Below, in pieces: positions 1 through 64,000 of a stretch of DNA of 64,000 nt. The stretch comes from Streptococcus suis S735. GTDB lineage: Bacteria; Bacillota; Bacilli; Lactobacillales; Streptococcaceae. Numbering within the stretch: position 1 is the first letter of the stretch; each line of letters begins with the position of its first letter. Position numbers and translations under genes: made by a program. The notes beneath the pieces were generated by a model. It had not been told where the DNA came from, ran no database searches, and saw nothing but the letters and a program-made list of their open reading frames with translations. The stretch spans positions 1,488,001 to 1,552,000 of the forward strand of contig NC_018526.1 in the NCBI RefSeq assembly GCF_000294495.1, written 5' to 3'.

Positions 1-485
1 AGCATCCAAATATGTTTTTCAATACTAGCCTTAGCCACATTGAAAATGTCGTTGGTTACGCTGTCACCTTCTTCATCACTGACATCAAACCCCTTTTGGA
101 AAAGAGCAGCCAGATAGCGGAACACCTCTACCACACGCGCCAATTGCTCTTCAATCGTTACATTGTAATCACCAAGAACTTCCTTGAGCTGACTATTTTC
201 ACTAAACTCTTTAAGGGTAGAAAATGGTGCCCCACCTAAGGTGATTAAACGCTCACTCATCTCATCCAAATAACCATCAATTTCTTCCATATATTCATCC
301 ATCTTTGGATGCCAAATCATAAAGCCACGACCACGCATATACCAGTGAACTTGATGGAGGATTGAATGGGCTACTGATAAATCGGCCACCGCTTGATTCA
401 AAACAGCCTTAGAATCAGCCAGTGATGGACGCGGGCTGAAAGACGCAATTTCTGCTGGAGATTGATAATATTTTTGTTTCATCAT
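1..485 (-). CDS. dpr: Dpr, Dps-like peroxide resistance ferritin (partial, C-terminus off window)
   Basis: Mini-ferritin that oxidises and stores iron as a 12-mer and protects DNA from peroxide in the cytoplasm. About 161 codons are visible; the last few lie beyond position 1. The ferroxidase residues known for S. suis Dpr are all present when numbered from the first of two adjacent ATGs (485): His47, His59, Asp63, Asp74 and Glu78, with Trp48 next to His47. The numbering agreement supports the start at 485 rather than 482. A ribosome site (AAAGGGTG) lies just upstream. The gene has its own promoter overlapped by a perfect Per box, so PerR repression relieved by peroxide is the expected control. 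I recognise the protein from memory; identity to the published S. suis protein looks near complete. Confidence 0.96.
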
Positions 486-504
486 ATATCACCCTTTCTT
501 TTAT

Positions 505-541
505 TTATAATAATTATAAATAAAAGAAGAAAAAATTGCAA
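505..541 (-). promoter_or_regulatory. dpr promoter with PerR operator
   Basis: On the minus strand TTGCAA (536-541), a 17-nt spacer and TATAAT (513-518) form a good sigma-A promoter pointing into dpr. The 15-mer TTATAATAATTATAA at 505-519 matches the Per/Fur-type box consensus TTANAATNATTNTAA at every fixed base and covers the -10 element. A repressor bound there would block RNA polymerase. Sequence match is direct; PerR control is inference from the family, and known for dpr in streptococci. Confidence 0.88.
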
Positions 542-686
542 GAATTATCCCTCCTCCTCTGAATTATTGGCAGACAAATTCCTTGCTATATTAACTTATA
601 TACGTTAGACTAGTAAGTAAGAATAGTATGTGATTTTCTTTTTAGAAAATCATCGCCCCCATATGTGTATATCGAGGAGGGATTTT

Positions 687-899
687 ATGTCAGAAGAAAA
701 ATTTGACGCAAAACTAGAACAGCTATCTGGATCTGCAAAAGAGGTAATTGGTAAGCTGACCGGCGACAAGGAAATCGAAGTTGAAGGACTTGTTGAGAAA
801 GGAATTGGCAAAGCAAAAGAGCTAGTCGAAGATGCAAAAGATGGGCTTGAAGGTGCCATTAACGGCATCAAAAATGCTTTCGACAAAGAAGAGAAATAA
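687..899 (+). CDS. CsbD-family general stress protein
   Basis: Small, highly charged 70-residue protein of the CsbD family, a group induced by general stress in Firmicutes; the biochemical role is unknown. The composition is rich in Lys, Glu and Asp, with a repeated pattern of GK, KELVEDAK and GLEGAI helices typical of the family. I chose ATG 687 because GAGGAGGGA sits 6-8 nt upstream; an upstream ATG at 630 would add 19 residues (MIFFLENH...) that have no family match and no ribosome site. It is monocistronic and diverges from dpr, so both oxidative and general stress proteins are read from the same intergenic region. Confidence 0.85.
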   Translation: MSEEKFDAKLEQLSGSAKEVIGKLTGDKEIEVEGLVEKGIGKAKELVEDAKDGLEGAINGIKNAFDKEEK

Positions 900-1068
900 A
901 CAAAGAGTTCAATATAGGTAGGATTGGTCGTGCACTGTTTGATAATGAACATTACACTTAATTTGGTCTTTTACCTATAGCCCGAACAAAAATATGCAAG
1001 AGAGGGGAACTCAGACATTTACCTGTCGAGTCTACCTTCTCTTTTCTTATGTCACGAAAGGAGTATCT

Positions 1069-1503
1069 ATGAAAAAAATCGTTTTTGTCTGTCTTGGAAA
1101 TATTTGTCGTAGCCCTATGGCTGAATTTGTCATGAAAGACATGACAAGTCAATTTCACATTGAAAGCCGTGCTACTTCAAACTGGGAACATGGTAATCCT
1201 ATCTACCCTGGAACACAGAAAATTTTCCAAAAGCACAAGATTTCCTATGACCAAGATAAATCATCACAGCAAATGAGCCAGACAGATTTCGAAGCATTTG
1301 ATATTATCATCGGTATGGACAGCAATAATGTCCGAGATTTACAGAAAATAGCACCAGCACATGCCCAAAATAAGATTTTTCAATTCGCAGAAAAATCCGT
1401 ACCAGACCCTTGGTATACTGGAGATTTTGACGAAACCTACGAAATGGTAAAGAAAGGTTGTCAAGACTGGTTGGACAGGTTACAGTCATTTGATCAAGAA
1501 TAA
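1069..1503 (+). CDS. Low-molecular-weight protein-tyrosine phosphatase
   Basis: Cytoplasmic phosphatase of 144 residues that removes phosphate from tyrosine. The P-loop C-x5-R-S is present as C8-LGNIC-R14-S15 and the general-acid loop DPWY is at 113-116, so all catalytic residues are in place. The start at 1069 is set by AAAGGAG and by the P-loop falling near residue 8 as in the family; a longer reading from 994 has no support. It is followed by the MORN protein and the acyltransferase, a cluster kept in other streptococci next to ruvB and adhE. Possible targets are capsule or cell-wall kinases, but nothing in the sequence shows the substrate. Confidence 0.93.
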   Translation: MKKIVFVCLGNICRSPMAEFVMKDMTSQFHIESRATSNWEHGNPIYPGTQKIFQKHKISYDQDKSSQQMSQTDFEAFDIIIGMDSNNVRDLQKIAPAHAQNKIFQFAEKSVPDPWYTGDFDETYEMVKKGCQDWLDRLQSFDQE

Positions 1504-1634
1504 GATTTTCTATGTAATATTTTTGTAATATTTGTAAAAAAATGGTAAACTATTTCTGACTGAACTGATAATTTCTTACTGTATCCTAGAAAGAACTGAT
1601 TAGCATCGGTCAAATCCTATGAAAGAGTAAAACG

Positions 1635-2057
1635 ATGAAAGAGTTCAAATTACCTAGTATAAAATGGCATGATATAACAAGTCATTTCACCCGTCCAAAA
1701 CTTGAAATCCTCTCCCTTATTATTATCCTCATCTGTGCCCTCTCTGTATTTACAGGGCGAATTGCCAGCAAGCAAGCCATGACTTTCAATAATGGCGCCC
1801 TGCAGTACAACGGTTATGTGGTCGCAAATAAAATGAATGGTCAAGGAAAATTGACCTTTGATAATGGAGATGTCTACGAAGGACAATTTACAAATGGAAT
1901 TTTCCACGGTCAAGGAACCTACACATCTGCAAGTGGGTGGGTTTATACCGGGCAATTTAAAAACGGCTATGCCGATGGAAAAGGAAAATTGACCACCGAA
2001 GGACAAGCTACCTACGAAGGAACTTTTAAACAGGGGATTTATCAATATGAAAATTAA
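1635..2057 (+). CDS. Membrane-anchored MORN-repeat protein
   Basis: 140 residues with a short basic cytoplasmic tail, one membrane segment at about 24-40 and an outside domain made of about four MORN repeats (from residue 58, 81, 104 and 127; each with YxGxF..G..hGxG spacing). MORN repeats usually bind proteins or lipids. The last 11 nt overlap the start of the acyltransferase gene, so the two are probably translationally coupled and work together at the envelope. The function is not known; a role as partner or targeting subunit of the acyltransferase is inference from the overlap and the conserved pairing in streptococci. Confidence 0.8.
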   Translation: MKEFKLPSIKWHDITSHFTRPKLEILSLIIILICALSVFTGRIASKQAMTFNNGALQYNGYVVANKMNGQGKLTFDNGDVYEGQFTNGIFHGQGTYTSASGWVYTGQFKNGYADGKGKLTTEGQATYEGTFKQGIYQYEN

Positions 2058-3846
2058 ATGGTTATCCGTTATACGTGTGATTGGATTAGTCTTTGTCCTA
2101 CTCTATCATTTCTTTATCAAATATTTCCCAGGTGGCTTTGTGGGGGTTGACCTCTTCTTTACCCTGTCTGGATATTTGACAACCGCCCTTTTGATTGATG
2201 AGTTTGCAAAACATAAAAAAATAGATATTGTCAGCTTTTTCAGAAGAAGGTTCTATCGGATTCTCCCCCCTCTGGTTTTAACGATTCTTTTGGTTCTTCC
2301 ACTTGCTCTGCTTGTCCGCAATGATTTCATTGCCAATATCGGCAATCAGATAGTCGCTGCGCTCGGATTCATGACAAACTTCTTTGAAATTCTATCAGGT
2401 GGTAGTTACGAGAATCAATTTTCACCTCATCTATTTGTGCATACTTGGACACTAGCCATAGAAGTTCAGTATTACCTTGTCTGGGCTGGTTTAGTTTGGT
2501 ATCGGACTCGCATCTCAAAAAGTGTGGGGCAACTACGTGGATCAATTTTTCTAACATCTATAAGCCTCTTCTCGCTAAGTTTTTTAGCAATGTCTATCTC
2601 AAGTTTCTTTGTAGATAATTTCTCAACCATTTACTACTCGAGCTTCACACATACCTTCCCATTCTTCCTCGGAAGCATTCTCGCAACCATCGCTGGTATC
2701 GGAAATACAACAACTGCCTTCCAGCAACAAGTGAATACATTGAGTATCAAACAAGCTATAGGTCTGTTTCTTGGAGGACTAGGAGTAGAACTTCTTCTTC
2801 TCTTTACTCTTCAATTCAGTTCCATCTGGACCTATCTAATTGGTTTTCTTCTATCCAGTTTAGCTACAGCAACTATGATTTTTGCTGCTCGGGTACTTCA
2901 CGAGAAAACCGAAGATGTCAAAGAACCTGCAATTATCCTCTTCTTTGCAAGTATTTCTTATGGTATCTACCTCTTCCATTGGCCCTTGCTCATTATCTTT
3001 ACACAACTGACAAATGCCACTATCGCTGCGGGATTATCCTTTGTTTTTTCTACTATCCTATCAACTATTTCCTTCTATATTCTAGAACCATATATTGCTG
3101 GTAAAGTAGGAAGCTTGTTTGGATTAGCAATAGACTTAAAACCCTATAAAAAATGGCTTCTTAGCAGCTTTGCTTGCTTGACCATAGTTGGCTTAGGTAT
3201 CTGTCTATTTGGACCAAAATTAGGAAGTTTTGAACAAGAGAGCATGGTTAGCAATCTTTATCAAGCTCAGACCCAACTAAATACAACACGATCTGCTGCT
3301 GAAAACGCTAAAGCTACTAGTTTTGAAATTCAAAAAGGAGTTATCATCTTTGGCGATTCTGTTACTGTTCGCGCTAGTTCTGCCATACAGACCGCGCTAC
3401 CAGATGCACAGATCGATGGAACTGTCAGTCGAAATCTCTCTGAAATTGCTAAATTGATAAATCTTTATAAGCAAAATAATAGCTTGAAAGAGACTGTAGT
3501 TGTAGCGCTAGGTACAAATACTACGGATAATTATCAGGAACTACTAGACCAACTAGTCAAAGATTTTCCTAAAGGACGTCGCCTTATTTTTGTCACTCCT
3601 TACGATGGAAACTTCACTCCGAGCGAATCCATTTCTTATCAAACTGGTCAATACGAGAAAGAATTGGCTGAAAAATATGATTATATTTCCATTGCAGACT
3701 GGTATCAAGTTGCAAAGGATAATCCACCAATTTGGTACAATACCGACCTTGTTCATTTCAATCTTGAAAGCAATGGAGGCGAAGTCTTCGCCCAAACGAT
3801 AAAAAATGCTGTTGAAGCCGTTGCTGATGGTCCAATCAAAAACTAG
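2047..3846 (+). CDS. OatA/Adr-type membrane acyltransferase with SGNH domain
   Basis: 599 residues. The first part (about 1-385) is an acyltransferase-3 domain with around ten membrane helices and the early motif H21 plus a GVDLFFTLSGY stretch. The C-terminal part is an extracellular SGNH hydrolase-like domain: GDS at 435-437 (nucleophile Ser437) and D567-x-x-H570 near the end. This build is that of OatA/Adr, which O-acetylates peptidoglycan N-acetylmuramic acid and gives lysozyme resistance. Related proteins can acylate other wall or capsule sugars, so the substrate is inferred. The start overlaps the MORN gene. A strong terminator follows at 3861. Confidence 0.82.
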   Translation: MKIKWLSVIRVIGLVFVLLYHFFIKYFPGGFVGVDLFFTLSGYLTTALLIDEFAKHKKIDIVSFFRRRFYRILPPLVLTILLVLPLALLVRNDFIANIGNQIVAALGFMTNFFEILSGGSYENQFSPHLFVHTWTLAIEVQYYLVWAGLVWYRTRISKSVGQLRGSIFLTSISLFSLSFLAMSISSFFVDNFSTIYYSSFTHTFPFFLGSILATIAGIGNTTTAFQQQVNTLSIKQAIGLFLGGLGVELLLLFTLQFSSIWTYLIGFLLSSLATATMIFAARVLHEKTEDVKEPAIILFFASISYGIYLFHWPLLIIFTQLTNATIAAGLSFVFSTILSTISFYILEPYIAGKVGSLFGLAIDLKPYKKWLLSSFACLTIVGLGICLFGPKLGSFEQESMVSNLYQAQTQLNTTRSAAENAKATSFEIQKGVIIFGDSVTVRASSAIQTALPDAQIDGTVSRNLSEIAKLINLYKQNNSLKETVVVALGTNTTDNYQELLDQLVKDFPKGRRLIFVTPYDGNFTPSESISYQTGQYEKELAEKYDYISIADWYQVAKDNPPIWYNTDLVHFNLESNGGEVFAQTIKNAVEAVADGPIKN

Positions 3847-3860
3847 ATTTATACATCATC

Positions 3861-3888
3861 ATCCTCTGAGAATTTCTCGGAGGATTTT
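3861..3888 (+). terminator. Rho-independent terminator after the acyltransferase gene
   Basis: A 12-bp nearly perfect stem (ATCCTCTGAGAA against TTCTCGGAGGAT, one G-T pair) followed by TTTTT, 15 nt after the acyltransferase stop codon. Confidence 0.88.
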
Positions 3889-3957
3889 TGCACGATTTTC
3901 CGATAAGTCCAGTGCGAACTCTAAGAAATGGCGCTGTGCCTGAGCTCAGTCTCAATA

Positions 3958-4023
3958 AATCTTGTGAAATAAGCCACTTCTACAAAGGACGGAAAAGCGA
4001 AGTAACGATAATAGAAAGATGAC
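3958..4023. repeat. Degenerate copy of the 59593-type repeat end
   Basis: The stretch from AATCTTGTGAAATAAG to the AGATGAC end resembles 59678-59730 (ACTTGCGAAACAAG ... GTGACGATG) base for base with scattered changes. It reads as the decayed right half of the same small repeat family. The left half cannot be traced. The rest of 3890-4027 shows no gene. Confidence 0.4.
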
Positions 4024-4027
4024 AAGT

Positions 4028-4059
4028 TAAAAAAACTCCTACCTTTTACAGTAGGAGTT
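4028..4059 (-). terminator. Terminator of the PAP2 gene
   Basis: Perfect 9-bp stem AACTCCTAC (4034-4042) and GTAGGAGTT (4051-4059), with the A-run at 4028-4035 giving a U-tract on the minus strand. It lies 14 nt beyond the PAP2 stop codon. Confidence 0.85.
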
Positions 4060-4072
4060 GGTGTCAAATTGA

Positions 4073-4726
4073 CTATTTTTGCTTACTTTGGAAACGCCAT
4101 TCAAAGCGTTTCTGATCGTAAAATGGATACATCATTTGTAAAAGAGTGACGGCAAGTAGCCAACCACCGATAATATCTGTCGGGTAGTGAACCCCAATAT
4201 AGATACGGGATACAGCTACCAGGACAGCAAGTAGAATCAACATGGCTTGTAGCACAAGTCTAGCTATGCCTTTCTTCATCCTCTGGTGAACAATAATAAC
4301 AACTGCTCCTCCAATCATCATAGTTGATGCAGTATGCCAGCTAGGAAATGAATAACCGATGGTATCAATCAACCATTCAATACTTGGACGCGGACGTTGG
4401 TAGACATATTTCAGGGCTGTGGATGCCACACCCATCGCCGCAAAACTAGCAAGTAGGAAATAAGCTTCTATCTTCCATTTTTTATAGTAGTAAAAGATAG
4501 CAGCTAGAATCATGGTAATAGCTAAAATAATAACCGTATTTCCTAAAACAGTAATAGAGGTCCAAAATTGACTGGCTCCACTTGGTAAATTTCCACGAAT
4601 GGCAGACTGGACAGTCGAATCAAAACCTGCTAGGGTACTAGGATAAAATTTTACTACATAGCCCAATGTCACAAAGGCCAGAGCAAAAAAAGATGCGTTT
4701 CGTAAATGGATTTGTTTATTCTTCAT
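4073..4726 (-). CDS. PAP2-superfamily membrane phosphatase
   Basis: 217 residues with about six membrane helices. All three phosphatase signature motifs are present: K106-x6-R113-P114, the PSWH version of PSGH at 128-131 and S173-R174-x5-H180-x3-D184. Members dephosphorylate lipid phosphates such as undecaprenyl pyrophosphate or phosphatidylglycerol phosphate on the outer face of the membrane. Recycling of undecaprenyl pyrophosphate for wall and capsule synthesis is a reasonable guess but cannot be told apart from other lipid substrates by sequence. It follows ribU on the same strand with a 24-nt gap and may be read through from it. Confidence 0.86.
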   Translation of the reverse strand: MKNKQIHLRNASFFALAFVTLGYVVKFYPSTLAGFDSTVQSAIRGNLPSGASQFWTSITVLGNTVIILAITMILAAIFYYYKKWKIEAYFLLASFAAMGVASTALKYVYQRPRPSIEWLIDTIGYSFPSWHTASTMMIGGAVVIIVHQRMKKGIARLVLQAMLILLAVLVAVSRIYIGVHYPTDIIGGWLLAVTLLQMMYPFYDQKRFEWRFQSKQK

Positions 4727-4750
4727 ACAGTATAGTTTACCTTATAAAGG

Positions 4751-5308
4751 TTAAACTTTCTTTAAAATAGGTTGGGCTGCTTTGTAACAGATATAAAATA
4801 TTGCCGAAAGCACAATCCCTTGTAAAAGATTAAAAGGAAGTACCATCATAAAAAGATAGTTAGTCAGACCCAAGATTTCTTTAATATCAAAATTTGCAAA
4901 AGCAGCATAAACAGGCACCGCATAAACGTAATTTAATGCCAGCATCACTGCTGTCGAACCAATTGTCGCAACAGCGGCTGCTTTTAAATAATTTTTTAAC
5001 GTTTGTTCATTTTTCCAGAAATAAGCTACTGCTAAAATGAAAACTGACATAGCTGCAATATTCATCGGTAAGCCAATAATTGTCGATGGTCCCTGATTAT
5101 TTAAAATCAGTTTGAGAAAAGTTCGTACCAAAAGGATAGCAAAACTAGACTTCATATCTAGAATAAGCAGACCAAATAAAATCGGTACGAGAGAAAAATC
5201 CACTTCCAGGAAACTGGCTGTTGGAATCAGTGGAAATTTCAAATACATGAGCAGAAAGGATACTGCTGAGAGAATGGCGATAATCGTCATTTTGCGTGTG
5301 TTTGTCAT
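4751..5308 (-). CDS. ribU: RibU, riboflavin-binding S component of an ECF transporter
   Basis: 185 residues with five to six membrane helices, the size and build of ECF-type substrate-binding subunits. It works with the shared EcfA1-EcfA2-EcfT module, which is not in this window. Riboflavin as substrate follows from the FMN riboswitch directly upstream. I set the start at ATG 5308 (MTNTRKM), with GGAGGAACC just ahead; an upstream ATG at 5356 lies inside the riboswitch leader. The GGAGG is itself part of a hairpin (5313-5338), so FMN probably blocks translation. Imported riboflavin would feed FMN/FAD synthesis, including the flavin needed by the electron-transfer locus at 48056-55047. Confidence 0.92.
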   Translation of the reverse strand: MTNTRKMTIIAILSAVSFLLMYLKFPLIPTASFLEVDFSLVPILFGLLILDMKSSFAILLVRTFLKLILNNQGPSTIIGLPMNIAAMSVFILAVAYFWKNEQTLKNYLKAAAVATIGSTAVMLALNYVYAVPVYAAFANFDIKEILGLTNYLFMMVLPFNLLQGIVLSAIFYICYKAAQPILKKV

Positions 5309-5312
5309 AAGG

Positions 5313-5338
5313 TTCCTCCAATTTTGAAAATTGAAGAA
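5313..5338 (-). promoter_or_regulatory. Hairpin sequestering the ribU ribosome site
   Basis: On the minus strand TTCTTCAATTTT can pair with AAAATTGGAGGAA, closing the GGAGG ribosome site of ribU in a stem with a 1-nt nominal turn (3-5 nt in practice). There is no U-tract after it. This points to translational control by the riboswitch rather than termination. Confidence 0.65.
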
Positions 5339-5367
5339 GCGTGGAAGAGCAGGCAAAAGGCCTCCAC

Positions 5368-5578
5368 TTCGTCTTCTCCCATCCAGACTTTACTGTCGGT
5401 TGTGGAATTGCACCACATCAGCTTTCGCTCGCAGACTACCAACGGTCTATTTTGTTCTAAAACTGCGTTAGCTCATCTCGACATACATTCAGTATGGTCT
5501 TCGATTCGCTGCCTAGTCGTAAAACAAATTACCACGTTTTACACTGCCGGTCGGGAATTTCACCCTGCCCTGAAGACT
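5368..5578 (-). ncRNA. FMN riboswitch (RFN element) of ribU
   Basis: The minus strand carries the conserved RFN blocks: AGGGCAGGGTGAAATTCCC, GACCGGCAGT, then GCGAGCGAAAGCTGATG, GGTGCAATTCCACAACCGAC, AGTAAAGTCTGGATGGGAGA. FMN binding would shut down ribU. The element is about 210 nt, longer than usual, because the variable stem between the second and third conserved blocks is extended by roughly 60-70 nt (about 5446-5525). That insert can itself fold around CATAC-TGAAT-GTATG. The core is intact, so the riboswitch should work. Confidence 0.95.
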
Positions 5579-5630
5579 ATTTCATCATACCAAAAAAGCC
5601 TTGCATTTGCAAGAGCTTGGTAAGTTTTCA

Positions 5631-6176
5631 CTATTTTAACTTGTCCCCATCATAGGTGTGAACCAAATCTAGACCAGCGAACTGTTGCTGCCGAAGAGCC
5701 TCATATACAATCATACACGCTGTATTAGAGACATTAAGACTACGCACATGTTCATCATTCATTGGAATACGGATAGCCTTCTCTGGATGTTCACGCATAA
5801 AATCTTCTGGCAAGCCCTTATCTTCACGACCAAATAAGAAATAATGAATGTTCCCATCATTATAGTCTTCATCCGAATAGGTTTTATCAGCAAATTTAGA
5901 TACTAAGTGAACACGTCCTTGTTTGCTGGCATAATCCATGAATTCTGCTAAATTGTCATAGAAGCGAACATCTAACTTATCCCAATAATCTAGTCCTGCA
6001 CGTTTCATCTTACGGTCATCAATTGGAAATCCCATAGGCTTAATGATATGGAGAGGACTATTGGTTGCAGCACAAGTTCGAGCAATATTGCCTGTATTCT
6101 GTGGAATCTGTGGTTCAAATAAGACAATGTGGTTTTTGGCTGTTTCTTCTATATACTCTAATGTTTCAATATTCAT
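5631..6176 (-). CDS. trmL: TrmL, tRNA (cytidine/uridine-34)-2'-O-methyltransferase
   Basis: SPOUT-class methyltransferase of 181 residues that methylates the ribose of the wobble base in tRNA-Leu. The family motifs are clear: [21 protein letters not shown] near the N-terminus and, near the C-terminus, the knot region [11 protein letters not shown] and [15 protein letters not shown] that binds S-adenosylmethionine. The N-terminus is about 13 residues longer than in typical members, but AGAGGT upstream of ATG 6176 supports this start. Single gene; upstream lies a BOX-like repeat. Confidence 0.93.
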
Positions 6177-6210
6177 AAGAACCTCTCTGGTGACATTTCA
6201 CTAAACACGA

Positions 6211-6316
6211 ATACCCTTCGAAAATCAAATCCAAACCATTGTCAGCTTCATTTTGCCGTATACCAGTACGGTCTGTTGCTTGTTGTCTAGTTTCTTTTTT
6301 TGATTTTCATTGAGTA
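6211..6316 (+). repeat. BOX-like element (boxA-boxC, no boxB)
   Basis: Begins ATACCCTTCGAAAATCAAAT and ends TTTTTGATTTTCATTGAGTA, matching the outer parts of pneumococcal boxA and boxC. The centre (GTCAGCTTCATTTTGCCGTA) also follows boxA. At 106 bp it is the short form without boxB modules. A 63-codon reading frame on the minus strand over it is not a gene. The second copy is at 57338-57544 in the opposite direction. Between this element and 6531 I see only an 8-bp inverted repeat (TTAACTCA 6417-6424 / TGAGTTAA 6434-6441), possibly a weak terminator or operator. Confidence 0.78.
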
Positions 6317-6530
6317 AAAAGACTCGACTGTCTCCTATGGCAAGAAAGACAAAAAAATAGCCACACTGCCCGGAGTCAAGCTCAGCAAACAGCATGGTGA
6401 ATGATGATTCATTCACTTAACTCACAACAGGTTTGAGTTAAATCAATGAAATCGTGATACTATTGTAGCTTAAAGAAGGCTGAAAATCAAGAGTTTTGCC
6501 CCATTTTTTTCAAATTTTCATAGAAAATCA

Positions 6531-6698
6531 TGGAGGCTGGGCAGAAAGACCAACCTTGCTTCTCAGAGTTCGTGTCAACATCTGAGCGCAGTGATTGATT
6601 GGCTTTTACAGTCCAGTGGACTGTTAATATTGAGGCGAACTTGCTTCGCCCTATCTCCAGCCTTAAAAGGCTCCCAAATCTTTTGAGAGAGTACTAAA
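6531..6698. repeat. Modular intergenic repeat sharing core hairpins with BOX-like elements
   Basis: Contains the palindrome ACAGTCCAGTGGACTGT and, read on the minus strand, GGAGATAGGGCGAAGCAAGTTCG. The latter is also found in the elements at 48481 and 57338. The order of modules is inverted relative to 57338. No reading frame of note. It fills the gap between the BOX-like copy and the yidD terminator, so 6177-6744 holds no gene. Confidence 0.55.
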
Positions 6699-6728
6699 GG
6701 CAACCTAAAAACCTATATTTATACAGAA

Positions 6729-6749
6729 CAAAAAGTAGGTTGCCCTACT
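6729..6749 (-). terminator. Terminator of the murI-yidD operon
   Basis: On the minus strand AGTAGG-GCAA-CCTACT followed by TTTTTG. The GCAA loop is a GNRA tetraloop. The stem begins inside the last codons of yidD, so the stop codon sits in the hairpin. Confidence 0.8.
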
Positions 6750-6984
6750 TCTGCTTATTTCTTTTCAAACTAAACCTGTCCGGCACAGGATCTTCTCCAC
6801 CTTCCACCAAGGGATGACAGCGACCAATTCGAGCCAACCCCATCAAAAAGCCTTTGAGTCCATGTTTTTGTAAGGCCTCGATCATATAAGCCGAACAAGT
6901 TGGACGGTAGCGACAAGAGGGCGGAAAAAGGGGAGAAATAAATTTCTGATAGAATCGGACCAAGCCGATCAAAAGTCTAGTCAT
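6745..6984 (-). CDS. yidD: YidD, membrane protein insertion efficiency factor
   Basis: 79-residue cationic membrane-associated protein that helps YidC/Sec insert inner-membrane proteins. The family core is visible: [26 protein letters not shown] with its conserved cysteines, then [16 protein letters not shown]. Its start overlaps the rluB stop codon by one base, so it is translated by coupling at the end of the long minus-strand operon. The YidC partner is encoded at 18121. Confidence 0.93.
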
Positions 6985-7715
6985 TATTTTTTAACTGGCT
7001 TAGTAACGGCCAGGGTATGTAGTTTACTGATGTCTTTCTTATTGAGCTTGCGGTATTCTCCTGGACGTAGGCCGGTCAAGTCAAGATTACCAAAGCGAGT
7101 ACGAGACAGCTTGTCTACCTGCAAGCCGACAGCCTCAAACATCTTCTTAACCTGGTGGTTTCGACCTTCATGGATTGTTAATTCTACAACTGAGCGGTTC
7201 TTAACAGGGTCCACCTTTATAATCTCATACACCGCAGGCTTAGTCTTTTTGCCATCAATGACAACACCACGGGTCAAGGGACGCAAAACTTCCTTGTTGG
7301 CAACCCCTTTGACACGCGCCAAGTAAACCTTATCAATCTCATTACGTGGGTGAATCATTTCGTCTGTAAAATCACCGTCATTGGTCAAAATCAAGACCCC
7401 AGATGTATCCCAGTCCAGACGTCCAACTGGATAAATCCGTTCCTTAACTGTTGGCAACAAGTCCACAACTGTCTTTCTTCCCTTGTCGTCTGACACACTA
7501 GAAATAACACCTCGTGGTTTATTGAGGAGATAGTAGACCTTCTCTTCGTTATAAATTGGTTGTCCCTCAACCTCTACCTTATCACCCGATTTGATAACTG
7601 TCCCTAGCTCACGAACAACCTGACCATTTACAGTAACTAGTCCTTGTTTGATTAGTTCTTCTGCCTTACGACGACTGGCAACTCCAGCATGGGCAATGTA
7701 TTTATTAATTCTCAT
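6984..7715 (-). CDS. rluB: RluB-type 23S rRNA pseudouridine synthase
   Basis: 243 residues: S4 RNA-binding domain at about 1-60, then the RsuA/RluB catalytic domain with GRLDWDTSG (catalytic Asp101) and the C-terminal [15 protein letters not shown] motif. It isomerises a uridine in helix 90 of 23S rRNA. The gene overlaps scpB by 11 nt and yidD by 1 nt. The link to scpA/scpB is conserved in Firmicutes. No oddity seen. Confidence 0.94.
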
Positions 7716-8274
7716 TTTCTAACTCATTTCTTTCTACGAATAGCTCTGTTTCCTCTTGAATCAAATCTATTTCAGACACATCAGGCAATTCTTCTAGACT
7801 ATTAATTCCCATGTAATCCAGGAAATAATCCGTTGTCACATAGAGATTTGGTCTACCAAGAACCTCTTTCTTACCGTTCTCACGAATGAGGTCAAAGGCC
7901 TGTAATTTACTGATGGCACCACTGGAATTGACTCCGCGAATATCATCAACTTCAATCCGAGTAATGGGTTGCTTATAGGCTACGATTGATAAGGTTTCCA
8001 AAAGAGCCCGTGACATAGTCTGATTGATTGGTGTTTTGGCATAGATTCGCAAAAGGTTTGCATATTCTTTTTTAGTAACCAACTTGTAGCGATTGGAAGA
8101 CTCCAAGATGGCTAAGCCTGAGGCTTTGTCTGCCATATATTTCTCACTAAGTTTCTCTAACTGCTGGCTGACAGCTGTCGGCTGCATTTCCAACATCTCT
8201 GCCAAATTTCGTAACGTCAAGCCATCCTCACCTGCCACAAAGAGCAGGACTTCGATTTCAGCTAAGCGATTCAT
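7705..8274 (-). CDS. scpB: ScpB, segregation and condensation protein B
   Basis: 189-residue double winged-helix subunit of the SMC-ScpA-ScpB condensin that organises and segregates the nucleoid. Recognised by the N-terminal [20 protein letters not shown] and the [28 protein letters not shown] block. I chose ATG 8274 with AAGGAG 5 nt ahead; a GTG two codons earlier would leave no ribosome site. It overlaps scpA by 17 nt and rluB by 11 nt. The acidic C-terminal tail (after about 165) is usual. Confidence 0.94.
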
Positions 8275-8977
8275 CTTCACTCCTTACTAGATAAATATCT
8301 CCAAAAGTCTCTGTCTGCTCCAGGACGATTTCATGAACCTTGACCAATTCCAAAGTCGCAAGGAAGATCGTAATCATTTCATTGACATCTTGACTTTCTT
8401 GAAAAAGCTGACGGAGTTCAAGGCGTGGACCAGTCTCGAAACGACTGCGAACAAAGTCCATCATGTCTTCGATTTTATATTCATCACGGGCAATGGTCGC
8501 ATGAGACTGACGGAGGCTTGCCTGTTTTTCAGCCATTACTTTAGAAAAAGCTAGGAAAATGTCAATGACGGTCTTATCCTTGGCTAACTGTACATCATCA
8601 TAAATCAAATCTAATTTGGGTTTTGAAAAATAGTTGGCCCGTTCATCATGTTGCTCCCCTAATTTCTCACTGAGAAGTTTGAACTTGCGGTATTCTTCCA
8701 ACTGGTCCAAGAGGTCCATTTCAGGATCATCTTCGGGATCAATTTGCTCAACAACCTTCGGCAATAACCGACGACTTTTGATGACCATCAATTGACTAGC
8801 CATGAGCATATATTCTCCCGCTACCTCTAAACGCATGGCTTGCAAGGTAGCAATGTAGGCCAAATATTGCTCAATAACCTCTGTAATCGGAACCTCGTAA
8901 ATATCTACTTGATACTTGGACACCAGGTGTAGCAGGAGATCAAGTGGCCCTTCAAAATCTTTTAATTTTATATCCAT
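8258..8977 (-). CDS. scpA: ScpA, segregation and condensation protein A
   Basis: 239-residue kleisin that bridges the SMC heads and binds ScpB. The N-terminal motif [20 protein letters not shown] and the helical IEQYLAYI and [20 protein letters not shown] region are typical. An acidic stretch ([20 protein letters not shown]) precedes the C-terminal winged helix, which ends in a VVxLA-like [14 protein letters not shown] block. Starts one base inside the XerD-like stop codon. Confidence 0.94.
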
Positions 8978-9708
8978 TATCTAAATTTTTCCAAACTCAT
9001 GCTTGTTTTCAGTCCCAACTGCTTGGCGATTTGGTCCAAGGATTTTCCTTCGTCTATCTGTTTTAGAATATACTGCTCTCGCAATTTTTGGGCTGTCCAA
9101 TCAGGCTTGCCGATGGACTGGACAAATTCTGTCAGACGATTAAAAAACCATTGACGAGAATAGGTCTGTCCCTTCTTATCGAAGACATAGCGTCCAGACA
9201 GATGAGACTCCATATAGGGTATCAATTCCTTGGGCAGAGTGAGCACCCGCTTGGCTCCTCCCTTCTCAACTGTCAGGACTTGAAAATCCAGATTGACCTG
9301 CTGACTAGTCAGCTCTGCTATTTCACTTGGCGTCAAACCTAAATATGCTATCAAAAGTGCGATGAGCTGACCTTCTAGCCAAGGACTTTCTTGAAAGAGG
9401 AGAGTTAAATCCTCACGCTCCAGTTTCTTTTTGACGCTGGCTGGACCTGACGTCGTTTGCAATTTATAAAAACGATCCAGGAGATTATTTTCATAAAGAA
9501 AGTAGAGAAATTGATTGACCGCTGACATTTTTCTTTTCTGAGCAGCAGGTTTCAAGTCTAGAAGAGACTGCTGATAGACCAAAAGAGACTGTTGGCTAAT
9601 CTCCCCCTTTGTTACTGTCACAAACTGCTGCAGGTCATAGGTATAGGACTTTTGGCTGTTGACACTGACCTTTTTGCTCTGGATAAAAGATTCAATCGCC
9701 TGCTTCAT
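8977..9708 (-). CDS. XerD-like protein with degenerate recombinase active site
   Basis: 243 residues with the two-domain fold of tyrosine recombinases: SAM-like N-terminal DNA-binding part (1-85) and catalytic-type C-terminal part. The catalytic set is largely lost: the first Arg (in GLRxSE) is Thr126, the His of HxLRH is Gln207 and its second His is Glu211, the His of LGH is Leu233, and the nucleophile Tyr is replaced by Phe242. Only Arg210 and the beta-hairpin Lys remain. It should not cut DNA. This matches the XerD-like group of streptococci, where XerS does dif recombination. Its fixed place next to scpA and scpB hints at a structural chromosome role, which is inference. Confidence 0.88.
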
Positions 9709-10163
9709 TTCTTGCCTTCTTTTGATGCTAGGGGGAAATTATGCAAGAGAGCATTGATTGCCTTTAAGATGGATTTTCGTGTAATGATTCCCATAAATTC
9801 TCTATTTTCCCCAAGGACGGGTAAGAAAGATTGATCTACTAGCTTACGCATCACCTCTGTCAAATCATAATCCAGACCAACCGTCTCTTCATCTGTCTTT
9901 ACAATCACAGAAATATCTCTGTTTAACTCATCATCCGATAGTTCATTTTCAGCTTGATATTTAATGATTTCCGTCAAGCCGATGGTTCCAAAAAAGCGGC
10001 CATCTTCTGTTACCACAGGTACGCGTGAATAGGTCATGTGACTGAGTAACAGTTTTGCATGGTCAATATTATGCGTATCAATAATTACTGCCAATTTATC
10101 CGCTGGTGTCAAGAAAGTTTCTTCCTGGTCCAATAAAAAGGCTTCAAATTCTCTTGCAATCAT
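9705..10163 (-). CDS. cbpB: CBS-domain protein, CbpB/DarB-like (probable c-di-AMP sensor)
   Basis: 152 residues made of two CBS domains (about 14-72 and 82-141). Size, position and sequence (SRVPVVTEDGRFFGTIGLTEI, then SFLPVLGENREFMGIITRKSIL) fit the stand-alone CBS proteins CbpB/DarB/YkuL. In Bacillus and Listeria these bind cyclic di-AMP and, when unbound, activate the (p)ppGpp synthetase Rel. The ligand here is inferred from the family. ATGA overlaps join it to the phosphoesterase upstream and the XerD-like gene downstream. Confidence 0.78.
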   Translation of the reverse strand: MIAREFEAFLLDQEETFLTPADKLAVIIDTHNIDHAKLLLSHMTYSRVPVVTEDGRFFGTIGLTEIIKYQAENELSDDELNRDISVIVKTDEETVGLDYDLTEVMRKLVDQSFLPVLGENREFMGIITRKSILKAINALLHNFPLASKEGKK

Positions 10164-10687
10164 CTTGAAATATCCTTTGTCAATGCTGGGTAAAGTTGGT
10201 GCTGTCGATTGTAGTAATCCACATGGAAGTGATCATCATAGATGGTCACAAGAGCATAGAGACATTCTCTGACCAAACCACGAGGTTGACTAACGGAGCC
10301 AGGATTGAGGAAGAGGGTCTTGCCACGCACTTCGGCATCAGGCACATGCAGATGCCCATACAAACAAATATCCGCATCAACTTCCTGGGCCCAATAATCC
10401 AACCGCTGCCAGCCGTAATTAATGCCATAAAGATGACCATGAGTCTGAGCGATAGTCACACCATCCAATTGAGTAATGAGCTGGTCAGGGTAACCACCAA
10501 AATAGTCGCAGTTCCCATTGACCACTTGAATGCCGTCCCACAAACTATCTTGACTATCCAGCTCCGAATCACCATTGTGAAAGATGGCATCGACCTTGCT
10601 AAGATAATGATGTTTAATATCCTCTACAATCTGTCTATCCCCATGAGAGTCGCTCATGACTAGGATTGTTTTGCTTGCTCCTGCCAT
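10160..10687 (-). CDS. YfcE/MJ0936-type metallophosphoesterase
   Basis: 175 residues with the complete two-metal phosphoesterase set: D13-x-H15, GD at 39-40, N59 in NGNCD, H83 and G111-H112-L113-H114. Cytoplasmic enzyme; small YfcE-type members cleave phosphodiesters in vitro, but the natural substrate is unknown. The start overlaps rdgB by 28 nt. The overlap is real because the first metal motif begins at residue 13 and no later start is possible. Part of the murI-to-yidD operon. Confidence 0.86.
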
Positions 10688-11670
10688 ACTGGAAATGCCT
10701 CCACTAATTTTTCTAGTGCTTGTGCACGGTGGGAAATCTTATTTTTTTCTTCTAGGGTTAATTCTGCCGAGGTCTTACCTGTTTCGCCTACGAGGAAAAG
10801 TGGATCATATCCAAATCCATTTTCCCCACGGAGGTCCATACCGATAAAGCCTTCCCAGTCCGCTTCGACAACCAAACTATCACGATTTGGAGCAGCCATG
10901 ACCAGAGTACAATGGAATTGTGCCGAACGATCTTTCAGTTCAAATACCATGGCCAATTCGTGCAAGAGCTTGGCATTATTGAGCTCATCTGTGGCATCTG
11001 GACCTGAAAAACGGGCAGACCAAACTCCTGGCAGGCCACCTAAAGCATCAACCTTCAAACCAGAATCATCTGCCAAGACCATCTTGCCTGTCAGCTCTGC
11101 TATGGTTTCAGCCTTGAGCCGTGCATTTTCCTCAAAAGTCATACCTGTTTCTGCTACATCTGGCAGGTCAGGATAGTTGTTGAGGTTCTCGACCTGGTAG
11201 CCAAAACGCTCAAAAAACTTACGGAATTCCTTAGTCTTACCTTCATTTTTTGTGGCAATCAAGATGGTATCTCCCACGCTTGCCAATCCCTTGTCTTGAC
11301 CGAAGAAATCTGCCGTGCTAACCCCTGCTTGTGGCAGATGAACCAAGAGAAGTTTGTCATTCTCAGTTACCAGAATAGCTCCTTGGTGTTGGAGGGCCTT
11401 GAACTGACGATTGTTTAACTCATTCAAAGTATCACAGGCAAATTGAAAGAGGGCAAATTCAGACTGAAGTTTGATCACTTCAATGTTGACACACTGGTTA
11501 AAGTTCTCATCTTCATAATTACCAGCAATTAGTTTGTCAAACAATTGACCAATCTGGTAAATTTCCTGCTCTCTGCCATTTTCACCAAATGAACCAAATA
11601 GATTGGCAAAGCTGGCTTTTCCAATAAACCAATTGTGTTCATCTCTGTATTCGTATATCTTGTCTGTCAT
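10660..11670 (-). CDS. rdgB: RdgB/HAM1 non-canonical purine NTP pyrophosphatase with N-terminal extension
   Basis: 336 residues. The HAM1 domain, which hydrolyses dITP and XTP to monophosphates, starts at about 134 ([15 protein letters not shown]) and includes [22 protein letters not shown] and the FGYDPLF motif. The first 130 residues are an extra domain with no motif I can name (contains [13 protein letters not shown]). Such an extension is usual in streptococci and absent from most other bacteria. It overlaps murI by 4 nt. Function of the extra domain is unknown. Confidence 0.92.
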
Positions 11671-12461
11671 AGTTCTACATGCTCCACATGAATATCAATG
11701 CCCATCCAGCTTTCAGCTATTTCTTTAAAAGCTGCCGGACTAGCTGTTGTGTAAAATCTGTGCTGAATATCCTTTTCGGTACGGCTGCGGTTGATTTGAA
11801 AATAATTTAATAAAACAGAAATATCTCGCGCACATTCTGCCCCACTGTCAATCAACTTGACATCCTTGCCCATGGCATTCTGGATGATAGGGCGAAGCAG
11901 AGGATAATGGGTACATCCCAAGACCAAGGTATCTACTTGCCCAACAAGTGGTCGAAGTGTCTCATAAACAACCTTTTTGGCCAAACTGGATTGGTGGCTA
12001 TTGGACTCAACCAGTGGTGCAAATTTGGGACAGGCTAGGCTGTCTACCTGCGTTTCTGGAGAAAGGGCCTGAATTTTTTCACGATAGATATCGGATTGAA
12101 TGGTCATAGCCGTTCCTAAGACACCAACCTTACCAGTTTGCGTTGCCTTAATAGCTGCCGAAGCACCTGGTAAAATAACACCCAAAACAGGAATATCCAA
12201 CTTTTCCTTGACTTCTTCCCAGACTACCGCTGTTGCCGTATTGCAGGCAAAGACAATCATTTTTACATTTTTTGTCAAAAGGAAATTGACCAACTGCCAA
12301 GTATATTCTCTGATTTGTTCTGCTGGACGGGGTCCATAAGGTGCCCGTGCCGAATCTCCGATATAAACGATTTCTTCATGGGGTAGTTGGCGCATTAACT
12401 CACGCGCAACCGTTAATCCCCCAACACCTGAATCTAAAAAACCTATTGGTCGATTATCCAT
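11667..12461 (-). CDS. murI: Glutamate racemase
   Basis: 264 residues; makes D-glutamate for peptidoglycan. The paired catalytic cysteines are Cys73 (FACNTATA) and Cys183 (LGCTHYPLL), with the N-terminal [13 protein letters not shown] and [12 protein letters not shown] motifs. It is the first gene of a nine-gene minus-strand operon (murI to yidD) in which almost every junction overlaps, so expression of wall precursor, nucleotide cleaning and chromosome segregation genes is tied together. Confidence 0.95.
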
Positions 12462-12508
12462 AATACTGAGAATAGCCAGAAAATCTGACTAGCCTTTCTT
12501 TTCTACTC

Positions 12509-12543
12509 AAAAAATGGGATCTGGGAATGAATATCCCAGTCCC
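12509..12543 (-). terminator. Terminator of yneF
   Basis: Two-part stem on the minus strand: GGGA-CTGGGA pairs with TCCCAG-TCCC around a 7-nt loop, followed by a U-tract from the A-run at 12509-12514. It isolates yneF from the murI operon. Confidence 0.75.
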
Positions 12544-12550
12544 AGTTTGA

Positions 12551-12787
12551 TTATTTTTTCTTGCTTGCCACTTTTTGTTGGCTCTTGATTTGGCGAAGTA
12601 CTTGTTGTACTTTTGCCTCGCTTGGTTTTTGCCCCATTTGGCTCATCATCAAACGCAAAGCATTCTCATCCAAAATTGGTTTATCAGCAATGTAGTTTTC
12701 TACCTGTCTGCGTGACAAGTAAATACCCAAGGCCACACCACCTGCAAATGCCAATACAATAAGTAAAATAGCTAAACCTAAGTTCAT
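12551..12787 (-). CDS. YneF-family small membrane protein
   Basis: 78 residues: one N-terminal membrane helix (4-24) with a GGVALGIYLSRR end, then a cytoplasmic helical part with LMMSQMGQKPSEAKVQQVLRQIK and a lysine-rich tail. This is the UPF0154/YneF family, common in Firmicutes, of unknown function. It has its own terminator and lies between lysA and murI. Confidence 0.88.
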   Translation of the reverse strand: MNLGLAILLIVLAFAGGVALGIYLSRRQVENYIADKPILDENALRLMMSQMGQKPSEAKVQQVLRQIKSQQKVASKKK

Positions 12788-12886
12788 CTGTCAATCTCCT
12801 GACTCTTCTAAAAAGTATACTTCTGATTGTTTTTAACAATCTTTCAATAACCCTATTATACCAAATTCCCTAGTCTTTTCCAAGAC

Positions 12887-14134
12887 TTACCTGTCAAAAT
12901 CAAAACCGTAAATAGTTGCGAAATAGTCTTCTGGTGTTTCAGCACGACGAATCATCCGCGCTGTGCCATCTTCCTGCAAAAGGATTTCAGAAGAACGCAG
13001 ACGACCGTTGTAGTTGTAGCCCATGGAGAAGCCGTGGGCCCCACTGTCATGAATGACCAAGGTGTCTCCTACTTCTACCCGTGGTAATTCACGATTGACC
13101 GCAAACTTGTCGTTGTTTTCACAAAGGGAACCAGCCACATCCACCACTTCGATTGGCGCATCTGGGCGCGTGATATTGGTGATATGGTGGTAGGCGCCAT
13201 AGAAGGCAGGACGCATGAGGTTGGCTGCCGATGCATCGACACCAATATAAGTCCGATAGGTTTCCTTACGATGGAGCACCTTTGTAATCAAGTGACCGTG
13301 TGGCGCCAACATAAAGCGACCCAATTCTGTAAAGATTTTAACATGTCCCATACCAGCTGGTGTGAGAATTTCCTCGTAAACCTTACGAACTCCCTCACCA
13401 ATGACAGCAATGTCGTTTGGTTCTTGCTCAGGACGGTAGTTGACTCCAATCCCACCTGATAGGTTGATGAAGTCCAAGGTCACACCTGTTTCCTCACGAA
13501 TTTCCAAGGCCAATTCAAAGAGTTGACGAGCTAAGACAGGGTAGTAGTCATTTGTTACTGTATTCGAAGCTAGAAAGGCATGAATACCAAACTGCTTCAC
13601 ACCTAGTTCTTTTAATTCCTTGTAGCCCTTCATGAGCTGGTCCTTGGTCATGCCAAACTTAGACTCTTCTGGGTGGTCCATAATATCCGTTCCCAGCGAG
13701 AAGACCCCACCTGGATTGTAACGGAGGCAGACCGTTTCTGGGATACCAGCAACATTTTTCAAAAACTCAATATGCTCATAGGCATCAAGGTTAATGGTCG
13801 CCCCAACTTTTCTGGCATAAACAAACTCTTGCGCTTGGGTGTCATTAGATGTGAACATGATGTCTTTAAAGCCCAATTTTTCACTCATCAGCACTTCTAC
13901 ATCCGTTGCACAGTCCACTCCACAACCTTCTTCTTGCAAGATTTTTAAAATTGCTGGTGTCGGTGTCGCTTTGACCGCAAAATATTCTTTAAAGCCTTTG
14001 TTCCATGAAAAAGCTGCATTAAGGGCACGGGCCTTCTCACGAATGCCTTTTTCATCATACAAATGAAAAGGAGTCGGAAATTGCTCCGTAATGTTTTCTA
14101 AAACTTCTTTACTAACAAATGGTGTCTTGGTCAT
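12887..14134 (-). CDS. lysA: Diaminopimelate decarboxylase
   Basis: 415 residues; last step of lysine synthesis, decarboxylating meso-diaminopimelate with PLP. The PLP lysine is Lys55 (YFAVKATPTP); the phosphate-binding INLSGGIGVNY and the C-terminal active-site Cys in SLCENNDKF are present. Streptococci use lysine in the peptidoglycan bridge position, so this supplies both wall and protein. Single gene with a promoter that overlaps a palindrome at 14168. Confidence 0.95.
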   Translation of the reverse strand: MTKTPFVSKEVLENITEQFPTPFHLYDEKGIREKARALNAAFSWNKGFKEYFAVKATPTPAILKILQEEGCGVDCATDVEVLMSEKLGFKDIMFTSNDTQAQEFVYARKVGATINLDAYEHIEFLKNVAGIPETVCLRYNPGGVFSLGTDIMDHPEESKFGMTKDQLMKGYKELKELGVKQFGIHAFLASNTVTNDYYPVLARQLFELALEIREETGVTLDFINLSGGIGVNYRPEQEPNDIAVIGEGVRKVYEEILTPAGMGHVKIFTELGRFMLAPHGHLITKVLHRKETYRTYIGVDASAANLMRPAFYGAYHHITNITRPDAPIEVVDVAGSLCENNDKFAVNRELPRVEVGDTLVIHDSGAHGFSMGYNYNGRLRSSEILLQEDGTARMIRRAETPEDYFATIYGFDFDR

Positions 14135-14161
14135 GTCACTACCTCATCAAATATTTTTCCT

Positions 14162-14181
14162 ATTATATCACAAATATGTGA
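14162..14181 (-). promoter_or_regulatory. lysA -10 element with adjacent palindrome
   Basis: On the minus strand a TATAAT box (14162-14167) is directly preceded by TCACAAATATGTGA (14168-14181), a perfect 5-bp inverted repeat with 4-nt centre placed in the promoter spacer. No good -35 box is seen 17 nt up, which would fit a promoter needing or blocked by a regulator. The binding protein is unknown. Confidence 0.45.
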
Positions 14182-14211
14182 GGAACTGTAGCTTTCAACT
14201 CCACCAAATAC

Positions 14212-14239
14212 TTGCAAAATAAATTATGAGCGCTATAAT
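14212..14239 (+). promoter_or_regulatory. pepC promoter
   Basis: TTGCAA (14212-14217), 16-nt spacer, TATAAT (14234-14239), 28 nt ahead of the pepC start. It diverges from the lysA promoter. Confidence 0.7.
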
Positions 14240-14267
14240 GTGATTATCATTAAAAAAGGAGTAATAT

Positions 14268-15599
14268 ATGTCAACATTAGATTTTGATTTTACAGAACGC
14301 TTATATGCCAACTATCTAGCTAATCCAAGCCTACAGGCAACCGAAAATGCCGTTAGCCACAACGGACTTTTGAAATCCTTAGAAACACGCCAAAGCGCCA
14401 TCGACAATGACTATGTCTTTTCAATCGACTTGACCAAGGACGCTGTTTCAAACCAAAAGGCTTCTGGACGTTGCTGGATGTTTGCTGCATTAAACACCTT
14501 CCGCCATAAACTCATCTCTGACTTCAAACTGGAAAATTTTGAGCTATCACAGGCCCATACCTTCTTTTGGGATAAATATGAAAAGTCCAACTGGTTCCTC
14601 GAACAAATCATTGCTACAGCTGACCAAGAAATTGGTAGCCGTAAGGTAAAATTCTTATTGGATACCCCTCAACAAGATGGCGGTCAATGGGATATGGTTG
14701 TGGCCTTATTTGAAAAATATGGTGTGGTACCAAAATCCGTCTATCCAGAATCTATCTCATCCAGTGCCAGCCGTGAGCTCAATCAGTACCTTAACAAATT
14801 GCTCCGTCAAGATGCACAAATCTTGCGAGACCTCCTTGCAAAAGGAGCTTCTCCGGAAGAGGTTCAAACACAAAAAGAAAACTTGCTTCAAGAAATCTTT
14901 AACTTCCTAGCCGTCAACCTTGGCCTCCCTCCACGTAGCTTTGATTTTGCATATAGAGATAAAGACAATGTCTATCACCGCGATACAAATGTGACACCTC
15001 AGGCATTCTACGAGAAATACGTTGGTTTGAAACTATCTGACTATGTCTCCATTATCAATGCTCCTACAACTGACAAACCCTACAATAAATCTTATACAGT
15101 CGAATTATTGGGGAACGTCGTTGGTGCCCCTGCTGTCCGCTACCTCAATGTAGAAATGAACCGTTTTAAAGAACTAGCTATTGCCCAACTCAAAGCTGGT
15201 GAGTCCGTTTGGTTTGGTTCCGATGTCGGTCAAAGCAGCAATCGCCAAACAGGTATCATGGCAACCAACACCTACGACTTCTCTTCAGGTCTGGGTATCC
15301 ATTTCCATCAAGACAAGGCTGGAAGATTAGACTACTCCGAAAGCTTGATGACCCACGCCATGGTCTTAACTGGTGTTGATTTAGATGACAATGAGCAACC
15401 TCTCAAATGGAAAGTAGAAAACTCTTGGGGTGACAAGGTTGGTGACAAGGGATACTTCGTCGCATCAGATAGCTGGATGGACGAGTACACTTATCAGATT
15501 GTTGTCCGAAAAGAATTCCTCACACAAGAAGAACTAGCAGCTTATCAAGCTCAACCACAAGTCCTTGCCCCATGGGATCCAATGGGAGCTCTAGCATAA
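14268..15599 (+). CDS. pepC: Aminopeptidase C (bleomycin-hydrolase family)
   Basis: 443-residue cytoplasmic thiol aminopeptidase (C1B family) that takes single residues from peptide N-termini. Catalytic Cys69 (SGRCWMFAALN), His363 (MTHAMVLTG) and Asn385 (VENSWGD) are all present, and the length is normal. AAAGGAG precedes the ATG. It is monocistronic, ended by a very strong bidirectional terminator. Confidence 0.96.
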   Translation: MSTLDFDFTERLYANYLANPSLQATENAVSHNGLLKSLETRQSAIDNDYVFSIDLTKDAVSNQKASGRCWMFAALNTFRHKLISDFKLENFELSQAHTFFWDKYEKSNWFLEQIIATADQEIGSRKVKFLLDTPQQDGGQWDMVVALFEKYGVVPKSVYPESISSSASRELNQYLNKLLRQDAQILRDLLAKGASPEEVQTQKENLLQEIFNFLAVNLGLPPRSFDFAYRDKDNVYHRDTNVTPQAFYEKYVGLKLSDYVSIINAPTTDKPYNKSYTVELLGNVVGAPAVRYLNVEMNRFKELAIAQLKAGESVWFGSDVGQSSNRQTGIMATNTYDFSSGLGIHFHQDKAGRLDYSESLMTHAMVLTGVDLDDNEQPLKWKVENSWGDKVGDKGYFVASDSWMDEYTYQIVVRKEFLTQEELAAYQAQPQVLAPWDPMGALA

Positions 15600-15604
15600 C
15601 AAAC

Positions 15605-15643
15605 GACATATAAAAAAGAGGTAAATCCTCTTTTTTATATGTC
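15605..15643. terminator. Bidirectional terminator between pepC and the Bax1-type gene
   Basis: Perfect 17-bp stem, GACATATAAAAAAGAGG against CCTCTTTTTTATATGTC, 5-nt loop. The A6/T6 runs lie within the stem, so it can end transcripts from either side. Confidence 0.9.
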
Positions 15644-15647
15644 ATAA

Positions 15648-16349
15648 TTAGTCTCTACTCAAACCACCAAAGATACGGAGTAGGTTGAGGAAGAGGTTGA
15701 TGAAGTCAAGATAGAGCTGAAGCGCCATGGATACGACCCACCCTTGGCCAACATTACCACCAGTTTGTTCGAAAACATTGCGGATACGTTGGTTGTCATA
15801 AGCAATCAAACCTGAGAATACCAAAACAGAAATGATAGACATCATAAAGCTTAGACCAGAGCTACGAAGGAAGATATTAATAACACTTGCAATAATAATT
15901 CCCCATAGAGCTGCACGCAATGCCTGAGCCATACCAGAAAGATCCTTCTTCGTTGTCATCCCAATTACAGCCATGATAGCAAACATAAGAGCCGCTGACA
16001 CAAAGGCAAGCACAACTGTTTCACTAGTATAGAACATCAAAATCATGCTAATGGTGATACCATTTGTTACTGAGTAGGCAAGAAACATTGGTAGAGCCAT
16101 TGGGCTATTTTTAGCTGCCATTGCTGAAGCAGAAACAACCAAGGCAATCTGACCAATCATAATCAGCATCATGATGATGGAACCTGCACTCAGCAGACTA
16201 AGCAATAAAGATTGAAAGACGGTCACAGCCAAGAAAGAAACTAGAGCTGACAGACCAATTCCCATGGCAACCACACCATAAATTTTACCGAAGAAACGGT
16301 TGAGGGCGGTATTATCCACCTGATTAATAATAAATGAATCGTTATTCAT
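15648..16349 (-). CDS. Bax inhibitor-1/YccA-family membrane protein
   Basis: 233 residues with seven predicted membrane helices and the family C-terminus GLIAYDNQRIRN followed by ALQLYLDFINLFLNLLRIFG. The paired acidic residues of the family pore are present (Asp in AYDNQ and YLDF). Bacterial members are pH-sensitive calcium leak channels or interact with FtsH; which role applies here is unknown. Single gene. Confidence 0.9.
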   Translation of the reverse strand: MNNDSFIINQVDNTALNRFFGKIYGVVAMGIGLSALVSFLAVTVFQSLLLSLLSAGSIIMMLIMIGQIALVVSASAMAAKNSPMALPMFLAYSVTNGITISMILMFYTSETVVLAFVSAALMFAIMAVIGMTTKKDLSGMAQALRAALWGIIIASVINIFLRSSGLSFMMSIISVLVFSGLIAYDNQRIRNVFEQTGGNVGQGWVVSMALQLYLDFINLFLNLLRIFGGLSRD

Positions 16350-16370
16350 ACTATTCTCCTTTAAATCATC

Positions 16371-16853
16371 TTATTGAAACCGAAAGACCTTACGATTTTT
16401 CCACTTGTGTTGTAAGGGCAGACTCCACTCTCTCACAGCCCAATACTTATCCACGCATGTCACAATCCAGGATTCCTTGTAGCAAGGAGGAGCGATTGTC
16501 GCACCAAACATATGCTTCACAATGATGTCTTCTTCTAGTTTATTGAGTTGAATGAGTTTCTGAGCATTGCGTTTAGCAATTCGTGGATGAACCCAAGCAT
16601 GGCTCTTGTTGAATTTGGTATCTCTCCAGTCATAGAAGAATAAATCATGCAATAGACCACCACGAGCTGTTGACTTGGCATCCCAACCAAATTTTTTCGC
16701 AATCTTATAACTTGTATAAGAGACATTGATGGAATGTTCCAAGCGCGTGGAGTGATAATGATGAGGAATTTTCCCCAATTTTTGCACCTTGGGTGTGGCA
16801 ATCAAGTGCCCCACGTAATGCATGTATTCTTTATCTTGTTTATATGCAACCAT
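16371..16853 (-). CDS. HD-domain phosphohydrolase
   Basis: 160 residues with the HD metal site: His40 (RLEHSINVSYTSYKIA), His69-Asp70 (GLLHDLFFYDW) and a later Asp in VTCVDKYWAVRE. This is a small stand-alone HD protein common in streptococci; the substrate, perhaps a nucleotide or phosphodiester, is not known. Just upstream is the divergent? no, co-oriented methyltransferase gene at 16900, with a 46-nt gap containing a TATACC-type stretch, so separate transcription is possible. Confidence 0.82.
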   Translation of the reverse strand: MVAYKQDKEYMHYVGHLIATPKVQKLGKIPHHYHSTRLEHSINVSYTSYKIAKKFGWDAKSTARGGLLHDLFFYDWRDTKFNKSHAWVHPRIAKRNAQKLIQLNKLEEDIIVKHMFGATIAPPCYKESWIVTCVDKYWAVREWSLPLQHKWKNRKVFRFQ

Positions 16854-16899
16854 TCGTTAACCTCGTTGGAATATTATACCACACTATAGTACAATTGGC

Positions 16900-17640
16900 T
16901 TAAATAAAGCTAAACAATAGAATACCCGCCGCAATTGCTACATTGAGGCTTTCCGCCTGCCCTGGCATGGTGATATGAACAAGTTGATCCGCCTCATCAG
17001 CCACTAAATCAGAAATTCCCTGACCTTCGTTTCCCATGACCAAGGCAAAACTAGAATGTGGCGTAATTTCCTTATAGTCAACCGACTGACTAGAGAGGGT
17101 CGTTGCCAATATTTGTATCTGATTGCTTTTAAGAGCTGTAAGAATGGAGGAAATTGGCATCCGATAAACTGGCAAATGGAAGTGACTCCCCTGCATGGAA
17201 CGAAGCACTTTCATATTATAAATATCAGCCGACTTATCCGATAGAAATACTCCATCAAAACCAGCTGCATCAGCTGTACGAATCATTGTCCCAACATTTC
17301 CAGGGTCCTGCACATCTTCAAGAACCAAAAATTTTCCATCCAAAGTCTCAGGTAAACGTTGGCTCGGCAAAGCAAGTTGAGCTACTACCCCCTGAGGCGT
17401 CTTAGAATCAGCTAATTCTTGCATAATTTCAGGACTGACAACTGTCACATTGGCTAAACCTGCAACCTTTTCAAAATACTCTTCCACCACAAAAATATGC
17501 TCAATATTGGCTCCAGCCTCCATCGCTTCCTCCAGCAAATGCCAGCCTTCAATCAAATAAGAAGAAGTACGGTATTTTTTCTGTTGTAATTTCTTAACCT
17601 GCTTGACCAAATGATTGGCCTTTGAGCGAATGATCTCCAT
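16900..17640 (-). CDS. TrmH/SpoU-family RNA 2'-O-methyltransferase
   Basis: 246 residues: N-terminal substrate-binding domain (1-about 90, KANHLVKQVKKLQQKKYR) and SPOUT methylase domain with LEDVQDPGNVGTMIRTADAAGF, VMGNEGQGIS and the C-terminal IPMPG-like ITMPGQAESLNVAIAAGILL. It would methylate a ribose in rRNA or tRNA (family includes RlmB and TsnR-type enzymes). I moved the start to ATG 17640, behind AAGGGGC; a 12-residue upstream extension is basic and unsupported. Diverges from acylphosphatase. Confidence 0.9.
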   Translation of the reverse strand: MEIIRSKANHLVKQVKKLQQKKYRTSSYLIEGWHLLEEAMEAGANIEHIFVVEEYFEKVAGLANVTVVSPEIMQELADSKTPQGVVAQLALPSQRLPETLDGKFLVLEDVQDPGNVGTMIRTADAAGFDGVFLSDKSADIYNMKVLRSMQGSHFHLPVYRMPISSILTALKSNQIQILATTLSSQSVDYKEITPHSSFALVMGNEGQGISDLVADEADQLVHITMPGQAESLNVAIAAGILLFSFI

Positions 17641-17769
17641 GAATGCCCCTTTTCTTTTACTGCTCAGCAACTTCAATTTTCCAACGGCTAAATCAATTAT
17701 CTTGATTTTTGAACAGTCTTACCCAACCATGATATAATAAAGTAAATGTCTTGTCAAAAGGAGAAACTT

Positions 17770-18051
17770 ATGCGAAAGGTAAAAATGATTGCATCTGGTC
17801 GTGTGCAAGGAGTCGGCTTTCGTTGGTCTGTTCAATTTTTAGCTGTGGAAATAGGCGACATCTACGGCAGAGTTTGGAATAATGATGATGGGACTGTCAC
17901 CATTTTAGCTCAGTCAGATAATGCTGAGAAGCTCAGCCATTTTATCCATGAAATTCGGAAAGGGCCTTCTCGTATGGCCAAAGTCATCTATCTAGATGTC
18001 ACCCTAGCCAATTTTGAGGACTATAAGGATTTTCAGGTTAGCTATAGATAA
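17770..18051 (+). CDS. acyP: Acylphosphatase
   Basis: 93-residue enzyme that hydrolyses acyl phosphates. The signature GRVQGVGFRW holds catalytic Arg18 and the second motif GRVWNNDDGTV holds Asn37. The ATG at 17770 has AAAGGAG 6 nt upstream; an ATG 8 codons earlier has none. It precedes yidC by 70 nt, as in other streptococci, and could be co-transcribed. Confidence 0.93.
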   Translation: MRKVKMIASGRVQGVGFRWSVQFLAVEIGDIYGRVWNNDDGTVTILAQSDNAEKLSHFIHEIRKGPSRMAKVIYLDVTLANFEDYKDFQVSYR

Positions 18052-18120
18052 AACTTGTATATTTCCGTCAAAAAAAGTAAAATAGAGAGTATACTGAAAA
18101 AAACAAAGGAACGAAAAAAA

Positions 18121-19035
18121 TTGAAAAATAAACGTCTACTCATCTTGTCAGGCATGGCCTTATCAACTCTTCTTTTCTTATCTGGTTGTGTTCAAACTGA
18201 TAAAAGCGGAAATCCTACAGGTCCCATTTGGGATTGGTTGGGACAACCAATGTCCAACTTGATTCGCTTTTTTGCAGAAGATCAAGCTCTAGGATTTGGT
18301 CTTGCTATTATCATCGTCACCTTATTGGTTCGATTCATCATCCTCCCATTGGGAATTTACCAATCTTGGAAAGCTGCTATCCAATCTGAGAAGATGAATT
18401 ATCTCAAACCGATTTTAGGCCCAATCCAGGAGCGCATGAAAAATGCAAGCTCTCAAGAAGAGCAACTTGCTGCGCAACAAGAGTATTTTGCAACTCAAAA
18501 ACAATACGGTGTGAGCATGCTCGGCGGAATCGGTTGTTTGCCGATGCTGATTCAAATGCCATTCTTCTCTGCAATCTACTTTGCGGCTCGCCACACACCA
18601 GGAATTTCAGAAGCTACTTTCCTTGGTATTAATTTAGGTTCAACTAGCCTGATTTTGACAGTCGTTGCTGGTATTTTATACTATGCCCAATCGCTCTTAA
18701 TGCAAGTCGGCATGGATGAAGAACAGAAAAAACAAATGAAAACCATGGCTCTGATGAATCCAATTATGATCATGATGTTCTCATTTGGGTCTCCTGCTGG
18801 AGTGACTCTCTACTGGGTTGTCGGTGGTCTCTTCGGTATTCTTCAACAAGCTATTACAAACTTCATTTTGAAACCTCGTATTCGTAAACAAGTGGAAGAG
18901 GAATTCAAAAATATCACAGTGTCAGCAACTCCTCGTAAAACGAAGGACGTTACTCCAACTGCTTCAGCAGTTATTGAAGAAAAGACATCTAACAAGAAGA
19001 GAAACCGTAACGCCGGTAAACAACGTTCTAGATAA
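18121..19035 (+). CDS. yidC: YidC/OxaA membrane protein insertase (lipoprotein)
   Basis: About 304 residues; inserts and folds membrane proteins alone or with Sec. N-terminal lipoprotein signal ends in L20-SGC23; five membrane helices follow with the central ALGFGLAIIIVTLLVRFIILP block containing the conserved Arg, and the C-terminus is basic (KKRNRNAGKQRSR), which contacts the ribosome. The likely start is TTG 18121, 10 nt after AAGGA; a TTG at 18055 has no ribosome site and would put extra basic residues before the signal. Streptococci have two YidC proteins; the other is not in this window. Confidence 0.92.
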   Translation: MKNKRLLILSGMALSTLLFLSGCVQTDKSGNPTGPIWDWLGQPMSNLIRFFAEDQALGFGLAIIIVTLLVRFIILPLGIYQSWKAAIQSEKMNYLKPILGPIQERMKNASSQEEQLAAQQEYFATQKQYGVSMLGGIGCLPMLIQMPFFSAIYFAARHTPGISEATFLGINLGSTSLILTVVAGILYYAQSLLMQVGMDEEQKKQMKTMALMNPIMIMMFSFGSPAGVTLYWVVGGLFGILQQAITNFILKPRIRKQVEEEFKNITVSATPRKTKDVTPTASAVIEEKTSNKKRNRNAGKQRSR

Positions 19036-19042
19036 AAAATCG

Positions 19043-19069
19043 CAACCATCTATTTCAGATGGTTGTTTT
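19043..19069 (+). terminator. Terminator of yidC
   Basis: CAACCATCT (19043-19051), 5-nt loop, AGATGGTTG (19057-19065), then TTTTC. Confidence 0.88.
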
Positions 19070-19073
19070 CTTA

Positions 19074-19199
19074 TATAGACACTATGTAAAGATCCCCAGT
19101 TGAGAATTCGTGGATTTACCTGTACACTAGAATAAAAAAATAATCAACTTCTAACAGGAATTACCACACTCAATTAGAGGTCTTTACATATTGTCTATA
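19074..19199. repeat. MITE-like element or insertion-sequence remnant, 126 bp
   Basis: Outer ends TATAGACACTATGTAAAGA (19074-19092) and its near-perfect inverse TCTTTACATATTGTCTATA (19181-19199); the similarity continues inward to about 30 bp (…CCCAGTTGAG against …CTCTAATTGAG). No reading frame inside. It sits exactly between the yidC and greA terminators. I cannot name a parent insertion sequence. Confidence 0.65.
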
Positions 19200-19226
19200 C
19201 AAAAAGAGAGAATCTTTCGACTCTCT
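19200..19226 (-). terminator. Terminator of greA
   Basis: On the minus strand AGAGAG, a 10-nt loop, CTCTCT, then TTTTTG, 8 nt past the greA stop. Confidence 0.78.
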
Positions 19227-19233
19227 CCACACC

Positions 19234-19716
19234 TTATTTCGTTTTTTCAACCTTCAAGATTTTTACATCATAGCTACCAGCAGGTGTTTCAATTGTTGCA
19301 ACATCTCCTGTTTTTTTACCAATCAAAGCATGGCCAATTGGGCTTTCGTTTGAAATCTTGTTTGCAAAGACATCTGCACCTGCAGCACCAACGATATGAT
19401 AGACTTCTTCCTCGGTCTCACCAACTTCTTGAACAGTCACAGTCTTACCAATTGCTACTTCATCCGCAGCAACTGCATCACTGTTTACGATTTCAGCATA
19501 GCGAATTTTTGTTTCGATTGTTGAGATTTGACCTTCAACAAAAGCCTGTTCATCTTTAGCTGCTTCGTACTCAGAGTTTTCTGAAAGGTCTCCGTAAGAA
19601 CGAGCAATTTTAATACGTTCAACAATTTCTGGTCGACGAACTAGCTTTAGTTCCTCTAGTTCTTTTTCTAATTTTTCCTTTTCTTCCAAGGTCATTGGAT
19701 ATGTTTTTTCTGCCAT
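19234..19716 (-). CDS. greA: GreA, transcript cleavage factor
   Basis: 160 residues; rescues backtracked RNA polymerase. N-terminal coiled coil (about 1-75) with the acidic tip [20 protein letters not shown], whose Asp and Glu hold the catalytic metal, and a C-terminal globular domain with [33 protein letters not shown]. Normal length. Downstream of mltG but separated from it by a strong hairpin. Confidence 0.96.
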
Positions 19717-19745
19717 TTGTCTTTCCTTTTCTTTTATTTTTCATG

Positions 19746-19783
19746 AAAACAAAATTATGTGGAAAACCACATAATTTTGTTTT
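19746..19783. terminator. Terminator between mltG and greA
   Basis: Perfect 17-bp stem, AAAACAAAATTATGTGG and CCACATAATTTTGTTTT, with an AAAA loop; the T-tract is part of the stem. It would end mltG transcripts and keep greA under its own promoter. Confidence 0.85.
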
Positions 19784-19789
19784 AAGAAT

Positions 19790-21607
19790 TTACTCATTAT
19801 TAAGATGTGCATTTACATACTTAGCAACGTTTTGGTTATGTTCATCAATATTATTTGTAAAGTAAACATTTCCAGTTGTAACATCTGCTACAAAGTAAAG
19901 ATAGTCTGTTGTGTTGGCATTAATCACTGCCTCGATAGCCGAAAGGCTTGGACTATCCACTGGTCCAGGCATCAATCCTGGGGTCCAATAAATGTTGTAT
20001 GGTGACTCAATTGATGTATCAATCGCTGCATCTTCTGCTAGAGTTGTTTCTTGACCAAGTTTACCCTGAGCATACAAGATTGCAATATTAGATTGTAGAG
20101 GCATTGCTGCATTCAAGCGGTTAAAGAAGACACTTGCAATGTTTCGACGATCTTCATCAGTAGAACCTTCTTTTTCAACCAAAGATGCCAAGGTAAGAAC
20201 TTCATTTACAGTCAAATTCTTAGCAGTAATCGTTTCATAATATGGTTGTAAACGATTATCCATCGCGGCAATCATTTGCTCAACGAGCTCTTCGATAGTT
20301 GTTTCATCGCTGTATTCATAAACCGCTGGGAAGAGGTAACCTTCCAACTGATAAATAACTCCACTATCAGCAGCTGGTAAGCTGGCAAACAATTTTGGAT
20401 AAGTAGCAACCATTCGATTAATAAAATCTTGGTTGGTCACAGTAGCCATAAACTGTTCTGCAGTAAATGGTGTTTTATCGTTCTTATCTTTTGTATTAGT
20501 ATTGTCTGTAATAGCCTGAGCAATTTGTGTTAATGTATACCCTTCAACAATCAAAACCTTCCCTGCAGCTTCTTTTTGAGCTGTCGGAGTTCCGCTTTCT
20601 TGAAGTGCTTTGGCGATGTCATCCACAGACATATTTTGTTTTAAATTATAAAAACCACTTTGGAAATTATTATAACTCTTAATTTTAGAGTAGTAATTAA
20701 AAATAGTAGCATTCTTAATCAACTTGTTGTCAACTAAAATTTTACCAATTTCTAAAGTTGAAGATCCTTCTGGAATCTCTACCTGAATAGTTTCTGTAGC
20801 TTTTGCATTAACTGGTTCCAGACTAGATTTTACCCACATATAGCCAGTAACACCTGTCACTAGGACTGCCACTACAACAATCGACATGATAACAGAGACA
20901 ATGTGTTTAGCGGCATTATCTTGTTTTTTACGACGTTGCTTGCTTGTTCTGTGGGTTGTTCTTCTTCTGGGTTGTGTTTCCTGCATCTGCTTGTCTACTT
21001 CTGGAACAATAGCCGTTGTCTTTGGAGCAATAATAGTTTCCTCTAGTGCGATGATTTCTGTATCACCCGTTACAGCTGATACATCTTCCGTTGGAAATTC
21101 CAAAAATGTATCTTCCAAAGAAGACTTCTCTGAAAGGACAGACTCTACTGGCTCAGAAACTGACGAGCTTGATGGTACTTCATCAAATCCTGCCGTATTA
21201 GCAGCCACAAGATTCCTTAATTTCTCCAAGTTTCGTTCAACAGTATCTTGTGGAACTGGACTTGAAACAACTTCTTTTTCAATCACAAAAGTCTCTGGAG
21301 TAGCCAAAGTTTCTGATGTTGGCTCTTCAATACTTTCCGTCATCACTTCTGATTCTTGCTGTTCTTCTGACAAGTATGAATCAGGGAAAGCAATACCTTC
21401 TACTTTTACAATTTCAGTCTCTCTATGGGGGGCTTTTTCTTCGGCAAGACTAGGCTGGAGCTCATTGATAACTTCATTACGCTTATCAACAAGAACATCC
21501 GCTGACTGTTCCGCCAAACGTTTCACCTTCAATTCTTCCAAATCTCGTAAAATTTGATCGCGGAAGCCTGAAGACTGCGTGTTTTTTTCATTCGTATCCT
21601 TTGTCAC
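19790..21607 (-). CDS. mltG: MltG, endolytic murein transglycosylase
   Basis: 605 residues. A long cytoplasmic region rich in Ser, Thr, Glu and Pro (1-235, low complexity from 80 on) is followed by a basic stretch, one membrane helix (236-258), and the extracellular YceG domain. The catalytic glutamate lies in LASLVEKEGSTDEDR and the SNIAILYAQG and YNIYWTPGLMPGPVDSPS blocks are conserved. It cuts nascent glycan and works with the peripheral wall machinery in streptococci. The start is GTG 21607 behind AAAGGAG. The long cytoplasmic region is typical of streptococcal MltG. Confidence 0.94.
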   Translation of the reverse strand: MTKDTNEKNTQSSGFRDQILRDLEELKVKRLAEQSADVLVDKRNEVINELQPSLAEEKAPHRETEIVKVEGIAFPDSYLSEEQQESEVMTESIEEPTSETLATPETFVIEKEVVSSPVPQDTVERNLEKLRNLVAANTAGFDEVPSSSSVSEPVESVLSEKSSLEDTFLEFPTEDVSAVTGDTEIIALEETIIAPKTTAIVPEVDKQMQETQPRRRTTHRTSKQRRKKQDNAAKHIVSVIMSIVVVAVLVTGVTGYMWVKSSLEPVNAKATETIQVEIPEGSSTLEIGKILVDNKLIKNATIFNYYSKIKSYNNFQSGFYNLKQNMSVDDIAKALQESGTPTAQKEAAGKVLIVEGYTLTQIAQAITDNTNTKDKNDKTPFTAEQFMATVTNQDFINRMVATYPKLFASLPAADSGVIYQLEGYLFPAVYEYSDETTIEELVEQMIAAMDNRLQPYYETITAKNLTVNEVLTLASLVEKEGSTDEDRRNIASVFFNRLNAAMPLQSNIAILYAQGKLGQETTLAEDAAIDTSIESPYNIYWTPGLMPGPVDSPSLSAIEAVINANTTDYLYFVADVTTGNVYFTNNIDEHNQNVAKYVNAHLNNE

Positions 21608-21678
21608 GCTGTTACTCCTTTCACACAGTTACTATACATTATATCTTAAAGGCTTATGAATTGCAAGAACTTCCCTTT

Positions 21679-22164
21679 CTACAAGGCTTTCCAGTACATA
21701 TCACTCCACCTTTGTCCTCCAAATTGCGACAAGGAGGGGCCAAAATCTTCAAACTGGTTCATTTCATAGTAGCTAATCAAATACCTCTTACAGGTCAGGG
21801 AAACTCCTTCAAATCCTCCCGCTAAAGCCACTTCTTTTATGGCTGCCAACAAAAGAGTTCCCACTCCCTGTCCCTTATAGGCATCCGCTACGGATAGACT
21901 GGCAATAGCTAGGTGACCGCCTGTCGGCATGTCACTCTCTGTCAAGTAAAAAATATCGTCTGTAACAGTCTGCGAAACAGAGGGACAGGATAATAAATAT
22001 CCTGCTATTTCCTCATCGTGTTCCATTATTAAACAGGTTTTACTCAAAGTATTCAGATAAGTAGCAAGAACAGACTCAGCTATCCGTTCCTCTTTAGAAA
22101 AATTGGCATTTTCAATCAAAACAACCTGTTCTAAATCCGAAGGAGTAGCAAAACGAATTTCCAT
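21679..22164 (-). CDS. GNAT-family N-acetyltransferase
   Basis: 161 residues; acetyl-CoA fold with IASLSVADAYKGQGVGTLLLAAI (motif A, GQGVGT pyrophosphate loop) and an ending YEMNQFEDFGPS. Substrate unknown; the length and AANAT-like ending resemble streptococcal homologues placed after murC. The start ATG 22164 (MEIRFATPSD) has AAGGGAG ahead; a reading from 22320 would overlap murC with unrelated sequence. Confidence 0.86.
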   Translation of the reverse strand: MEIRFATPSDLEQVVLIENANFSKEERIAESVLATYLNTLSKTCLIMEHDEEIAGYLLSCPSVSQTVTDDIFYLTESDMPTGGHLAIASLSVADAYKGQGVGTLLLAAIKEVALAGGFEGVSLTCKRYLISYYEMNQFEDFGPSLSQFGGQRWSDMYWKAL

Positions 22165-22219
22165 AATTTTCTCCCTTATATAGCGGAAAAACAGGGGCCA
22201 TAGGCCTCCGTCTTTCTTT

Positions 22220-23551
22220 TTATTGGACGTTATTTGTAAGATTTGACAAGAGTCTTTCGAAGGAATATTCATAGGACTGAATATCACCAGCTCCCATAAA
22301 TACATATACGGCATTGTCATGGTCTAAAAGTGGTGAAGTGTTTTCAACTGTAACAAGTCCACCTTTTTTGTTGATTTTAGCCGCCAAATCTTCTACCTTA
22401 ACCTGACCATTGTCTGTTTCACGCGCTGATCCATAAATTTGAGCAAGGTAAACTGCATCTGCTCCATTCAAAGCATCTGCAAACTCATCGAGAAGCGCAA
22501 TGGTACGAGTGAATGTATGTGGTTGGAAGATGGCTACCAACTCCTTGCTAGGATACTTCTGACGTGCCGCATCAATGGTTGCAATGATTTCCGTTGGATG
22601 GTGAGCAAAGTCATCAATGATAACAGTATCATTGACAATTTTCTCCGTAAAGCGACGTTTGACACCTCCAAATGTCTTCAAGTGTTCTGCAACCAGTTGC
22701 AAATCAAATCCAGCAATATAGAGATTGGCAATAACAGCTGTTGCATTCATCACATTATGCTTACCAAAGGTTGGAATTTGGAATTCTCCCAACTCTTCTT
22801 CACCATGGCGAACTTTGAATTGTGAACCACTTGTAGAAGGCTTCAAGTCATAGGCAACAAAATCATTATTGTCTTCCAAGCCATAATAGTAGATTGGAGC
22901 ATTTGCCGTGATACGACGAAGTTGCTCATCTTCACCAAAAACGAAGAGAGCATTTTTTACTTGCTTCGCATAATCATTGAAAGCATTGAAAACATCCTCT
23001 AGACTAGTGAAATAATCTGGATGGTCAAAATCAATATTGGTAATGATGCTGTATTCAGGATGGTATGGGGCAAAGTGACGTTCGTATTCATCGGATTCGA
23101 ACACAAAATACTGAGCATTTGCCGAACCGCGACCAGTACCATCACCAATCAAGAAGGAAGTATCTGTGATATTGCGCATAACATGTGCCAATAATCCCGT
23201 TGTAGAGGTCTTACCATGGGCACCAGCAACACCGAGGCTCGTAAAACCTTTCATAAATTCACCTAAAAATTCATGGTAACGTTTGTAGGTATAGCCCTGG
23301 GCATCAGCATAAGCGATTTCCACATTGTTATCTGGACGAAAAGCATTACCAGCAATCAATTCAACATCTGCTGTAATATTTTTCTCATCAAACGGTAAAA
23401 TCTGAATCCCAGCTTGTTCAAGCCCGCGTTGTGTAAAGTAGTATTTCTCTACATCACTACCTTGAACCTTATGCCCCATTTGATGCAACATAAGAGCAAG
23501 TGCGCTCATACCCGATCCCTTAATTCCGATAAAATGATAGGTTTTTGTCAT
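22220..23551 (-). CDS. murC: UDP-N-acetylmuramate--L-alanine ligase
   Basis: 443 residues; adds the first amino acid of the peptidoglycan stem peptide using ATP. N-terminal Rossmann loop [17 protein letters not shown] loop [12 protein letters not shown] (107-118) and the Mur-ligase block DFDHPDYF and FAHHPTEI are present. Follows the unknown gene at 23553 with one base between, so both are translated from the same mRNA. Confidence 0.96.
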
Positions 23552-23552
23552 G

Positions 23553-24215
23553 TTATTCCTCTTCTATATGTGTCAAATTCAATTCTTGTGCCACTTGGCG
23601 ATCTCGTTGTTGTCTGCGCTCAGGATAATTGTAAACCTGACTCTTTCTTAAAAAGTCATACGAATTTTTCTTTATAACCTGCTCCTGTTCTCTATCTTCT
23701 TTCTTCAAAGAATAGACAGCTGGCATATCAGCGAGAATATAGTCTGTCTGACGTAGGTTGTCCGCCAAACGTGTCAACCGACCTGCCTTAGATTCAGCTG
23801 TTGAAACGACAGGAGGTTTCACCACAACTTTAGCTGGTGCTGGTTTTTCATCTCTTAAGTAGGTTGCTGATCGTTTTTTCTTCAAGTCTTCTCTAGCCTG
23901 TTCACGAGCCAACTGCCCCTGTGTTTTCACTGGAGAAGGCTTCGTTTTAGTCAGTTGCTGAAGGCGTTCCTTGCGAGAATAATGGCTTGGCTTAGCTTCA
24001 AACAGAGGAGGCAGGAGCTCATCTTCCGTTTGTGCTACTGGTTTTGCCGACGCAACTCGCTGTGAATCGGTAGACCAGCTAAATTCCTTTTCTTGATAAG
24101 GTCCCCTGATATTGCTAATCAGGTCGCTCTCATCATATAAACTCATAATTGGATTTTCTCCAACTAGTACCTCATCATCTGCGACTAGTGGAAATCTTTT
24201 TTCATGTCTAATCAT
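23553..24215 (-). CDS. Uncharacterised charged protein upstream of murC
   Basis: 220 residues, no membrane helix or signal peptide, no motif I recognise. It is rich in Lys, Arg, Glu and Gln, with a probably disordered middle ([23 protein letters not shown] and [11 protein letters not shown]) and short helical ends. AAAGGATG precedes the ATG. The place between a SNF2 helicase and murC, one base from murC, is kept in other streptococci, so a role in wall growth or division is possible, but this is only inferred from the neighbours. Confidence 0.75.
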
Positions 24216-24293
24216 AAGTCATCCTTTCGAACCCTTATTATACCATACTTAGGCCTTATTTCCTAATTCTACGCTGAGTCAACTGATTCCATA

Positions 24294-27200
24294 TCACTCA
24301 ATCCCTAAAATCTCACGAATATCCTCAACCGTCAAATTCGCTCGGCTTTCATTGCCATCAAGAACTGTTTTAACAAGGTTCTTTTTATTTTCTTGTAATT
24401 CTTGAATCTTCTCTTCGATTGTCCCTCTAGTAATCAGGCGATAGCATTCAACCTTTTCAGTCTGCCCCATGCGATGAGCTCGACTGATAGCCTGAGCTTC
24501 CACGGCAGGATTCCACCAAAGGTCGACTAGGATGACTGTGTCTGCCCCTGTCAAATTCAAGCCAACGCCACCTGCTTTCAAGGAAATGAGAAAGGCATCT
24601 CGACTTCCTGCATTGAAGGCCTGTGTCATTTCTTGGCGTTGGTTAGCAGGGGTTGAACCAGTCAGAGTATAGGAAGTCATCCCAATTTCTATCAGCTGTT
24701 CTTCTATTTTTTCCAGCATATTTCTGAATTGGGAAAATATCAAGACCCTGTGTTCACCTTCTTTTAGTTGCAAGAGTAATTCTTTCAAACTATTAAGTTT
24801 GCCACTCTCACCACTAAACTCTTCCATGAAAAGGCTGGGAGTATCGCAGATTTGACGTAAGCGAGTAATTCCTGATAGGATTTCTATCTTGCTACGATTG
24901 ATTTGAGCATCATCTGCGCCAGCTATTTGAGTCCGCATTTGTTGAAGCTGGGCTAGGTAGATAGCTTTTTGTTCATCTGTCAGTTCATTAAGTACATTGA
25001 CCTCTATCAAATCAGGCAATTCCTGAAGAACGTCTTCCTTATGACGTCTGAGAACGAAGGGTTGAATGGTCCGCGCAATGTCCTTGGCTGCTAATTTACC
25101 GAAGTCTTGTTTGCCTGGCAATAAACCTGGTAAGACAATTTGGAAAATGGACCATAGTTCCGTCAAATGGTTTTCAATCGGCGTACCTGAGAGGGCAAAG
25201 CAATTCCCAACCTCAAACTCACGCAGAAGCTGTGCAATCTTAGATTGGGCATTCTTCATGACCTGCGCCTCATCTAAAATGAGGTAGTCAAAGCGTTCCT
25301 GTCTATAGAGTGCAACATCCTGTCTGAAGGATGGATAGGAGGTAACTAAGACTTGGTGATCATTGGCAATGATCTCTTCACGCTGTTCCTTGTTTCCATG
25401 GACAACAGCCACATCTAAACTTGGAGCAAACCGCTTACACTCATCTAACCAGTTATAAATCAAGCTAGACGGTGCCAATATTAAAACTTTGGAATCTTTT
25501 GTCATCCGACTGGACAGAAAGGCGATAGTTTGCAAGGTCTTTCCAAGCCCCATGTCGTCAGCTAAAATTCCGCCAAAACCATACGTATCCAGCATAGTCA
25601 ACCACTTAAGCCCTGTCTGCTGATAATCCCTAAGCGACGTTGTTACTTCCACAGCAGGAAGCGGGAACAAATCTGGCTGAGCTAGATAGCTTGCCATTTC
25701 CTCAAATTCCTTGGAGAAACTGACTTGGTTGAATTGTGACAAGGATTGAGCCAATTGGTAACCGGCAAGAGCATGGACTTGTACCTGCCCCTCCTTACCA
25801 TGACGGGCCCGCAAATAGATTAGGGTTTGACTGATTTTCTTGGTTTCCTCATCAAAAACAAATACCTTACCGCTCGGGCTAGTATAGTGATCCTCTTGAT
25901 TCAACAAGGCTGTAATCGCCTGATCGATTTCAGATTGTTCAATACCTGATAAGTCAAACGAAATATCCAAAAGTGAGCCGTTACGCACAATTTCTAATTG
26001 AGGTTTGGCTTCAATATATAAAGCCTGTAGCCTTTCTGCTAGATGAACCTGCCCCATTTTTTGTAATATAGGCAATTGTTGTTGGAAAAATGGATAGAGC
26101 TCCTGCTGACTAAGAGCCGCTCTCTGGGCATGATATGTCCCCCTAAAGCCAGCTAAACGAATAGCCTGATAGACCCTCTCCAAATGTTGGAAATGGCTGG
26201 CAAAAGGCAGGAGAGCCAAATCCTCTTCACTCCTTACCTTACGTCCATCAAAATCCAAAACCAATTGGAGTGATAAACTGTCATTTGCCTCCATCTGAAT
26301 ATGAAATTCTGGCTTGAAATCATGAATGATGAAGCGTTTAGGTGCCTTAACAGTCCCAATTGTCTGCAAATCCAGCAAGCTTAAAGCCAGACGATTTTGG
26401 TCAGGGAAATCTACCTGCACTTTTCTCAAACCTGATTCGGTTGGAACAAGTTCGGAAATTTGGTAAATCAGATGTTCTTGATGGCGATTGACACTATAAA
26501 CCGTGCCATTTACTAAGAGATAGCGCCCATGAAAAAGTGGTCGGACTGTTTTTTCGTGAATAACCATTTCAATCATCTGCGTGTGAACGGTCACCTCAAA
26601 ATGATAGAGCCCTTCCTCACCTGTCAACGGAAGAACCATCAAGGAGGAATAGGACTGCTGTTGATAGGAAAAGTTAAAATGTTCTAGCTGATTTAACAGC
26701 TCCAACCCCTCCTCAAAATAGGCTTGTGGCAGACGAAAATGTCGTCCAAAATGAGTAAGAATATCCGAATCTATACCAACTTTCTCTGGTACCAAGGCCC
26801 AGAGAAAATCCAGGAGAGCCTGACTTGGTTCATCAAAATTTTCATAAGTAACTTGCTCATAATAATTTTTACCTATCTGATAGTGACCGTTGGCTTTCAC
26901 AATGCGCAAAAAAGCTCCGATGTCCCGCACAATGTACGAACGTGTATCTGGCAAGCGGGTAATTTTCAAGGTCCAATCTATCTGACGATCATAGGGCAAT
27001 AAGCTCCCTTCAACTGATAACTGATACTTAATCCCCAGTTCAGGTTCTGGCCGCAAAATTTCATCTAAAAAGAGACCGCCAAAATAAGTCCGACGGACGG
27101 TTTCCTTATGTTGTTCACCATCTTCTTTCAAAGACTGCTTCATATCCTTGCCTGAGGCATCATTTTTTAAAAAATACTCCGTGGCAGCTAGATGTTGACA

Positions 27201-27386
27201 GTAACCTTTACTTTGAAATAACTGGCAACTACACTGTAAATCGCTATCTGCATCGCCGTAAGTAAAGCGCTCACCAGCAATATCCAGCACCATCTTTCCA
27301 TTCTCACTATGAAGAACAGTCAGTTTTCCAGCCTCGTACAAATCAATTCCTTCTTGGCGAATCCGCCCTGGCATCATGCGACCCAT
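24294..27386 (-). CDS. SNF2/RapA-family helicase with SWIM zinc finger
   Basis: About 1030 residues. N-terminal SWIM motif C52-S-C54 ... C63-Q-H65 binds zinc. A large middle domain (Bacterial SNF2 type) leads to the helicase core from about 580: ADDMGLGKTLQT (Walker A), LILDEAQVMKN (motif II), FALSGTPIENHLTELWS, and the C-terminal ISLKAGGVGLNLTGAD and SRAHRMGQT blocks. It is an ATP-driven DNA translocase, perhaps moving proteins off DNA; the actual target is unknown. Start ATG 27386 has AAAGGAG ahead; a start 7 codons up lacks one. Confidence 0.92.
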   Translation of the reverse strand: MGRMMPGRIRQEGIDLYEAGKLTVLHSENGKMVLDIAGERFTYGDADSDLQCSCQLFQSKGYCQHLAATEYFLKNDASGKDMKQSLKEDGEQHKETVRRTYFGGLFLDEILRPEPELGIKYQLSVEGSLLPYDRQIDWTLKITRLPDTRSYIVRDIGAFLRIVKANGHYQIGKNYYEQVTYENFDEPSQALLDFLWALVPEKVGIDSDILTHFGRHFRLPQAYFEEGLELLNQLEHFNFSYQQQSYSSLMVLPLTGEEGLYHFEVTVHTQMIEMVIHEKTVRPLFHGRYLLVNGTVYSVNRHQEHLIYQISELVPTESGLRKVQVDFPDQNRLALSLLDLQTIGTVKAPKRFIIHDFKPEFHIQMEANDSLSLQLVLDFDGRKVRSEEDLALLPFASHFQHLERVYQAIRLAGFRGTYHAQRAALSQQELYPFFQQQLPILQKMGQVHLAERLQALYIEAKPQLEIVRNGSLLDISFDLSGIEQSEIDQAITALLNQEDHYTSPSGKVFVFDEETKKISQTLIYLRARHGKEGQVQVHALAGYQLAQSLSQFNQVSFSKEFEEMASYLAQPDLFPLPAVEVTTSLRDYQQTGLKWLTMLDTYGFGGILADDMGLGKTLQTIAFLSSRMTKDSKVLILAPSSLIYNWLDECKRFAPSLDVAVVHGNKEQREEIIANDHQVLVTSYPSFRQDVALYRQERFDYLILDEAQVMKNAQSKIAQLLREFEVGNCFALSGTPIENHLTELWSIFQIVLPGLLPGKQDFGKLAAKDIARTIQPFVLRRHKEDVLQELPDLIEVNVLNELTDEQKAIYLAQLQQMRTQIAGADDAQINRSKIEILSGITRLRQICDTPSLFMEEFSGESGKLNSLKELLLQLKEGEHRVLIFSQFRNMLEKIEEQLIEIGMTSYTLTGSTPANQRQEMTQAFNAGSRDAFLISLKAGGVGLNLTGADTVILVDLWWNPAVEAQAISRAHRMGQTEKVECYRLITRGTIEEKIQELQENKKNLVKTVLDGNESRANLTVEDIREILGIE

Positions 27387-27495
27387 TCTAACTCCTTTAT
27401 CCTTCAACCAATCATCAGCTCTTCTGTAAAATATATCTAAAATATTATCTTTTCATTATAGCATATTTTCAATTTGAATTGTTTAAATAGGTATC

Positions 27496-27522
27496 AAAAA
27501 ACACCAGCAGGTAAACTGGTGT
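27496..27522 (-). terminator. Terminator after the small membrane protein pair
   Basis: ACACCAG (27501-27507) pairs with CTGGTGT (27516-27522), and the A-run at 27496-27500 gives the U-tract on the minus strand. Confidence 0.82.
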
Positions 27523-27524
27523 CT

Positions 27525-27833
27525 CTAATGAATAGCTAAATAATAAATCGTTGCTTGCCACATTTTCAAGATTGTTTTTCCGAATTTCCAAAGCCAAAAT
27601 AGGGCAAATAGCAGGAAAACAACTGCCACTACTACGTTAATCAAGCCTTTTCCAACCAAGAAAAACTTGAAAAAGAAGACAGTCACACAAGTAAGCAAGG
27701 CAAGGAGTAAAACATGAATCAGAACTCCCAACCAGCCCAGCCAATAGCGAATTCCAAAGGGAGGGTGTTTCTTTTCATCGAAGTCTGCTAGACCAGTCAA
27801 AAACTCAACTAGCAACTCACCCAAAAATTCCAT
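27525..27833 (-). CDS. Small membrane protein, paralogue of the neighbour
   Basis: 102 residues with three probable helices. Starts in the cytoplasm (MEFLGELLVEFLTGLADFDEKKHP) and then has PPFGIRYWLGWLGVLIHVLLLALLT. The PFG-x-RYWLG stretch and helix order match the adjacent protein at 27835. The family is not one I can name. The two genes are separated by one base and share the terminator, so they form a pair, likely a hetero-oligomer. Confidence 0.7.
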   Translation of the reverse strand: MEFLGELLVEFLTGLADFDEKKHPPFGIRYWLGWLGVLIHVLLLALLTCVTVFFFKFFLVGKGLINVVVAVVFLLFALFWLWKFGKTILKMWQATIYYLAIH

Positions 27834-27834
27834 A

Positions 27835-28173
27835 CTAGCCTACCTTTCTTACCTGTCGATAATATTTGGTTCGTCGAATCATCATCTTGATAGCCTTAAA
27901 GGAAAGTAAGGTTAGCATACTAGCCACGAATAGACAAAAAAGGAATATCACAACCAATGGCTGTTTATACTGATTATAGACCATAATTGAACCACCAGTA
28001 AAGGCGATAAAATAGGATGCCAAAGTCACCAAATTGAGCCAGATACAAGCCACTAGCCCCAGCCAATAACGAAAGCCGAAAGGTTTATACTGACTGTCTT
28101 CATAAAATACAAGAAAAAATGATGAAAAAGAAAGCAATATCAAAAAAGAACGCCAAATCGGAACCGCTACCAT
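27835..28173 (-). CDS. Small membrane protein, paralogue of the neighbour
   Basis: 112 residues, three to four membrane helices, with KPFGFRYWLGLVACIWLNLVTLA in the middle and a basic tail (RRTKYYRQVRKV). GGAGGT lies 7 nt ahead of the ATG. It shares the PFG-x-RYWLG motif with 27525-27833, which suggests a tandem duplication that has since diverged. Function unknown. It follows der with a terminator between, so it probably has its own promoter in 28174-28224 or is read from der at low level. Confidence 0.7.
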   Translation of the reverse strand: MVAVPIWRSFLILLSFSSFFLVFYEDSQYKPFGFRYWLGLVACIWLNLVTLASYFIAFTGGSIMVYNQYKQPLVVIFLFCLFVASMLTLLSFKAIKMMIRRTKYYRQVRKVG

Positions 28174-28224
28174 ACCAACACCTCCAAGTCCATTCTAGCA
28201 TATTTACGAATAGGTGCAAAGAAA

Positions 28225-28242
28225 AAAGAGGTTGCCCTCTTT
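28225..28242 (-). terminator. Terminator of the nrdR-der operon
   Basis: On the minus strand AAAGAGG-GCAA-CCTCTTT then TTTC. The der stop codon lies in the stem. Same GNRA-looped layout as the yidD terminator. Confidence 0.82.
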
Positions 28243-29551
28243 ATTTCCGTTTCCGTGCAATCAGATGAATCGGTGTCCCTTCAAATACAAAGGCCTTGCG
28301 GATTTGATTTTCCAAGAAACGCATATAGGAGAAGTGCATGAGCTCTTCTTCGTTGACAAAGACCACAAAGGTCGGTGGTTTGGTCGCAACCTGAGTCGCA
28401 TAGAAAATCTTGAGGCGTTTGCCCTTGTCGGTCGGTGTTGGGTTGATGGCAATGGCGTCCATGATAACATCGTTGAGAACAGCCGACGGAATACGGGTAT
28501 TCTGGCTCTCACTGATGGCCTTAATCATCTCAGGCAACTTATGCAAGCGTTGTTTGGTCAAGGCTGACACAAAGATAATCGGTGCGTAAGACAAGTATTG
28601 GAACTGGTCACGAATATCGTCTTCCCACTGCTTCATGGTATGGTTGTCTTTTTCAAGCGTATCCCACTTGTTGACTACGATAATCATTCCCTTACCAGCT
28701 TCATGGGCAAAGCCTGCGATGCGTTTGTCATACTCACGGATACCTTCTTCGGCATTGATAACCATCAATATGACATCCGAGCGTTCAATGGCACGCATGG
28801 CACGCATAACAGAGTATTTCTCGGTATTTTCATAGACCTTACCAGACTTGCGCATCCCTGCGGTATCAATCATGGTAAATTCTTGACCTTCTGGGTCTGT
28901 AAAGTGCGTATCAATAGCATCACGAGTCGTTCCAGCAACAGGCGACGCAATCACGCGCTCTTCACCCAAAATAGCGTTAATCAAACTTGATTTACCAACG
29001 TTTGGACGACCAATCAAGCTGAACTTGATAATATCTGGATTTTCTTCTGCTTCCTGAGCTGGTAGGTTTTCAATGATAGCGTCCAAGACATCCCCTGTTC
29101 CGATACCGTGTACAGAAGATACTGGATAAGGATCGCCAAGACCGAGTGAATAGAAATCGTAGATGTCATTACGCATTTCAGGGTTATCTACTTTATTGAC
29201 AACCAAAATAACTGGTTTGTTTGTCTTATAAAGGATACGCGATACATACTCGTCAGCATCCGTCACACCTTCCTTGCCTGATACGACAAAGACGATAACA
29301 TCCGCTTCATCCATGGCAATCTCAGCCTGATGCTTGATTTGCTCCATGAAAGGTGCATCCACATCATCAATACCACCTGTATCAATCAGGGAAAACTTAC
29401 GGTTGAGCCACTCACCAGTAGCATAAATACGGTCGCGGGTCACACCTTCAACGTCTTCTACAATAGAAATGCGTTCCCCCGCAATACGGTTAAATAGTGT
29501 TGATTTACCAACGTTGGGACGGCCAACGATGGCGATAGTTGGTAGAGCCAT
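28241..29551 (-). CDS. der: Der (EngA), double GTPase of ribosome assembly
   Basis: 436 residues with two tandem GTPase domains: GRPNVGKST at 8-16 and GRPNVGKSS at about 182-190, each with its DTGG or DTAG and NKVD/NKWD motifs, and a C-terminal KH-like domain. Needed for 50S subunit maturation. AGGAGG sits close to the ATG. Last gene of the minus-strand run from nrdR through dnaB, dnaI and the nitroreductase. Confidence 0.96.
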
Positions 29552-29569
29552 AGCTCCTCCTCTTCTAGT

Positions 29570-30282
29570 TTACAATAATTTATTCTTTTCTAAGATAGAC
29601 TTTGTTTCTGGTTGTTCAGCCTGACCAAACTGGGCAACCATACGCTCAGACCAGGATTCTGTCTGACGGGCACCTGCATAGGCTGTCTGAACTTGGTCGT
29701 AGGCTTGGATTACTTCCACGCCTTGCTCCACATATTCTTCCTGAAAGACAATGGCTTCGCTTTCCAAACGTGGTTTAACAGGATGGTTTTGGGCTGGTCG
29801 ACCCAAGGCAATACAGAAAATGGGATAGGTATAATCTGGCAAGTTGAACAGCTCTGCTATTGCCATGGCCTTATGGCGAATCATACCGATAAAGACCCCG
29901 CCGTAGCCCAGACTTTCAGCTGCCAAGAGGGCGTTTTGCCCTGCTAGGCTCGCATCAACAGAAGAAATCAGGAGATTCTCTGTTCCTTTGGCATCAAAGT
30001 CTGAACCATGGAGTTGAGCCGCCTTGCTGGCACGATTATGGTCGCCCACAAAAACCAGAATAGCCTGAGCCTGTAAAATAGCTGGCTGGGGCACCAGGTC
30101 ATAGAGTGCCTTTTTTTCTTCTCCGACTGCACCACAATGATGGAATAAGACTGGAAATTCTTCCAGCTAGATGCAGCTCGCCCAGCTGATATAATAGCTT
30201 GCAAATGTTCCACCTCAATGGGCTCTTCCGTAAAACGACGGACGGAAGTATGATTCAGCATCAAATCAATGGTTTCATTCAT
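29570..30282 (-). pseudogene. Nitroreductase-family NADPH oxidoreductase, frameshifted in an A7 run
   Basis: The first 56 codons from 30282 read as an FMN nitroreductase N-terminus (SVRRFTEEPIEVEHLQAII, AASSWKNFQSYSIIVV) and end in QSEKKK. From there the family sequence continues only in another frame (ALYDLVPQPAILQAQAILVF to the end at 29570, with LAAESLGYGGVFIGMIRH and FCIALGRPA). The break falls on an A7 run (minus strand; T7 at 30111-30117). One extra A or two fewer restores a full protein of about 237 residues of the NfrA type. It may be a true loss, a slippery contingency site, or an assembly error. Overlaps dnaI by 4 nt. Confidence 0.85.
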
Positions 30283-31178
30283 CGGCGGTTATTTCCTTTC
30301 AAATGCAAATCGCGAGCCAGATAGCGAATCCGCTCCATAACCCGTTGGGCCTGCCAGGTCTCATCACCAGACTTGCCAGATGCAAAATGCCGTTCCAACT
30401 CATCAAAGGAGAAATTGGAAGTAAAGAAGGTTGGCAGATTTTCCTGCATGCGGTATTGAAGAATGACCTGTAAAACATCGTCGCGCACCCACGGACTATG
30501 TTGCTCCGCTCCGATATCATCTAGTACCAAGACCTGAGCCAGCTTGATTTCATCAATCCGCTCCTTGACAGAGCCATCTTTGATGGCATTTTTTATATCG
30601 ACAACAAAGGTCGGATAATGCAGAATGGTGGTCGAGAGGTGGCGATTGGTTGATAGGCGATGGGCCATGTAAGCCATCAAAAAACTCTTCCCAATTCCAA
30701 AATCACCATATAGATACAAACCTTTATAGTGTTCGCCGACCTGTTCAACAAAAGCATCAATGGCATCATAGACCTCTATACGATTACTGTCTGTGAAATC
30801 TAAATCAGCGATAGTAACTTTTTTGAGAGCCTGAGGCATATTGATGAGCTGAATGCGGTTCTTAATAGCTTCCAAACGACGGTATTCGACCAATTCCTCT
30901 GTTTCAAGATAGGACACATCTGCATAGCCCTCATTCATAACCAAAACAGGTTGATAGCCTTTTGCAATATAAGTCTCATCTTGTTTGACAAAAAGGTCAC
31001 GCTGACTGATATATTCCAAAAACTTAGAAATGGAGAGGGTGATTTCCTGCTGAGTCAAACCTTCTTTTTTGATAAAAGCAGCGACTTCAGGATCACTCAC
31101 TATCTCCTGATAGAGTTGCTGATAAGATTTTGAACTTGGATTGGTTGCCTGCGACAACCTGTCTTGAACTGATTTCAT
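30279..31178 (-). CDS. dnaI: DnaI, helicase loader (primosomal protein)
   Basis: 299 residues; AAA+ ATPase that loads the replicative helicase DnaC/DnaB at oriC and restart sites. Walker A is LYGDFGIGKSFL at about 155-166, Walker B VLVLDDIGAEQ. The N-terminal part (1-130) is the helicase-binding domain. Its start overlaps the dnaB stop by one base, as usual for this gene pair in Firmicutes. Confidence 0.95.
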   Translation of the reverse strand: MKSVQDRLSQATNPSSKSYQQLYQEIVSDPEVAAFIKKEGLTQQEITLSISKFLEYISQRDLFVKQDETYIAKGYQPVLVMNEGYADVSYLETEELVEYRRLEAIKNRIQLINMPQALKKVTIADLDFTDSNRIEVYDAIDAFVEQVGEHYKGLYLYGDFGIGKSFLMAYMAHRLSTNRHLSTTILHYPTFVVDIKNAIKDGSVKERIDEIKLAQVLVLDDIGAEQHSPWVRDDVLQVILQYRMQENLPTFFTSNFSFDELERHFASGKSGDETWQAQRVMERIRYLARDLHLKGNNRR

Positions 31179-32329
31179 CAGCTACCTCCCTTACTTTCGT
31201 TTTCTAACATTCGTTTCCTAAGCGCTTCCATTCTTGCCTGAGCTTCAGGACTGTTATCCATGACAACCTCTTCCTTACTCCACTCAGGCACATTGCTTTT
31301 CTGTGGCTGGCTCGACTTGGTAACAGCTTGACCTGTCTTTAACTCTCTTAGATAAAGAACAGCTGCCTCTGCACTGCCAATTCCCTTGTAGGAAAAATCA
31401 TTGCCCAGCTTCATAGCGTATTTTTCATTTAGATTGGCTGAGTCCACCTTGTTAAAGGTATAGAGGACCAAGACATTGATAACTTCGTCAAGCAGACCCA
31501 AATTGGCCAAATCCGTCAAGCATTTTCGTTCTGTTCCTGTCACCGCTGCCTTCCGTTGCTCCTTGATAAAGGACAGGAAGGTTAGGCTGGATTTTGATTT
31601 CGCTTCACGAACAATGGCTTGTTCTTGGGCAGTGAGGTTGGCGCTTTCTGTTGGCAATGACTGACGTGACTGCTGCAAGCGTTTGGTCGAGATCATCTGT
31701 CCAATAGCTGTTGCTTTAGCCTGCCGATAGGTTTCCAACCAGGTCCAACCTGCCTGCTCTGCTATGTAACTAAGCGCAATAATATCCTCAGCTTCATCCT
31801 GAAAAAGAAGCTTATCTTTAGCCATTAATGCCTTGAAGGCAGACCAGTCAAAATCATGTTTCGGTTCAAAAACAACTGGAGCCTGCCCATCCATGGTAAA
31901 GACCTGAGAAAATGTTTTTGAAATATTTTGTTCTTGATTGGGTTGGTGAACAAGCAGATTCTCCATACTTGACTCCCCAATCTTCCTTGCCAACAAGTTC
32001 TTATACAAGGGTTTCGCTAGAAAACTTTTTACGGTCAGAGGGGCTTGTAGCGCCAAACCTGTTAATTCATCTGCACGATAGAGTTCTAGGAGCCCCATGG
32101 CAGTCAGAACATCCAGAGCCTTCTCCAAACGATTCATCCCAAAATCCATGTGATTGAGAATGACAGTCCATTTGTAACGTCCTTGCCCTTGATCGGCAAA
32201 ACTATAAAAGTAATAATAAAGCGCTAATGCATCAAAACCGATAATCGGCTGGTAGCATTTGCTAAGACTGACAATATCAGGTGTAAACGGGCTGATTTTT
32301 ATATAGGCAAATAAATCATTTGGTTTCAT
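31178..32329 (-). CDS. dnaB: DnaB, replication initiation/membrane attachment protein
   Basis: 383 residues with DDBH1 and DDBH2 winged-helix and helical parts. It acts with DnaD and DnaI to load helicase at oriC. This is the Firmicute DnaB, not the E. coli helicase. Recognised by the start [25 protein letters not shown] and [18 protein letters not shown] middle ([11 protein letters not shown]), by size, and by its place between nrdR and dnaI. Overlaps nrdR by 14 nt. Confidence 0.92.
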
Positions 32330-32807
32330 CTTTTTTTCCCGGTTTTACCTTACTTCCTTTGGAGATCATCTGCTTAAGCAAATTTTCTAGCTCTCCAACA
32401 TCTTTGAAAGAACGATAAACCGATGCAAAACGCACATAAGTGATTTCATCCAATTCGACCAATTCTTCCATTACCAAATTCCCAATGACATCGGATTCTA
32501 TTTCACTATCACCTTGTGCTCGAACCTTCTGTTCAATCCGATTCACCACTTCATCAATATCATCGGTTGACACAGGGCGCTTTTGAGCAGAACGAATAAT
32601 CCCATTGAAAATCTTTTCACGTGAAAACTGCTCTCTAGTTCCGTCTTTTTTCACAACGACTAGAGTTTTCTCTTCAATCCGTTCATAGGTGGTAAAACGT
32701 TGACCACATTGGTCGCAGGAACGACGACGACGGATGGTATTGCCATCTTCAGCCTGACGACTATCAATGACACTTGATTTCAAACTCTGACATTTTGGAC
32801 AACGCAT
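32316..32807 (-). CDS. nrdR: NrdR, repressor of ribonucleotide reductase genes
   Basis: 163 residues: zinc ribbon with Cys3, Cys6, Cys31 and Cys34, then an ATP-cone domain (about 49-139) that senses ATP/dATP and controls binding to NrdR boxes. The C-terminus is slightly extended with lysines. First gene of the nrdR-dnaB-dnaI-(nitroreductase)-der run, which links dNTP supply to replication start. Confidence 0.95.
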
Positions 32808-32878
32808 ACTCTTTCTCCTACATAAACTTTATCACTTCAGTATAGCATAAAAATGACAAAAATAAAAGAAAGCGAGAA

Positions 32879-34009
32879 TTACTCACTTTCTACCAATAAT
32901 TCATCTTGCTTCTTCAATCGACTGGCAACCCATTCACGAACCAAGCGATAGACAACCGCAAAAATTGGGGTAAAGAAGACCATACCAAGTAGGCCAAACA
33001 AATTACCACCAATCAGGGCTGCAGCCAGGGTAAAGAGGGTCGGAAGACCAACTGATTGACCAACCACGCGCGGGTAAATCACATTTCCTTCTATCAGCTG
33101 AATAATCTGGAAAAGGGCGATAGACCAGAGTGCCAAGAGCGGATTTTGTACCGCCACAAAGAGAGCACTAATCAAACACGCTGAAAAGGGACCGATATAA
33201 GGTACAAATGATAGGACCCCAGCCAAAATACCAGCCATGCTGGCATAAGGAATTCCTGAGAGCGAATAACTAACAAAGACAAGTGTCCCAATGATACATG
33301 CCTCAACAATCTGACTCATCAAGAATCGGTCATAGGTATCAACAATAACTTCTCCAATATAGTTCACTACTCTGACAGCCTTCTCTGGCAAGGTAGCCTG
33401 CAAGAACTTTCTCGTCATCGCCTGCAAGTGTTCCTTGCTCCCTAAAATCGCTAGAGTGAAGAAGAAAGCCATTATCAACGTCATAGTGTTCGAAAAAATC
33501 CCCGTCACATTGGACACCAAGCCAGATAAAATCGGTGTGACCAAACTTGAAATAAGTGTTAAATTCTTCACCTGATCCAAAAAGCTGGCAATCTGGTCTC
33601 CGATTTGTCCCGACAAAAGACCATTTGATTCAAGAAAATTAGTCAGGGCATTTACCGATTTTGGAATGGCTGTGCTGCTAACCGAAACCAGTTCTGAAAC
33701 AGTCGTCACCAATGTAGGAAGAACAATCACTACCAGTCCTGTCACAATTAAAGCAAATCCAATTAATACTCCAACAATTGCCAAAGACCGCTTGGATTTC
33801 TTTAAAAAAGAAATTTTTTCAAACTGATCTTCTAATTTTTTCATGGGAACATTGAGAATAAAGGCAAAAATAGCTCCAATAAAAAGCGAATTCATACTGC
33901 CCAATAATTGTTGAATAGCCCCATAAATACTAGACCAGTTGAGAACAGCTAATAATGTCGCTCCAGATAAGAGTATCAATATGACTTTTTCTTTAAATGA
34001 TGTATTCAT
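32879..34009 (-). CDS. AI-2E (PerM/YdiK) family transporter
   Basis: 376 residues with about eight membrane helices and the family C-terminal block GILAGVLSFVPYIGPFSACL and GLPTLFTLAAALIGGNLFGLLGMVFFTPIFAVVYRL. Members export small molecules; some act as sodium-proton antiporters and the AI-2 export role is true for only one branch. Substrate here unknown. Single gene upstream of nrdR and downstream of covR. Confidence 0.88.
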   Translation of the reverse strand: MNTSFKEKVILILLSGATLLAVLNWSSIYGAIQQLLGSMNSLFIGAIFAFILNVPMKKLEDQFEKISFLKKSKRSLAIVGVLIGFALIVTGLVVIVLPTLVTTVSELVSVSSTAIPKSVNALTNFLESNGLLSGQIGDQIASFLDQVKNLTLISSLVTPILSGLVSNVTGIFSNTMTLIMAFFFTLAILGSKEHLQAMTRKFLQATLPEKAVRVVNYIGEVIVDTYDRFLMSQIVEACIIGTLVFVSYSLSGIPYASMAGILAGVLSFVPYIGPFSACLISALFVAVQNPLLALWSIALFQIIQLIEGNVIYPRVVGQSVGLPTLFTLAAALIGGNLFGLLGMVFFTPIFAVVYRLVREWVASRLKKQDELLVESE

Positions 34010-34059
34010 AACTTTTCCATTCTTACTTATTGGCTATTATTTTATCACACGCTTATAGA

Positions 34060-34084
34060 AAAAGAAAGAGGGAAAGCTTCCCTC
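34060..34084 (-). terminator. Terminator of covR
   Basis: GAGGGAA (34068-34074) and TTCCCTC (34078-34084) form the stem; on the minus strand it is followed by TTTCTTTTTCT. Confidence 0.78.
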
Positions 34085-34098
34085 CTCTCTACTCTAAA

Positions 34099-34788
34099 TC
34101 AATCGCGCATGGCATATCCGACACCACGAACTGTTTTTATATATGAATCTTGATGTGGCAAATCCAGTTTACCACGTAGATAGCGAATATATACATCGAC
34201 GACATTGGTCTCAGAAGCCGCTTCATATTTCCAAACACGCTCAAGAAGTTGTTCTCGACTAACAGGCTCTGGGCTATTCATTAAGGTTGCCAGCAGATCA
34301 TACTCTCGGCGGGTCAAATTAATCAATTCATCACCTCGAGTCACTGTTCGATTTTGAAAATCAACCTTCAAATCACGATAGGCCGCATGCATGTGAACCT
34401 GTTTACAGTTATTGTCAATAAAGTCACGACCACGAAAAATCGCAGAGATTTGCTCCACTAAATCACTAATGACAAAGGGCTTCACCACGTAGGAAACAGC
34501 ATAAGAGAGGACTTCTTCCCCATATTGACTAACTTCTGTCGGCTCAACTACCACAATCATGACCGTGGCTGGTTTTATCGCTAACAGTTCTGTAGCCAAT
34601 TCCTTGCTGGACATGTCTGAAAGCTGAAAACTCATCAGAATCAAGTCAAAATCCGTTTCATGTGCCAAGGACATAGCCTCTTTCCCTGTCGATGCATAAT
34701 CAACAAGATAGTCTTTTTTTTGCAATTCCATGGAAACAAAATGCGAGAGATTGCGTTCTTTACCAGCAATCAAAATTTTCTTAGCCAT
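34099..34788 (-). CDS. covR: CovR-type response regulator with degenerate receiver (orphan)
   Basis: 229 residues of the OmpR/PhoB class. The winged-helix DNA-binding half (about 128-229; TRREYDLLATLMNSPEPVSREQLLERVWKY, TNVVDVYIRYLRGKLD) is very like S. pyogenes CovR, a global repressor of capsule and virulence genes. The receiver is unusual: position 53, the phospho-acceptor Asp, is Ser; the acidic pair at 9-10 is Gly-Lys; the switch Thr80 is Val; only the Lys in VVKPF remains. No covS lies next to it, in line with the orphan CovR of S. suis. Classic phosphorylation at Asp53 is not possible. Confidence 0.9.
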   Translation of the reverse strand: MAKKILIAGKERNLSHFVSMELQKKDYLVDYASTGKEAMSLAHETDFDLILMSFQLSDMSSKELATELLAIKPATVMIVVVEPTEVSQYGEEVLSYAVSYVVKPFVISDLVEQISAIFRGRDFIDNNCKQVHMHAAYRDLKVDFQNRTVTRGDELINLTRREYDLLATLMNSPEPVSREQLLERVWKYEAASETNVVDVYIRYLRGKLDLPHQDSYIKTVRGVGYAMRD

Positions 34789-34840
34789 TGTCCATCCTTT
34801 TCTATTCTTTCAAATGGTGTAGGAATCGTATTATGACTAG

Positions 34841-34866
34841 AAAGAAGGGCGCTTCCACGCCCATCT
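34841..34866 (-). terminator. Terminator of gnd
   Basis: On the minus strand GGGCG, 6-nt loop, CGCCC, then TTCTTTC. It sits between gnd and covR, so covR needs readthrough or its own promoter. Confidence 0.75.
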
Positions 34867-34869
34867 TTT

Positions 34870-36297
34870 CTATTTTGATTCGCTATACCAGTCGTAATGG
34901 AAGATTCCTTCTTTATCTTTACGGTTATAAGTGTGAGCACCAAAGTAGTCACGTTGTGCTTGAATCAAGTTCGCTGGCAAGTTTTCAGCACGGTAGCTAT
35001 CGAAGTAGGTAATAGCTGCTGAGAATGTTGGTACAGGAACTCCTGCTTGAACTGCCAAGGCAACAACATCGCGAACTGCCTGTTGATACTTAGCTGTTAC
35101 ATCAAGGAAGTACTCATCCAAGAGCAAGTTTGCCAAGTCTTCATCACGTCCGTAGGCATCCGTAATCTTTTGCAAGAAGCGAGCGCGGATGATACAACCT
35201 GCACGCCAGATTTTTGCGATTTCACCAAATGGCAAGTTCCAGTTGTTTTCTTTTGATGCTACGCGCAACTGTGCAAAACCTTGTGCATAAGACATGATTT
35301 TTGAGAAGTACAATGCTTGACGGATTTTTTCTACCAATTCAGCCTTGTCGCCTTCGTATGCAAACGGAGCTGGTTTTGGAAGGACCTTGCTTGCTGCCAC
35401 ACGCTCATCTTTGTAGGTTGAGATATAACGAGCAAAGACGGATTCTGTAATCAATGACAATGGCACACCCAAGTCAAGTGACGATTGGCTAGTCCATTTA
35501 CCAGTACCCTTGTTACCAGCAGCGTCCATGATGTAGTTAACAATTGGTCCATCTTGACCTTGGTCATCCTTGCGTTTCAAGATGTCCGCTGTGATTTCAA
35601 TCAAGTAACTATCCAATTCGCCTTGGTTCCAGTCAGTGAAGATGTCAGCCATTTCATCCACTGACAAGCCAAGCAAGTGCTGCATCAAATCATATGACTC
35701 CGCAATCAATTGCATGTCACCATACTCGATACCGTTGTGTACCATTTTTACGTAGTGACCAGCTCCATCTGGACCGATATAAGTCACACATGGTGCTCCA
35801 TCTTCTGGTGCTTTTGCTGAAATTTCTTCCAAGACATCTGCCACCAATTCGTAAGCTTCTTTTTGACCACCAGGCATGATAGATGGACCTTCAAGGGCTC
35901 CTTTTTCACCACCAGATACACCTGTACCGATGAAGTTAATACCTGAGTTTGCCAATTCTTTTGAACGACGGATAGTGTCTTCGTAGAAAGTATTACCACC
36001 ATCGATCAAGATGTCACCTTCATCCAAGTGCGGCAAGAGCGCTTGAATGGTTGCATCTGTACCAGGACCAGCTTGAACCATAAGCATGATGCGACGTGGT
36101 TTTTCGATAGATGCCACAAAGCTTTCCACATCGTAACTTGGTACCAAGTTTTTACCTGGGTTGCTTGCAACAACATCTTCTGTTTTATCAGCAGAGCGGT
36201 TGTAAATAGCTACTGAATAGCCACGTGATTCAACGTTAAGCGCAAGGTTGCGGCCCATAACGGCCATCCCTACAACACCAAAATTTGCTTTAGTCAT
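34870..36297 (-). CDS. gnd: 6-phosphogluconate dehydrogenase (decarboxylating)
   Basis: 475 residues; pentose phosphate pathway enzyme that makes ribulose 5-phosphate, CO2 and NADPH. NADP-binding [15 protein letters not shown] at 7-21, substrate motif [19 protein letters not shown] and the active Lys in [19 protein letters not shown] are intact. The order gnd-covR is conserved in S. suis and relatives. A good promoter lies upstream. Confidence 0.96.
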
Positions 36298-36327
36298 TTG
36301 TTTACTCCTCTAATTTGTATCTCTTTT

Positions 36328-36356
36328 ATTATACACTGAAAGCTTAAAATTGACAA
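36328..36356 (-). promoter_or_regulatory. gnd promoter
   Basis: Minus strand TTGTCA (36351-36356), 17-nt spacer, TATAAT (36328-36333), about 30 nt ahead of the start codon. Confidence 0.75.
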
Positions 36357-36393
36357 GAATTTTCAGATAATTTAACTATCTTGCCAATCTGAG

Positions 36394-36933
36394 TTAGTCC
36401 TCATCTCCAAATAACCCTTGTAATTGGGCAAAAGGACTATTGGCTTCTTTTTTCTCTTGAGCTTTTTGTTGAAAATCTTCTTCAGTCATTAAAGCCCAAG
36501 CTTTACCAGATGGTAGTTCCTGTCCAGCTTCTTCTTCAGGTGTCAAGACTTTGATTGGTATAGCCAGTAAAATATTATCTGCTACACTCTCATCAAGGAC
36601 AATGTGGTCATCTTCTACTACCAGTACCATATCCTCATCAATCAAATCTTGTTCTTTAAGAACTGCTTCATTGGCAACAAAGAGTTCATTGACGTTTTGG
36701 ACCTCATGCAAAACAACTGGTTGCAGAGAACGACTGGATGCCAAGGTAATATCATAAGTCATCTGATAGTCCAAGAAAAAGAAGCCTGATTCAAAACGGA
36801 CATTTCCAGTGACTTGGACTGGCGACAAGCCTAGAACTTCACCATTTCGAGCTTGCAATTCTTCCTGTAAATCCAAGGTTTTATCAAAGAAGATGCCATC
36901 TAGATTTTTCTGAATATCGTAAATATGAAACAT
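36394..36933 (-). CDS. YceD/DUF177-family protein
   Basis: 179 residues with the family pattern VTGNVRFESGFFFLDYQMTYDITLASSRSLQPV and an acidic C-terminal region ending FGDED. DUF177 proteins are linked to 23S rRNA or ribosome assembly and often sit before rpmF. No rpmF follows here; the gene stands between trxB and gnd. The SPFAQLQGLFG end is commonly seen. Function not proven. Confidence 0.82.
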   Translation of the reverse strand: MFHIYDIQKNLDGIFFDKTLDLQEELQARNGEVLGLSPVQVTGNVRFESGFFFLDYQMTYDITLASSRSLQPVVLHEVQNVNELFVANEAVLKEQDLIDEDMVLVVEDDHIVLDESVADNILLAIPIKVLTPEEEAGQELPSGKAWALMTEEDFQQKAQEKKEANSPFAQLQGLFGDED

Positions 36934-36942
36934 TGTATTCCC

Positions 36943-37860
36943 CTATTCAGCTAGTTCTGTGATGTAGTTATAGACTTCTTGTCCAGCAACTGCACCATTT
37001 CCTACTGCCGTTGCAATCTGACGAAGTTGATTTTGACGAATATCACCGATGGCATAAATGCCTGATTGGGTCGTTTCCATCTTTTCATTAGTGATAACCC
37101 AACCAGCTTCGTCTGTAATTCCTAGGTCCGCAACTGTATCAGTCATCGGATCCAGACCGACATAGATAAAGACACCACCGAAGTCCAGTTCGCTGACTTC
37201 CTCTGTTTTCACATTTTTGATAACCACGCTTTGTACACGTAAGTCATCGCCCTTGATTTCTTCGACTACGCTATCCCAGATGAAGTTAATTTTTTCATTG
37301 GCAAAAGCACGGTCTTGGATGACTTTTTGAGCACGAAGCTGATCACGGCGGTGAACAATTGTCACAGACTCCGCAAACTGTGTTAAGAAGAGAGCTTCTT
37401 CGACCGCAGAATCTCCACCACCGACAACCAAGAGTTTTTGTCCACGGAAGAAGGCACCGTCACAGACTGCACAATATGAGACACCACGGCTATTGTAAGT
37501 ATCCTCACCTGGAATACCTAACAAACGGTGTTTTGCCCCCATGGCTAGAACGACTGTCTTTGTCTCCAAAACACCATCCTCAGTAATCACTTTCTTAATT
37601 TGTCCTTCTTCCTCAATACGGACTAGGGTGCCAAAAATATGGTCCACACCGAATTTTTCCAAGGGTTCAAACATTTTTTCAGCCAAGGCTGGACCTGAAA
37701 TATGGTCATAGCCTGGATAGTTTTCAATTTCCGCGGTATTGTTCATCTGACCACCATAAATACCACGTTCCAAAAGAGCTACCTTTAAATTGCTACGCCC
37801 TGCATAAAGAGCTGCAGTCATCCCCGCAGGACCCGCACCAATTACAACTGTATCGTACAT
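36943..37860 (-). CDS. trxB: Thioredoxin reductase
   Basis: 305 residues; FAD enzyme that moves electrons from NADPH to thioredoxin. FAD loop VIGAGPAGMTAALYAGR, redox pair C130-AV-C133 (SYCAVCDGAFF), NADPH loop VVGGGDSAVEEALFL and C-terminal YAIGDIRQNQLRQIATAVGNGAVA are all complete. Ten bases from yceD, so they are probably read together. Confidence 0.95.
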   Translation of the reverse strand: MYDTVVIGAGPAGMTAALYAGRSNLKVALLERGIYGGQMNNTAEIENYPGYDHISGPALAEKMFEPLEKFGVDHIFGTLVRIEEEGQIKKVITEDGVLETKTVVLAMGAKHRLLGIPGEDTYNSRGVSYCAVCDGAFFRGQKLLVVGGGDSAVEEALFLTQFAESVTIVHRRDQLRAQKVIQDRAFANEKINFIWDSVVEEIKGDDLRVQSVVIKNVKTEEVSELDFGGVFIYVGLDPMTDTVADLGITDEAGWVITNEKMETTQSGIYAIGDIRQNQLRQIATAVGNGAVAGQEVYNYITELAE

Positions 37861-37873
37861 ATACTTTTTCCTT

Positions 37874-38098
37874 CTACGCTTTAAACATTAATAAGATTCC
37901 CACTACTCCAAAGGCTGCAATGGGAATTGTCATCACATTAATCATCAACAAATCAAACAAGAAATCTTGTCGTTCTTGCAAGGTTTTATCCACACCCTTT
38001 GTCGCACGCCAGATAAACCAGACCAGACTAGAAGTGATAATCAACAAGGAAGCTATTAGCAATCCTTGTAAATAAAAACTTAGAATGTTTTGTAACAT
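37874..38098 (-). CDS. DUF4059-family small membrane protein
   Basis: 74 residues with two membrane helices (about 8-30 and 50-72) and a short cytoplasmic loop RATKGVDKTLQERQDF. This DUF4059-type protein is found beside trxB in streptococci. Role unknown. GAGGAAAAAG precedes the ATG; the gap to trxB is 13 nt and to cshB 17 nt. Confidence 0.8.
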   Translation of the reverse strand: MLQNILSFYLQGLLIASLLIITSSLVWFIWRATKGVDKTLQERQDFLFDLLMINVMTIPIAAFGVVGILLMFKA

Positions 38099-38115
38099 CT
38101 TTTTCCTCGATTACT

Positions 38116-39459
38116 TTAAAAGGTTTGACGCTTGGCTTTACGTTCTGCACGACCCTTTGCACGCGCTTCAACTCGCTTGGTCTTGCGACGTTTTTCATCA
38201 ACAGCCCATTGAATTTTCTTCTTGTAGCCTGGTTTGACTTTTTTCTTTTTCTTCTTGACCAAGCCAATCATTTCCAAATCTAGTTTTTCACGAGATTTTT
38301 CACGGTTAGCACGGCGGTCACGGTCGTAGGTATCGACAAATTCGCCATTTTTCATTTCTTTTGGCAAGAATTTGATATTGAGTTTTTCTAGCTCTCGAAT
38401 ATCTGCATCATCGCTTGGCTGATAAAGGGTAATGGCAATGCCTGATAAACCATTACGACCTGTGCGCCCCACACGGTGAACAAAGAAGGAAAGATCCTGT
38501 GGAATGGCATCATTGATGACATGACTGACGCCCTCAATATCAATCCCACGTGCTGCTAAATCCGTTGCAACAATGTACTGATAGTCCAAGTTCTTCACCT
38601 GGTTCATCATCCGCTTGCGCTCACGTGGAGGAATATCCCCATGAATCTTTGCGACACGAAGACCGTTCGCAGTCAAATAGCTATGCAATTCATCTGCACG
38701 TGTCTTTGTATTGACAAAAATCATGGCCAAGTAAGGTTGCATGAGCTTGGTTACTTCCAAGATTTGAGCATTACGGTCACGCCCCTTGGTTGAAATCAGC
38801 CAGTTTTCAATGGTATCCGAAATGACCGTATGGGTCTTGATTTGTTCCATGACTGGATTGGACAAGTATTTTTTCAAAAACGGTTGGAGTTTCTGCGGAA
38901 TGGTCGCTGAAAAGACCATAAATTGCAAGTCTTTTGGCAGGCTGCCAGCAATCTTATCAACTGTTTCCAAAAAGCCCATGTCCAAGGTCATATCTGCCTC
39001 ATCAACCACAAAGGTTTTGGCTTTATGGATAGCAAGGTCACCTGATTTGACCAAATCATAGATACGCCCTGGTGTCCCAACAACAATGTGAGGCTGACTA
39101 GCTTGAAGCTTGTCAATTTGACGGTTCTTATCCGTACCGCCAACATAATTGGTCACACGAACTTCTGTGTCCGAATGACTAGCCAACTGGCGTGCCGCTT
39201 GATAAATCTGAGTAGCCAGTTCACGAGATGGGGCTGTAATAACAGCCTGAACTTGGTCCAATTCCTCATTTAATTTTTGAAAAATCGGGATCAAGAAGGT
39301 ATGGGTCTTACCTGAACCTGTTTTTGATTCCCCTATCAAGTCTCGCCCTGACAAAACAACAGGAATCAATTTCTCCTGAACTTCTGTCGGCTGGACAAAG
39401 TTAATTTCTTTCAAAGCCTCCTGAATATAAGGCTTGAGTTTCATATCTGTAAATTTCAT
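38116..39459 (-). CDS. cshB: DEAD-box RNA helicase, CshB-like
   Basis: 447 residues. Q-motif start, ATP loop ESKTGSGKTHTF (about 44-55), VVDEADMTLD as motif II, FSATIP as motif III and VGRTGRNG as motif VI are present. The C-terminus is very basic (KKKKKKVKPGYKKKIQW, ending RAERKAKRQTF), which would bind RNA. Second DEAD-box helicase type of streptococci, for mRNA decay or ribosome assembly in the cold. AAAGAGG precedes the ATG. Confidence 0.88.
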   Translation of the reverse strand: MKFTDMKLKPYIQEALKEINFVQPTEVQEKLIPVVLSGRDLIGESKTGSGKTHTFLIPIFQKLNEELDQVQAVITAPSRELATQIYQAARQLASHSDTEVRVTNYVGGTDKNRQIDKLQASQPHIVVGTPGRIYDLVKSGDLAIHKAKTFVVDEADMTLDMGFLETVDKIAGSLPKDLQFMVFSATIPQKLQPFLKKYLSNPVMEQIKTHTVISDTIENWLISTKGRDRNAQILEVTKLMQPYLAMIFVNTKTRADELHSYLTANGLRVAKIHGDIPPRERKRMMNQVKNLDYQYIVATDLAARGIDIEGVSHVINDAIPQDLSFFVHRVGRTGRNGLSGIAITLYQPSDDADIRELEKLNIKFLPKEMKNGEFVDTYDRDRRANREKSREKLDLEMIGLVKKKKKKVKPGYKKKIQWAVDEKRRKTKRVEARAKGRAERKAKRQTF

Positions 39460-39513
39460 AGTTTCCTCTTTAGTTGTATTCCCTCTATTATAGCACGATT
39501 TAGGTGGACAAGC

Positions 39514-39535
39514 AAAAAGGACGGATACCCGTCCT
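39514..39535 (-). terminator. Terminator of the EcsC-like gene
   Basis: AGGACGG (39518-39524) and CCGTCCT (39529-39535) with an ATAC loop; the A-run at 39514-39518 gives the U-tract on the minus strand. It lies within a few bases of the stop codon. Confidence 0.85.
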
Positions 39536-39537
39536 AA

Positions 39538-40371
39538 TCAACTCTCACTTGCTTCAGTAAATTCTGCCTCAATAATTCCAAGTTCCTTCTCTTCTTCCAA
39601 ACTTGCTTTAAAGGCCTCAGTGAGTTCTAATTCGCCATCAAAATCACCATTTATTTTTTTCACAAATGTGTCTGCCAACATCCCTCCCATGGGCTGGAAG
39701 GTAAAATAGGTCAAACCTCCTGAAATCAGACCACCCAAAATAGGAACTGCATTGGCAATGGTCTTTTCAACAGTCTTTTTGGTAATTTTCACACCAATCA
39801 CTGCGGCTACCTTTTTCACCAAGGGATACCAAGTTGTCTTGGTCAAAGCCTGCATAGCTACTTTTTTACCGATATTAGCTCCGACTGTCTTGGATACTTT
39901 ATTGAGAAGAACTGCTGAACCACCTGCTCCAAACATGACACCAATGTAGGCAATAATGCGGATTTGAACCTCTTCTGAAATTTCCTTCCCTTCACCAACA
40001 AATAATTCATCTTCACCAAAAAGATAAGCGATTTGTTGCGACAAATTCAAGGCAAAACCAAAATACTGAGCTATATCAGCAGTACCTGCCGCCACCGCTG
40101 TAAATGGATTCCCCGGTAAACCAGCTGCGAAAGAAATCAAAGATGTTTTCGTAGTCATATCATTAATGATTTTTTCAGCTTCCTTACGCAAAGCTTTTGT
40201 AGTGAAGACCGCCGTTGGTCCATCCGCAATAATTTTATCTAGATAGGGACTATCTTTAAAACGAGTCTTCAAAAATTCTTCCCGATTGACTTTAACCATA
40301 GGAAGTTGACTAGCAGCTGTCATGGTTTGAATAACCACTCCATATAACTGTTCTTGATTGAATTGTTCCAT
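39538..40371 (-). CDS. EcsC-family protein under a poly-G promoter
   Basis: 277 residues. The central block ISFAAGLPGNPFTAVAAGTADIAQYFG plus LSQQIAYLFGEDELF fits the EcsC family, whose name-giving member is encoded with an ABC exporter in Bacillus; its biochemical role is unknown. Two or three weakly hydrophobic stretches (around 75-95, 135-155, 200-225) suggest membrane association. Acidic C-terminus. GGAGG precedes the ATG. The gene sits between cshB and mraY with its own promoter and terminator, so it is an independent unit. The promoter spacer contains G11 and is a likely on-off or rheostat switch. Confidence 0.75.
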   Translation of the reverse strand: MEQFNQEQLYGVVIQTMTAASQLPMVKVNREEFLKTRFKDSPYLDKIIADGPTAVFTTKALRKEAEKIINDMTTKTSLISFAAGLPGNPFTAVAAGTADIAQYFGFALNLSQQIAYLFGEDELFVGEGKEISEEVQIRIIAYIGVMFGAGGSAVLLNKVSKTVGANIGKKVAMQALTKTTWYPLVKKVAAVIGVKITKKTVEKTIANAVPILGGLISGGLTYFTFQPMGGMLADTFVKKINGDFDGELELTEAFKASLEEEKELGIIEAEFTEASES

Positions 40372-40397
40372 TTTTATCCTCCACCAATTCTCTCTCT

Positions 40398-40429
40398 ATT
40401 TTACCCCCCCCCCCGACCATATTTGTCAA
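40398..40429 (-). promoter_or_regulatory. Promoter with 11-G tract in its spacer (probable phase-variable)
   Basis: On the minus strand a consensus TTGACA (40424-40429) and TAAAAT (40398-40403) flank a 20-nt spacer made of AATATGGTC plus G11 (C11 at 40404-40414 on the plus strand). The best spacing is 17, which would need G8. Slippage by one to three bases would raise or lower activity. The predicted start site is about 20 nt before the EcsC-like start codon. Confidence 0.8.
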
Positions 40430-40432
40430 GGT

Positions 40433-40456
40433 AAAAAAACAGCATTTCTGCTGTTT
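40433..40456 (-). terminator. Terminator of the rsmH-mraY operon
   Basis: AAACAGCA-TTTC-TGCTGTTT stem (40437-40456), with the A-run at 40433-40439 giving the U-tract on the minus strand, directly followed by the EcsC-like promoter. Confidence 0.87.
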
Positions 40457-40464
40457 CTGACATT

Positions 40465-41463
40465 TTATAGATAAAGAATAGCTAGGGTAATCAAGCTCAT
40501 GATGAGACCGACTGACCAGAGGAAAAAGTCAACTTTCCACTCGCTCCATTTTTCAGCTTTTCCGGTCAAACCTCCAAGCTCCAAATGGTGATGAAAAGGA
40601 GTCATACGGAAGATACGACGACCTTCTCCAAAGCGTTTTTTGGTGTATTTAAAATATGAAACCTGCAACATAACAGAGGACGTTTCAATGACATAGACCA
40701 GGCCGATAAGGAGGAGAGTCCATTCCTGACGGAGGGCAATTGAAATAGTTGCCAACATACCGCCGAGAGCCAAGCTTCCCACATCCCCCATGAAAATCTT
40801 CGCTGGTTTACGGTTATAAACAAAGAAACCGAGCAAGCCACCAATCATGGTCACACAAACTAGAAGAATATCAAATTTTTGCTCATTGAAGGCGATGACA
40901 GAGTAAGCTAGAAGGCTGATAACAACTGAGATAGAAGCCAATCCATCAATGCCATCTGTCAAATTAACTGCATTTGAAAAACCGACCAGCCAGAACAGAA
41001 CAAATGGGAAATAGAGAACTCCCAAATGTACCATGTGACCAAATACATTCAATTCTCCGCCACCTGCTCCTCTTACGTGGACAAAGTAGAAGACAATACC
41101 TCCTAAAATTTGTAGAGCAAGCTTTTGTTTAGGATTAAGACCTTCATTTATTTTACGGAAAATTTTTAAAAAGTCATCCAAAAATCCTACTACACCATAA
41201 AGGGCAAGGATGAAGAGGATGGCAAGGACACCACCCGTCAACAGTTGAAAGGCCGTTGCAAACAACAAGCTGACAAGAATCGCAACAACGAGAAAAACTG
41301 TTCCCCCCATTGTTGGTGTACCTGCCTTAAACTGATGTTGTTTCACATCTTCGTGCATCTGTTGCCCCTCAATGCGTTTGGCTTGATAAAATGTAATAAA
41401 TCGTGGGATTAAGAGAACGGTTGCTAGAAAAGCTACCAATCCCGACATAAGTGCGAATTGCAT
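40465..41463 (-). CDS. mraY: MraY, phospho-N-acetylmuramoyl-pentapeptide transferase
   Basis: 332 residues, ten membrane helices; makes lipid I from UDP-MurNAc-pentapeptide and undecaprenyl phosphate. Signature residues: [12 protein letters not shown] (Asp-Asp pair), [14 protein letters not shown], and [12 protein letters not shown], plus [14 protein letters not shown] with its His cluster. One base from pbp2X. Last gene of the rsmH-ftsL-pbp2X-mraY operon. Confidence 0.96.
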
Positions 41464-41464
41464 G

Positions 41465-43714
41465 TCAGTCTCCTAAGGTTATTGTTATTTTCTTGGTTTT
41501 ATTCAAAGCGGTACCGACCTCTACACTTTGGTCGACTACTTTTGAACCCGTTCCTTTATAGGTCACTTCGATACCAGTCCATTCAGCAAATATATCCATA
41601 TTCTCTTTGGTGATTGCGTACAAGTCTGGCATTTCTTCGAATTTATTTGTCAGGAGTAGAACCTGTTGGTTGGCGATTACCTTACTTCCTTTTTCGACTG
41701 AAACTTTTTTAATTTCAGCACCGTTTCCAAGGATAACTGGTTGAACTAATTGACGGCGAAGTTCCTCAGCCGACTCGCCTGGTGCCTTACCAATGAGGTC
41801 TGGCAATTGATACTCTGTCTCATTAGCGACCCGTGCCAATGCTGGTGCAGGTGAATCCAGATTCAAATTGTCTTTCAACAGCATCGCTTCTTTCAATGTA
41901 GGACTGACAATGTCACGCCAAGACAGGACATTTAATACTTCCGGTTGGCGAATGGTCACATACATGATAAATTCAGGGTCTTCAGCAGGGATCATGGCTA
42001 CTACAGAGTTGATGTAGGCACCTTTAATATACCCTTGACCATCTTCGCTGGCAATTTCCGCCGTACCTGATTTGACTGCAATATCATAGCCGTCAACCTG
42101 AATTGCAGGCCCCTGTAAGTCATGTGAGTAGAGCGTACCATAAACAGGGTCAGTACCGACATTAATCATATAGCGAAGTGTATCGTCGGCAGCTTGTTCA
42201 GAAACTGGATTTCCTACTTCTTCTTTCGAAGAAACTCTAGCTGTATCTGTATTAGGATCATAAAGAGCTGAGATAAATTTAGGCTCTAGCATAATACCAT
42301 TGTTCGCAATGGCGGTAAAACTACGAAGCATCTGTGCTTGGTTTGCAGAAATCCCCTGACCAAACGATGACATGGCGATAGAAACAATGTTATCCTCTGG
42401 TACCATTCCTGGCGCCTCGTCCCCCATACCAAAACGCGTTGGGTAGCCAAAACGGAACTTAGTGAGGTAATTTAGCCATTTTTCATCTCCCATCTGTTGC
42501 TGCAATAAGGTCATCCCAACGTTACTGGATAGGGAGAAGCCTTGCGCATAATTGAGAGTCACAGCTGAATAACCTGCATTGAGGGTCCAGTCATTGATTT
42601 TCGCGTCTGCAATAACGTACTCATTATTGGTATAATATGCATTTGGGTCAAAGGTGCCGTTATCGATAGCTGACGCTACTGTTAGCACCTTCATTGTTGA
42701 ACCAGGCTCAAAGGCCTCTTGATATAAGAGTGACCGCTCTAGCAGTCCTTCTTGTCCCAGACCTTCTTTGGTATCTGAATCATAGCTTGGCCTTTGGGTC
42801 GTCGCCAGTATTTCACCCGTCTTGGCTGAAACCAAAGTTGCATTCGCATATCGCCCTTTGGCGTTATCAAAAAAGGTATTCATATTGGTTTCAAGAGAAC
42901 GTTGTAGATCGGCTGAAATTGTCGTATAGACATCCTGCCCGTTTACTGTCTCCGTTTCAACCTTTTCTGTCCCAGGTAGGACACGGCCTTGACTATCTTT
43001 CTCGTAGATAACCTTTCCGTCTTGACCAGCCAGAATATCATTCAGATAATATTCCAAACCACTCACACCCTGTAAACTATAACTACCATCCTTGTTTTCA
43101 ACCAGATTAGCTAACCCGACAAAAATTGAAGCAAAATTTCCATTCGGATACATCCGTCCTGGACTAGCGTTAAAGGCAATCCCTTCAATACCTGCCGCCT
43201 TCATCTCTTCTTGGATTGACGACATTGTACTATAGGAGATATTCTTACCTAAGGTCCCAAAGTATACCTGCTTCAGTTCAGGTTGATTCAGCTGCTCCAT
43301 AACATAATCTGTCTCCATTCCGAGATGCTTTTTAAAGATTTCTGCTACTTTGCTGAACTGAGAAGACTGCACATACAAAACTTTTTTCAGTTCTGACACA
43401 TATTCTGTGTCAATGATGGCATAGACTGTATAGGTCGTTGAATCTTCCGCAATAGGAATTCCTGTACGGTCGTATATCGTCCCCCGTTTAGCTTGAACGA
43501 TAACTTCACGCTGGTGTACCGCATCAGCTCTCTCTGACAAGTCCACCCCAAATTTACTATCGGTGCCGATAATATAGGCAAAGTTGATTAAAAAGAGAAA
43601 AAAGACGAAAACCGTCAAAAGAAGTAGGCTCTGTCCTACTCTTCGACGATTTTTTGACGGAACATATCGTTTTTTCAAGACATACCGCAAGAGTTTATTA
43701 TTTCTTCTGGGCAT
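41465..43714 (-). CDS. pbp2X: Penicillin-binding protein 2X
   Basis: 749 residues; class B transpeptidase for septal peptidoglycan. One membrane helix (28-50), pedestal domain, transpeptidase domain with S339-TMK342, S396-S397-N398 and K548-SGTAE, and two C-terminal PASTA domains (from about 630; [20 protein letters not shown] and [20 protein letters not shown]). Active-site motifs have wild-type form (STMK without Ala substitution). Its start overlaps the ftsL stop codon by one base. Confidence 0.95.
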
Positions 43715-44037
43715 TATTCGGCTACTCCAATATTGTCATTATTAAAAGTTAATCCAGCTTTTTCAGCAATTTCCATCAAGCGAGCTGAACGTGTCAATTC
43801 ATTGACAGCTTGCTTAGCATCGTTAATTTCAATCTGTTTTTGGCTAATGTCTTGATTGACTTTGGCCATGCTAGATTGAAGTTGCAAAAGCCGCGTTTGC
43901 ATAAAGATAATTCCTATCGCAAGGGCTAATCCAGATAATACGATGCTTGAATAGAAGGCTTTTTCTACACGTGTGAAGGTTCTAATTTTATCACCGATAA
44001 CCCGCATAGTGGCTTCTCTACGTTTTTCTTGCAACAT
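43714..44037 (-). CDS. ftsL: Cell division protein FtsL
   Basis: 107 residues: basic cytoplasmic tail, one membrane helix (about 32-52), then an outside leucine-zipper coiled coil (LLQLQSSMAKVNQDISQKQIEINDAKQAVNEL). It forms the FtsL-DivIC-DivIB complex at the septum. AGGAGAGAG is upstream of ATG 44037. Identified by size, topology and place between rsmH and pbp2X. Confidence 0.92.
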   Translation of the reverse strand: MLQEKRREATMRVIGDKIRTFTRVEKAFYSSIVLSGLALAIGIIFMQTRLLQLQSSMAKVNQDISQKQIEINDAKQAVNELTRSARLMEIAEKAGLTFNNDNIGVAE

Positions 44038-44047
44038 AGACTCTCTC

Positions 44048-44998
44048 CTATTTATGTACTTTCTTAGCTACACGCAGTTTGGCTGAATGCGCGCGATTAT
44101 TTGCCTCTAATTCTTCTTGACTAGGTAAGATAGGCTTACGATTGACCAATTCAAGTGGCGCCTTCAAGTCATCTGGAATAAATGGCAAACCTTTTGGAAC
44201 ATCAATCGTACTTGCTTCTTTGAAGAGTTGTTTGGTCAAACGATCTTCTAAAGAATGGAAAGTAATAACAGAAATCCGTCCATCCAAAGCCAATAAGTCA
44301 ATGGCCTGCTGGATAGATTCGTCTGCTGCCCCCAACTCATCGTTGACTTCAATCCGAATCGCTTGGAAAATCTGCTTGGCAGGATGGCCCTTCTTCTTAA
44401 GTTCCTTGGCTGGCTTGGCAGATTTGATCAGCTCTGCCAACTCAGTCGTTGTTTCAATCGGCTTGACCGCACGCGCCTGTTCAATCTTACGAGCAATCTG
44501 CTTGGAAAATTTATCCTCACCGTATTTAAAGAAAATCCGTACCAAGTCGTGATAATCATAGTTATTGACCACATCATAAGCCGTCAAATGTCCCTCACGA
44601 TTCATCCGCATATCAAGCGGAGCATCTTGTTTGTAAGAAAAGCCACGCTCCCGCTCATCCAACTGTGGACTAGATACTCCTAAATCATAACAAATCCCAT
44701 CAATCTCTGTTACACCTAGCTCCGCCAAGCGAGTCTTGAGATTACGGAAATTATCCCTGATAAAGGTCACTTGTCCCTTTTCAATGTAGGATGCCAAGCG
44801 AATATGGGCATGATCAATAGCAGTCTGATCCTGATCAAAGGCATAAAGATGCCCACCATCCGTCAACTGACTGAGCAGGTACTCACTATGACCCGCTCCA
44901 CCCAGCGTTGCATCTACATAAATTCCATTGGGTTTGATGTCTAACATATCGACTGTCTCATGCAAGAGAACAGTTGTGTGATTAAATTCCTTGGTCAT
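44048..44998 (-). CDS. rsmH: RsmH, 16S rRNA (cytosine-1402-N4)-methyltransferase
   Basis: 316 residues; methylates C1402 in the ribosomal P site. [16 protein letters not shown] (SAM motif I), [19 protein letters not shown] and [11 protein letters not shown] are all present. I set the start at ATG 44998 ([14 protein letters not shown]) with GGAAAAG ahead; a start 7 codons earlier is unsupported. First gene of the wall cluster; it diverges from the XRE-headed operon. Confidence 0.95.
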
Positions 44999-45059
44999 AT
45001 CTTTTCCATTGTACCACAAATTAAAATAAAAAGTTGTTGCAAACTTTTTACAAAAAAAC

Positions 45060-45253
45060 TGTCAAATATAGTTGACAACTTATATGAACAGGTATATACT
45101 AACAGTAAAGAAACATGTCACATATAGTTGACATCAACAGGGAGGTCTCCCACATTTTTTTACACTTGTATGTCGGATATAATTGACAACAATTTAAAAG
45201 GATAGTCAACCTATCCTCTCATTTTTAGCCAAGTATGTCAGATATAATTGACA
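45060..45253. promoter_or_regulatory. Array of four 18-bp operator-like repeats
   Basis: Four copies of TGTC-NN-ATATA-R-TTGACA lie at 45060-45077, 45116-45133, 45171-45188 and 45236-45253. Each is an imperfect palindrome (TGTCA / TGACA arms). Spacing is 56, 55 and 65 bp. The first provides the -35 box of a promoter and the last ends 7 bp before the ribosome site of the XRE gene. A hairpin AGGATAG/CTATCCT (45199-45217) lies between copies three and four. I read them as binding sites of the XRE protein encoded next door. Confidence 0.8.
45072..45100 (+). promoter_or_regulatory. Promoter of the XRE/DUF3278 operon
   Basis: TTGACA (45072-45077), 17-nt spacer, TATACT (45095-45100). The -35 box is the right arm of the first operator, so a bound repressor would hide it. 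The leader to the first gene would be about 160 nt and contains operators two to four. Confidence 0.75.
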
Positions 45254-45268
45254 TAGAAAGGAGGGCAC

Positions 45269-45457
45269 ATGAACCGTGTCAAAGATTATCGCCTATTGCT
45301 TGGGATTTCCCAGCTGGATCTGGCCAAGGCTATCGGCGTATCCAGGCAGACCATCAATATGATTGAAAACAACAAGTACAACCCCTCGCTAGACCTCTGT
45401 ATCAACCTAGCCAAAGCTTTACAGACTGACCTTAATAGTCTCTTTTGGAATCAATAA
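45269..45457 (+). CDS. XRE-family transcriptional regulator, small
   Basis: 62 residues, almost nothing but a Cro/CI helix-turn-helix: GISQLDLAKAIGVSRQTINMIENNKYNPSLDLCINLAKAL. Members of this size normally repress their own operon. AAAGGAGG lies ahead of the ATG. It heads a run of five membrane-protein genes on the same strand and is preceded by four operator-like repeats. The signal that frees it is unknown; the neighbouring membrane proteins may hold or release it. Confidence 0.92.
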   Translation: MNRVKDYRLLLGISQLDLAKAIGVSRQTINMIENNKYNPSLDLCINLAKALQTDLNSLFWNQ

Positions 45458-45467
45458 GGAGTTCATC

Positions 45468-46001
45468 ATGAAAGATATTTTTACAAAAATTCTCAATCAA
45501 GCAACCAAGGATTTTTATTCCATTAGTGGTCCCATGGATGAAATGCGTCTGCAAGAAAGCTATCGCCTCAGTAACACCATTGTCATGATTGTTTTTCCTA
45601 TCCTGCTAATAGGAAATACGATTGCACTTCTTATTGCCCTACGACAACCTGAAAAAGTTGGCTTTCTGCTCCCCCTAACCAATATACTAATCATCGGTTT
45701 CACGCAAGCCTTAGCTTCCCACCTTGCCTTGAAAAATGGCATTAGTCAAAGCTATGAGGATGAAATTAATGTGACCAAGCTCAATAAATCTCTTGTAAAA
45801 AGTAGTCGTAGCACATTTTTCGGAGCCTTCCTGGCTTCCACGACTGCCCCTGCTTTCTATAAAGAATGGTCTGTATTTCTTGAAGAACTAACAGACCCGA
45901 CCCTCCTACTAGGTCGGTTAATTGTTGCAGGAGCTATCACCTTCATCCATTACTACTATTGTAAGAAGCAGTTACAAAAGAAAATTCTCGCAAACAAATA
46001 A
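45468..46001 (+). CDS. DUF3278-type membrane protein (single domain)
   Basis: 177 residues with four probable membrane helices. The N-terminal motif DFYSISGPMDEMRLQESYRLSN matches FYGI-x-GP-x-DE-x-R-x-x-E repeated in the two-domain protein at 46227, so they are homologous. TAAGGAG ahead of the ATG, 10 nt after the regulator stop. The family has no known function; in streptococci it often sits beside small XRE regulators. Third conserved feature: a short charged loop (QSYEDEINVTKLNKSL) between helices two and three. Confidence 0.75.
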   Translation: MKDIFTKILNQATKDFYSISGPMDEMRLQESYRLSNTIVMIVFPILLIGNTIALLIALRQPEKVGFLLPLTNILIIGFTQALASHLALKNGISQSYEDEINVTKLNKSLVKSSRSTFFGAFLASTTAPAFYKEWSVFLEELTDPTLLLGRLIVAGAITFIHYYYCKKQLQKKILANK

Positions 46002-46015
46002 AAGGAAGAAAAACC

Positions 46016-46216
46016 ATGAAAAAGAATATACGTCAAGCTCTTATCTCTACCCTTATTTTTATCCCGCTCTTTGTCCTCTTTCAGCTTTGGGGCAATAGCG
46101 GAGCAGAAATCTTGCACACCATCAGCCAAGCAAAATTTTGGCTACAATTGCTGATTGCTGGGACCATCTACTTCTTAGGCTTTGTTTACATCTTACCATT
46201 GTTCGTTCAAAAATAA
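46016..46216 (+). CDS. Small two-helix membrane protein
   Basis: 66 residues: basic N-terminus (MKKNIRQAL), helix 1 at about 8-26 and helix 2 at about 44-62. No family recognised. Its place, 14 nt after one DUF3278-type gene and 10 nt before another, and a fitting GGAAGAAAA ribosome site make it a real member of the operon. Confidence 0.65.
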   Translation: MKKNIRQALISTLIFIPLFVLFQLWGNSGAEILHTISQAKFWLQLLIAGTIYFLGFVYILPLFVQK

Positions 46217-46226
46217 GGAGCTGCTT

Positions 46227-47309
46227 ATGAAAAAAGAAACCTTTCAAGATAAATTAATCAAACGATTTTACGGTATCGCAGGACCCTTGGATGAATTTCG
46301 CCAAAAAGAAGCCTCCCGACTAGGCAATACCTGCTTTATCCTGCTCTTTTGGGGCACCATGGCTCTTACCCTACTGGCACTCGCTCTATCCAAACGCTAC
46401 CCAGAAGTCGTTGCCTATGGCTACCCAACTGCTCTACTCCTATCCACTCTTTCCTCCAGTATGTATATGACATCCAAGATGCGCCACAGCCAAGTGGACA
46501 GTTTAGATGTAGAGGAACTGACTACCAAGGAACAGAAGCAGCTCAAGGGAGCAAGTATCAAATTCGCCCTCTATTTCACTGCCGTTATGTACATTTGGAC
46601 TGTTGTTTTTGGTGCCTGGATGGAGGGGCTCAACCCTTTCGACCACCTATTTGACCTCCGAAAATTCCTTGCAGCCTGTCTAGGTGGTATTTTCACGGGC
46701 ATTGCTCTTGAAATCATGTTACGCAAGCGCATGAAAAAGGCAGAAAACCTAACTATCAGCTCTGCTATTTCAAAAGAAGAACCCAAGTGGATCAAAAATA
46801 TGATTAAACGTTTTTATGGTATCCGCGGTCCTTTAGACGAATACCGACAGGCCGAGGCTGATGCTATCGGCGGACAGGCCTTTATCTACTACTTCTACTT
46901 CCTAGCTCTTGGAAATGCCATCGCCTACTTCCTAGCCTACCGCTATCCTGTGGAGGTGGCTGCCTACTATCCAATGATAATTGCCTTCTTCAGTATTATC
47001 CTAATTGGTATCGTTAATATGCGCACCCTCCATGCTGACCTGCCTCAATATGACATGGAGGAACTAAGTCCTGAGGAAAGACAAGGACAGACCCTCAATC
47101 CACTCGTTTGGGGACTGGGTGTTGCCCTGCTATCTAGCCTCTTTGCTGGGCTGTCAGACCTCTTTAGCCTCCAGCTTCCCCTACTGGCCTCCAGCTTCCA
47201 CGTCAAATCCCTCCTCTTCGGTGGTATGATGGGCCTCTTTGCCAGTCTAGCCCTGTCTGCCCTTGCCTATCTGCAAAAACTGGAAGCAGATACTGCCAAG
47301 AAAAAATAA
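46227..47309 (+). CDS. Tandem DUF3278-type membrane protein (two fused domains)
   Basis: 360 residues made of two related halves, each about 175 long and each starting with the same motif: KRFYGIAGPLDEFRQKEASRLGN at about 11 and KRFYGIRGPLDEYRQAEADAIGG at about 193. Each half has four probable membrane helices. The arrangement points to duplication and fusion of a gene like 45468-46001. I set the start at ATG 46227 behind AAGGAG; the longer frame from 46182 overlaps the previous gene. Function unknown. Confidence 0.78.
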   Translation: MKKETFQDKLIKRFYGIAGPLDEFRQKEASRLGNTCFILLFWGTMALTLLALALSKRYPEVVAYGYPTALLLSTLSSSMYMTSKMRHSQVDSLDVEELTTKEQKQLKGASIKFALYFTAVMYIWTVVFGAWMEGLNPFDHLFDLRKFLAACLGGIFTGIALEIMLRKRMKKAENLTISSAISKEEPKWIKNMIKRFYGIRGPLDEYRQAEADAIGGQAFIYYFYFLALGNAIAYFLAYRYPVEVAAYYPMIIAFFSIILIGIVNMRTLHADLPQYDMEELSPEERQGQTLNPLVWGLGVALLSSLFAGLSDLFSLQLPLLASSFHVKSLLFGGMMGLFASLALSALAYLQKLEADTAKKK

Positions 47310-47321
47310 GGAGCAGACCTA

Positions 47322-47666
47322 ATGAATAAACCTTTTACACCCAAACAAACCTGTCGATTTTTTGTTCTATTTTATGCTTTATTTTCTGCATTCTTCATCT
47401 ACTCTTACATGGTCAATGAGCCGATTAGCGGTTCATTCTTGCTCATGTTACCGCCCATTCAGATTATCAGATCCTTTAAAACAGAAGAAGAAAAACGATA
47501 CTTTATCATTCAAGCCATCTTTGCCCTGTTTGCCATGACCTTGACCTATTCCGTGGGCATTTGGCTAGGACATGTCAAACCACATATCCTCATCCTTCCT
47601 GCTGGATTTGCTCTGGCTATTCTTTATCGATTGTATTTCAAAAAGGAGAAAACAGATGAACGTTAA
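47322..47666 (+). CDS. Small membrane protein, paralogue of the next gene
   Basis: 114 residues with four probable membrane helices (around 10-28, 34-50, 65-83, 90-105). AAGGAG is ahead of the ATG. Together with the next protein it shares the pattern S-Y/H-SY-ending helix 1 and a YSVGIWLGHVKPHIL or FSIGFFTGQIKPLL stretch, so the two are diverged duplicates. No known family. Confidence 0.68.
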   Translation: MNKPFTPKQTCRFFVLFYALFSAFFIYSYMVNEPISGSFLLMLPPIQIIRSFKTEEEKRYFIIQAIFALFAMTLTYSVGIWLGHVKPHILILPAGFALAILYRLYFKKEKTDER

Positions 47667-48003
47667 CAAACCGAAACTTATACTCACTTTGATTGTTCTC
47701 TCCTATACAACATTTTGTAGCCTGTATATACATAGCTACCTGACTGGGGACAATCCACCAATCTTTATCTTACCGTTCACTATACTTCCAATCTTGAATA
47801 GTGACTGGCAAACTACCAGTCCAGAATCAAATGCTGTCCAAGAAGCTATCCATCTTTATCGTAAACCACTGCTATGTTTTCTCTTTGCAGGTCTTGTCCT
47901 AACCTTCTCCATTGGATTTTTCACTGGTCAAATCAAACCACTCCTAGCTGGATTTTGGGGAATATTTGCTCTCCTGCTCTTTATTGGACAATTGAAAAAG
48001 TAG
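47656..48003 (+). CDS. Small membrane protein, paralogue of the previous gene
   Basis: 115 residues, four probable membrane helices. The start at 47656 overlaps the previous gene by 11 nt and has AAGGAG inside its 3' end, so translation is coupled. The G-x-KP stretch (GFFTGQIKPLL) matches GIWLGHVKPHIL of the partner. It is the last gene before eetA, 52 nt away, and no terminator is seen between them. Confidence 0.68.
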   Translation: MNVNKPKLILTLIVLSYTTFCSLYIHSYLTGDNPPIFILPFTILPILNSDWQTTSPESNAVQEAIHLYRKPLLCFLFAGLVLTFSIGFFTGQIKPLLAGFWGIFALLLFIGQLKK

Positions 48004-48017
48004 TCTGTATCCAACAT

Positions 48018-48046
48018 TTTACAAAGTAGGATTTTTTCTATAAAAT
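48018..48046 (+). promoter_or_regulatory. Candidate eetA promoter
   Basis: TTTACA (48018-48023), 17-nt spacer, TAAAAT (48041-48046). The predicted start site (about 48053) is only a few bases from ATG 48056, and no ribosome site precedes that ATG, so the message may be nearly leaderless. Confidence 0.55.
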
Positions 48047-48055
48047 AGATTGTAT

Positions 48056-48484
48056 ATGACATTCAAATCCATTCTCAAACAACTCAAACTATTTGATTAT
48101 ATCTTAATCGGATTCACCCTAGTTTTATCCTTTCTTCCAGCAATTTTTACCTACACACAACTGACAACAGATGCAAATGAGGCAAAAACAATTGCCTATG
48201 TCCGCATCAATGGTGAGGTGGTCGACCAATTTGAATTATCAAAGGACACACCCCGTCAAGAAAAGACCTACTATCCCAATGAAGGGCAATACAATATCAT
48301 TGAAGTTGATGGCGAACGCATTCGTGTCAAGGAAGACAATAGCCCAGACCAAATCGCCGTTATGACCAGCTGGATTAGCCAGCCAGGTCAACTCTCCGTC
48401 TGCCTGCCACATAACCTGTTGATTGAAATCAAATCCGTTGGCGGGGAAAACACTGACGAAGAAGAACTTATTTTACCACTATAG
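48056..48484 (+). CDS. eetA: EetA-like NusG domain II membrane protein
   Basis: 142 residues: cytoplasmic start, one membrane helix (about 15-33) and an outside NusG-domain-II-like beta domain (YVRINGEVVDQFELSKD, YNIIEVDGERIRVKED, ISQPGQLSVCLPHNLLIEI). This is the build of EetA, which with EetB is needed for flavin-based extracellular electron transfer in Listeria. The other genes of that set follow at 48792-55047. A TTG two codons upstream is an alternative start. The TAG stop codon is the first part of the repeat at 48481. Confidence 0.82.
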   Translation: MTFKSILKQLKLFDYILIGFTLVLSFLPAIFTYTQLTTDANEAKTIAYVRINGEVVDQFELSKDTPRQEKTYYPNEGQYNIIEVDGERIRVKEDNSPDQIAVMTSWISQPGQLSVCLPHNLLIEIKSVGGENTDEEELILPL

Positions 48485-48746
48485 TCTTTTAGTTTACTTT
48501 TAGTACTAGCTCCAAAGGTTTGGGAAATCTTTGGAGGTTGGAGATAAAGCGAACAAAGTTCGCATCAAAAGCCGCAGGCATAACTCAATGCTTTCTTATT
48601 TCTAGGCATTGACTTGAAACAGTCCCCCAGACTGTTTCAATCAGACAAGGCGCGTTCAAATACTCCAGTGGAGTGTTTGAAGTTGGAAATTAGGAAACGA
48701 TGTTTCCTCGCTCGTCGAAGTAATAAAAGAAAAACTAAATGACGAT
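48481..48746. repeat. Intergenic element with ATAGTC-type inverted ends (266 bp)
   Basis: Left end ATAGTCTTTTAGTTTACTTT and right end, inverted, ATCGTCATTTAGTTTTTCTTT. Inside are hairpin modules CTCCAAAGGTTTGGG...TTTGGAG, GAAACAGTC...GACTGTTTC and ACTCCAGTGGAGT. The first module and the GGAGATAAAGCGAAC stretch recur in the BOX-like element at 57338. A 104-bp copy with the same ends lies at 63087. No gene is present in 48485-48791. Confidence 0.72.
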
Positions 48747-48755
48747 ATAACAAAG

Positions 48756-48793
48756 AAGACACAGCCTGATGAACGACTGTGTCTTTCCTTTTT
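48756..48793. terminator. Terminator between eetA and dmkA (convergent)
   Basis: AAGACACAG (48756-48764) and CTGTGTCTT (48777-48785), followed by TCCTTTTT on the plus strand. The same 9-bp stem is used at 50817-50851. Confidence 0.82.
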
Positions 48794-49748
48794 AGAAAAT
48801 AAGGGCTAAAGCAAGTATCACCACATATAGCAGCGCAAAGAGTACAAAACTCTTTACTGCCTCGATAAAGGTTTCCCGTTTGAGTTGCTTTTTCAAAAAT
48901 GTTTCTAGACTCTTATAAGCAGGCCAAACTCCGATTAAACCGGCCAATGCCCAAATTGGTAAGAATCCTATCAGACAGTAGATTATCCACAGCAACCATG
49001 GTAAACTTGCCAAGACAAAATACAATTTAAGAGCATTTTTCTTGCCAATATAGTAAACCAGAGTATAACGATGGTTGCGAATATCTTCTTCTAAATCACA
49101 GGTGTTGTTAGCCAACATGATATTAGCAATCAAGGTTACCAGAGGAATGGACATGAAAATAATTTCAATTATTTTTATCCAAGAAAATTGCAAAGTCATC
49201 CACTGACCGCTCACTTGGCTGGTCAGTAGCAAATCTGGTTGCTGAATAAATACAGCAAGAAAGAAGATGCCAAATCCCATGGTTACTCCAGAGAAAACTT
49301 CACCCAGTGGCATTCTCGAAAGCGGAATAGGTCCAAAGGTATAGAAGATACCAATGAGGAAACAGAGAGCTCCCATCGGTAGGAGGAGCCAACTGGTCCG
49401 CCATACAAGGAGTAATGAAACCAGTAGAGAAAAAATAAGTAGAGCAAGGACGATTCCAATCATCTGACGAAAATCTAGGGAGAATTTTCCAATCACATTG
49501 CTTTCCTGACGATAGGCTTCATCCTTGGCCTTGTGGTAGTCCATGCTATTGTTGATGGCAGTTGTACACATGTCAAAGCTAAGGACGGCAATAATGAAGA
49601 GGAGAGTATTGAGCCAATTGAAAGCTTGATAGCGATACAGGCTCCATAAAATCCCCAGGGTCATCGGAAAAACACTAGCTACCTTGGTCTTCATTTCAAC
49701 AAATTCTAGAAATACAGACAAACTGAGCCCTTTAGTTGATTTATTCAT
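48792..49748 (-). CDS. dmkA: DmkA-like 1,4-dihydroxy-2-naphthoate prenyltransferase (UbiA family)
   Basis: About 318 residues with nine membrane helices. Prenyl-diphosphate motifs: N66-xxx-D70-xxxxx-D76 (NNSMDYHKAKDE) and NNTCDLEEDIRNHRY. It joins a polyprenyl chain to dihydroxynaphthoate to make demethylmenaquinone. In the electron-transfer locus this quinone links Ndh2 to the outside. ATG 49748 overlaps the apbE stop (ATGAATAA); a TTG two codons earlier has better spacing to GAGGAG. No naphthoate synthesis genes are in the window, so the headgroup may come from outside. Confidence 0.86.
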   Translation of the reverse strand: MNKSTKGLSLSVFLEFVEMKTKVASVFPMTLGILWSLYRYQAFNWLNTLLFIIAVLSFDMCTTAINNSMDYHKAKDEAYRQESNVIGKFSLDFRQMIGIVLALLIFSLLVSLLLVWRTSWLLLPMGALCFLIGIFYTFGPIPLSRMPLGEVFSGVTMGFGIFFLAVFIQQPDLLLTSQVSGQWMTLQFSWIKIIEIIFMSIPLVTLIANIMLANNTCDLEEDIRNHRYTLVYYIGKKNALKLYFVLASLPWLLWIIYCLIGFLPIWALAGLIGVWPAYKSLETFLKKQLKRETFIEAVKSFVLFALLYVVILALALIF

Positions 49749-50790
49749 TAACAAGATGATACTCCTCATTCGTTAATTCAAAGCTTTCTTTCAAGCCATC
49801 ACTCAGATGAACGCCCTGCTCCTTATCGATAAAAACAGCTTCTACACCGTCAATCTGATTGATAAAGTCAAGACCTTTTTCCACACCTAGTAAGAAGAGA
49901 GTTGTGGAGAAGGCATCTCCTTGGATAGATGTTTTGGAAAAGACTGTCACACCTGAGATATCGTTTTCCACAGGATAGCCAGTTTTGGGATCAAGGATAT
50001 GGTGATATTTGACACCGTCCACCTCTAAGTAGCGCTCATAAATACCTGAGGTAACAACCGAATCATGTGTCCCTGGCACAGAACCGACCGTTGATCCACG
50101 CACTTGGTCTGGGTCTTGAACTCCCACATTCCAACCATTTTGTGTCGTTGGCGAATCCCCCATAACCACTACATTCCCACCTAGATTAATGATGGCTGTC
50201 GTAATCCCTTTGCTTGCGAACAATTCTCTAACCTTATCTGCAATATAACCTTTGGAAATGGCTCCTAATTCTAAGGTCATTCCTTCTTTGATAAAGACAG
50301 TCTTCTTCTCCTTATCTAAAGTAATGTCTTTATAATTGATAAATGGCAGAGCAGCTTTGATTTCTTCATCACTCGGCTTACGTGCATCCTCATCTCCAAT
50401 TTTCCACAGATTGCTCACAGCTCCAATGGAAATGTCAAATAGCCCCTGACTTTCTTTACTCATGTCAATAGCTGTTTCAATCACTTCAAAGGTACGTTCA
50501 TCAACCTTGACAGCTTCTTTTCCTGCTGCCTGATTGATACGGTAGACATCTGCCCCTTCCAAGTTTGTGGACAACAGACTTTCCATCTCCTTGATATAGG
50601 AGACAGCTTCATCCATCGCTTCTTCCTGATTTTCATGATAAATACTCAACTGCACTACTGTGTGAAGTAAGCTTTCACTACGAGTCAACGGAGTTTTCAC
50701 AACAGATAAACTTTCGTTTTGTTTACCACCACAGGCAACAAGCAAAACCATCAGTAGGCCCACGAACAATAGACTTGCAATTTTTTTCAC
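49741..50790 (-). CDS. apbE: ApbE/FmnB-type FAD:protein FMN transferase (lipoprotein)
   Basis: 349 residues. Signal ends in LLVAC20, so it is a lipoprotein on the outer face. ApbE domain motifs: LELGAISKGYIADKV, INLGGNVVVMG and the metal-binding SIQGDAFSTTLFLLG. It uses FAD to attach FMN to a threonine of target proteins, here almost certainly the lipoprotein at 50868. The start is GTG 50790 behind GGAAGG; an in-frame upstream ATG would add 14 residues through the terminator stem. Confidence 0.92.
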   Translation of the reverse strand: MKKIASLLFVGLLMVLLVACGGKQNESLSVVKTPLTRSESLLHTVVQLSIYHENQEEAMDEAVSYIKEMESLLSTNLEGADVYRINQAAGKEAVKVDERTFEVIETAIDMSKESQGLFDISIGAVSNLWKIGDEDARKPSDEEIKAALPFINYKDITLDKEKKTVFIKEGMTLELGAISKGYIADKVRELFASKGITTAIINLGGNVVVMGDSPTTQNGWNVGVQDPDQVRGSTVGSVPGTHDSVVTSGIYERYLEVDGVKYHHILDPKTGYPVENDISGVTVFSKTSIQGDAFSTTLFLLGVEKGLDFINQIDGVEAVFIDKEQGVHLSDGLKESFELTNEEYHLVNE

Positions 50791-50816
50791 TGATTTTACC
50801 TTCCCCCAAAAATAAG

Positions 50817-50851
50817 AAGACACAGTAGCCAAACAAGTGCGACTGTGTCTT
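50817..50851 (-). terminator. Terminator between pplA-like gene and apbE
   Basis: AAGACACAG (50817-50825) and CTGTGTCTT (50843-50851), a stem identical to that at 48756, with TTATTTTTGGG after it on the minus strand. It should lower apbE relative to the lipoprotein. Confidence 0.75.
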
Positions 50852-50867
50852 TTCTGTATAGACTTAA

Positions 50868-51347
50868 TTAGTCAAGTTTTACAGTTTCTGTTTTTCCTTC
50901 AGCAGCTGCTGCAAGAAGGGCTTCTGTACTCTTCTTGAAGTCTTCAGAAGTATGAGTTGCACCTGATACAACTTCAACAGCTGAGAGGTCTTGTTTCTCA
51001 ACCAAAGCTGCATTGAGTTGTTCGATTGCTTCACCAGCAGAAACTCCAGCTTTATCTTTCATGTTTTTGTTGTACTCTTCATTTGCTGATTTAAGACTTC
51101 CATCTTCAGCTTCGTAGTCAAATTTTGACTCACTGATTTTTCCGTCTTTAACAGTCAATGTGTGAACAATTTTGTAGCCATAATCGTCTTTGCCTGACTC
51201 AGCTTTGTAAGTACCATCTTTCAATACTACTGTTTCTGTAGTTGAAGATGAAGTTGAAGTAGATTCTTGTTTAGAACCACAAGCAACAAGTGCAAATACC
51301 GCACCAAGAACTACCAAACTTTTCAACACAACTTTAGTTGTTTTCAT
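50868..51347 (-). CDS. pplA: PplA-like FMN-binding surface lipoprotein
   Basis: 159 residues. Lipobox ends at C23 (LVACGSKQ), then a Ser/Thr linker (28-40) and one FMN-binding domain (about 43-145). The flavinylation motif is SGAT at 128-131 (VEVVSGATHTS), with Thr131 the expected FMN site; the Asp three before is Glu125. In Listeria PplA carries two such domains; here there is one. It would be the last electron carrier on the cell surface. AGGAG lies ahead of the ATG. Confidence 0.88.
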   Translation of the reverse strand: MKTTKVVLKSLVVLGAVFALVACGSKQESTSTSSSTTETVVLKDGTYKAESGKDDYGYKIVHTLTVKDGKISESKFDYEAEDGSLKSANEEYNKNMKDKAGVSAGEAIEQLNAALVEKQDLSAVEVVSGATHTSEDFKKSTEALLAAAAEGKTETVKLD

Positions 51348-51508
51348 AACAATACTCCTTTTGTAAAGTAAATAGTTTTATACTTATAATGATATACCGA
51401 ATAAACTAAATTGTCTAGTATTTTTTTAAAAATAATGACTAAAAACTATTGCCACCAAATTTTGCATAGACGCAGTCGATAACTGTGATATTCTATCTAC
51501 AAAACTCA

Positions 51509-52414
51509 TCATTTTTCCAAATAGCTAACAATCAGTTTCTCTGTTTTGGCAATAGCATGCGTTGCAAAAATCCTATCTGTAAGGATTTCCAACCCTTCTG
51601 CCGTAGGGGATTGAATATAAGCCCGCAATTGCTGCTGGATAGACTTGTCTTCTCGCATGGCAAAAAGTAGCGGTGCAGTATAGATACCGTTTTGAATATC
51701 TTGCAATCTAGGTTTTCCTGATTCTGCCACATCCAGCTGGTAGTCAATTAAGTCATCTCGTAACTGAAAGGCCATGCCAAGTGCTTGCCCAGACCGAAAA
51801 GCCATGCTACTGTCTTTCCTAGATTGGCCTGGTACAAAACTCCCCAACTGACAGGCAAGTCCAAATAGAAAAGCTGTTTTTCCTTGAATTTGCTTGAGAT
51901 AGGCTTTCATAGTCATATTGGCATCAAATTGATTGAGTAGCTGAGATAATTCCCCTCGAAGAATTGTTTCCATCAGCTTATCATTGCCCAAATCCAAATC
52001 ATCACGTGACACCTCTAGCAAACGAAGCCCCTTTCCAAATAGTCGACTTGAATAGGCCAGAAGATAATCACCCGTGTAGATAGCGATTCGATTCGAAAAT
52101 TGTTGATGAGCCGCCGTGACTCCCCGCCGTTTATCCGCGCCATCAATCACATCGTCATGAATAAGAGTCGCCAGATGCAGGACTTCTAAATGGGCAGCAA
52201 AATATAGCTTTGAACGGCTAATCTTTCCTTCCGTCATTTGTGCAAAGAGCAGACAGAGGCCGGCACGCAGGTATTTCCCTGGCGCCTCTACATATTCAAC
52301 AATCTTCGCTGTAACTGCTGGATGCAGGACCATCATCTCAGATAAGATGATGGATTTTACCTCTTCAAGTCCCCTCTCAATCTCAGGATAGGTATTCCAA
52401 ATTTGATGTACCAC
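51509..52414 (-). CDS. dmkB: DmkB-like polyprenyl diphosphate synthase
   Basis: 301 residues; trans-prenyltransferase fold with first Asp-rich motif D87-D88-VI-D91 (LIHDDVIDGADKRRG) and second QLRDDLIDY near 215. It makes the isoprenoid chain used by DmkA. Chain length cannot be told with certainty. The start is GTG 52414; no ATG is available before the conserved region. It follows ndh2 by 18 nt. The 161-nt gap to pplA holds the latter's promoter. Confidence 0.88.
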   Translation of the reverse strand: MVHQIWNTYPEIERGLEEVKSIILSEMMVLHPAVTAKIVEYVEAPGKYLRAGLCLLFAQMTEGKISRSKLYFAAHLEVLHLATLIHDDVIDGADKRRGVTAAHQQFSNRIAIYTGDYLLAYSSRLFGKGLRLLEVSRDDLDLGNDKLMETILRGELSQLLNQFDANMTMKAYLKQIQGKTAFLFGLACQLGSFVPGQSRKDSSMAFRSGQALGMAFQLRDDLIDYQLDVAESGKPRLQDIQNGIYTAPLLFAMREDKSIQQQLRAYIQSPTAEGLEILTDRIFATHAIAKTEKLIVSYLEK

Positions 52415-52432
52415 TAACTTTCTATATTTCCT

Positions 52433-54325
52433 TTATTTTTTATCCTTGATACGGTAAATATGCTTCGGCTTTCCATAAATCTTCTTATCTAGGAAACGAC
52501 CCAACCATGGCATAATCCAGTAGTCTAGACCGAAGGCTCTACCCGCACCATTCATAAGAGAAATAGCTGCTGGGATGAACCAAATATTTACCCAGTAGAA
52601 CATGCCTGACAGGCTGAACATAACTACCAAAGCAACGGTTGCAGCAGATACAATCCATACAAAGGCACCAGCAATCAAAGCCAGACCGATACCGATTTCT
52701 GCTACTGTCATAAATTTTTGCATAAAGAGTGCTACTTCTTGGTTTGGCATCATAAATTCCATGATAGTAGCAAACCAATCAGGCATTTTGTCCAAAACAG
52801 CCATCGGTGCTTCACCATAAGCATAGCTCAAACCAAAAATTGGTTCAGCTACTTCTGCCGCAGCAGTTGCCGCTTGTGAGGCACTTGAAACCGCCTCAGC
52901 AGCAGATGCTCCAGATACTGGATCAGCTAACCAAGGGAATGGGAAGACAACTTGATCCCCAAACCATGATGTTGTTCCAAATAGACCAAAGGCTTTCTTG
53001 ATACCTTCGTAGAGCCATACTGAACCATAAAGGACACGCATTGGCACAGACCAGAGAAGATTTCCTTTGCCTGAAGTATGACCGCCAAAAATGTTTCGCT
53101 TATTCTGAATGTCAAAGAATTCATGACGAACATAAGAACCCATGTAGAAGAAACTACGGATAGTAAAGAAGTAGAGTAGGTTTACCATGTGTTTGACAGC
53201 CATTGCCATAAAGCCTGACATGTGGTATTTGTCCATCAAGAAGGCTACACCGTAGCGTGCTCCAATAGATACCATAAACCCATCATATTTACCTTTGTAG
53301 CTATGTTTTTCGCCGCCCTTGATTGCTGCAATAATATTACTTGCCGCAGTATGGCCTGTCTGTTCAGCTGCTTGTACAATCTGTGGAGTTGGTTTTCCTT
53401 CTGATTCTTCAAAGTAAACCAAGTCGCCAGCTACATAGACATTTTCCTTGCCTTTCGCTTCCATGAACTCATTGGCTATCAAACGACCTGCACGTGCTTT
53501 TTCAATACCAAATTCACTTGCGTCTGTATTGGCTTGAACACCAGCTGTCCAAATAGAGGTATAGGTAGGAATTTGACGACCTGATGAAAGTGTCAAGCTA
53601 TCTTCTTGTACACTTGCTACACCATCGCCAAGAACCAATTCAACACCTTTTTTCTCAAGGTATTTGCGAGCCTTGACTTGCTCTTTTTCAGTAACCATAG
53701 CCAAGATATTTGGCGTTGCCTCAACAACCTTAAGTGAGAATTCTTTTGAATCCAACTTGAACTCACGCGCCAAAATTGGTACCCAGTCAATCAACTCACC
53801 AATCATCTCAATACCTGTGAAGCCAGCACCGATAACAGTAAAGGTTAAAAGAGCGCGACGTTTGGCTTCATCATGCTCACGCATGGCACGATAGCAAGCG
53901 TCAATCATGTGGTCATGCAAACGTTCTGCTGCTTCGATAGACCAAAGTGTAAAACCGTGTTCTTTAACACCTTTCACACCAAAGTCATTAGCCTCACCAC
54001 CCATTGCAAGGAGCAGGTAATCAAAATCCAGAGTTTGGTGTTCCGCAACTACTTGTTTCTTATCGTAGTCAATCTCAACAACCTTGTCTGTTACCAATTG
54101 AACCTTTGGATATTTTTTGAAGATACGTTGAAGGTCATACTTGATTGCATTGGCTTCTACACGCCCAGCCGCAACTTCATGCAACTCTGTCATATAGGTA
54201 TGGAAAGAGTTCTTATCAATCAAGGTAACTGTTACATCTTGATCCTTTTTAAAAGTTTTTCCTAGCAATCGAGCTGCTGCAATCCCCGCATAACCAGCAC
54301 CGACAATCACAATATTTTTCGTCAC
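52433..54325 (-). CDS. ndh2: Ndh2-like type II NADH dehydrogenase with long membrane C-terminus
   Basis: 630 residues. The first 400 form a normal NDH-2: FAD loop IVIVGAGYAGIAAARLLG, NADH loop FTVIGAGFTGIEMIGEL and the YVAGDLVYFEE region. About 200 further residues add several membrane helices with an Ala/Ser-rich loop (around 480-505), as in the Ndh2 of the Listeria electron-transfer locus and unlike the 400-residue respiratory NDH-2. It would pass electrons from NADH to demethylmenaquinone. GTG start behind AAGGAGG, with a strong promoter. Confidence 0.9.
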   Translation of the reverse strand: MTKNIVIVGAGYAGIAAARLLGKTFKKDQDVTVTLIDKNSFHTYMTELHEVAAGRVEANAIKYDLQRIFKKYPKVQLVTDKVVEIDYDKKQVVAEHQTLDFDYLLLAMGGEANDFGVKGVKEHGFTLWSIEAAERLHDHMIDACYRAMREHDEAKRRALLTFTVIGAGFTGIEMIGELIDWVPILAREFKLDSKEFSLKVVEATPNILAMVTEKEQVKARKYLEKKGVELVLGDGVASVQEDSLTLSSGRQIPTYTSIWTAGVQANTDASEFGIEKARAGRLIANEFMEAKGKENVYVAGDLVYFEESEGKPTPQIVQAAEQTGHTAASNIIAAIKGGEKHSYKGKYDGFMVSIGARYGVAFLMDKYHMSGFMAMAVKHMVNLLYFFTIRSFFYMGSYVRHEFFDIQNKRNIFGGHTSGKGNLLWSVPMRVLYGSVWLYEGIKKAFGLFGTTSWFGDQVVFPFPWLADPVSGASAAEAVSSASQAATAAAEVAEPIFGLSYAYGEAPMAVLDKMPDWFATIMEFMMPNQEVALFMQKFMTVAEIGIGLALIAGAFVWIVSAATVALVVMFSLSGMFYWVNIWFIPAAISLMNGAGRAFGLDYWIMPWLGRFLDKKIYGKPKHIYRIKDKK

Positions 54326-54368
54326 AATGTTTCCTCCTTGTGAAAATCAAAACAAATTACATGTTTCC

Positions 54369-54397
54369 ATTATATCGTATTCCAAGATAGTTGACAA
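54369..54397 (-). promoter_or_regulatory. ndh2-dmkB promoter
   Basis: Minus strand TTGTCA (54392-54397), 17-nt spacer, TATAAT (54369-54374), 44 nt ahead of the ndh2 start codon. Confidence 0.78.
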
Positions 54398-54434
54398 GCA
54401 AATTTCAATAATTAGTAATATACACAAACAAAAC

Positions 54435-54463
54435 TTGCCATAGTGAACAAAAACAAGTATGAT
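54435..54463 (+). promoter_or_regulatory. eetB promoter
   Basis: TTGCCA (54435-54440), 17-nt spacer, TATGAT (54458-54463). It diverges from the ndh2 promoter with 37 bp between the two -35 boxes, so a shared regulator is possible. Confidence 0.65.
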
Positions 54464-54507
54464 AGTAAAATAGATAATCGACTAGAAAGAGTTTTTTCTC
54501 TACACCC

Positions 54508-55047
54508 ATGAATTCTAAACGTCAAACACTTAACTTTATTACGATGCTAGCAGCTCAGGCAGTTGTCATTTCTTTGATTGAACGACTCATCACCCCCCCA
54601 TTTGCTTTTGCTCCAGGCGCCAAGCTAGGACTGGGAAATTTGATTAGCTTAATTGCTATTTTTACCCTCCCTACAAAGGATAGCCTAAAGGTTGTCGCAC
54701 TACGCTTGCTCATCTCAACCTTTCTGGGAGGCACCTTTTCAACCTTCCTCTATGGCTTTGCCGGAACTACTTTGAGTTATGTAGGAATGCTCTCTGCCAA
54801 GCAGCTCGGTCCAAACCGTGTCAGTCCTATTGGAATTTCTATTTTGGGCGGGATGTTGCACAATCTTGGTCAGCTTCTTGTTTTTGCTACCATCGCCCGT
54901 TCTTTCTATGTACTGAACTACCTGCCAATCCTCGCTTTTACAGGAATTTTATCAGGCTTATTGGTCGGACTGGCTGCTACCTACCTCCTCCAAAAGGTCG
55001 GACCTTTACGTCACTATCATCAACAAGTCTTAGCAGAATGGAAATAA
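54508..55047 (+). CDS. eetB: EetB-like Gx transporter-family membrane protein
   Basis: 179 residues with five to six membrane helices, ECF S-component-like fold (GAKLGLGNLISLIAIF, GGMLHNLGQLLVFATIARS). This group has been labelled heptaprenyl diphosphate synthase component I or Gx transporter; in Listeria it is EetB, required with EetA for extracellular electron transfer. The exact role is unknown. The ribosome site is weak. A C7 run at 54593-54599 lies early in the gene (ITPPFAF), short but able to slip. Ends at a clear terminator. Confidence 0.82.
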   Translation: MNSKRQTLNFITMLAAQAVVISLIERLITPPFAFAPGAKLGLGNLISLIAIFTLPTKDSLKVVALRLLISTFLGGTFSTFLYGFAGTTLSYVGMLSAKQLGPNRVSPIGISILGGMLHNLGQLLVFATIARSFYVLNYLPILAFTGILSGLLVGLAATYLLQKVGPLRHYHQQVLAEWK

Positions 55048-55078
55048 ATCTCCCTAGGTCAACTAAGGAGATTCTTTT
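55047..55078 (+). terminator. Terminator of eetB
   Basis: AATCTCC (55047-55053) and GGAGATT (55067-55073) with an inner TAG/CTA pairing, then CTTTTT. The stop codon touches the stem. 55079-55310 then holds only the potassium-gene leader (AT-rich, TACAAT box near 55268). Confidence 0.8.
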
Positions 55079-55310
55079 TATGGTCCGCACCACTTTTTCA
55101 TTGTCCATAATAATTCCCCCATAATCCTGGTGTCACAAATATAATGAGCCACCTCATATAAACACCACTTATAAAATCCATGGTAATAAAAAATAATGAA
55201 GCTTTCAAGAAGAGAAAAAAATCAGGTTCTTTGCGTGTTTTAGTCGTACATTTTCTTTCTTTTGTGCTACAATATCTTCATCTTTTATTTTTTTGAGAAA
55301 AGGTAGAATT

Positions 55311-56660
55311 ATGTCACCATTTAGGATCAAACTTTCTCCCAGTCAGCGAATCATTATCAGTTTCTTATTCGTGATTCTGACTGGATCAATTTTACTAAGT
55401 CTTCCCATCTCACAAATTAGCACCTCTACAGCAAGTTATTGGGATCATCTCTTCACATCTGTCTCCATGGTTTGTGTGACAGGGCTATTTACCAAAGCCG
55501 TTGCTGAAACCTATTCTACTTTTGGACAGATTATCTGTATGATGTTAATCCAAATTGGTGGTTTGAGCTTGATAGGATTTATTGGTCTCTTCGCTCTACG
55601 CGGTGGTCGTAAAATGAATTTCATCAATATGGCGACCTTACAAGAGGCTCTAAACCGATCTGACACAAAATATTTTCGTAACTTCCTCAAATCAGCTTTT
55701 GGTTTTACCTTGGCGGTCGAAGCCTTTGGAGCCCTCTTACTGTCCTTTCATTTTGTACCTGAATTTGGATGGGCGAGAGGTTTATTTACCTCGATTTTCG
55801 TAGCTATATCAGCCTTTTGTAATGCTGGTTTTGATAATTTTGGCGCAACTAGCATCATGCGCTATGTGGATAATCCTCTAATCAACATAACATTAGCCAG
55901 TCTCATTATTATGGGAGGTCTTGGATTCTCGGTTTGGTTTGACCTTCAGACACAAATCGGGCAAAAACGTAGCCTACGAAAACTAGGGTTCCATACAAAG
56001 ATTGTTCTAGGCCTGACAGCCATTATACTGACCCTCGGAACTCTGACTACCTTACTCACCGAATGGAACAACCCTTCTACTATCGGACAACTATCATTTG
56101 GCCATAAATTATTAGCCAGCTTTTTCCAGACGGTCACCATGAGAACCGCTGGTTTTGCCAGCATCGACTATACGAAGGCTGAACCAATCACCCTCTTGCT
56201 CTATATCTTTCAGATGATGCTTGGCGGAGCCCCAGGTGGAACAGCCGGCGGTATTAAAATAACCGCCTTCCTAACCTTAGTGCTCTATGCTCGTAGCGAG
56301 ATTCTCGGTCTCCCTCATACCAACTTTATGGGACGAACCATCGATAACCTCAGCATCCGCAAAGCTTTTGCGACATTCTCAGTCTTCCTACTTATGTTTA
56401 TCATAGGGCTCTTCGCACTTGCCCTAACAGATGACCGACAACCACTTCTATTTTTAATGTTCGAGGTCATGTCAGCATTAGCCACTGTAGGTGTTACGGC
56501 AAATCTGACTCCAAGCCTAACCATGGCCGGTCAAGCAGTCATTATGGCGCTCATGTTCTTCGGCCGTATCGGTCCACTTTCTATTCTCGCAAGCCTTTCT
56601 GTTCGAAAATTATCTAAAACCGAAAGTCTTCAATACGCAAAATCATCTATGCTTGTTTAA
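55311..56660 (+). CDS. TrkH/KtrB-family potassium uptake channel subunit
   Basis: 449 residues with about ten membrane helices in four pore repeats; the selectivity-filter glycines are in VCVTGLF, FCNAGFDNF, MRTAGFASID and ATVGVTANL. The glycine-rich gating loop MLGGAPGGTAGGIK is present. It imports K+ together with the RCK-domain protein encoded 11 nt downstream. Shorter than E. coli TrkH and closer to KtrB. The start at ATG 55311 has AAAAGG ahead. Potassium uptake of this type is often shut by c-di-AMP. Confidence 0.92.
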   Translation: MSPFRIKLSPSQRIIISFLFVILTGSILLSLPISQISTSTASYWDHLFTSVSMVCVTGLFTKAVAETYSTFGQIICMMLIQIGGLSLIGFIGLFALRGGRKMNFINMATLQEALNRSDTKYFRNFLKSAFGFTLAVEAFGALLLSFHFVPEFGWARGLFTSIFVAISAFCNAGFDNFGATSIMRYVDNPLINITLASLIIMGGLGFSVWFDLQTQIGQKRSLRKLGFHTKIVLGLTAIILTLGTLTTLLTEWNNPSTIGQLSFGHKLLASFFQTVTMRTAGFASIDYTKAEPITLLLYIFQMMLGGAPGGTAGGIKITAFLTLVLYARSEILGLPHTNFMGRTIDNLSIRKAFATFSVFLLMFIIGLFALALTDDRQPLLFLMFEVMSALATVGVTANLTPSLTMAGQAVIMALMFFGRIGPLSILASLSVRKLSKTESLQYAKSSMLV

Positions 56661-56671
56661 AAGGAGAAATC

Positions 56672-57337
56672 ATGCCAAACTATACTATCGGAATTCTCGG
56701 CCTGGGAGTTTTTGGTACTACCATTGCAAAAACATTACACAATTACGATTGCAATATCATTGCTATCGATAATCATGAGCAACGTATCAATCATCTAGAA
56801 CCTATTCTCACACGCGGTATTGTCGGAGACATCACCGATCGCTCGCTCCTACGTGCAGCAGGAATCGGTAACTGCGATGCTGTTGTTGTAGCTACTGGCG
56901 AAAACTTGGAATCCAGTGTTCTGGCTGTCATGCATAGCAAAGTTCTAGGTGTTCCTATGGTCATTGTCAAAGTCAAAGGAACAACTGCGAAAGAAGTCCT
57001 TCTTCGTGTCGGTGCCGATAAGGTTATTTCTCCTGAACGTGAAACAGGTATTTCTCTAGCAAAACAACTACTCCACCGCGATACAACCAGCCTCTTTGAG
57101 CTCGAAGGCAATGTTTCCATTGTCGAGTTTCACCCGCCAGTAAAATGGATTGGAAAAACACTCGGCGAATTAAAACTCCGCCAACATTATAAACTCAATA
57201 TCATCGGTTACCGAAGTGGCGAAAATCAGGAATTAAACATCCAACTGACTCCTGACTATGTCTTCAAATCTGACGAACTCATCTTAGCAGTAACAGACCA
57301 TAACACTGTCGATCATTTTGAAGAACTGACAAATTAA
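56672..57337 (+). CDS. TrkA/KtrA-type regulatory subunit (RCK domain)
   Basis: 221 residues. RCK-N Rossmann domain (GILGLGVFGTTIAKTL, nucleotide-binding; acidic Asp at the end of strand 2) and an RCK-C domain (about 135-221), the usual place for c-di-AMP in KtrA. It gates the channel encoded just upstream. AAAGGAG before the ATG. The stop codon abuts a BOX-like element. Confidence 0.92.
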   Translation: MPNYTIGILGLGVFGTTIAKTLHNYDCNIIAIDNHEQRINHLEPILTRGIVGDITDRSLLRAAGIGNCDAVVVATGENLESSVLAVMHSKVLGVPMVIVKVKGTTAKEVLLRVGADKVISPERETGISLAKQLLHRDTTSLFELEGNVSIVEFHPPVKWIGKTLGELKLRQHYKLNIIGYRSGENQELNIQLTPDYVFKSDELILAVTDHNTVDHFEELTN

Positions 57338-57544
57338 TACTCAATGAAAATCAAAAACAGACTAGCTCCAAAGGTTTGGGGAACCTTTGGAGGTTGGAGA
57401 TAGGGCGAACGTAGTTCGTTACTACTTACGCAGATAGAACCCTGTTACTATTTTGTTTCAAGGTAACAGGCTGAAAGGCTCCACTGGAGCCTTTCACTCA
57501 TCAAATCAAGTCAACAACGTCTGATTTTGATTTTCGAAGAGTAT
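57338..57544 (-). repeat. BOX-like element with inner hairpin modules (207 bp)
   Basis: Read on the minus strand it starts ATACTCTTCGAAAATCAAAA (boxA end) and finishes CTGTTTTTGATTTTCATTGA plus GTA (boxC end), the same ends as 6211-6316. The inside has CTCCAAAGGTTTGGGGAACC...TTTGGAG, GTTACTA..GGTAAC and AAGGCTCCACTGGAGCCTT hairpins, the first shared with 48481-48746. It begins directly after the trkA-like stop codon and may shape that 3' end. The rest of 57545-57657 is the leader of the MATE gene. Confidence 0.78.
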
Positions 57545-57600
57545 AAATAACAAATTTACGCCCTATACTCCGTTTTCAGGAGAAATATTTTATCCCTAGA

Positions 57601-57634
57601 AAGCCTACTAGACTATCATTTATCTAGTGGGCTT
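57601..57634 (+). promoter_or_regulatory. Leader hairpin before the MATE gene
   Basis: AAGCCTACTAGA (57601-57612) pairs with TCTAGTGGGCTT (57623-57634), 12 bp with one G-T pair and a 10-nt loop. No U-tract follows, and the ribosome site lies 13 nt later. It could end upstream messages weakly or control translation. I match it to no known riboswitch. Confidence 0.5.
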
Positions 57635-57657
57635 ATCATCTGTCAAAAGGAGAGATT

Positions 57658-58995
57658 ATGAATGATTTAACCAAAGGAAAGCCGATTGCAGTCATCTTAC
57701 AATTCGCTATTCCCTTATTGATTGGCTCTTTTTTTCAACTGGCCTATAATTTTGCTGATTCCATGATTGTGGGGCATACTTTGGGAAAGGATTCCTTTGC
57801 AAGTGTCGGTTCGACAGCCAGCCTGATTTTTTTAATCATCGGTTTTGCCCAAGGTGTTACCAATGGATTAACCATTATTTCTGCCCAACGCTTTGGAGCT
57901 GGCGACTTAGAGGGGCTTAAAAAATCTTTTGTCCACGGACTCTTCTACGCTTCCCTCATCAGCCTTTTACTAACAGTCTCAGCCTTAGCTTTTTTGAAAC
58001 CTATCTTGGTCTTAATGCAAACGCCTGTGAGTATCATCGACCACTCCCATGCCTTTCTAACGGCCATGTTTGGAGGATTGACCTTTACTATTTTCTATAA
58101 TTTTCTTTCTTCAGCCCTACGCAGTCTCGGAAACTCTAAAACACCTCTACTGGCTCTAGTTATCGCTTGTTTTATCAATATCGGTCTGGATTTTTTCTTT
58201 ATCTTAGTTATGAACTGGGGCGTTTTCGGAGCTGGCTTTGCAACTATCCTTGCTCAAGCCTGTTCGGTCCTCTTTCTTATTTTTTACATTATCCACAAGG
58301 TACCTCACTATCATATCGGACTAGCTGATTTAAAATTGGATAGAGGTAATCTCAAGAAACATGCCCAGCTTGCTTTTCCAATGGGATTTCAAGCCAGTAT
58401 TATCGCCATCGGAGCCATGACCTTGCAGTTTATGGTCAACCAACTAGGAACAGACGCCATCGCCGCCCAGGCCATTGCCCTTCGTACTGACCAGTTGGCT
58501 ATGCTGCCCATGGTCAATCTGGGCTTGGCTATCGCAACCTTTACTGCTCAGAACTACGGTGCCAAGCTCTATGACCGTATTCGAGAAGGAGTGCGCCACT
58601 CATTACTCCTCAGCATTGCTTGGGCCATTGTATTTGCGGTCATTCTCATCTTGGGCAATCGCTTCTTCTCTGGTCTCTTTCTGCCAAATGCCAGCCAAAC
58701 AGTGCTGGACTTGGCTCTTGTTTACTACATCATTAACGGCTCTTGTTACTGGATTGTTGCTTCCCTCTTTATTCTTCGTAGCTTTATTCAGGGACTTGGC
58801 AAGGGCTTTATCCCAACACTAGCAGGCTTTGGAGAATTGATTTTCCGAGCAGCAGTCGCCATCATCGGCATGCAGTATTTCGGTTTTTATGGAACCGCCG
58901 CCGCTAACCCCGCCGCCTGGATCGGAAGCATCATCGTCCTGATTCCAAGTTCCATCATCTTTATGAAAAAATTAAAAGCAGGACAAAGTATTTAG
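57658..58995 (+). CDS. MATE-family multidrug exporter
   Basis: 445 residues, twelve membrane helices in two related halves, with the start LTKGKPIAVILQFAIPLLIGSFFQLAYNFADSMIVG typical of the NorM/DinF superfamily branch found in Firmicutes. It exports cationic drugs or dyes against Na+ or H+; the true substrate is unknown. AAAGGAGAG precedes the ATG. Single gene between two repeats. Confidence 0.9.
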   Translation: MNDLTKGKPIAVILQFAIPLLIGSFFQLAYNFADSMIVGHTLGKDSFASVGSTASLIFLIIGFAQGVTNGLTIISAQRFGAGDLEGLKKSFVHGLFYASLISLLLTVSALAFLKPILVLMQTPVSIIDHSHAFLTAMFGGLTFTIFYNFLSSALRSLGNSKTPLLALVIACFINIGLDFFFILVMNWGVFGAGFATILAQACSVLFLIFYIIHKVPHYHIGLADLKLDRGNLKKHAQLAFPMGFQASIIAIGAMTLQFMVNQLGTDAIAAQAIALRTDQLAMLPMVNLGLAIATFTAQNYGAKLYDRIREGVRHSLLLSIAWAIVFAVILILGNRFFSGLFLPNASQTVLDLALVYYIINGSCYWIVASLFILRSFIQGLGKGFIPTLAGFGELIFRAAVAIIGMQYFGFYGTAAANPAAWIGSIIVLIPSSIIFMKKLKAGQSI

Positions 58996-59000
58996 AAAAG

Positions 59001-59028
59001 AAAACGCATGAAACTCTCATGCGTTTTT
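59001..59028. terminator. Bidirectional terminator of MATE gene and 59017 gene
   Basis: AAAACGCATGA (59001-59011), 5-nt loop, TCATGCGTTTT (59017-59027), with T and A runs on both sides. The stop codon of the minus-strand gene is the first triplet of the right arm. Confidence 0.88.
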
Positions 59029-59388
59029 AAAATAGTATTTTCGTAAGAATTGGATATGAAGGACATTCCAAAGCATAGCATAGCTGATCGCCACTACAAA
59101 AGCTAAGCCATATTGCCAATTAAATTCCAACACAAGGCTAACAAAAAGGAATATTCCCAGAAGGACCAATAATAAACTACTTGCCTTTTTCTCATCCCTC
59201 TTAAAATAAGCCAATAAGGCTTTATCAGGAGAAGCTTTCACTTCCTTGAACTGTTTGAAACTAGCACCAAGACTTGCTCCTGCCGCTCCTATAATTGCAC
59301 CAGAATAATAGTGTGGAAGGACATAGACCGACAAATAAGCGACCGTAACATAGGCAAGCACCAACAAGGCATACACCAGTTTTTTCAT
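59017..59388 (-). CDS. Uncharacterised membrane protein, four helices
   Basis: 123 residues. Helices at about 5-24, 28-44, 71-90 and 94-112, with a charged cytoplasmic loop (FKQFKEVKASPDKALLAYFKRDEKKAS) in the middle. No family recognised. GGAGG lies 5 nt before ATG 59388; a TTG two codons up is less likely. Monocistronic with a terminator at its end. Confidence 0.72.
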   Translation of the reverse strand: MKKLVYALLVLAYVTVAYLSVYVLPHYYSGAIIGAAGASLGASFKQFKEVKASPDKALLAYFKRDEKKASSLLLVLLGIFLFVSLVLEFNWQYGLAFVVAISYAMLWNVLHIQFLRKYYFKNA

Positions 59389-59592
59389 GACCAACCTCCC
59401 TATCTATTTGTTTCCGTCCCTATTTTAACATAAATTTTATCGTAAATACAAGTCAAAATAATCTACTATGGCAATTGACTTTCTAACTCAACTTCTGTCA
59501 AGAGCGGGCTATAATAATCCTGCTCATCAGCCTAGAGCGGGCTGTTGGGTAGCATTTTTTAGTCTGAGCCAGAGATTTTTTCAAGGCTTTGC

Positions 59593-59755
59593 TATAGTCA
59601 AATAAAGAGCTTTTAGACAAGGAACTGAGGTGCAGGTAGTTAGAACAACCTCTAGGCTGTTCTAGCTTGGAAATAAGACTTGCGAAACAAGTCACTTTCG
59701 TAGAGTATGGCAAGCTGAAAGTGACGATGTATCAAAGCTAATTCAAATGACTATA
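59593..59755. repeat. Intergenic element with TATAGTCA inverted ends (163 bp)
   Basis: Left end TATAGTCAAATAAAGAGCTT and right end, inverted, TATAGTCATTTGAATTAGCTTT. The inside has AGAACAACCTCTAGGCTGTTCT and ACTTGCGAAACAAGT hairpins and the AAGTGACGATG stretch seen at 3958 and 48735. No gene lies in 59389-59842; a short minus-strand frame over the element is not coding. Confidence 0.65.
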
Positions 59756-59793
59756 TCTCGAGTGATTCGTTATTGTAAGTAGGCTGCAAGCAC

Positions 59794-59820
59794 AAAAAAA
59801 GACTAGAAAACCTAGTCTTT
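59794..59820 (-). terminator. Terminator of the glycyl-tRNA synthetase operon
   Basis: AAAGACTAG (59798-59806) and CTAGTCTTT (59812-59820), loop AAAAC, with A-run 59794-59800 giving the U-tract on the minus strand, after the DUF896 gene. Confidence 0.87.
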
Positions 59821-59842
59821 CCTTGTTTATTATCATTTATTC

Positions 59843-60100
59843 TTAGGAATTTGGATCATCCAAACTACGGCCATGCAAACCTTTTTCACGTTGGACTTGA
59901 CGGAGTTTCTCTGGCGTCACATCATTGCCGTCTTCATCGACGACCTTGATACCTTCGATGTGGGCACGCACACTACGGCGGTAGCCCTCGATGTACTCCT
60001 CACGAAGAGCTGCTTGTTCCTGCAACTCCTCCTCTGTCAAGCCTTCCGCCTTTTTCTTGCGGGCCAATTCATTGATGCGATCGATTTTTGCTTGTTCCAT
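59843..60100 (-). CDS. DUF896 (YnzC-like) family protein
   Basis: 85 residues. [58 protein letters not shown] sequence is the DUF896 signature: a helical hairpin followed by a flexible C-terminus. The B. subtilis YnzC/YneA-region homologue is SOS-linked, but no clear function is known. It follows glyS by 9 nt and shares its terminator, an arrangement usual in streptococci. Confidence 0.9.
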
Positions 60101-60109
60101 AAATGCCTC

Positions 60110-62146
60110 CTACTTGCTATTCAAGAGATTGAAGACCGCCACAGCACTTGCCTTATCCGCCAAGGCTTTCAAGAGAGCCAAGCGGTTTGCTTTGACTGTT
60201 GCGTCATCTACCATAACCATGGTATTGTCGAAGAAGGCCGCGATGACTGGGCTGAGAGCAAAGAGCTTGTCCAAGTTGCCCGCCATATCTTCTGTCAACT
60301 CCAAGCCTGCCACTGCAGCAGCAAGGGCTTTTTCCTGGTCGTTTTCGAAGAGGGCCTCGTCAATCGCAGTCACCTCCGCCTTTTCAGCCAAGTTGAAGAC
60401 ACGTGACAAGTTTTCCACGGCTTCCTTGTAGTCAGCCTCTTTTGCTTTTTGGAAAATAGCAGAGCTGGCTGCCAGTTGCAGTCTGACCACAAAAGTTGAG
60501 CTGGCAAGTACAGCCTCGCGGATGTCTTTCGGAATGGTCTTGTCCATCATCTTCTCTACACGAGCACGGATAAAGTCCATAACAGCTGGCTGGTTGTCAT
60601 AGGTCAAGCTAGCAAAATTCAAGCTGTAGAGCTCCGCAATCAACTGATCCAATGGAATTTCCCAACCAAATGCTTCCAAAATCCGCACGATACCCTGTGT
60701 TGCACGACGAAGAGCGTAAGGGTCGTTTGAACCAGACGGAATCAAGCCAACTGAGAAGAAGGATAGGAGGGTGTCAAACTTATCAGCCAGTGCCAGGACC
60801 GCACCGACCTTGCTCTCAGGCAATTCGCCTTCTGCTGAGTTTGGCAAGTAGTGCTCACGGATTGCCGCTGCCACCGCAGGTTTTTCCCCTGCAAGAAGGG
60901 CATACTTCTCACCCATAATCCCTTGCAATTCATCAAACTCACCGACCATGCCTGTCAAGAGGTCAAATTTGTAGATGTCCGCCGCACGCGCCACATCTGC
61001 TTTTTCACCCGCAGACAAACCTGCCAAGTCAGCCAGTTTTTCTGCGATAACTTTGGTGCGTTCCATGTGCTCGTAAAGTGAGCCGATTTTCTCATGGAAG
61101 GTCACAACTTTGAGTCGCTCTACTAAGTCAGCAATCTTGAGTTTTTGGTCCTCACGCCAGAAGAACTCACCATCTTCCAAACGGGCCACCAAGACTTTTT
61201 CGTTTCCTTTAATGACATTGTCAAGGTACTGGTCATTACCGTTTCGGACGGAGATGAAGTTTGGCAAAAGCTTGCCAGCCTTATCCCGCACTACAAAGTA
61301 ACGCTGGTGGTTTTTCATGGAAGTTACCAAAACTTCTTCTGGTACTTCCAAATATTTAGTGTCAAAAGAACCCATGAAGGCAGTTGGGTACTCGACCAGA
61401 TTGAGAACTTCGTTGAGCAAATCTTCATCAATTTCAACTGTCACGTTGTGTTTGTCCTCGATAGCCTTGATTTGCTCGACGATCATATTTTGACGCTCTG
61501 CGGGGTCAGTGATAACAAACTGTGCACGCAAGTCTGCCTCGTAAGAATCTGCACTTGCAATCTCAGTTTCATTTCCAAGGAAACGGTGACCACGGCTGAT
61601 GCGACCAGATGTAATGTCCAAGAAGTCCATATCCAATGCTTCATCGTCCAAAAGAACGGTCAAGGTGTGGACAGGACGGATGTAGGCGAATTTGTTGGAC
61701 GCCCAGTTCATGCTGACAGGGAAGGTCATAGCCTTCAAGACCTCTGGAATGCCCGCCAAAACTGTCTTAGCTGGCTGGCCTGCTTCGTGTTTGGTCACAT
61801 AAACATACTCTTCGCCCTTGATCTCGCGGAATTCAATGTCAGCTGTCGTCAAGCCTTTGCCACGGACAAAACCTTCAGCAGCCTTGGTGAAGTTTCCGTC
61901 TGCGTCTAAGGCAATCTTCTTAGCAGGACCCTTGAAATCTTCTGTAAGATCAGTCTGCTGGTCTGCCAAACCACGCACACGAACAGCCAAACGGCGTGGC
62001 GTTGAAAAGACATCAATGCTGTCAAAAGCCAAGCGATTGTCTGTCAAAAAGGTCGCCATGCGGTCACGCAACTGGTGCATGGCTGGGGTTACGATGTAGG
62101 CAGGAATTTCTTCCAAGCCAAGTTCAACAAGTAAATTCTTTGTCAT
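60110..62146 (-). CDS. glyS: Glycine--tRNA ligase beta subunit
   Basis: 678 residues; the tRNA-binding subunit of the alpha2-beta2 bacterial glycyl-tRNA synthetase. Typical N-terminus [15 protein letters not shown], central B3/4-like and HD-like domains ([15 protein letters not shown]), [20 protein letters not shown], and the C-terminal anticodon-binding DALR-like domain with [19 protein letters not shown]. Start overlaps the glyQ stop by one base. Confidence 0.96.
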
Positions 62147-63063
62147 TATTCTGCGTCCTCCTTCAACAATTCTGCTCGTGTTGCTTCATCCAAAAGTGGG
62201 AAACCGAGTTTTTTCCGCTCTGCCACAAAGGTCTTGGCAACGACACGGGCAAGGTTACGGATACGGGCGATGTAGCCAGCACGCTCGGTTACAGATACGG
62301 CTCCACGGGCATCGAGCAGGTTAAAGGTATGGGAACATTTGAGTACATAGTCAAAGGCTGGGTGAACCAATCCTTCTTCCAAAGCCCGCTCAGCTTCTTT
62401 TTCAAACTTAGTGAAGTTTTCAAGGAGCATGTCTTGGTCGGATACTTCAAAGGAGTATTTTGAATGCTCATATTCTGGCTGGATAAAGATTTCACCGTAT
62501 TTAACACCGTCAGCCCATTCGATATCGTAAACGGAGTCAACTTCTTGGATATAGGAAGCCAAACGCTCCAAACCGTAGGTTACCTCGGCTGTAACAGGGC
62601 CTGTTGCCAAACCACCAACCTGTTGGAAATAGGTAAACTGCGTGATTTCCATACCGTCCAACCAAACTTCCCAGCCCAGACCAGCTGAGCCTGTTGAAGG
62701 GTTTTCCCAGTTATCCTCAACGAAACGAATGTCATGTTCCAAAGGATTGATACCCAAACGCTCCAAAGATTCCAAGTAAAGTTCTTGGATATTAGATGGA
62801 GATGGTTTCATAACCACTTGGAATTGGTGGTGCTGATACAAGCGGTTTGGGTTTTCCCCATAACGACCATCTGCTGGACGACGTGAAGGCTCTACATAAG
62901 CCGCATTCCAAGGCTCAGGCCCGATAGCACGCAAGAAAGTGTATGGACTCATAGTACCCGCACCTTTTTCTGTATCATAAGCCTGCATGAGCAAGCACCC
63001 CTGCTCATTCCAAAATTGTTGTAAGGTCAGGATAATTTCCTGGAAAGTAAGTTTTTTTGACAT
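62146..63063 (-). CDS. glyQ: Glycine--tRNA ligase alpha subunit
   Basis: 305 residues; holds the class II aminoacylation site. Motif 2-like [28 protein letters not shown] and [30 protein letters not shown] are clear. Ribosome site AAGGAAAAAT before the ATG. The gene lies downstream of a DUF1398 gene, and the T-box leader that should control it is on the far side of that gene. The first 23 bases are repeated, slightly changed, at 63319-63341. Confidence 0.96.
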
Positions 63064-63086
63064 ATTTTTCCTTCTTTCTTTAAATC

Positions 63087-63190
63087 TAAGTCTTTTAGTT
63101 TACTTTTAGTACTAGGCAACAAGCTGCAGGCAGTACTGAGGTACGGCAAAGCGAGTTAACGACGTAATAAAAGATAAACTAAATGACGAT
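63087..63190. repeat. Short copy of the ATAGTC-type element (104 bp)
   Basis: Left end AAGTCTTTTAGTTTACTTTT and right end, inverted, ATCGTCATTTAGTTTATCTTTT, as at 48481-48746. The middle keeps only GGTACGGCAAAGCGAGTTAACGACG. It sits 24 bp ahead of glyQ, inside the presumed operon. A second hairpin (CCTTCCTAGC 63207-63216 / GCTAGGAAAGG 63224-63234) follows. The remaining part of 63064-63373 has no gene. Confidence 0.72.
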
Positions 63191-63317
63191 GTTTTTGCGA
63201 CGTGAGCCTTCCTAGCCGATACCGCTAGGAAAGGCGAACTAGTACAGCGTCTAGCTCAGTCGCCATAGCGATGAGCGTGTGGCAATTCGACTGAAAGGAG
63301 ACTATGCCACTGGCGCT

Positions 63318-63341
63318 GTGAAAAGTAAGTTTCTTTGACAT
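63318..63341 (-). pseudogene. Duplicated start of glyQ (fragment)
   Basis: Minus strand from 63341 reads ATGTCAAAGAAACTTACTTT and then TCA, identical to the first 23 bases of glyQ except for two changes. The match stops there. It has a GAGGCTGTT stretch ahead of the ATG. It looks like a leftover of the original glyQ start made when the repeat-containing segment was inserted. Confidence 0.6.
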
Positions 63342-63373
63342 AACAGCCTCTTTCTATATATATTGCAAAATGG

Positions 63374-63769
63374 CTAGTTCTCCACACTCGGTATAGTTTC
63401 CACAAAGACAGCCTGTTCTGCCTTGTCCATATAGGAACAGGTCATGGCTTCTAGATCGATGACCCACTTGTAAATCCCTGCTTCTGCTGTTTCTTGGCAG
63501 AAGGTGAGAAAATCTGTTTGTCCAGCCTGATGATTGCGTAAGATAGTCACAAACTGGTCCAGATTGGCTTGGTCCGAAACAGGTATCGTCACTTGATAGC
63601 CCTGCTTTTCCAGAGTTTGCCCTGTCTGTGAGCGATAGGTAACCTGGCCAGACTGGATATCCACAATATTTTCCACCATACCCAAGTCCTTAAAATAGGC
63701 AATCAGTTTGGGAAAATCAGGCCCTGTAAACTGTTCATGCCCGTGATTGATATTTTCTAAGGTGAACAT
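63374..63769 (-). CDS. DUF1398-family protein
   Basis: 131 residues, the usual length. Begins MFTLENINHGHEQFTGPDFPKLIAYFKDLGM and has GYQVTIPVSDQANLDQFVTILRNHQAGQTDFLTFC, ending with YKWVIDLEAMTCSYMD: the DUF1398 pattern. Cytoplasmic; function unknown. I placed the start at 63769, behind AAAGGAG; a longer frame from 63853 starts in the T-box terminator. It lies between the T-box leader and glyQS, so its own level should follow glycine charging. Confidence 0.82.
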   Translation of the reverse strand: MFTLENINHGHEQFTGPDFPKLIAYFKDLGMVENIVDIQSGQVTYRSQTGQTLEKQGYQVTIPVSDQANLDQFVTILRNHQAGQTDFLTFCQETAEAGIYKWVIDLEAMTCSYMDKAEQAVFVETIPSVEN

Positions 63770-63839
63770 TGGTCTCCTTTCTTTATAATAGCTGTCTTTC
63801 ACCTTGAGATGAAAAACAAGAAATACTCGGTCGGCAGAC

Positions 63840-64000
63840 AAAAAGAACCGCATTCTCTTCCCCTGTCAACAGACATAGGGGCGTTGAGAACGCGGTTCCA
63901 CCCTAATTTATTACTTCATTTGTATGATTCTGATTGAGTCGGACATGGTCACGACTGGGAAAGCGCCAATTATTTCAAGACTGGCTTGGCTTTCACTCTC
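63840..64000 (-). ncRNA. T-box riboswitch, 3' part (probable tRNA-Gly)
   Basis: Minus strand contains the T-box sequence AGGGTGGAACCGCG (63891-63904) and the terminator pair GAACCGCGTTCTC / GAGAATGCGGTTC (63886-63898 with 63845-63857), then TTTTTG. The antiterminator bulge reads UGGA, which pairs with a tRNA ending U73-CCA; tRNA-Gly has U73. Stem I with the specifier codon lies beyond the window. Control of glycyl-tRNA synthetase downstream fits. Confidence 0.9.

Follow-up and report, generated by a model that had tools for sequence, protein, structure and literature searches.

The window, a stretch of 64,000 nt from Streptococcus suis S735, contains a lone gene for a 277-aa protein between mraY and a DEAD-box helicase gene, all on the minus strand (Table 1). 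Read along that strand, mraY is followed by a hairpin running into Ts, then by ACC, TTGACA, AATATGGTC, a run of eleven Gs, TAAAAT, 26 nt that include a purine-rich, ribosome-binding-like stretch, and the ATG at 40371. Direct reading bore out the initial annotation, which had described TTGACA and TAAAAT 20 nt apart on the minus strand with 11 of these positions pure G. Its claim that the gene is isolated between terminators was also upheld: the likely mraY terminator was recognized by eye and is not listed by the terminator scan, that scan does give a terminator-like hairpin downstream, and with hairpins on both sides the gene therefore looks isolated. The promoter scan, which accepts only spacers of 16-18 nt, does not list the G11 element. 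In the 1.98-Mb genome, a G8 scan of both strands found no G or C run of at least 8 nt besides this tract.

Table 1. The promoter element and its immediate surroundings (positions in the window)
Feature	Position	Strand	Basis
DEAD-box helicase, downstream neighbour	38116-39459	-	Pfam
Terminator-like hairpin 3' of the PDC-S30 gene	39518-39535	-	Terminator scan
Lone gene, 277 aa, PADLOC candidate PDC-S30	39538-40371	-	ORF; PADLOC match
-10 hexamer TAAAAT	40398-40403	-	Read from sequence
G11 homopolymer within the promoter spacer	40404-40414	-	Sequence; whole spacer 40404-40423, 20 nt
5' part of the spacer, AATATGGTC (9 nt)	40415-40423	-	Read from sequence
-35 hexamer TTGACA	40424-40429	-	Read from sequence; kept in close relatives
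Hairpin with a T stretch after it, probably the mraY terminator, just 5' of the promoter	40433-40456	-	By eye
mraY, upstream neighbour	40465-41463	-	Pfam Glycos_transf_4 and MraY_sig1

The product had initially been described as EcsC-like, a label that did not survive: the window protein was unmatched by EcsC (PF12787) at E<=10 in hmmscan, a profile search of the whole genome was likewise empty at E<=10, and PDC-S30, a PADLOC family, is the better description. The match to PDC-S30 (E 1.8e-92) spans residues 5-260 of 277 and profile positions 6-262 of 268, and every one of the 37 aligned family members, the window protein among them, matches PDC-S30 and, more weakly, PDC-S29. No significant Pfam or NCBIfam family match was found for the window protein, PHROGs gave no match at E<=1, and the PDB sequence search gave nothing significant (best E 0.077). 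The AlphaFold model of the product is poor (mean pLDDT 64.7) and Foldseek of this model against the PDB returned nothing at E<=0.001; we therefore take no mechanism from the fold, although the low-confidence model and inspection by eye suggest a helical, partly hydrophobic protein. Both S. suis and Floricoccus have been reported to carry PDC-S30 (PMC12813430, PMC11758030), which the first of these papers groups with unvalidated candidate defence families.

Relatives of the protein were present in 106 of the 284 genomes of our genus sample, which holds one genome per species and in which assembled homopolymer lengths may be off by one. Upstream DNA was read for 30 loci, one per genome, comprising 11 close loci, 10 at 51-65% identity and 9 at 38-40% identity. 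The close loci (85-100% identity), together with gene fragments in one further genome (G254), bring the close genomes that carry the gene, whole or broken, to 12. Pure tracts occur in six of these, with lengths of G11 (window), G11, G10, G8, G10 and G10, whereas in three, all with the gene intact, the tract is absent and the spacer is fixed at 18 nt. One more genome combines an interrupted run (A before G6) with a broken gene. In S. suis 10581 and YS161 the runs are G6 and G5, the -10 hexamer is missing and the gene is broken; one MAG locus (L008) has a G10 tract, yet a stop codon inside the gene. A simple repeat thus lies between -35 and -10 and its length differs among related genomes (six loci), as in promoter-spacer slippage switches of the opc/R28 type. 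Over 2.4 kb aligned between the window and locus L003, 304 substitutions were accompanied by a sole indel, of 1 base, inside the tract. Two loci that are 99% identical (L001 and L002) have equal tracts of G11.

We propose that G11 forms the slippery segment in a promoter of the sigma-70 type, in which slipped-strand mispairing would gain or lose Gs and so shift the distance between -35 and -10, to 17 nt with G8, 18 with G9, 19 with G10 and 20 with G11. The altered spacing would in turn set the transcription of the single gene bounded by terminators; both slippage within a culture and this effect on transcription are inferred. The tract might instead tune promoter strength over evolutionary time, with no switching inside populations, as its different lengths between species and the shared G11 of the two 99% identical loci would allow. 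We consider this quite improbable, since a pure tract retained in several species speaks against simple drift and the opc tract of Neisseria meningitidis slipped in culture: of 17 clones of a strain deleted for mutS and selected with serum, five had moved from 11C to 12C or 14C (PMC6389960).

Beyond the close set, repeats in the spacer were less regular. At 51-65% identity, where 10 loci were read, the tract of S. entericus is G12 with an N directly after it, AT repeats lie 3' of TTGACA in three loci, and the other six show no comparable repeat; at the 9 loci of 38-40% identity, no G or C run of at least 7 nt was found within about 1.5 kb. TTGACA and TATAAT lie 9 nt apart at the AT locus L012, 15 nt apart at L014 and 17 nt apart at L016, and the latter two, 96.7% identical over 976 positions, differ by six gaps, one of which is 2 bases in the AT repeat. 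The evidence from AT repeats is weak because the distance at L012 is only 9 nt and the alignment of the other two loci has five other gaps, and it is weaker than that from the G tracts. An IMG/VR match to the promoter string shared four Gs only, continued into unrelated high-GC sequence and was discarded as a chance match.

The same design recurs across the genus. The strict pattern TTGAC-N3..14-G8-N0..3-TANNNT, searched in the 284 genomes, returned 90 rows, or 85 distinct elements after five duplicate alignments were dropped, in 54 genomes, against one match to the reversed pattern. The number of Gs per element runs from 8 to 17, with G9 or more in 75 of the 85, and TTGACA is complete in 79. 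Spacers measure 12 to 24 nt, 67 of them 17-20 nt, with a mode of 19 nt. A longer non-G prefix tends to go with a shorter G run, compensating for it, and spacers are tighter than in shuffles (p 0.0003, or 0.012 once identical prefixes were collapsed). G runs of at least 9 number 344, in 120 of the 284 genomes, and with 75 elements of G9 or more, about one-fifth of such runs is therefore a strict promoter; a single genome (G066) has 28 of these runs and zero strict matches. In a sample of the order, the pattern was present in 9 of 34 genomes from Streptococcus, all of them part of the 284, versus 7 of 212 others, so that the poly-G class is enriched in Streptococcus yet not confined to it.

These counts bear on two further explanations. 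Chance or a sequencing artefact with no function might be suspected given that homopolymer lengths in assemblies are error-prone, but the tract is found in six related loci and the reversed-pattern control gave one match against 85 promoters genus-wide, on account of which we reject this explanation as having a negligible probability. The G run might also work through DNA structure or a bound regulator instead of spacing. G runs can form unusual DNA structures, and C directly precedes the tract in 67 of the 85 elements; AT repeats stand in for G in some orthologues, however, and total spacing is held near 17-20 nt because prefix length compensates tract length, which makes this account very improbable. 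The tract is, in our view, highly likely to be a functional, slippage-prone promoter element. The earlier call of a phase-variable promoter is supported in part, by the unequal tracts of the six loci, the lone indel against L003, the recurrence of the design at 79 other sites and, weakly, the AT repeats of three orthologues. The accompanying proposal that G11 makes a weak promoter and G8-G9 a strong one is not settled: spacers genus-wide concentrate at 17-20 nt (mode 19), so that G11, with its 20 nt, need not be an OFF state.

The genes behind the other promoters are mostly of a different kind. Of the 85 elements, 79 were fetched, the remaining six being the PDC-S30 gene loci, and the downstream gene was taken as the longest ORF starting at most 450 nt away. 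Genes were called surface-like if they had a signal-peptide-like start or an LPXTG-type motif near the end, a definition that was set after the proteins had been seen and that agrees with by-eye reading; on this basis 58 of the 79 were surface-like, compared with 4 of 57 ORFs in the window. Among the 79, a signal-peptide-like start was found in 58, an LPXTG-type motif in 25 and a YSIRK-type motif in 20. PspA-like signal-peptide genes (by eye) lie behind G8-G10 promoters with two recurring prefixes in several genomes (L161, L170-L172, L189-L191, L212 and L213).

Of the 21 non-surface genes, ten were scanned with PADLOC and ten with Pfam, nine being common to both. At L149:359-1189 in genome G051, a G10 spacer promoter precedes a gene that matches UzuA, a defence protein in PADLOC (E 1.5e-51), and at L168:5507-5965 in G135 the small protein encoded after a poly-G promoter matches PADLOC's BnzA weakly (E 6e-5). 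DivIVA-like genes follow poly-G promoters in four genomes (L166 by Pfam; L162, L165 and L192 by eye), and genes read by eye from translation as GalE-like have a poly-G spacer promoter in four (L203-L205 and L210). A LytR-CpsA-Psr domain gene (Pfam; L177:4410-5903 in G197) and a CpsB-like gene (by eye; L144:4898-5641 in G009) also lie behind such promoters, where capsule or wall-polymer operons are possibly switched. Apart from the UzuA, BnzA, LytR-CpsA-Psr and DivIVA-like genes, the scanned non-surface genes had no PADLOC or Pfam match at E<=0.001.

The surroundings of the PDC-S30 gene and of its relatives were examined for defence genes. A total of 146 flank ORFs were listed, of which 109, from 30 loci, were scanned together with PADLOC; ten flank proteins, picked for size, were scanned singly. 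In this uncontrolled joint scan 115 PADLOC families were matched at E<=1e-10, and the 25 of these matches that were listed are mostly restriction-modification methyltransferases. Defence-gene neighbours were seen among distant relatives (L060, L055, L057 and L059): the PDC-S30 relative lies between brxC and pglX (BREX) in a Lachnospiraceae MAG, adjoins a DpdF-like gene in Alkalibacter and a type I methyltransferase gene in Enterococcus italicus, and is one ORF away from a type III restriction gene in a Bifidobacterium. Four of the ten singly scanned flank proteins had no match, and one, at L067, had a mad3 match covering a small part only.

In streptococci the gene stands alone at differing sites, with housekeeping, sortase, RadC or repressor genes as neighbours (ten flank proteins, Pfam), and Pfam names no defence gene among three window neighbours or these ten streptococcal flank proteins. 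Twelve relatives that lack the gene or have it broken were compared at this site: in eight, one of which was judged by eye, the interval between mraY and the helicase is without the gene, two have kept fragments, and two show no helicase after mraY in the DNA stretch examined. This patchy presence and the defence neighbours would fit a mobile single-gene defence.

Although the promoter switch may be real, its product could be an envelope or membrane protein rather than a defence protein, the PADLOC label being misleading. Such a product would suit mraY and the helicase as window neighbours, the mostly housekeeping neighbours scanned in other streptococci, the prevalence of surface proteins behind poly-G promoters and the weak EcsC resemblance of the family, in which PF12787 hits 9 of 37 members at E<=0.1 (lowest E 9e-4). 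The window protein, however, shows no signal peptide or LPXTG motif in its translation, by eye, and matches PDC-S30, several relatives have BREX, Dpd-like or restriction genes nearby, and presence is patchy, at unrelated sites. We regard a non-defence product as unlikely, and action of the PDC-S30 product against phages as fairly likely.

Our preferred reading is that slipped-strand mispairing switches promoter spacing in front of a solitary candidate anti-phage gene that is probably mobile, and we hold it with somewhat more belief than doubt; the fact that most other poly-G promoters drive surface proteins rather than defence counts against this combination. The three close genomes with a fixed 18-nt spacer, the six more distant loci lacking a repeat, the equal tracts of L001 and L002, the unvalidated status of PDC-S30 and the non-defence neighbours in streptococci weigh on the same side. 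The product would probably be a single-gene anti-phage effector, and switching would let a population keep cells both with and without a costly defence, an anti-phage action and a fitness logic that we infer here. For a wider reading we see about even chances: streptococci may share a widespread poly-G promoter-spacer switch that places adhesins of the surface, certain envelope or capsule genes and solitary anti-phage genes under one kind of stochastic control, which would bet-hedge the coat as well as phage immunity. The anti-phage genes in this wider set would be PDC-S30 and, in one genome, the gene with the UzuA match. If the switch on PDC-S30 is real, the phage sensitivity of S. suis-like bacteria would differ between cells of one clone, with a bearing on phage therapy and on defence repertoires deduced from genomes, as a gene found in a genome may still be switched off. 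A genus-wide class would, in addition, make the phase variation of streptococcal surface proteins predictable from sequence, and testable through G counts in existing reads.

Slippage that alters promoter spacing is an already known mechanism, from opc and R28. Homopolymer runs of about the length of G11 are hypermutable in other bacteria, and in N. meningitidis the transcription of porA, too, is set by the length of a promoter homopolymer. What is new, as far as the open-licence literature searched shows, is the PDC-S30 cargo and the genus-wide streptococcal poly-G class; among the open-licence matches listed, no title dealt with poly-G promoter spacers in streptococci or a slippery PDC-S30 promoter, which does not prove absence. 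Our locus resembles PADLOC PDC-S30 in its near whole-length profile match, and a slippery promoter is not mentioned in the available parts of the two papers on this family (PMC12813430, PMC11758030).

The R28/Spy1337 tract of S. pyogenes belongs to the same genus; according to the available text, its length is strain-dependent and 9T versus 10T strongly alters transcript level (PMC7098570). It is a T tract between divergent surface-protein and regulator genes, and is neither poly-G nor linked to defence. Bifidobacterium breve shares Gram-positive poly-G slippage with our locus, but the pilus switch studied there changes the reading frame of a coding sequence; the authors also mention G-tracts elsewhere that lie in promoter spacers (PMC9187656). 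Relatives of S. equi have been described with an invertible promoter (PMC2654543). The likeness to opc lies in a promoter homopolymer whose length sets transcription (PMC6389960). Both opc and porA drive Gram-negative outer-membrane proteins, whereas the Streptococcus locus drives a candidate defence gene. In the Pgl system of Streptomyces, phage resistance is phase-variable by changes acting on the pgl genes; defence is under phase variation there too, while here it would be the promoter of a lone gene that switches instead.
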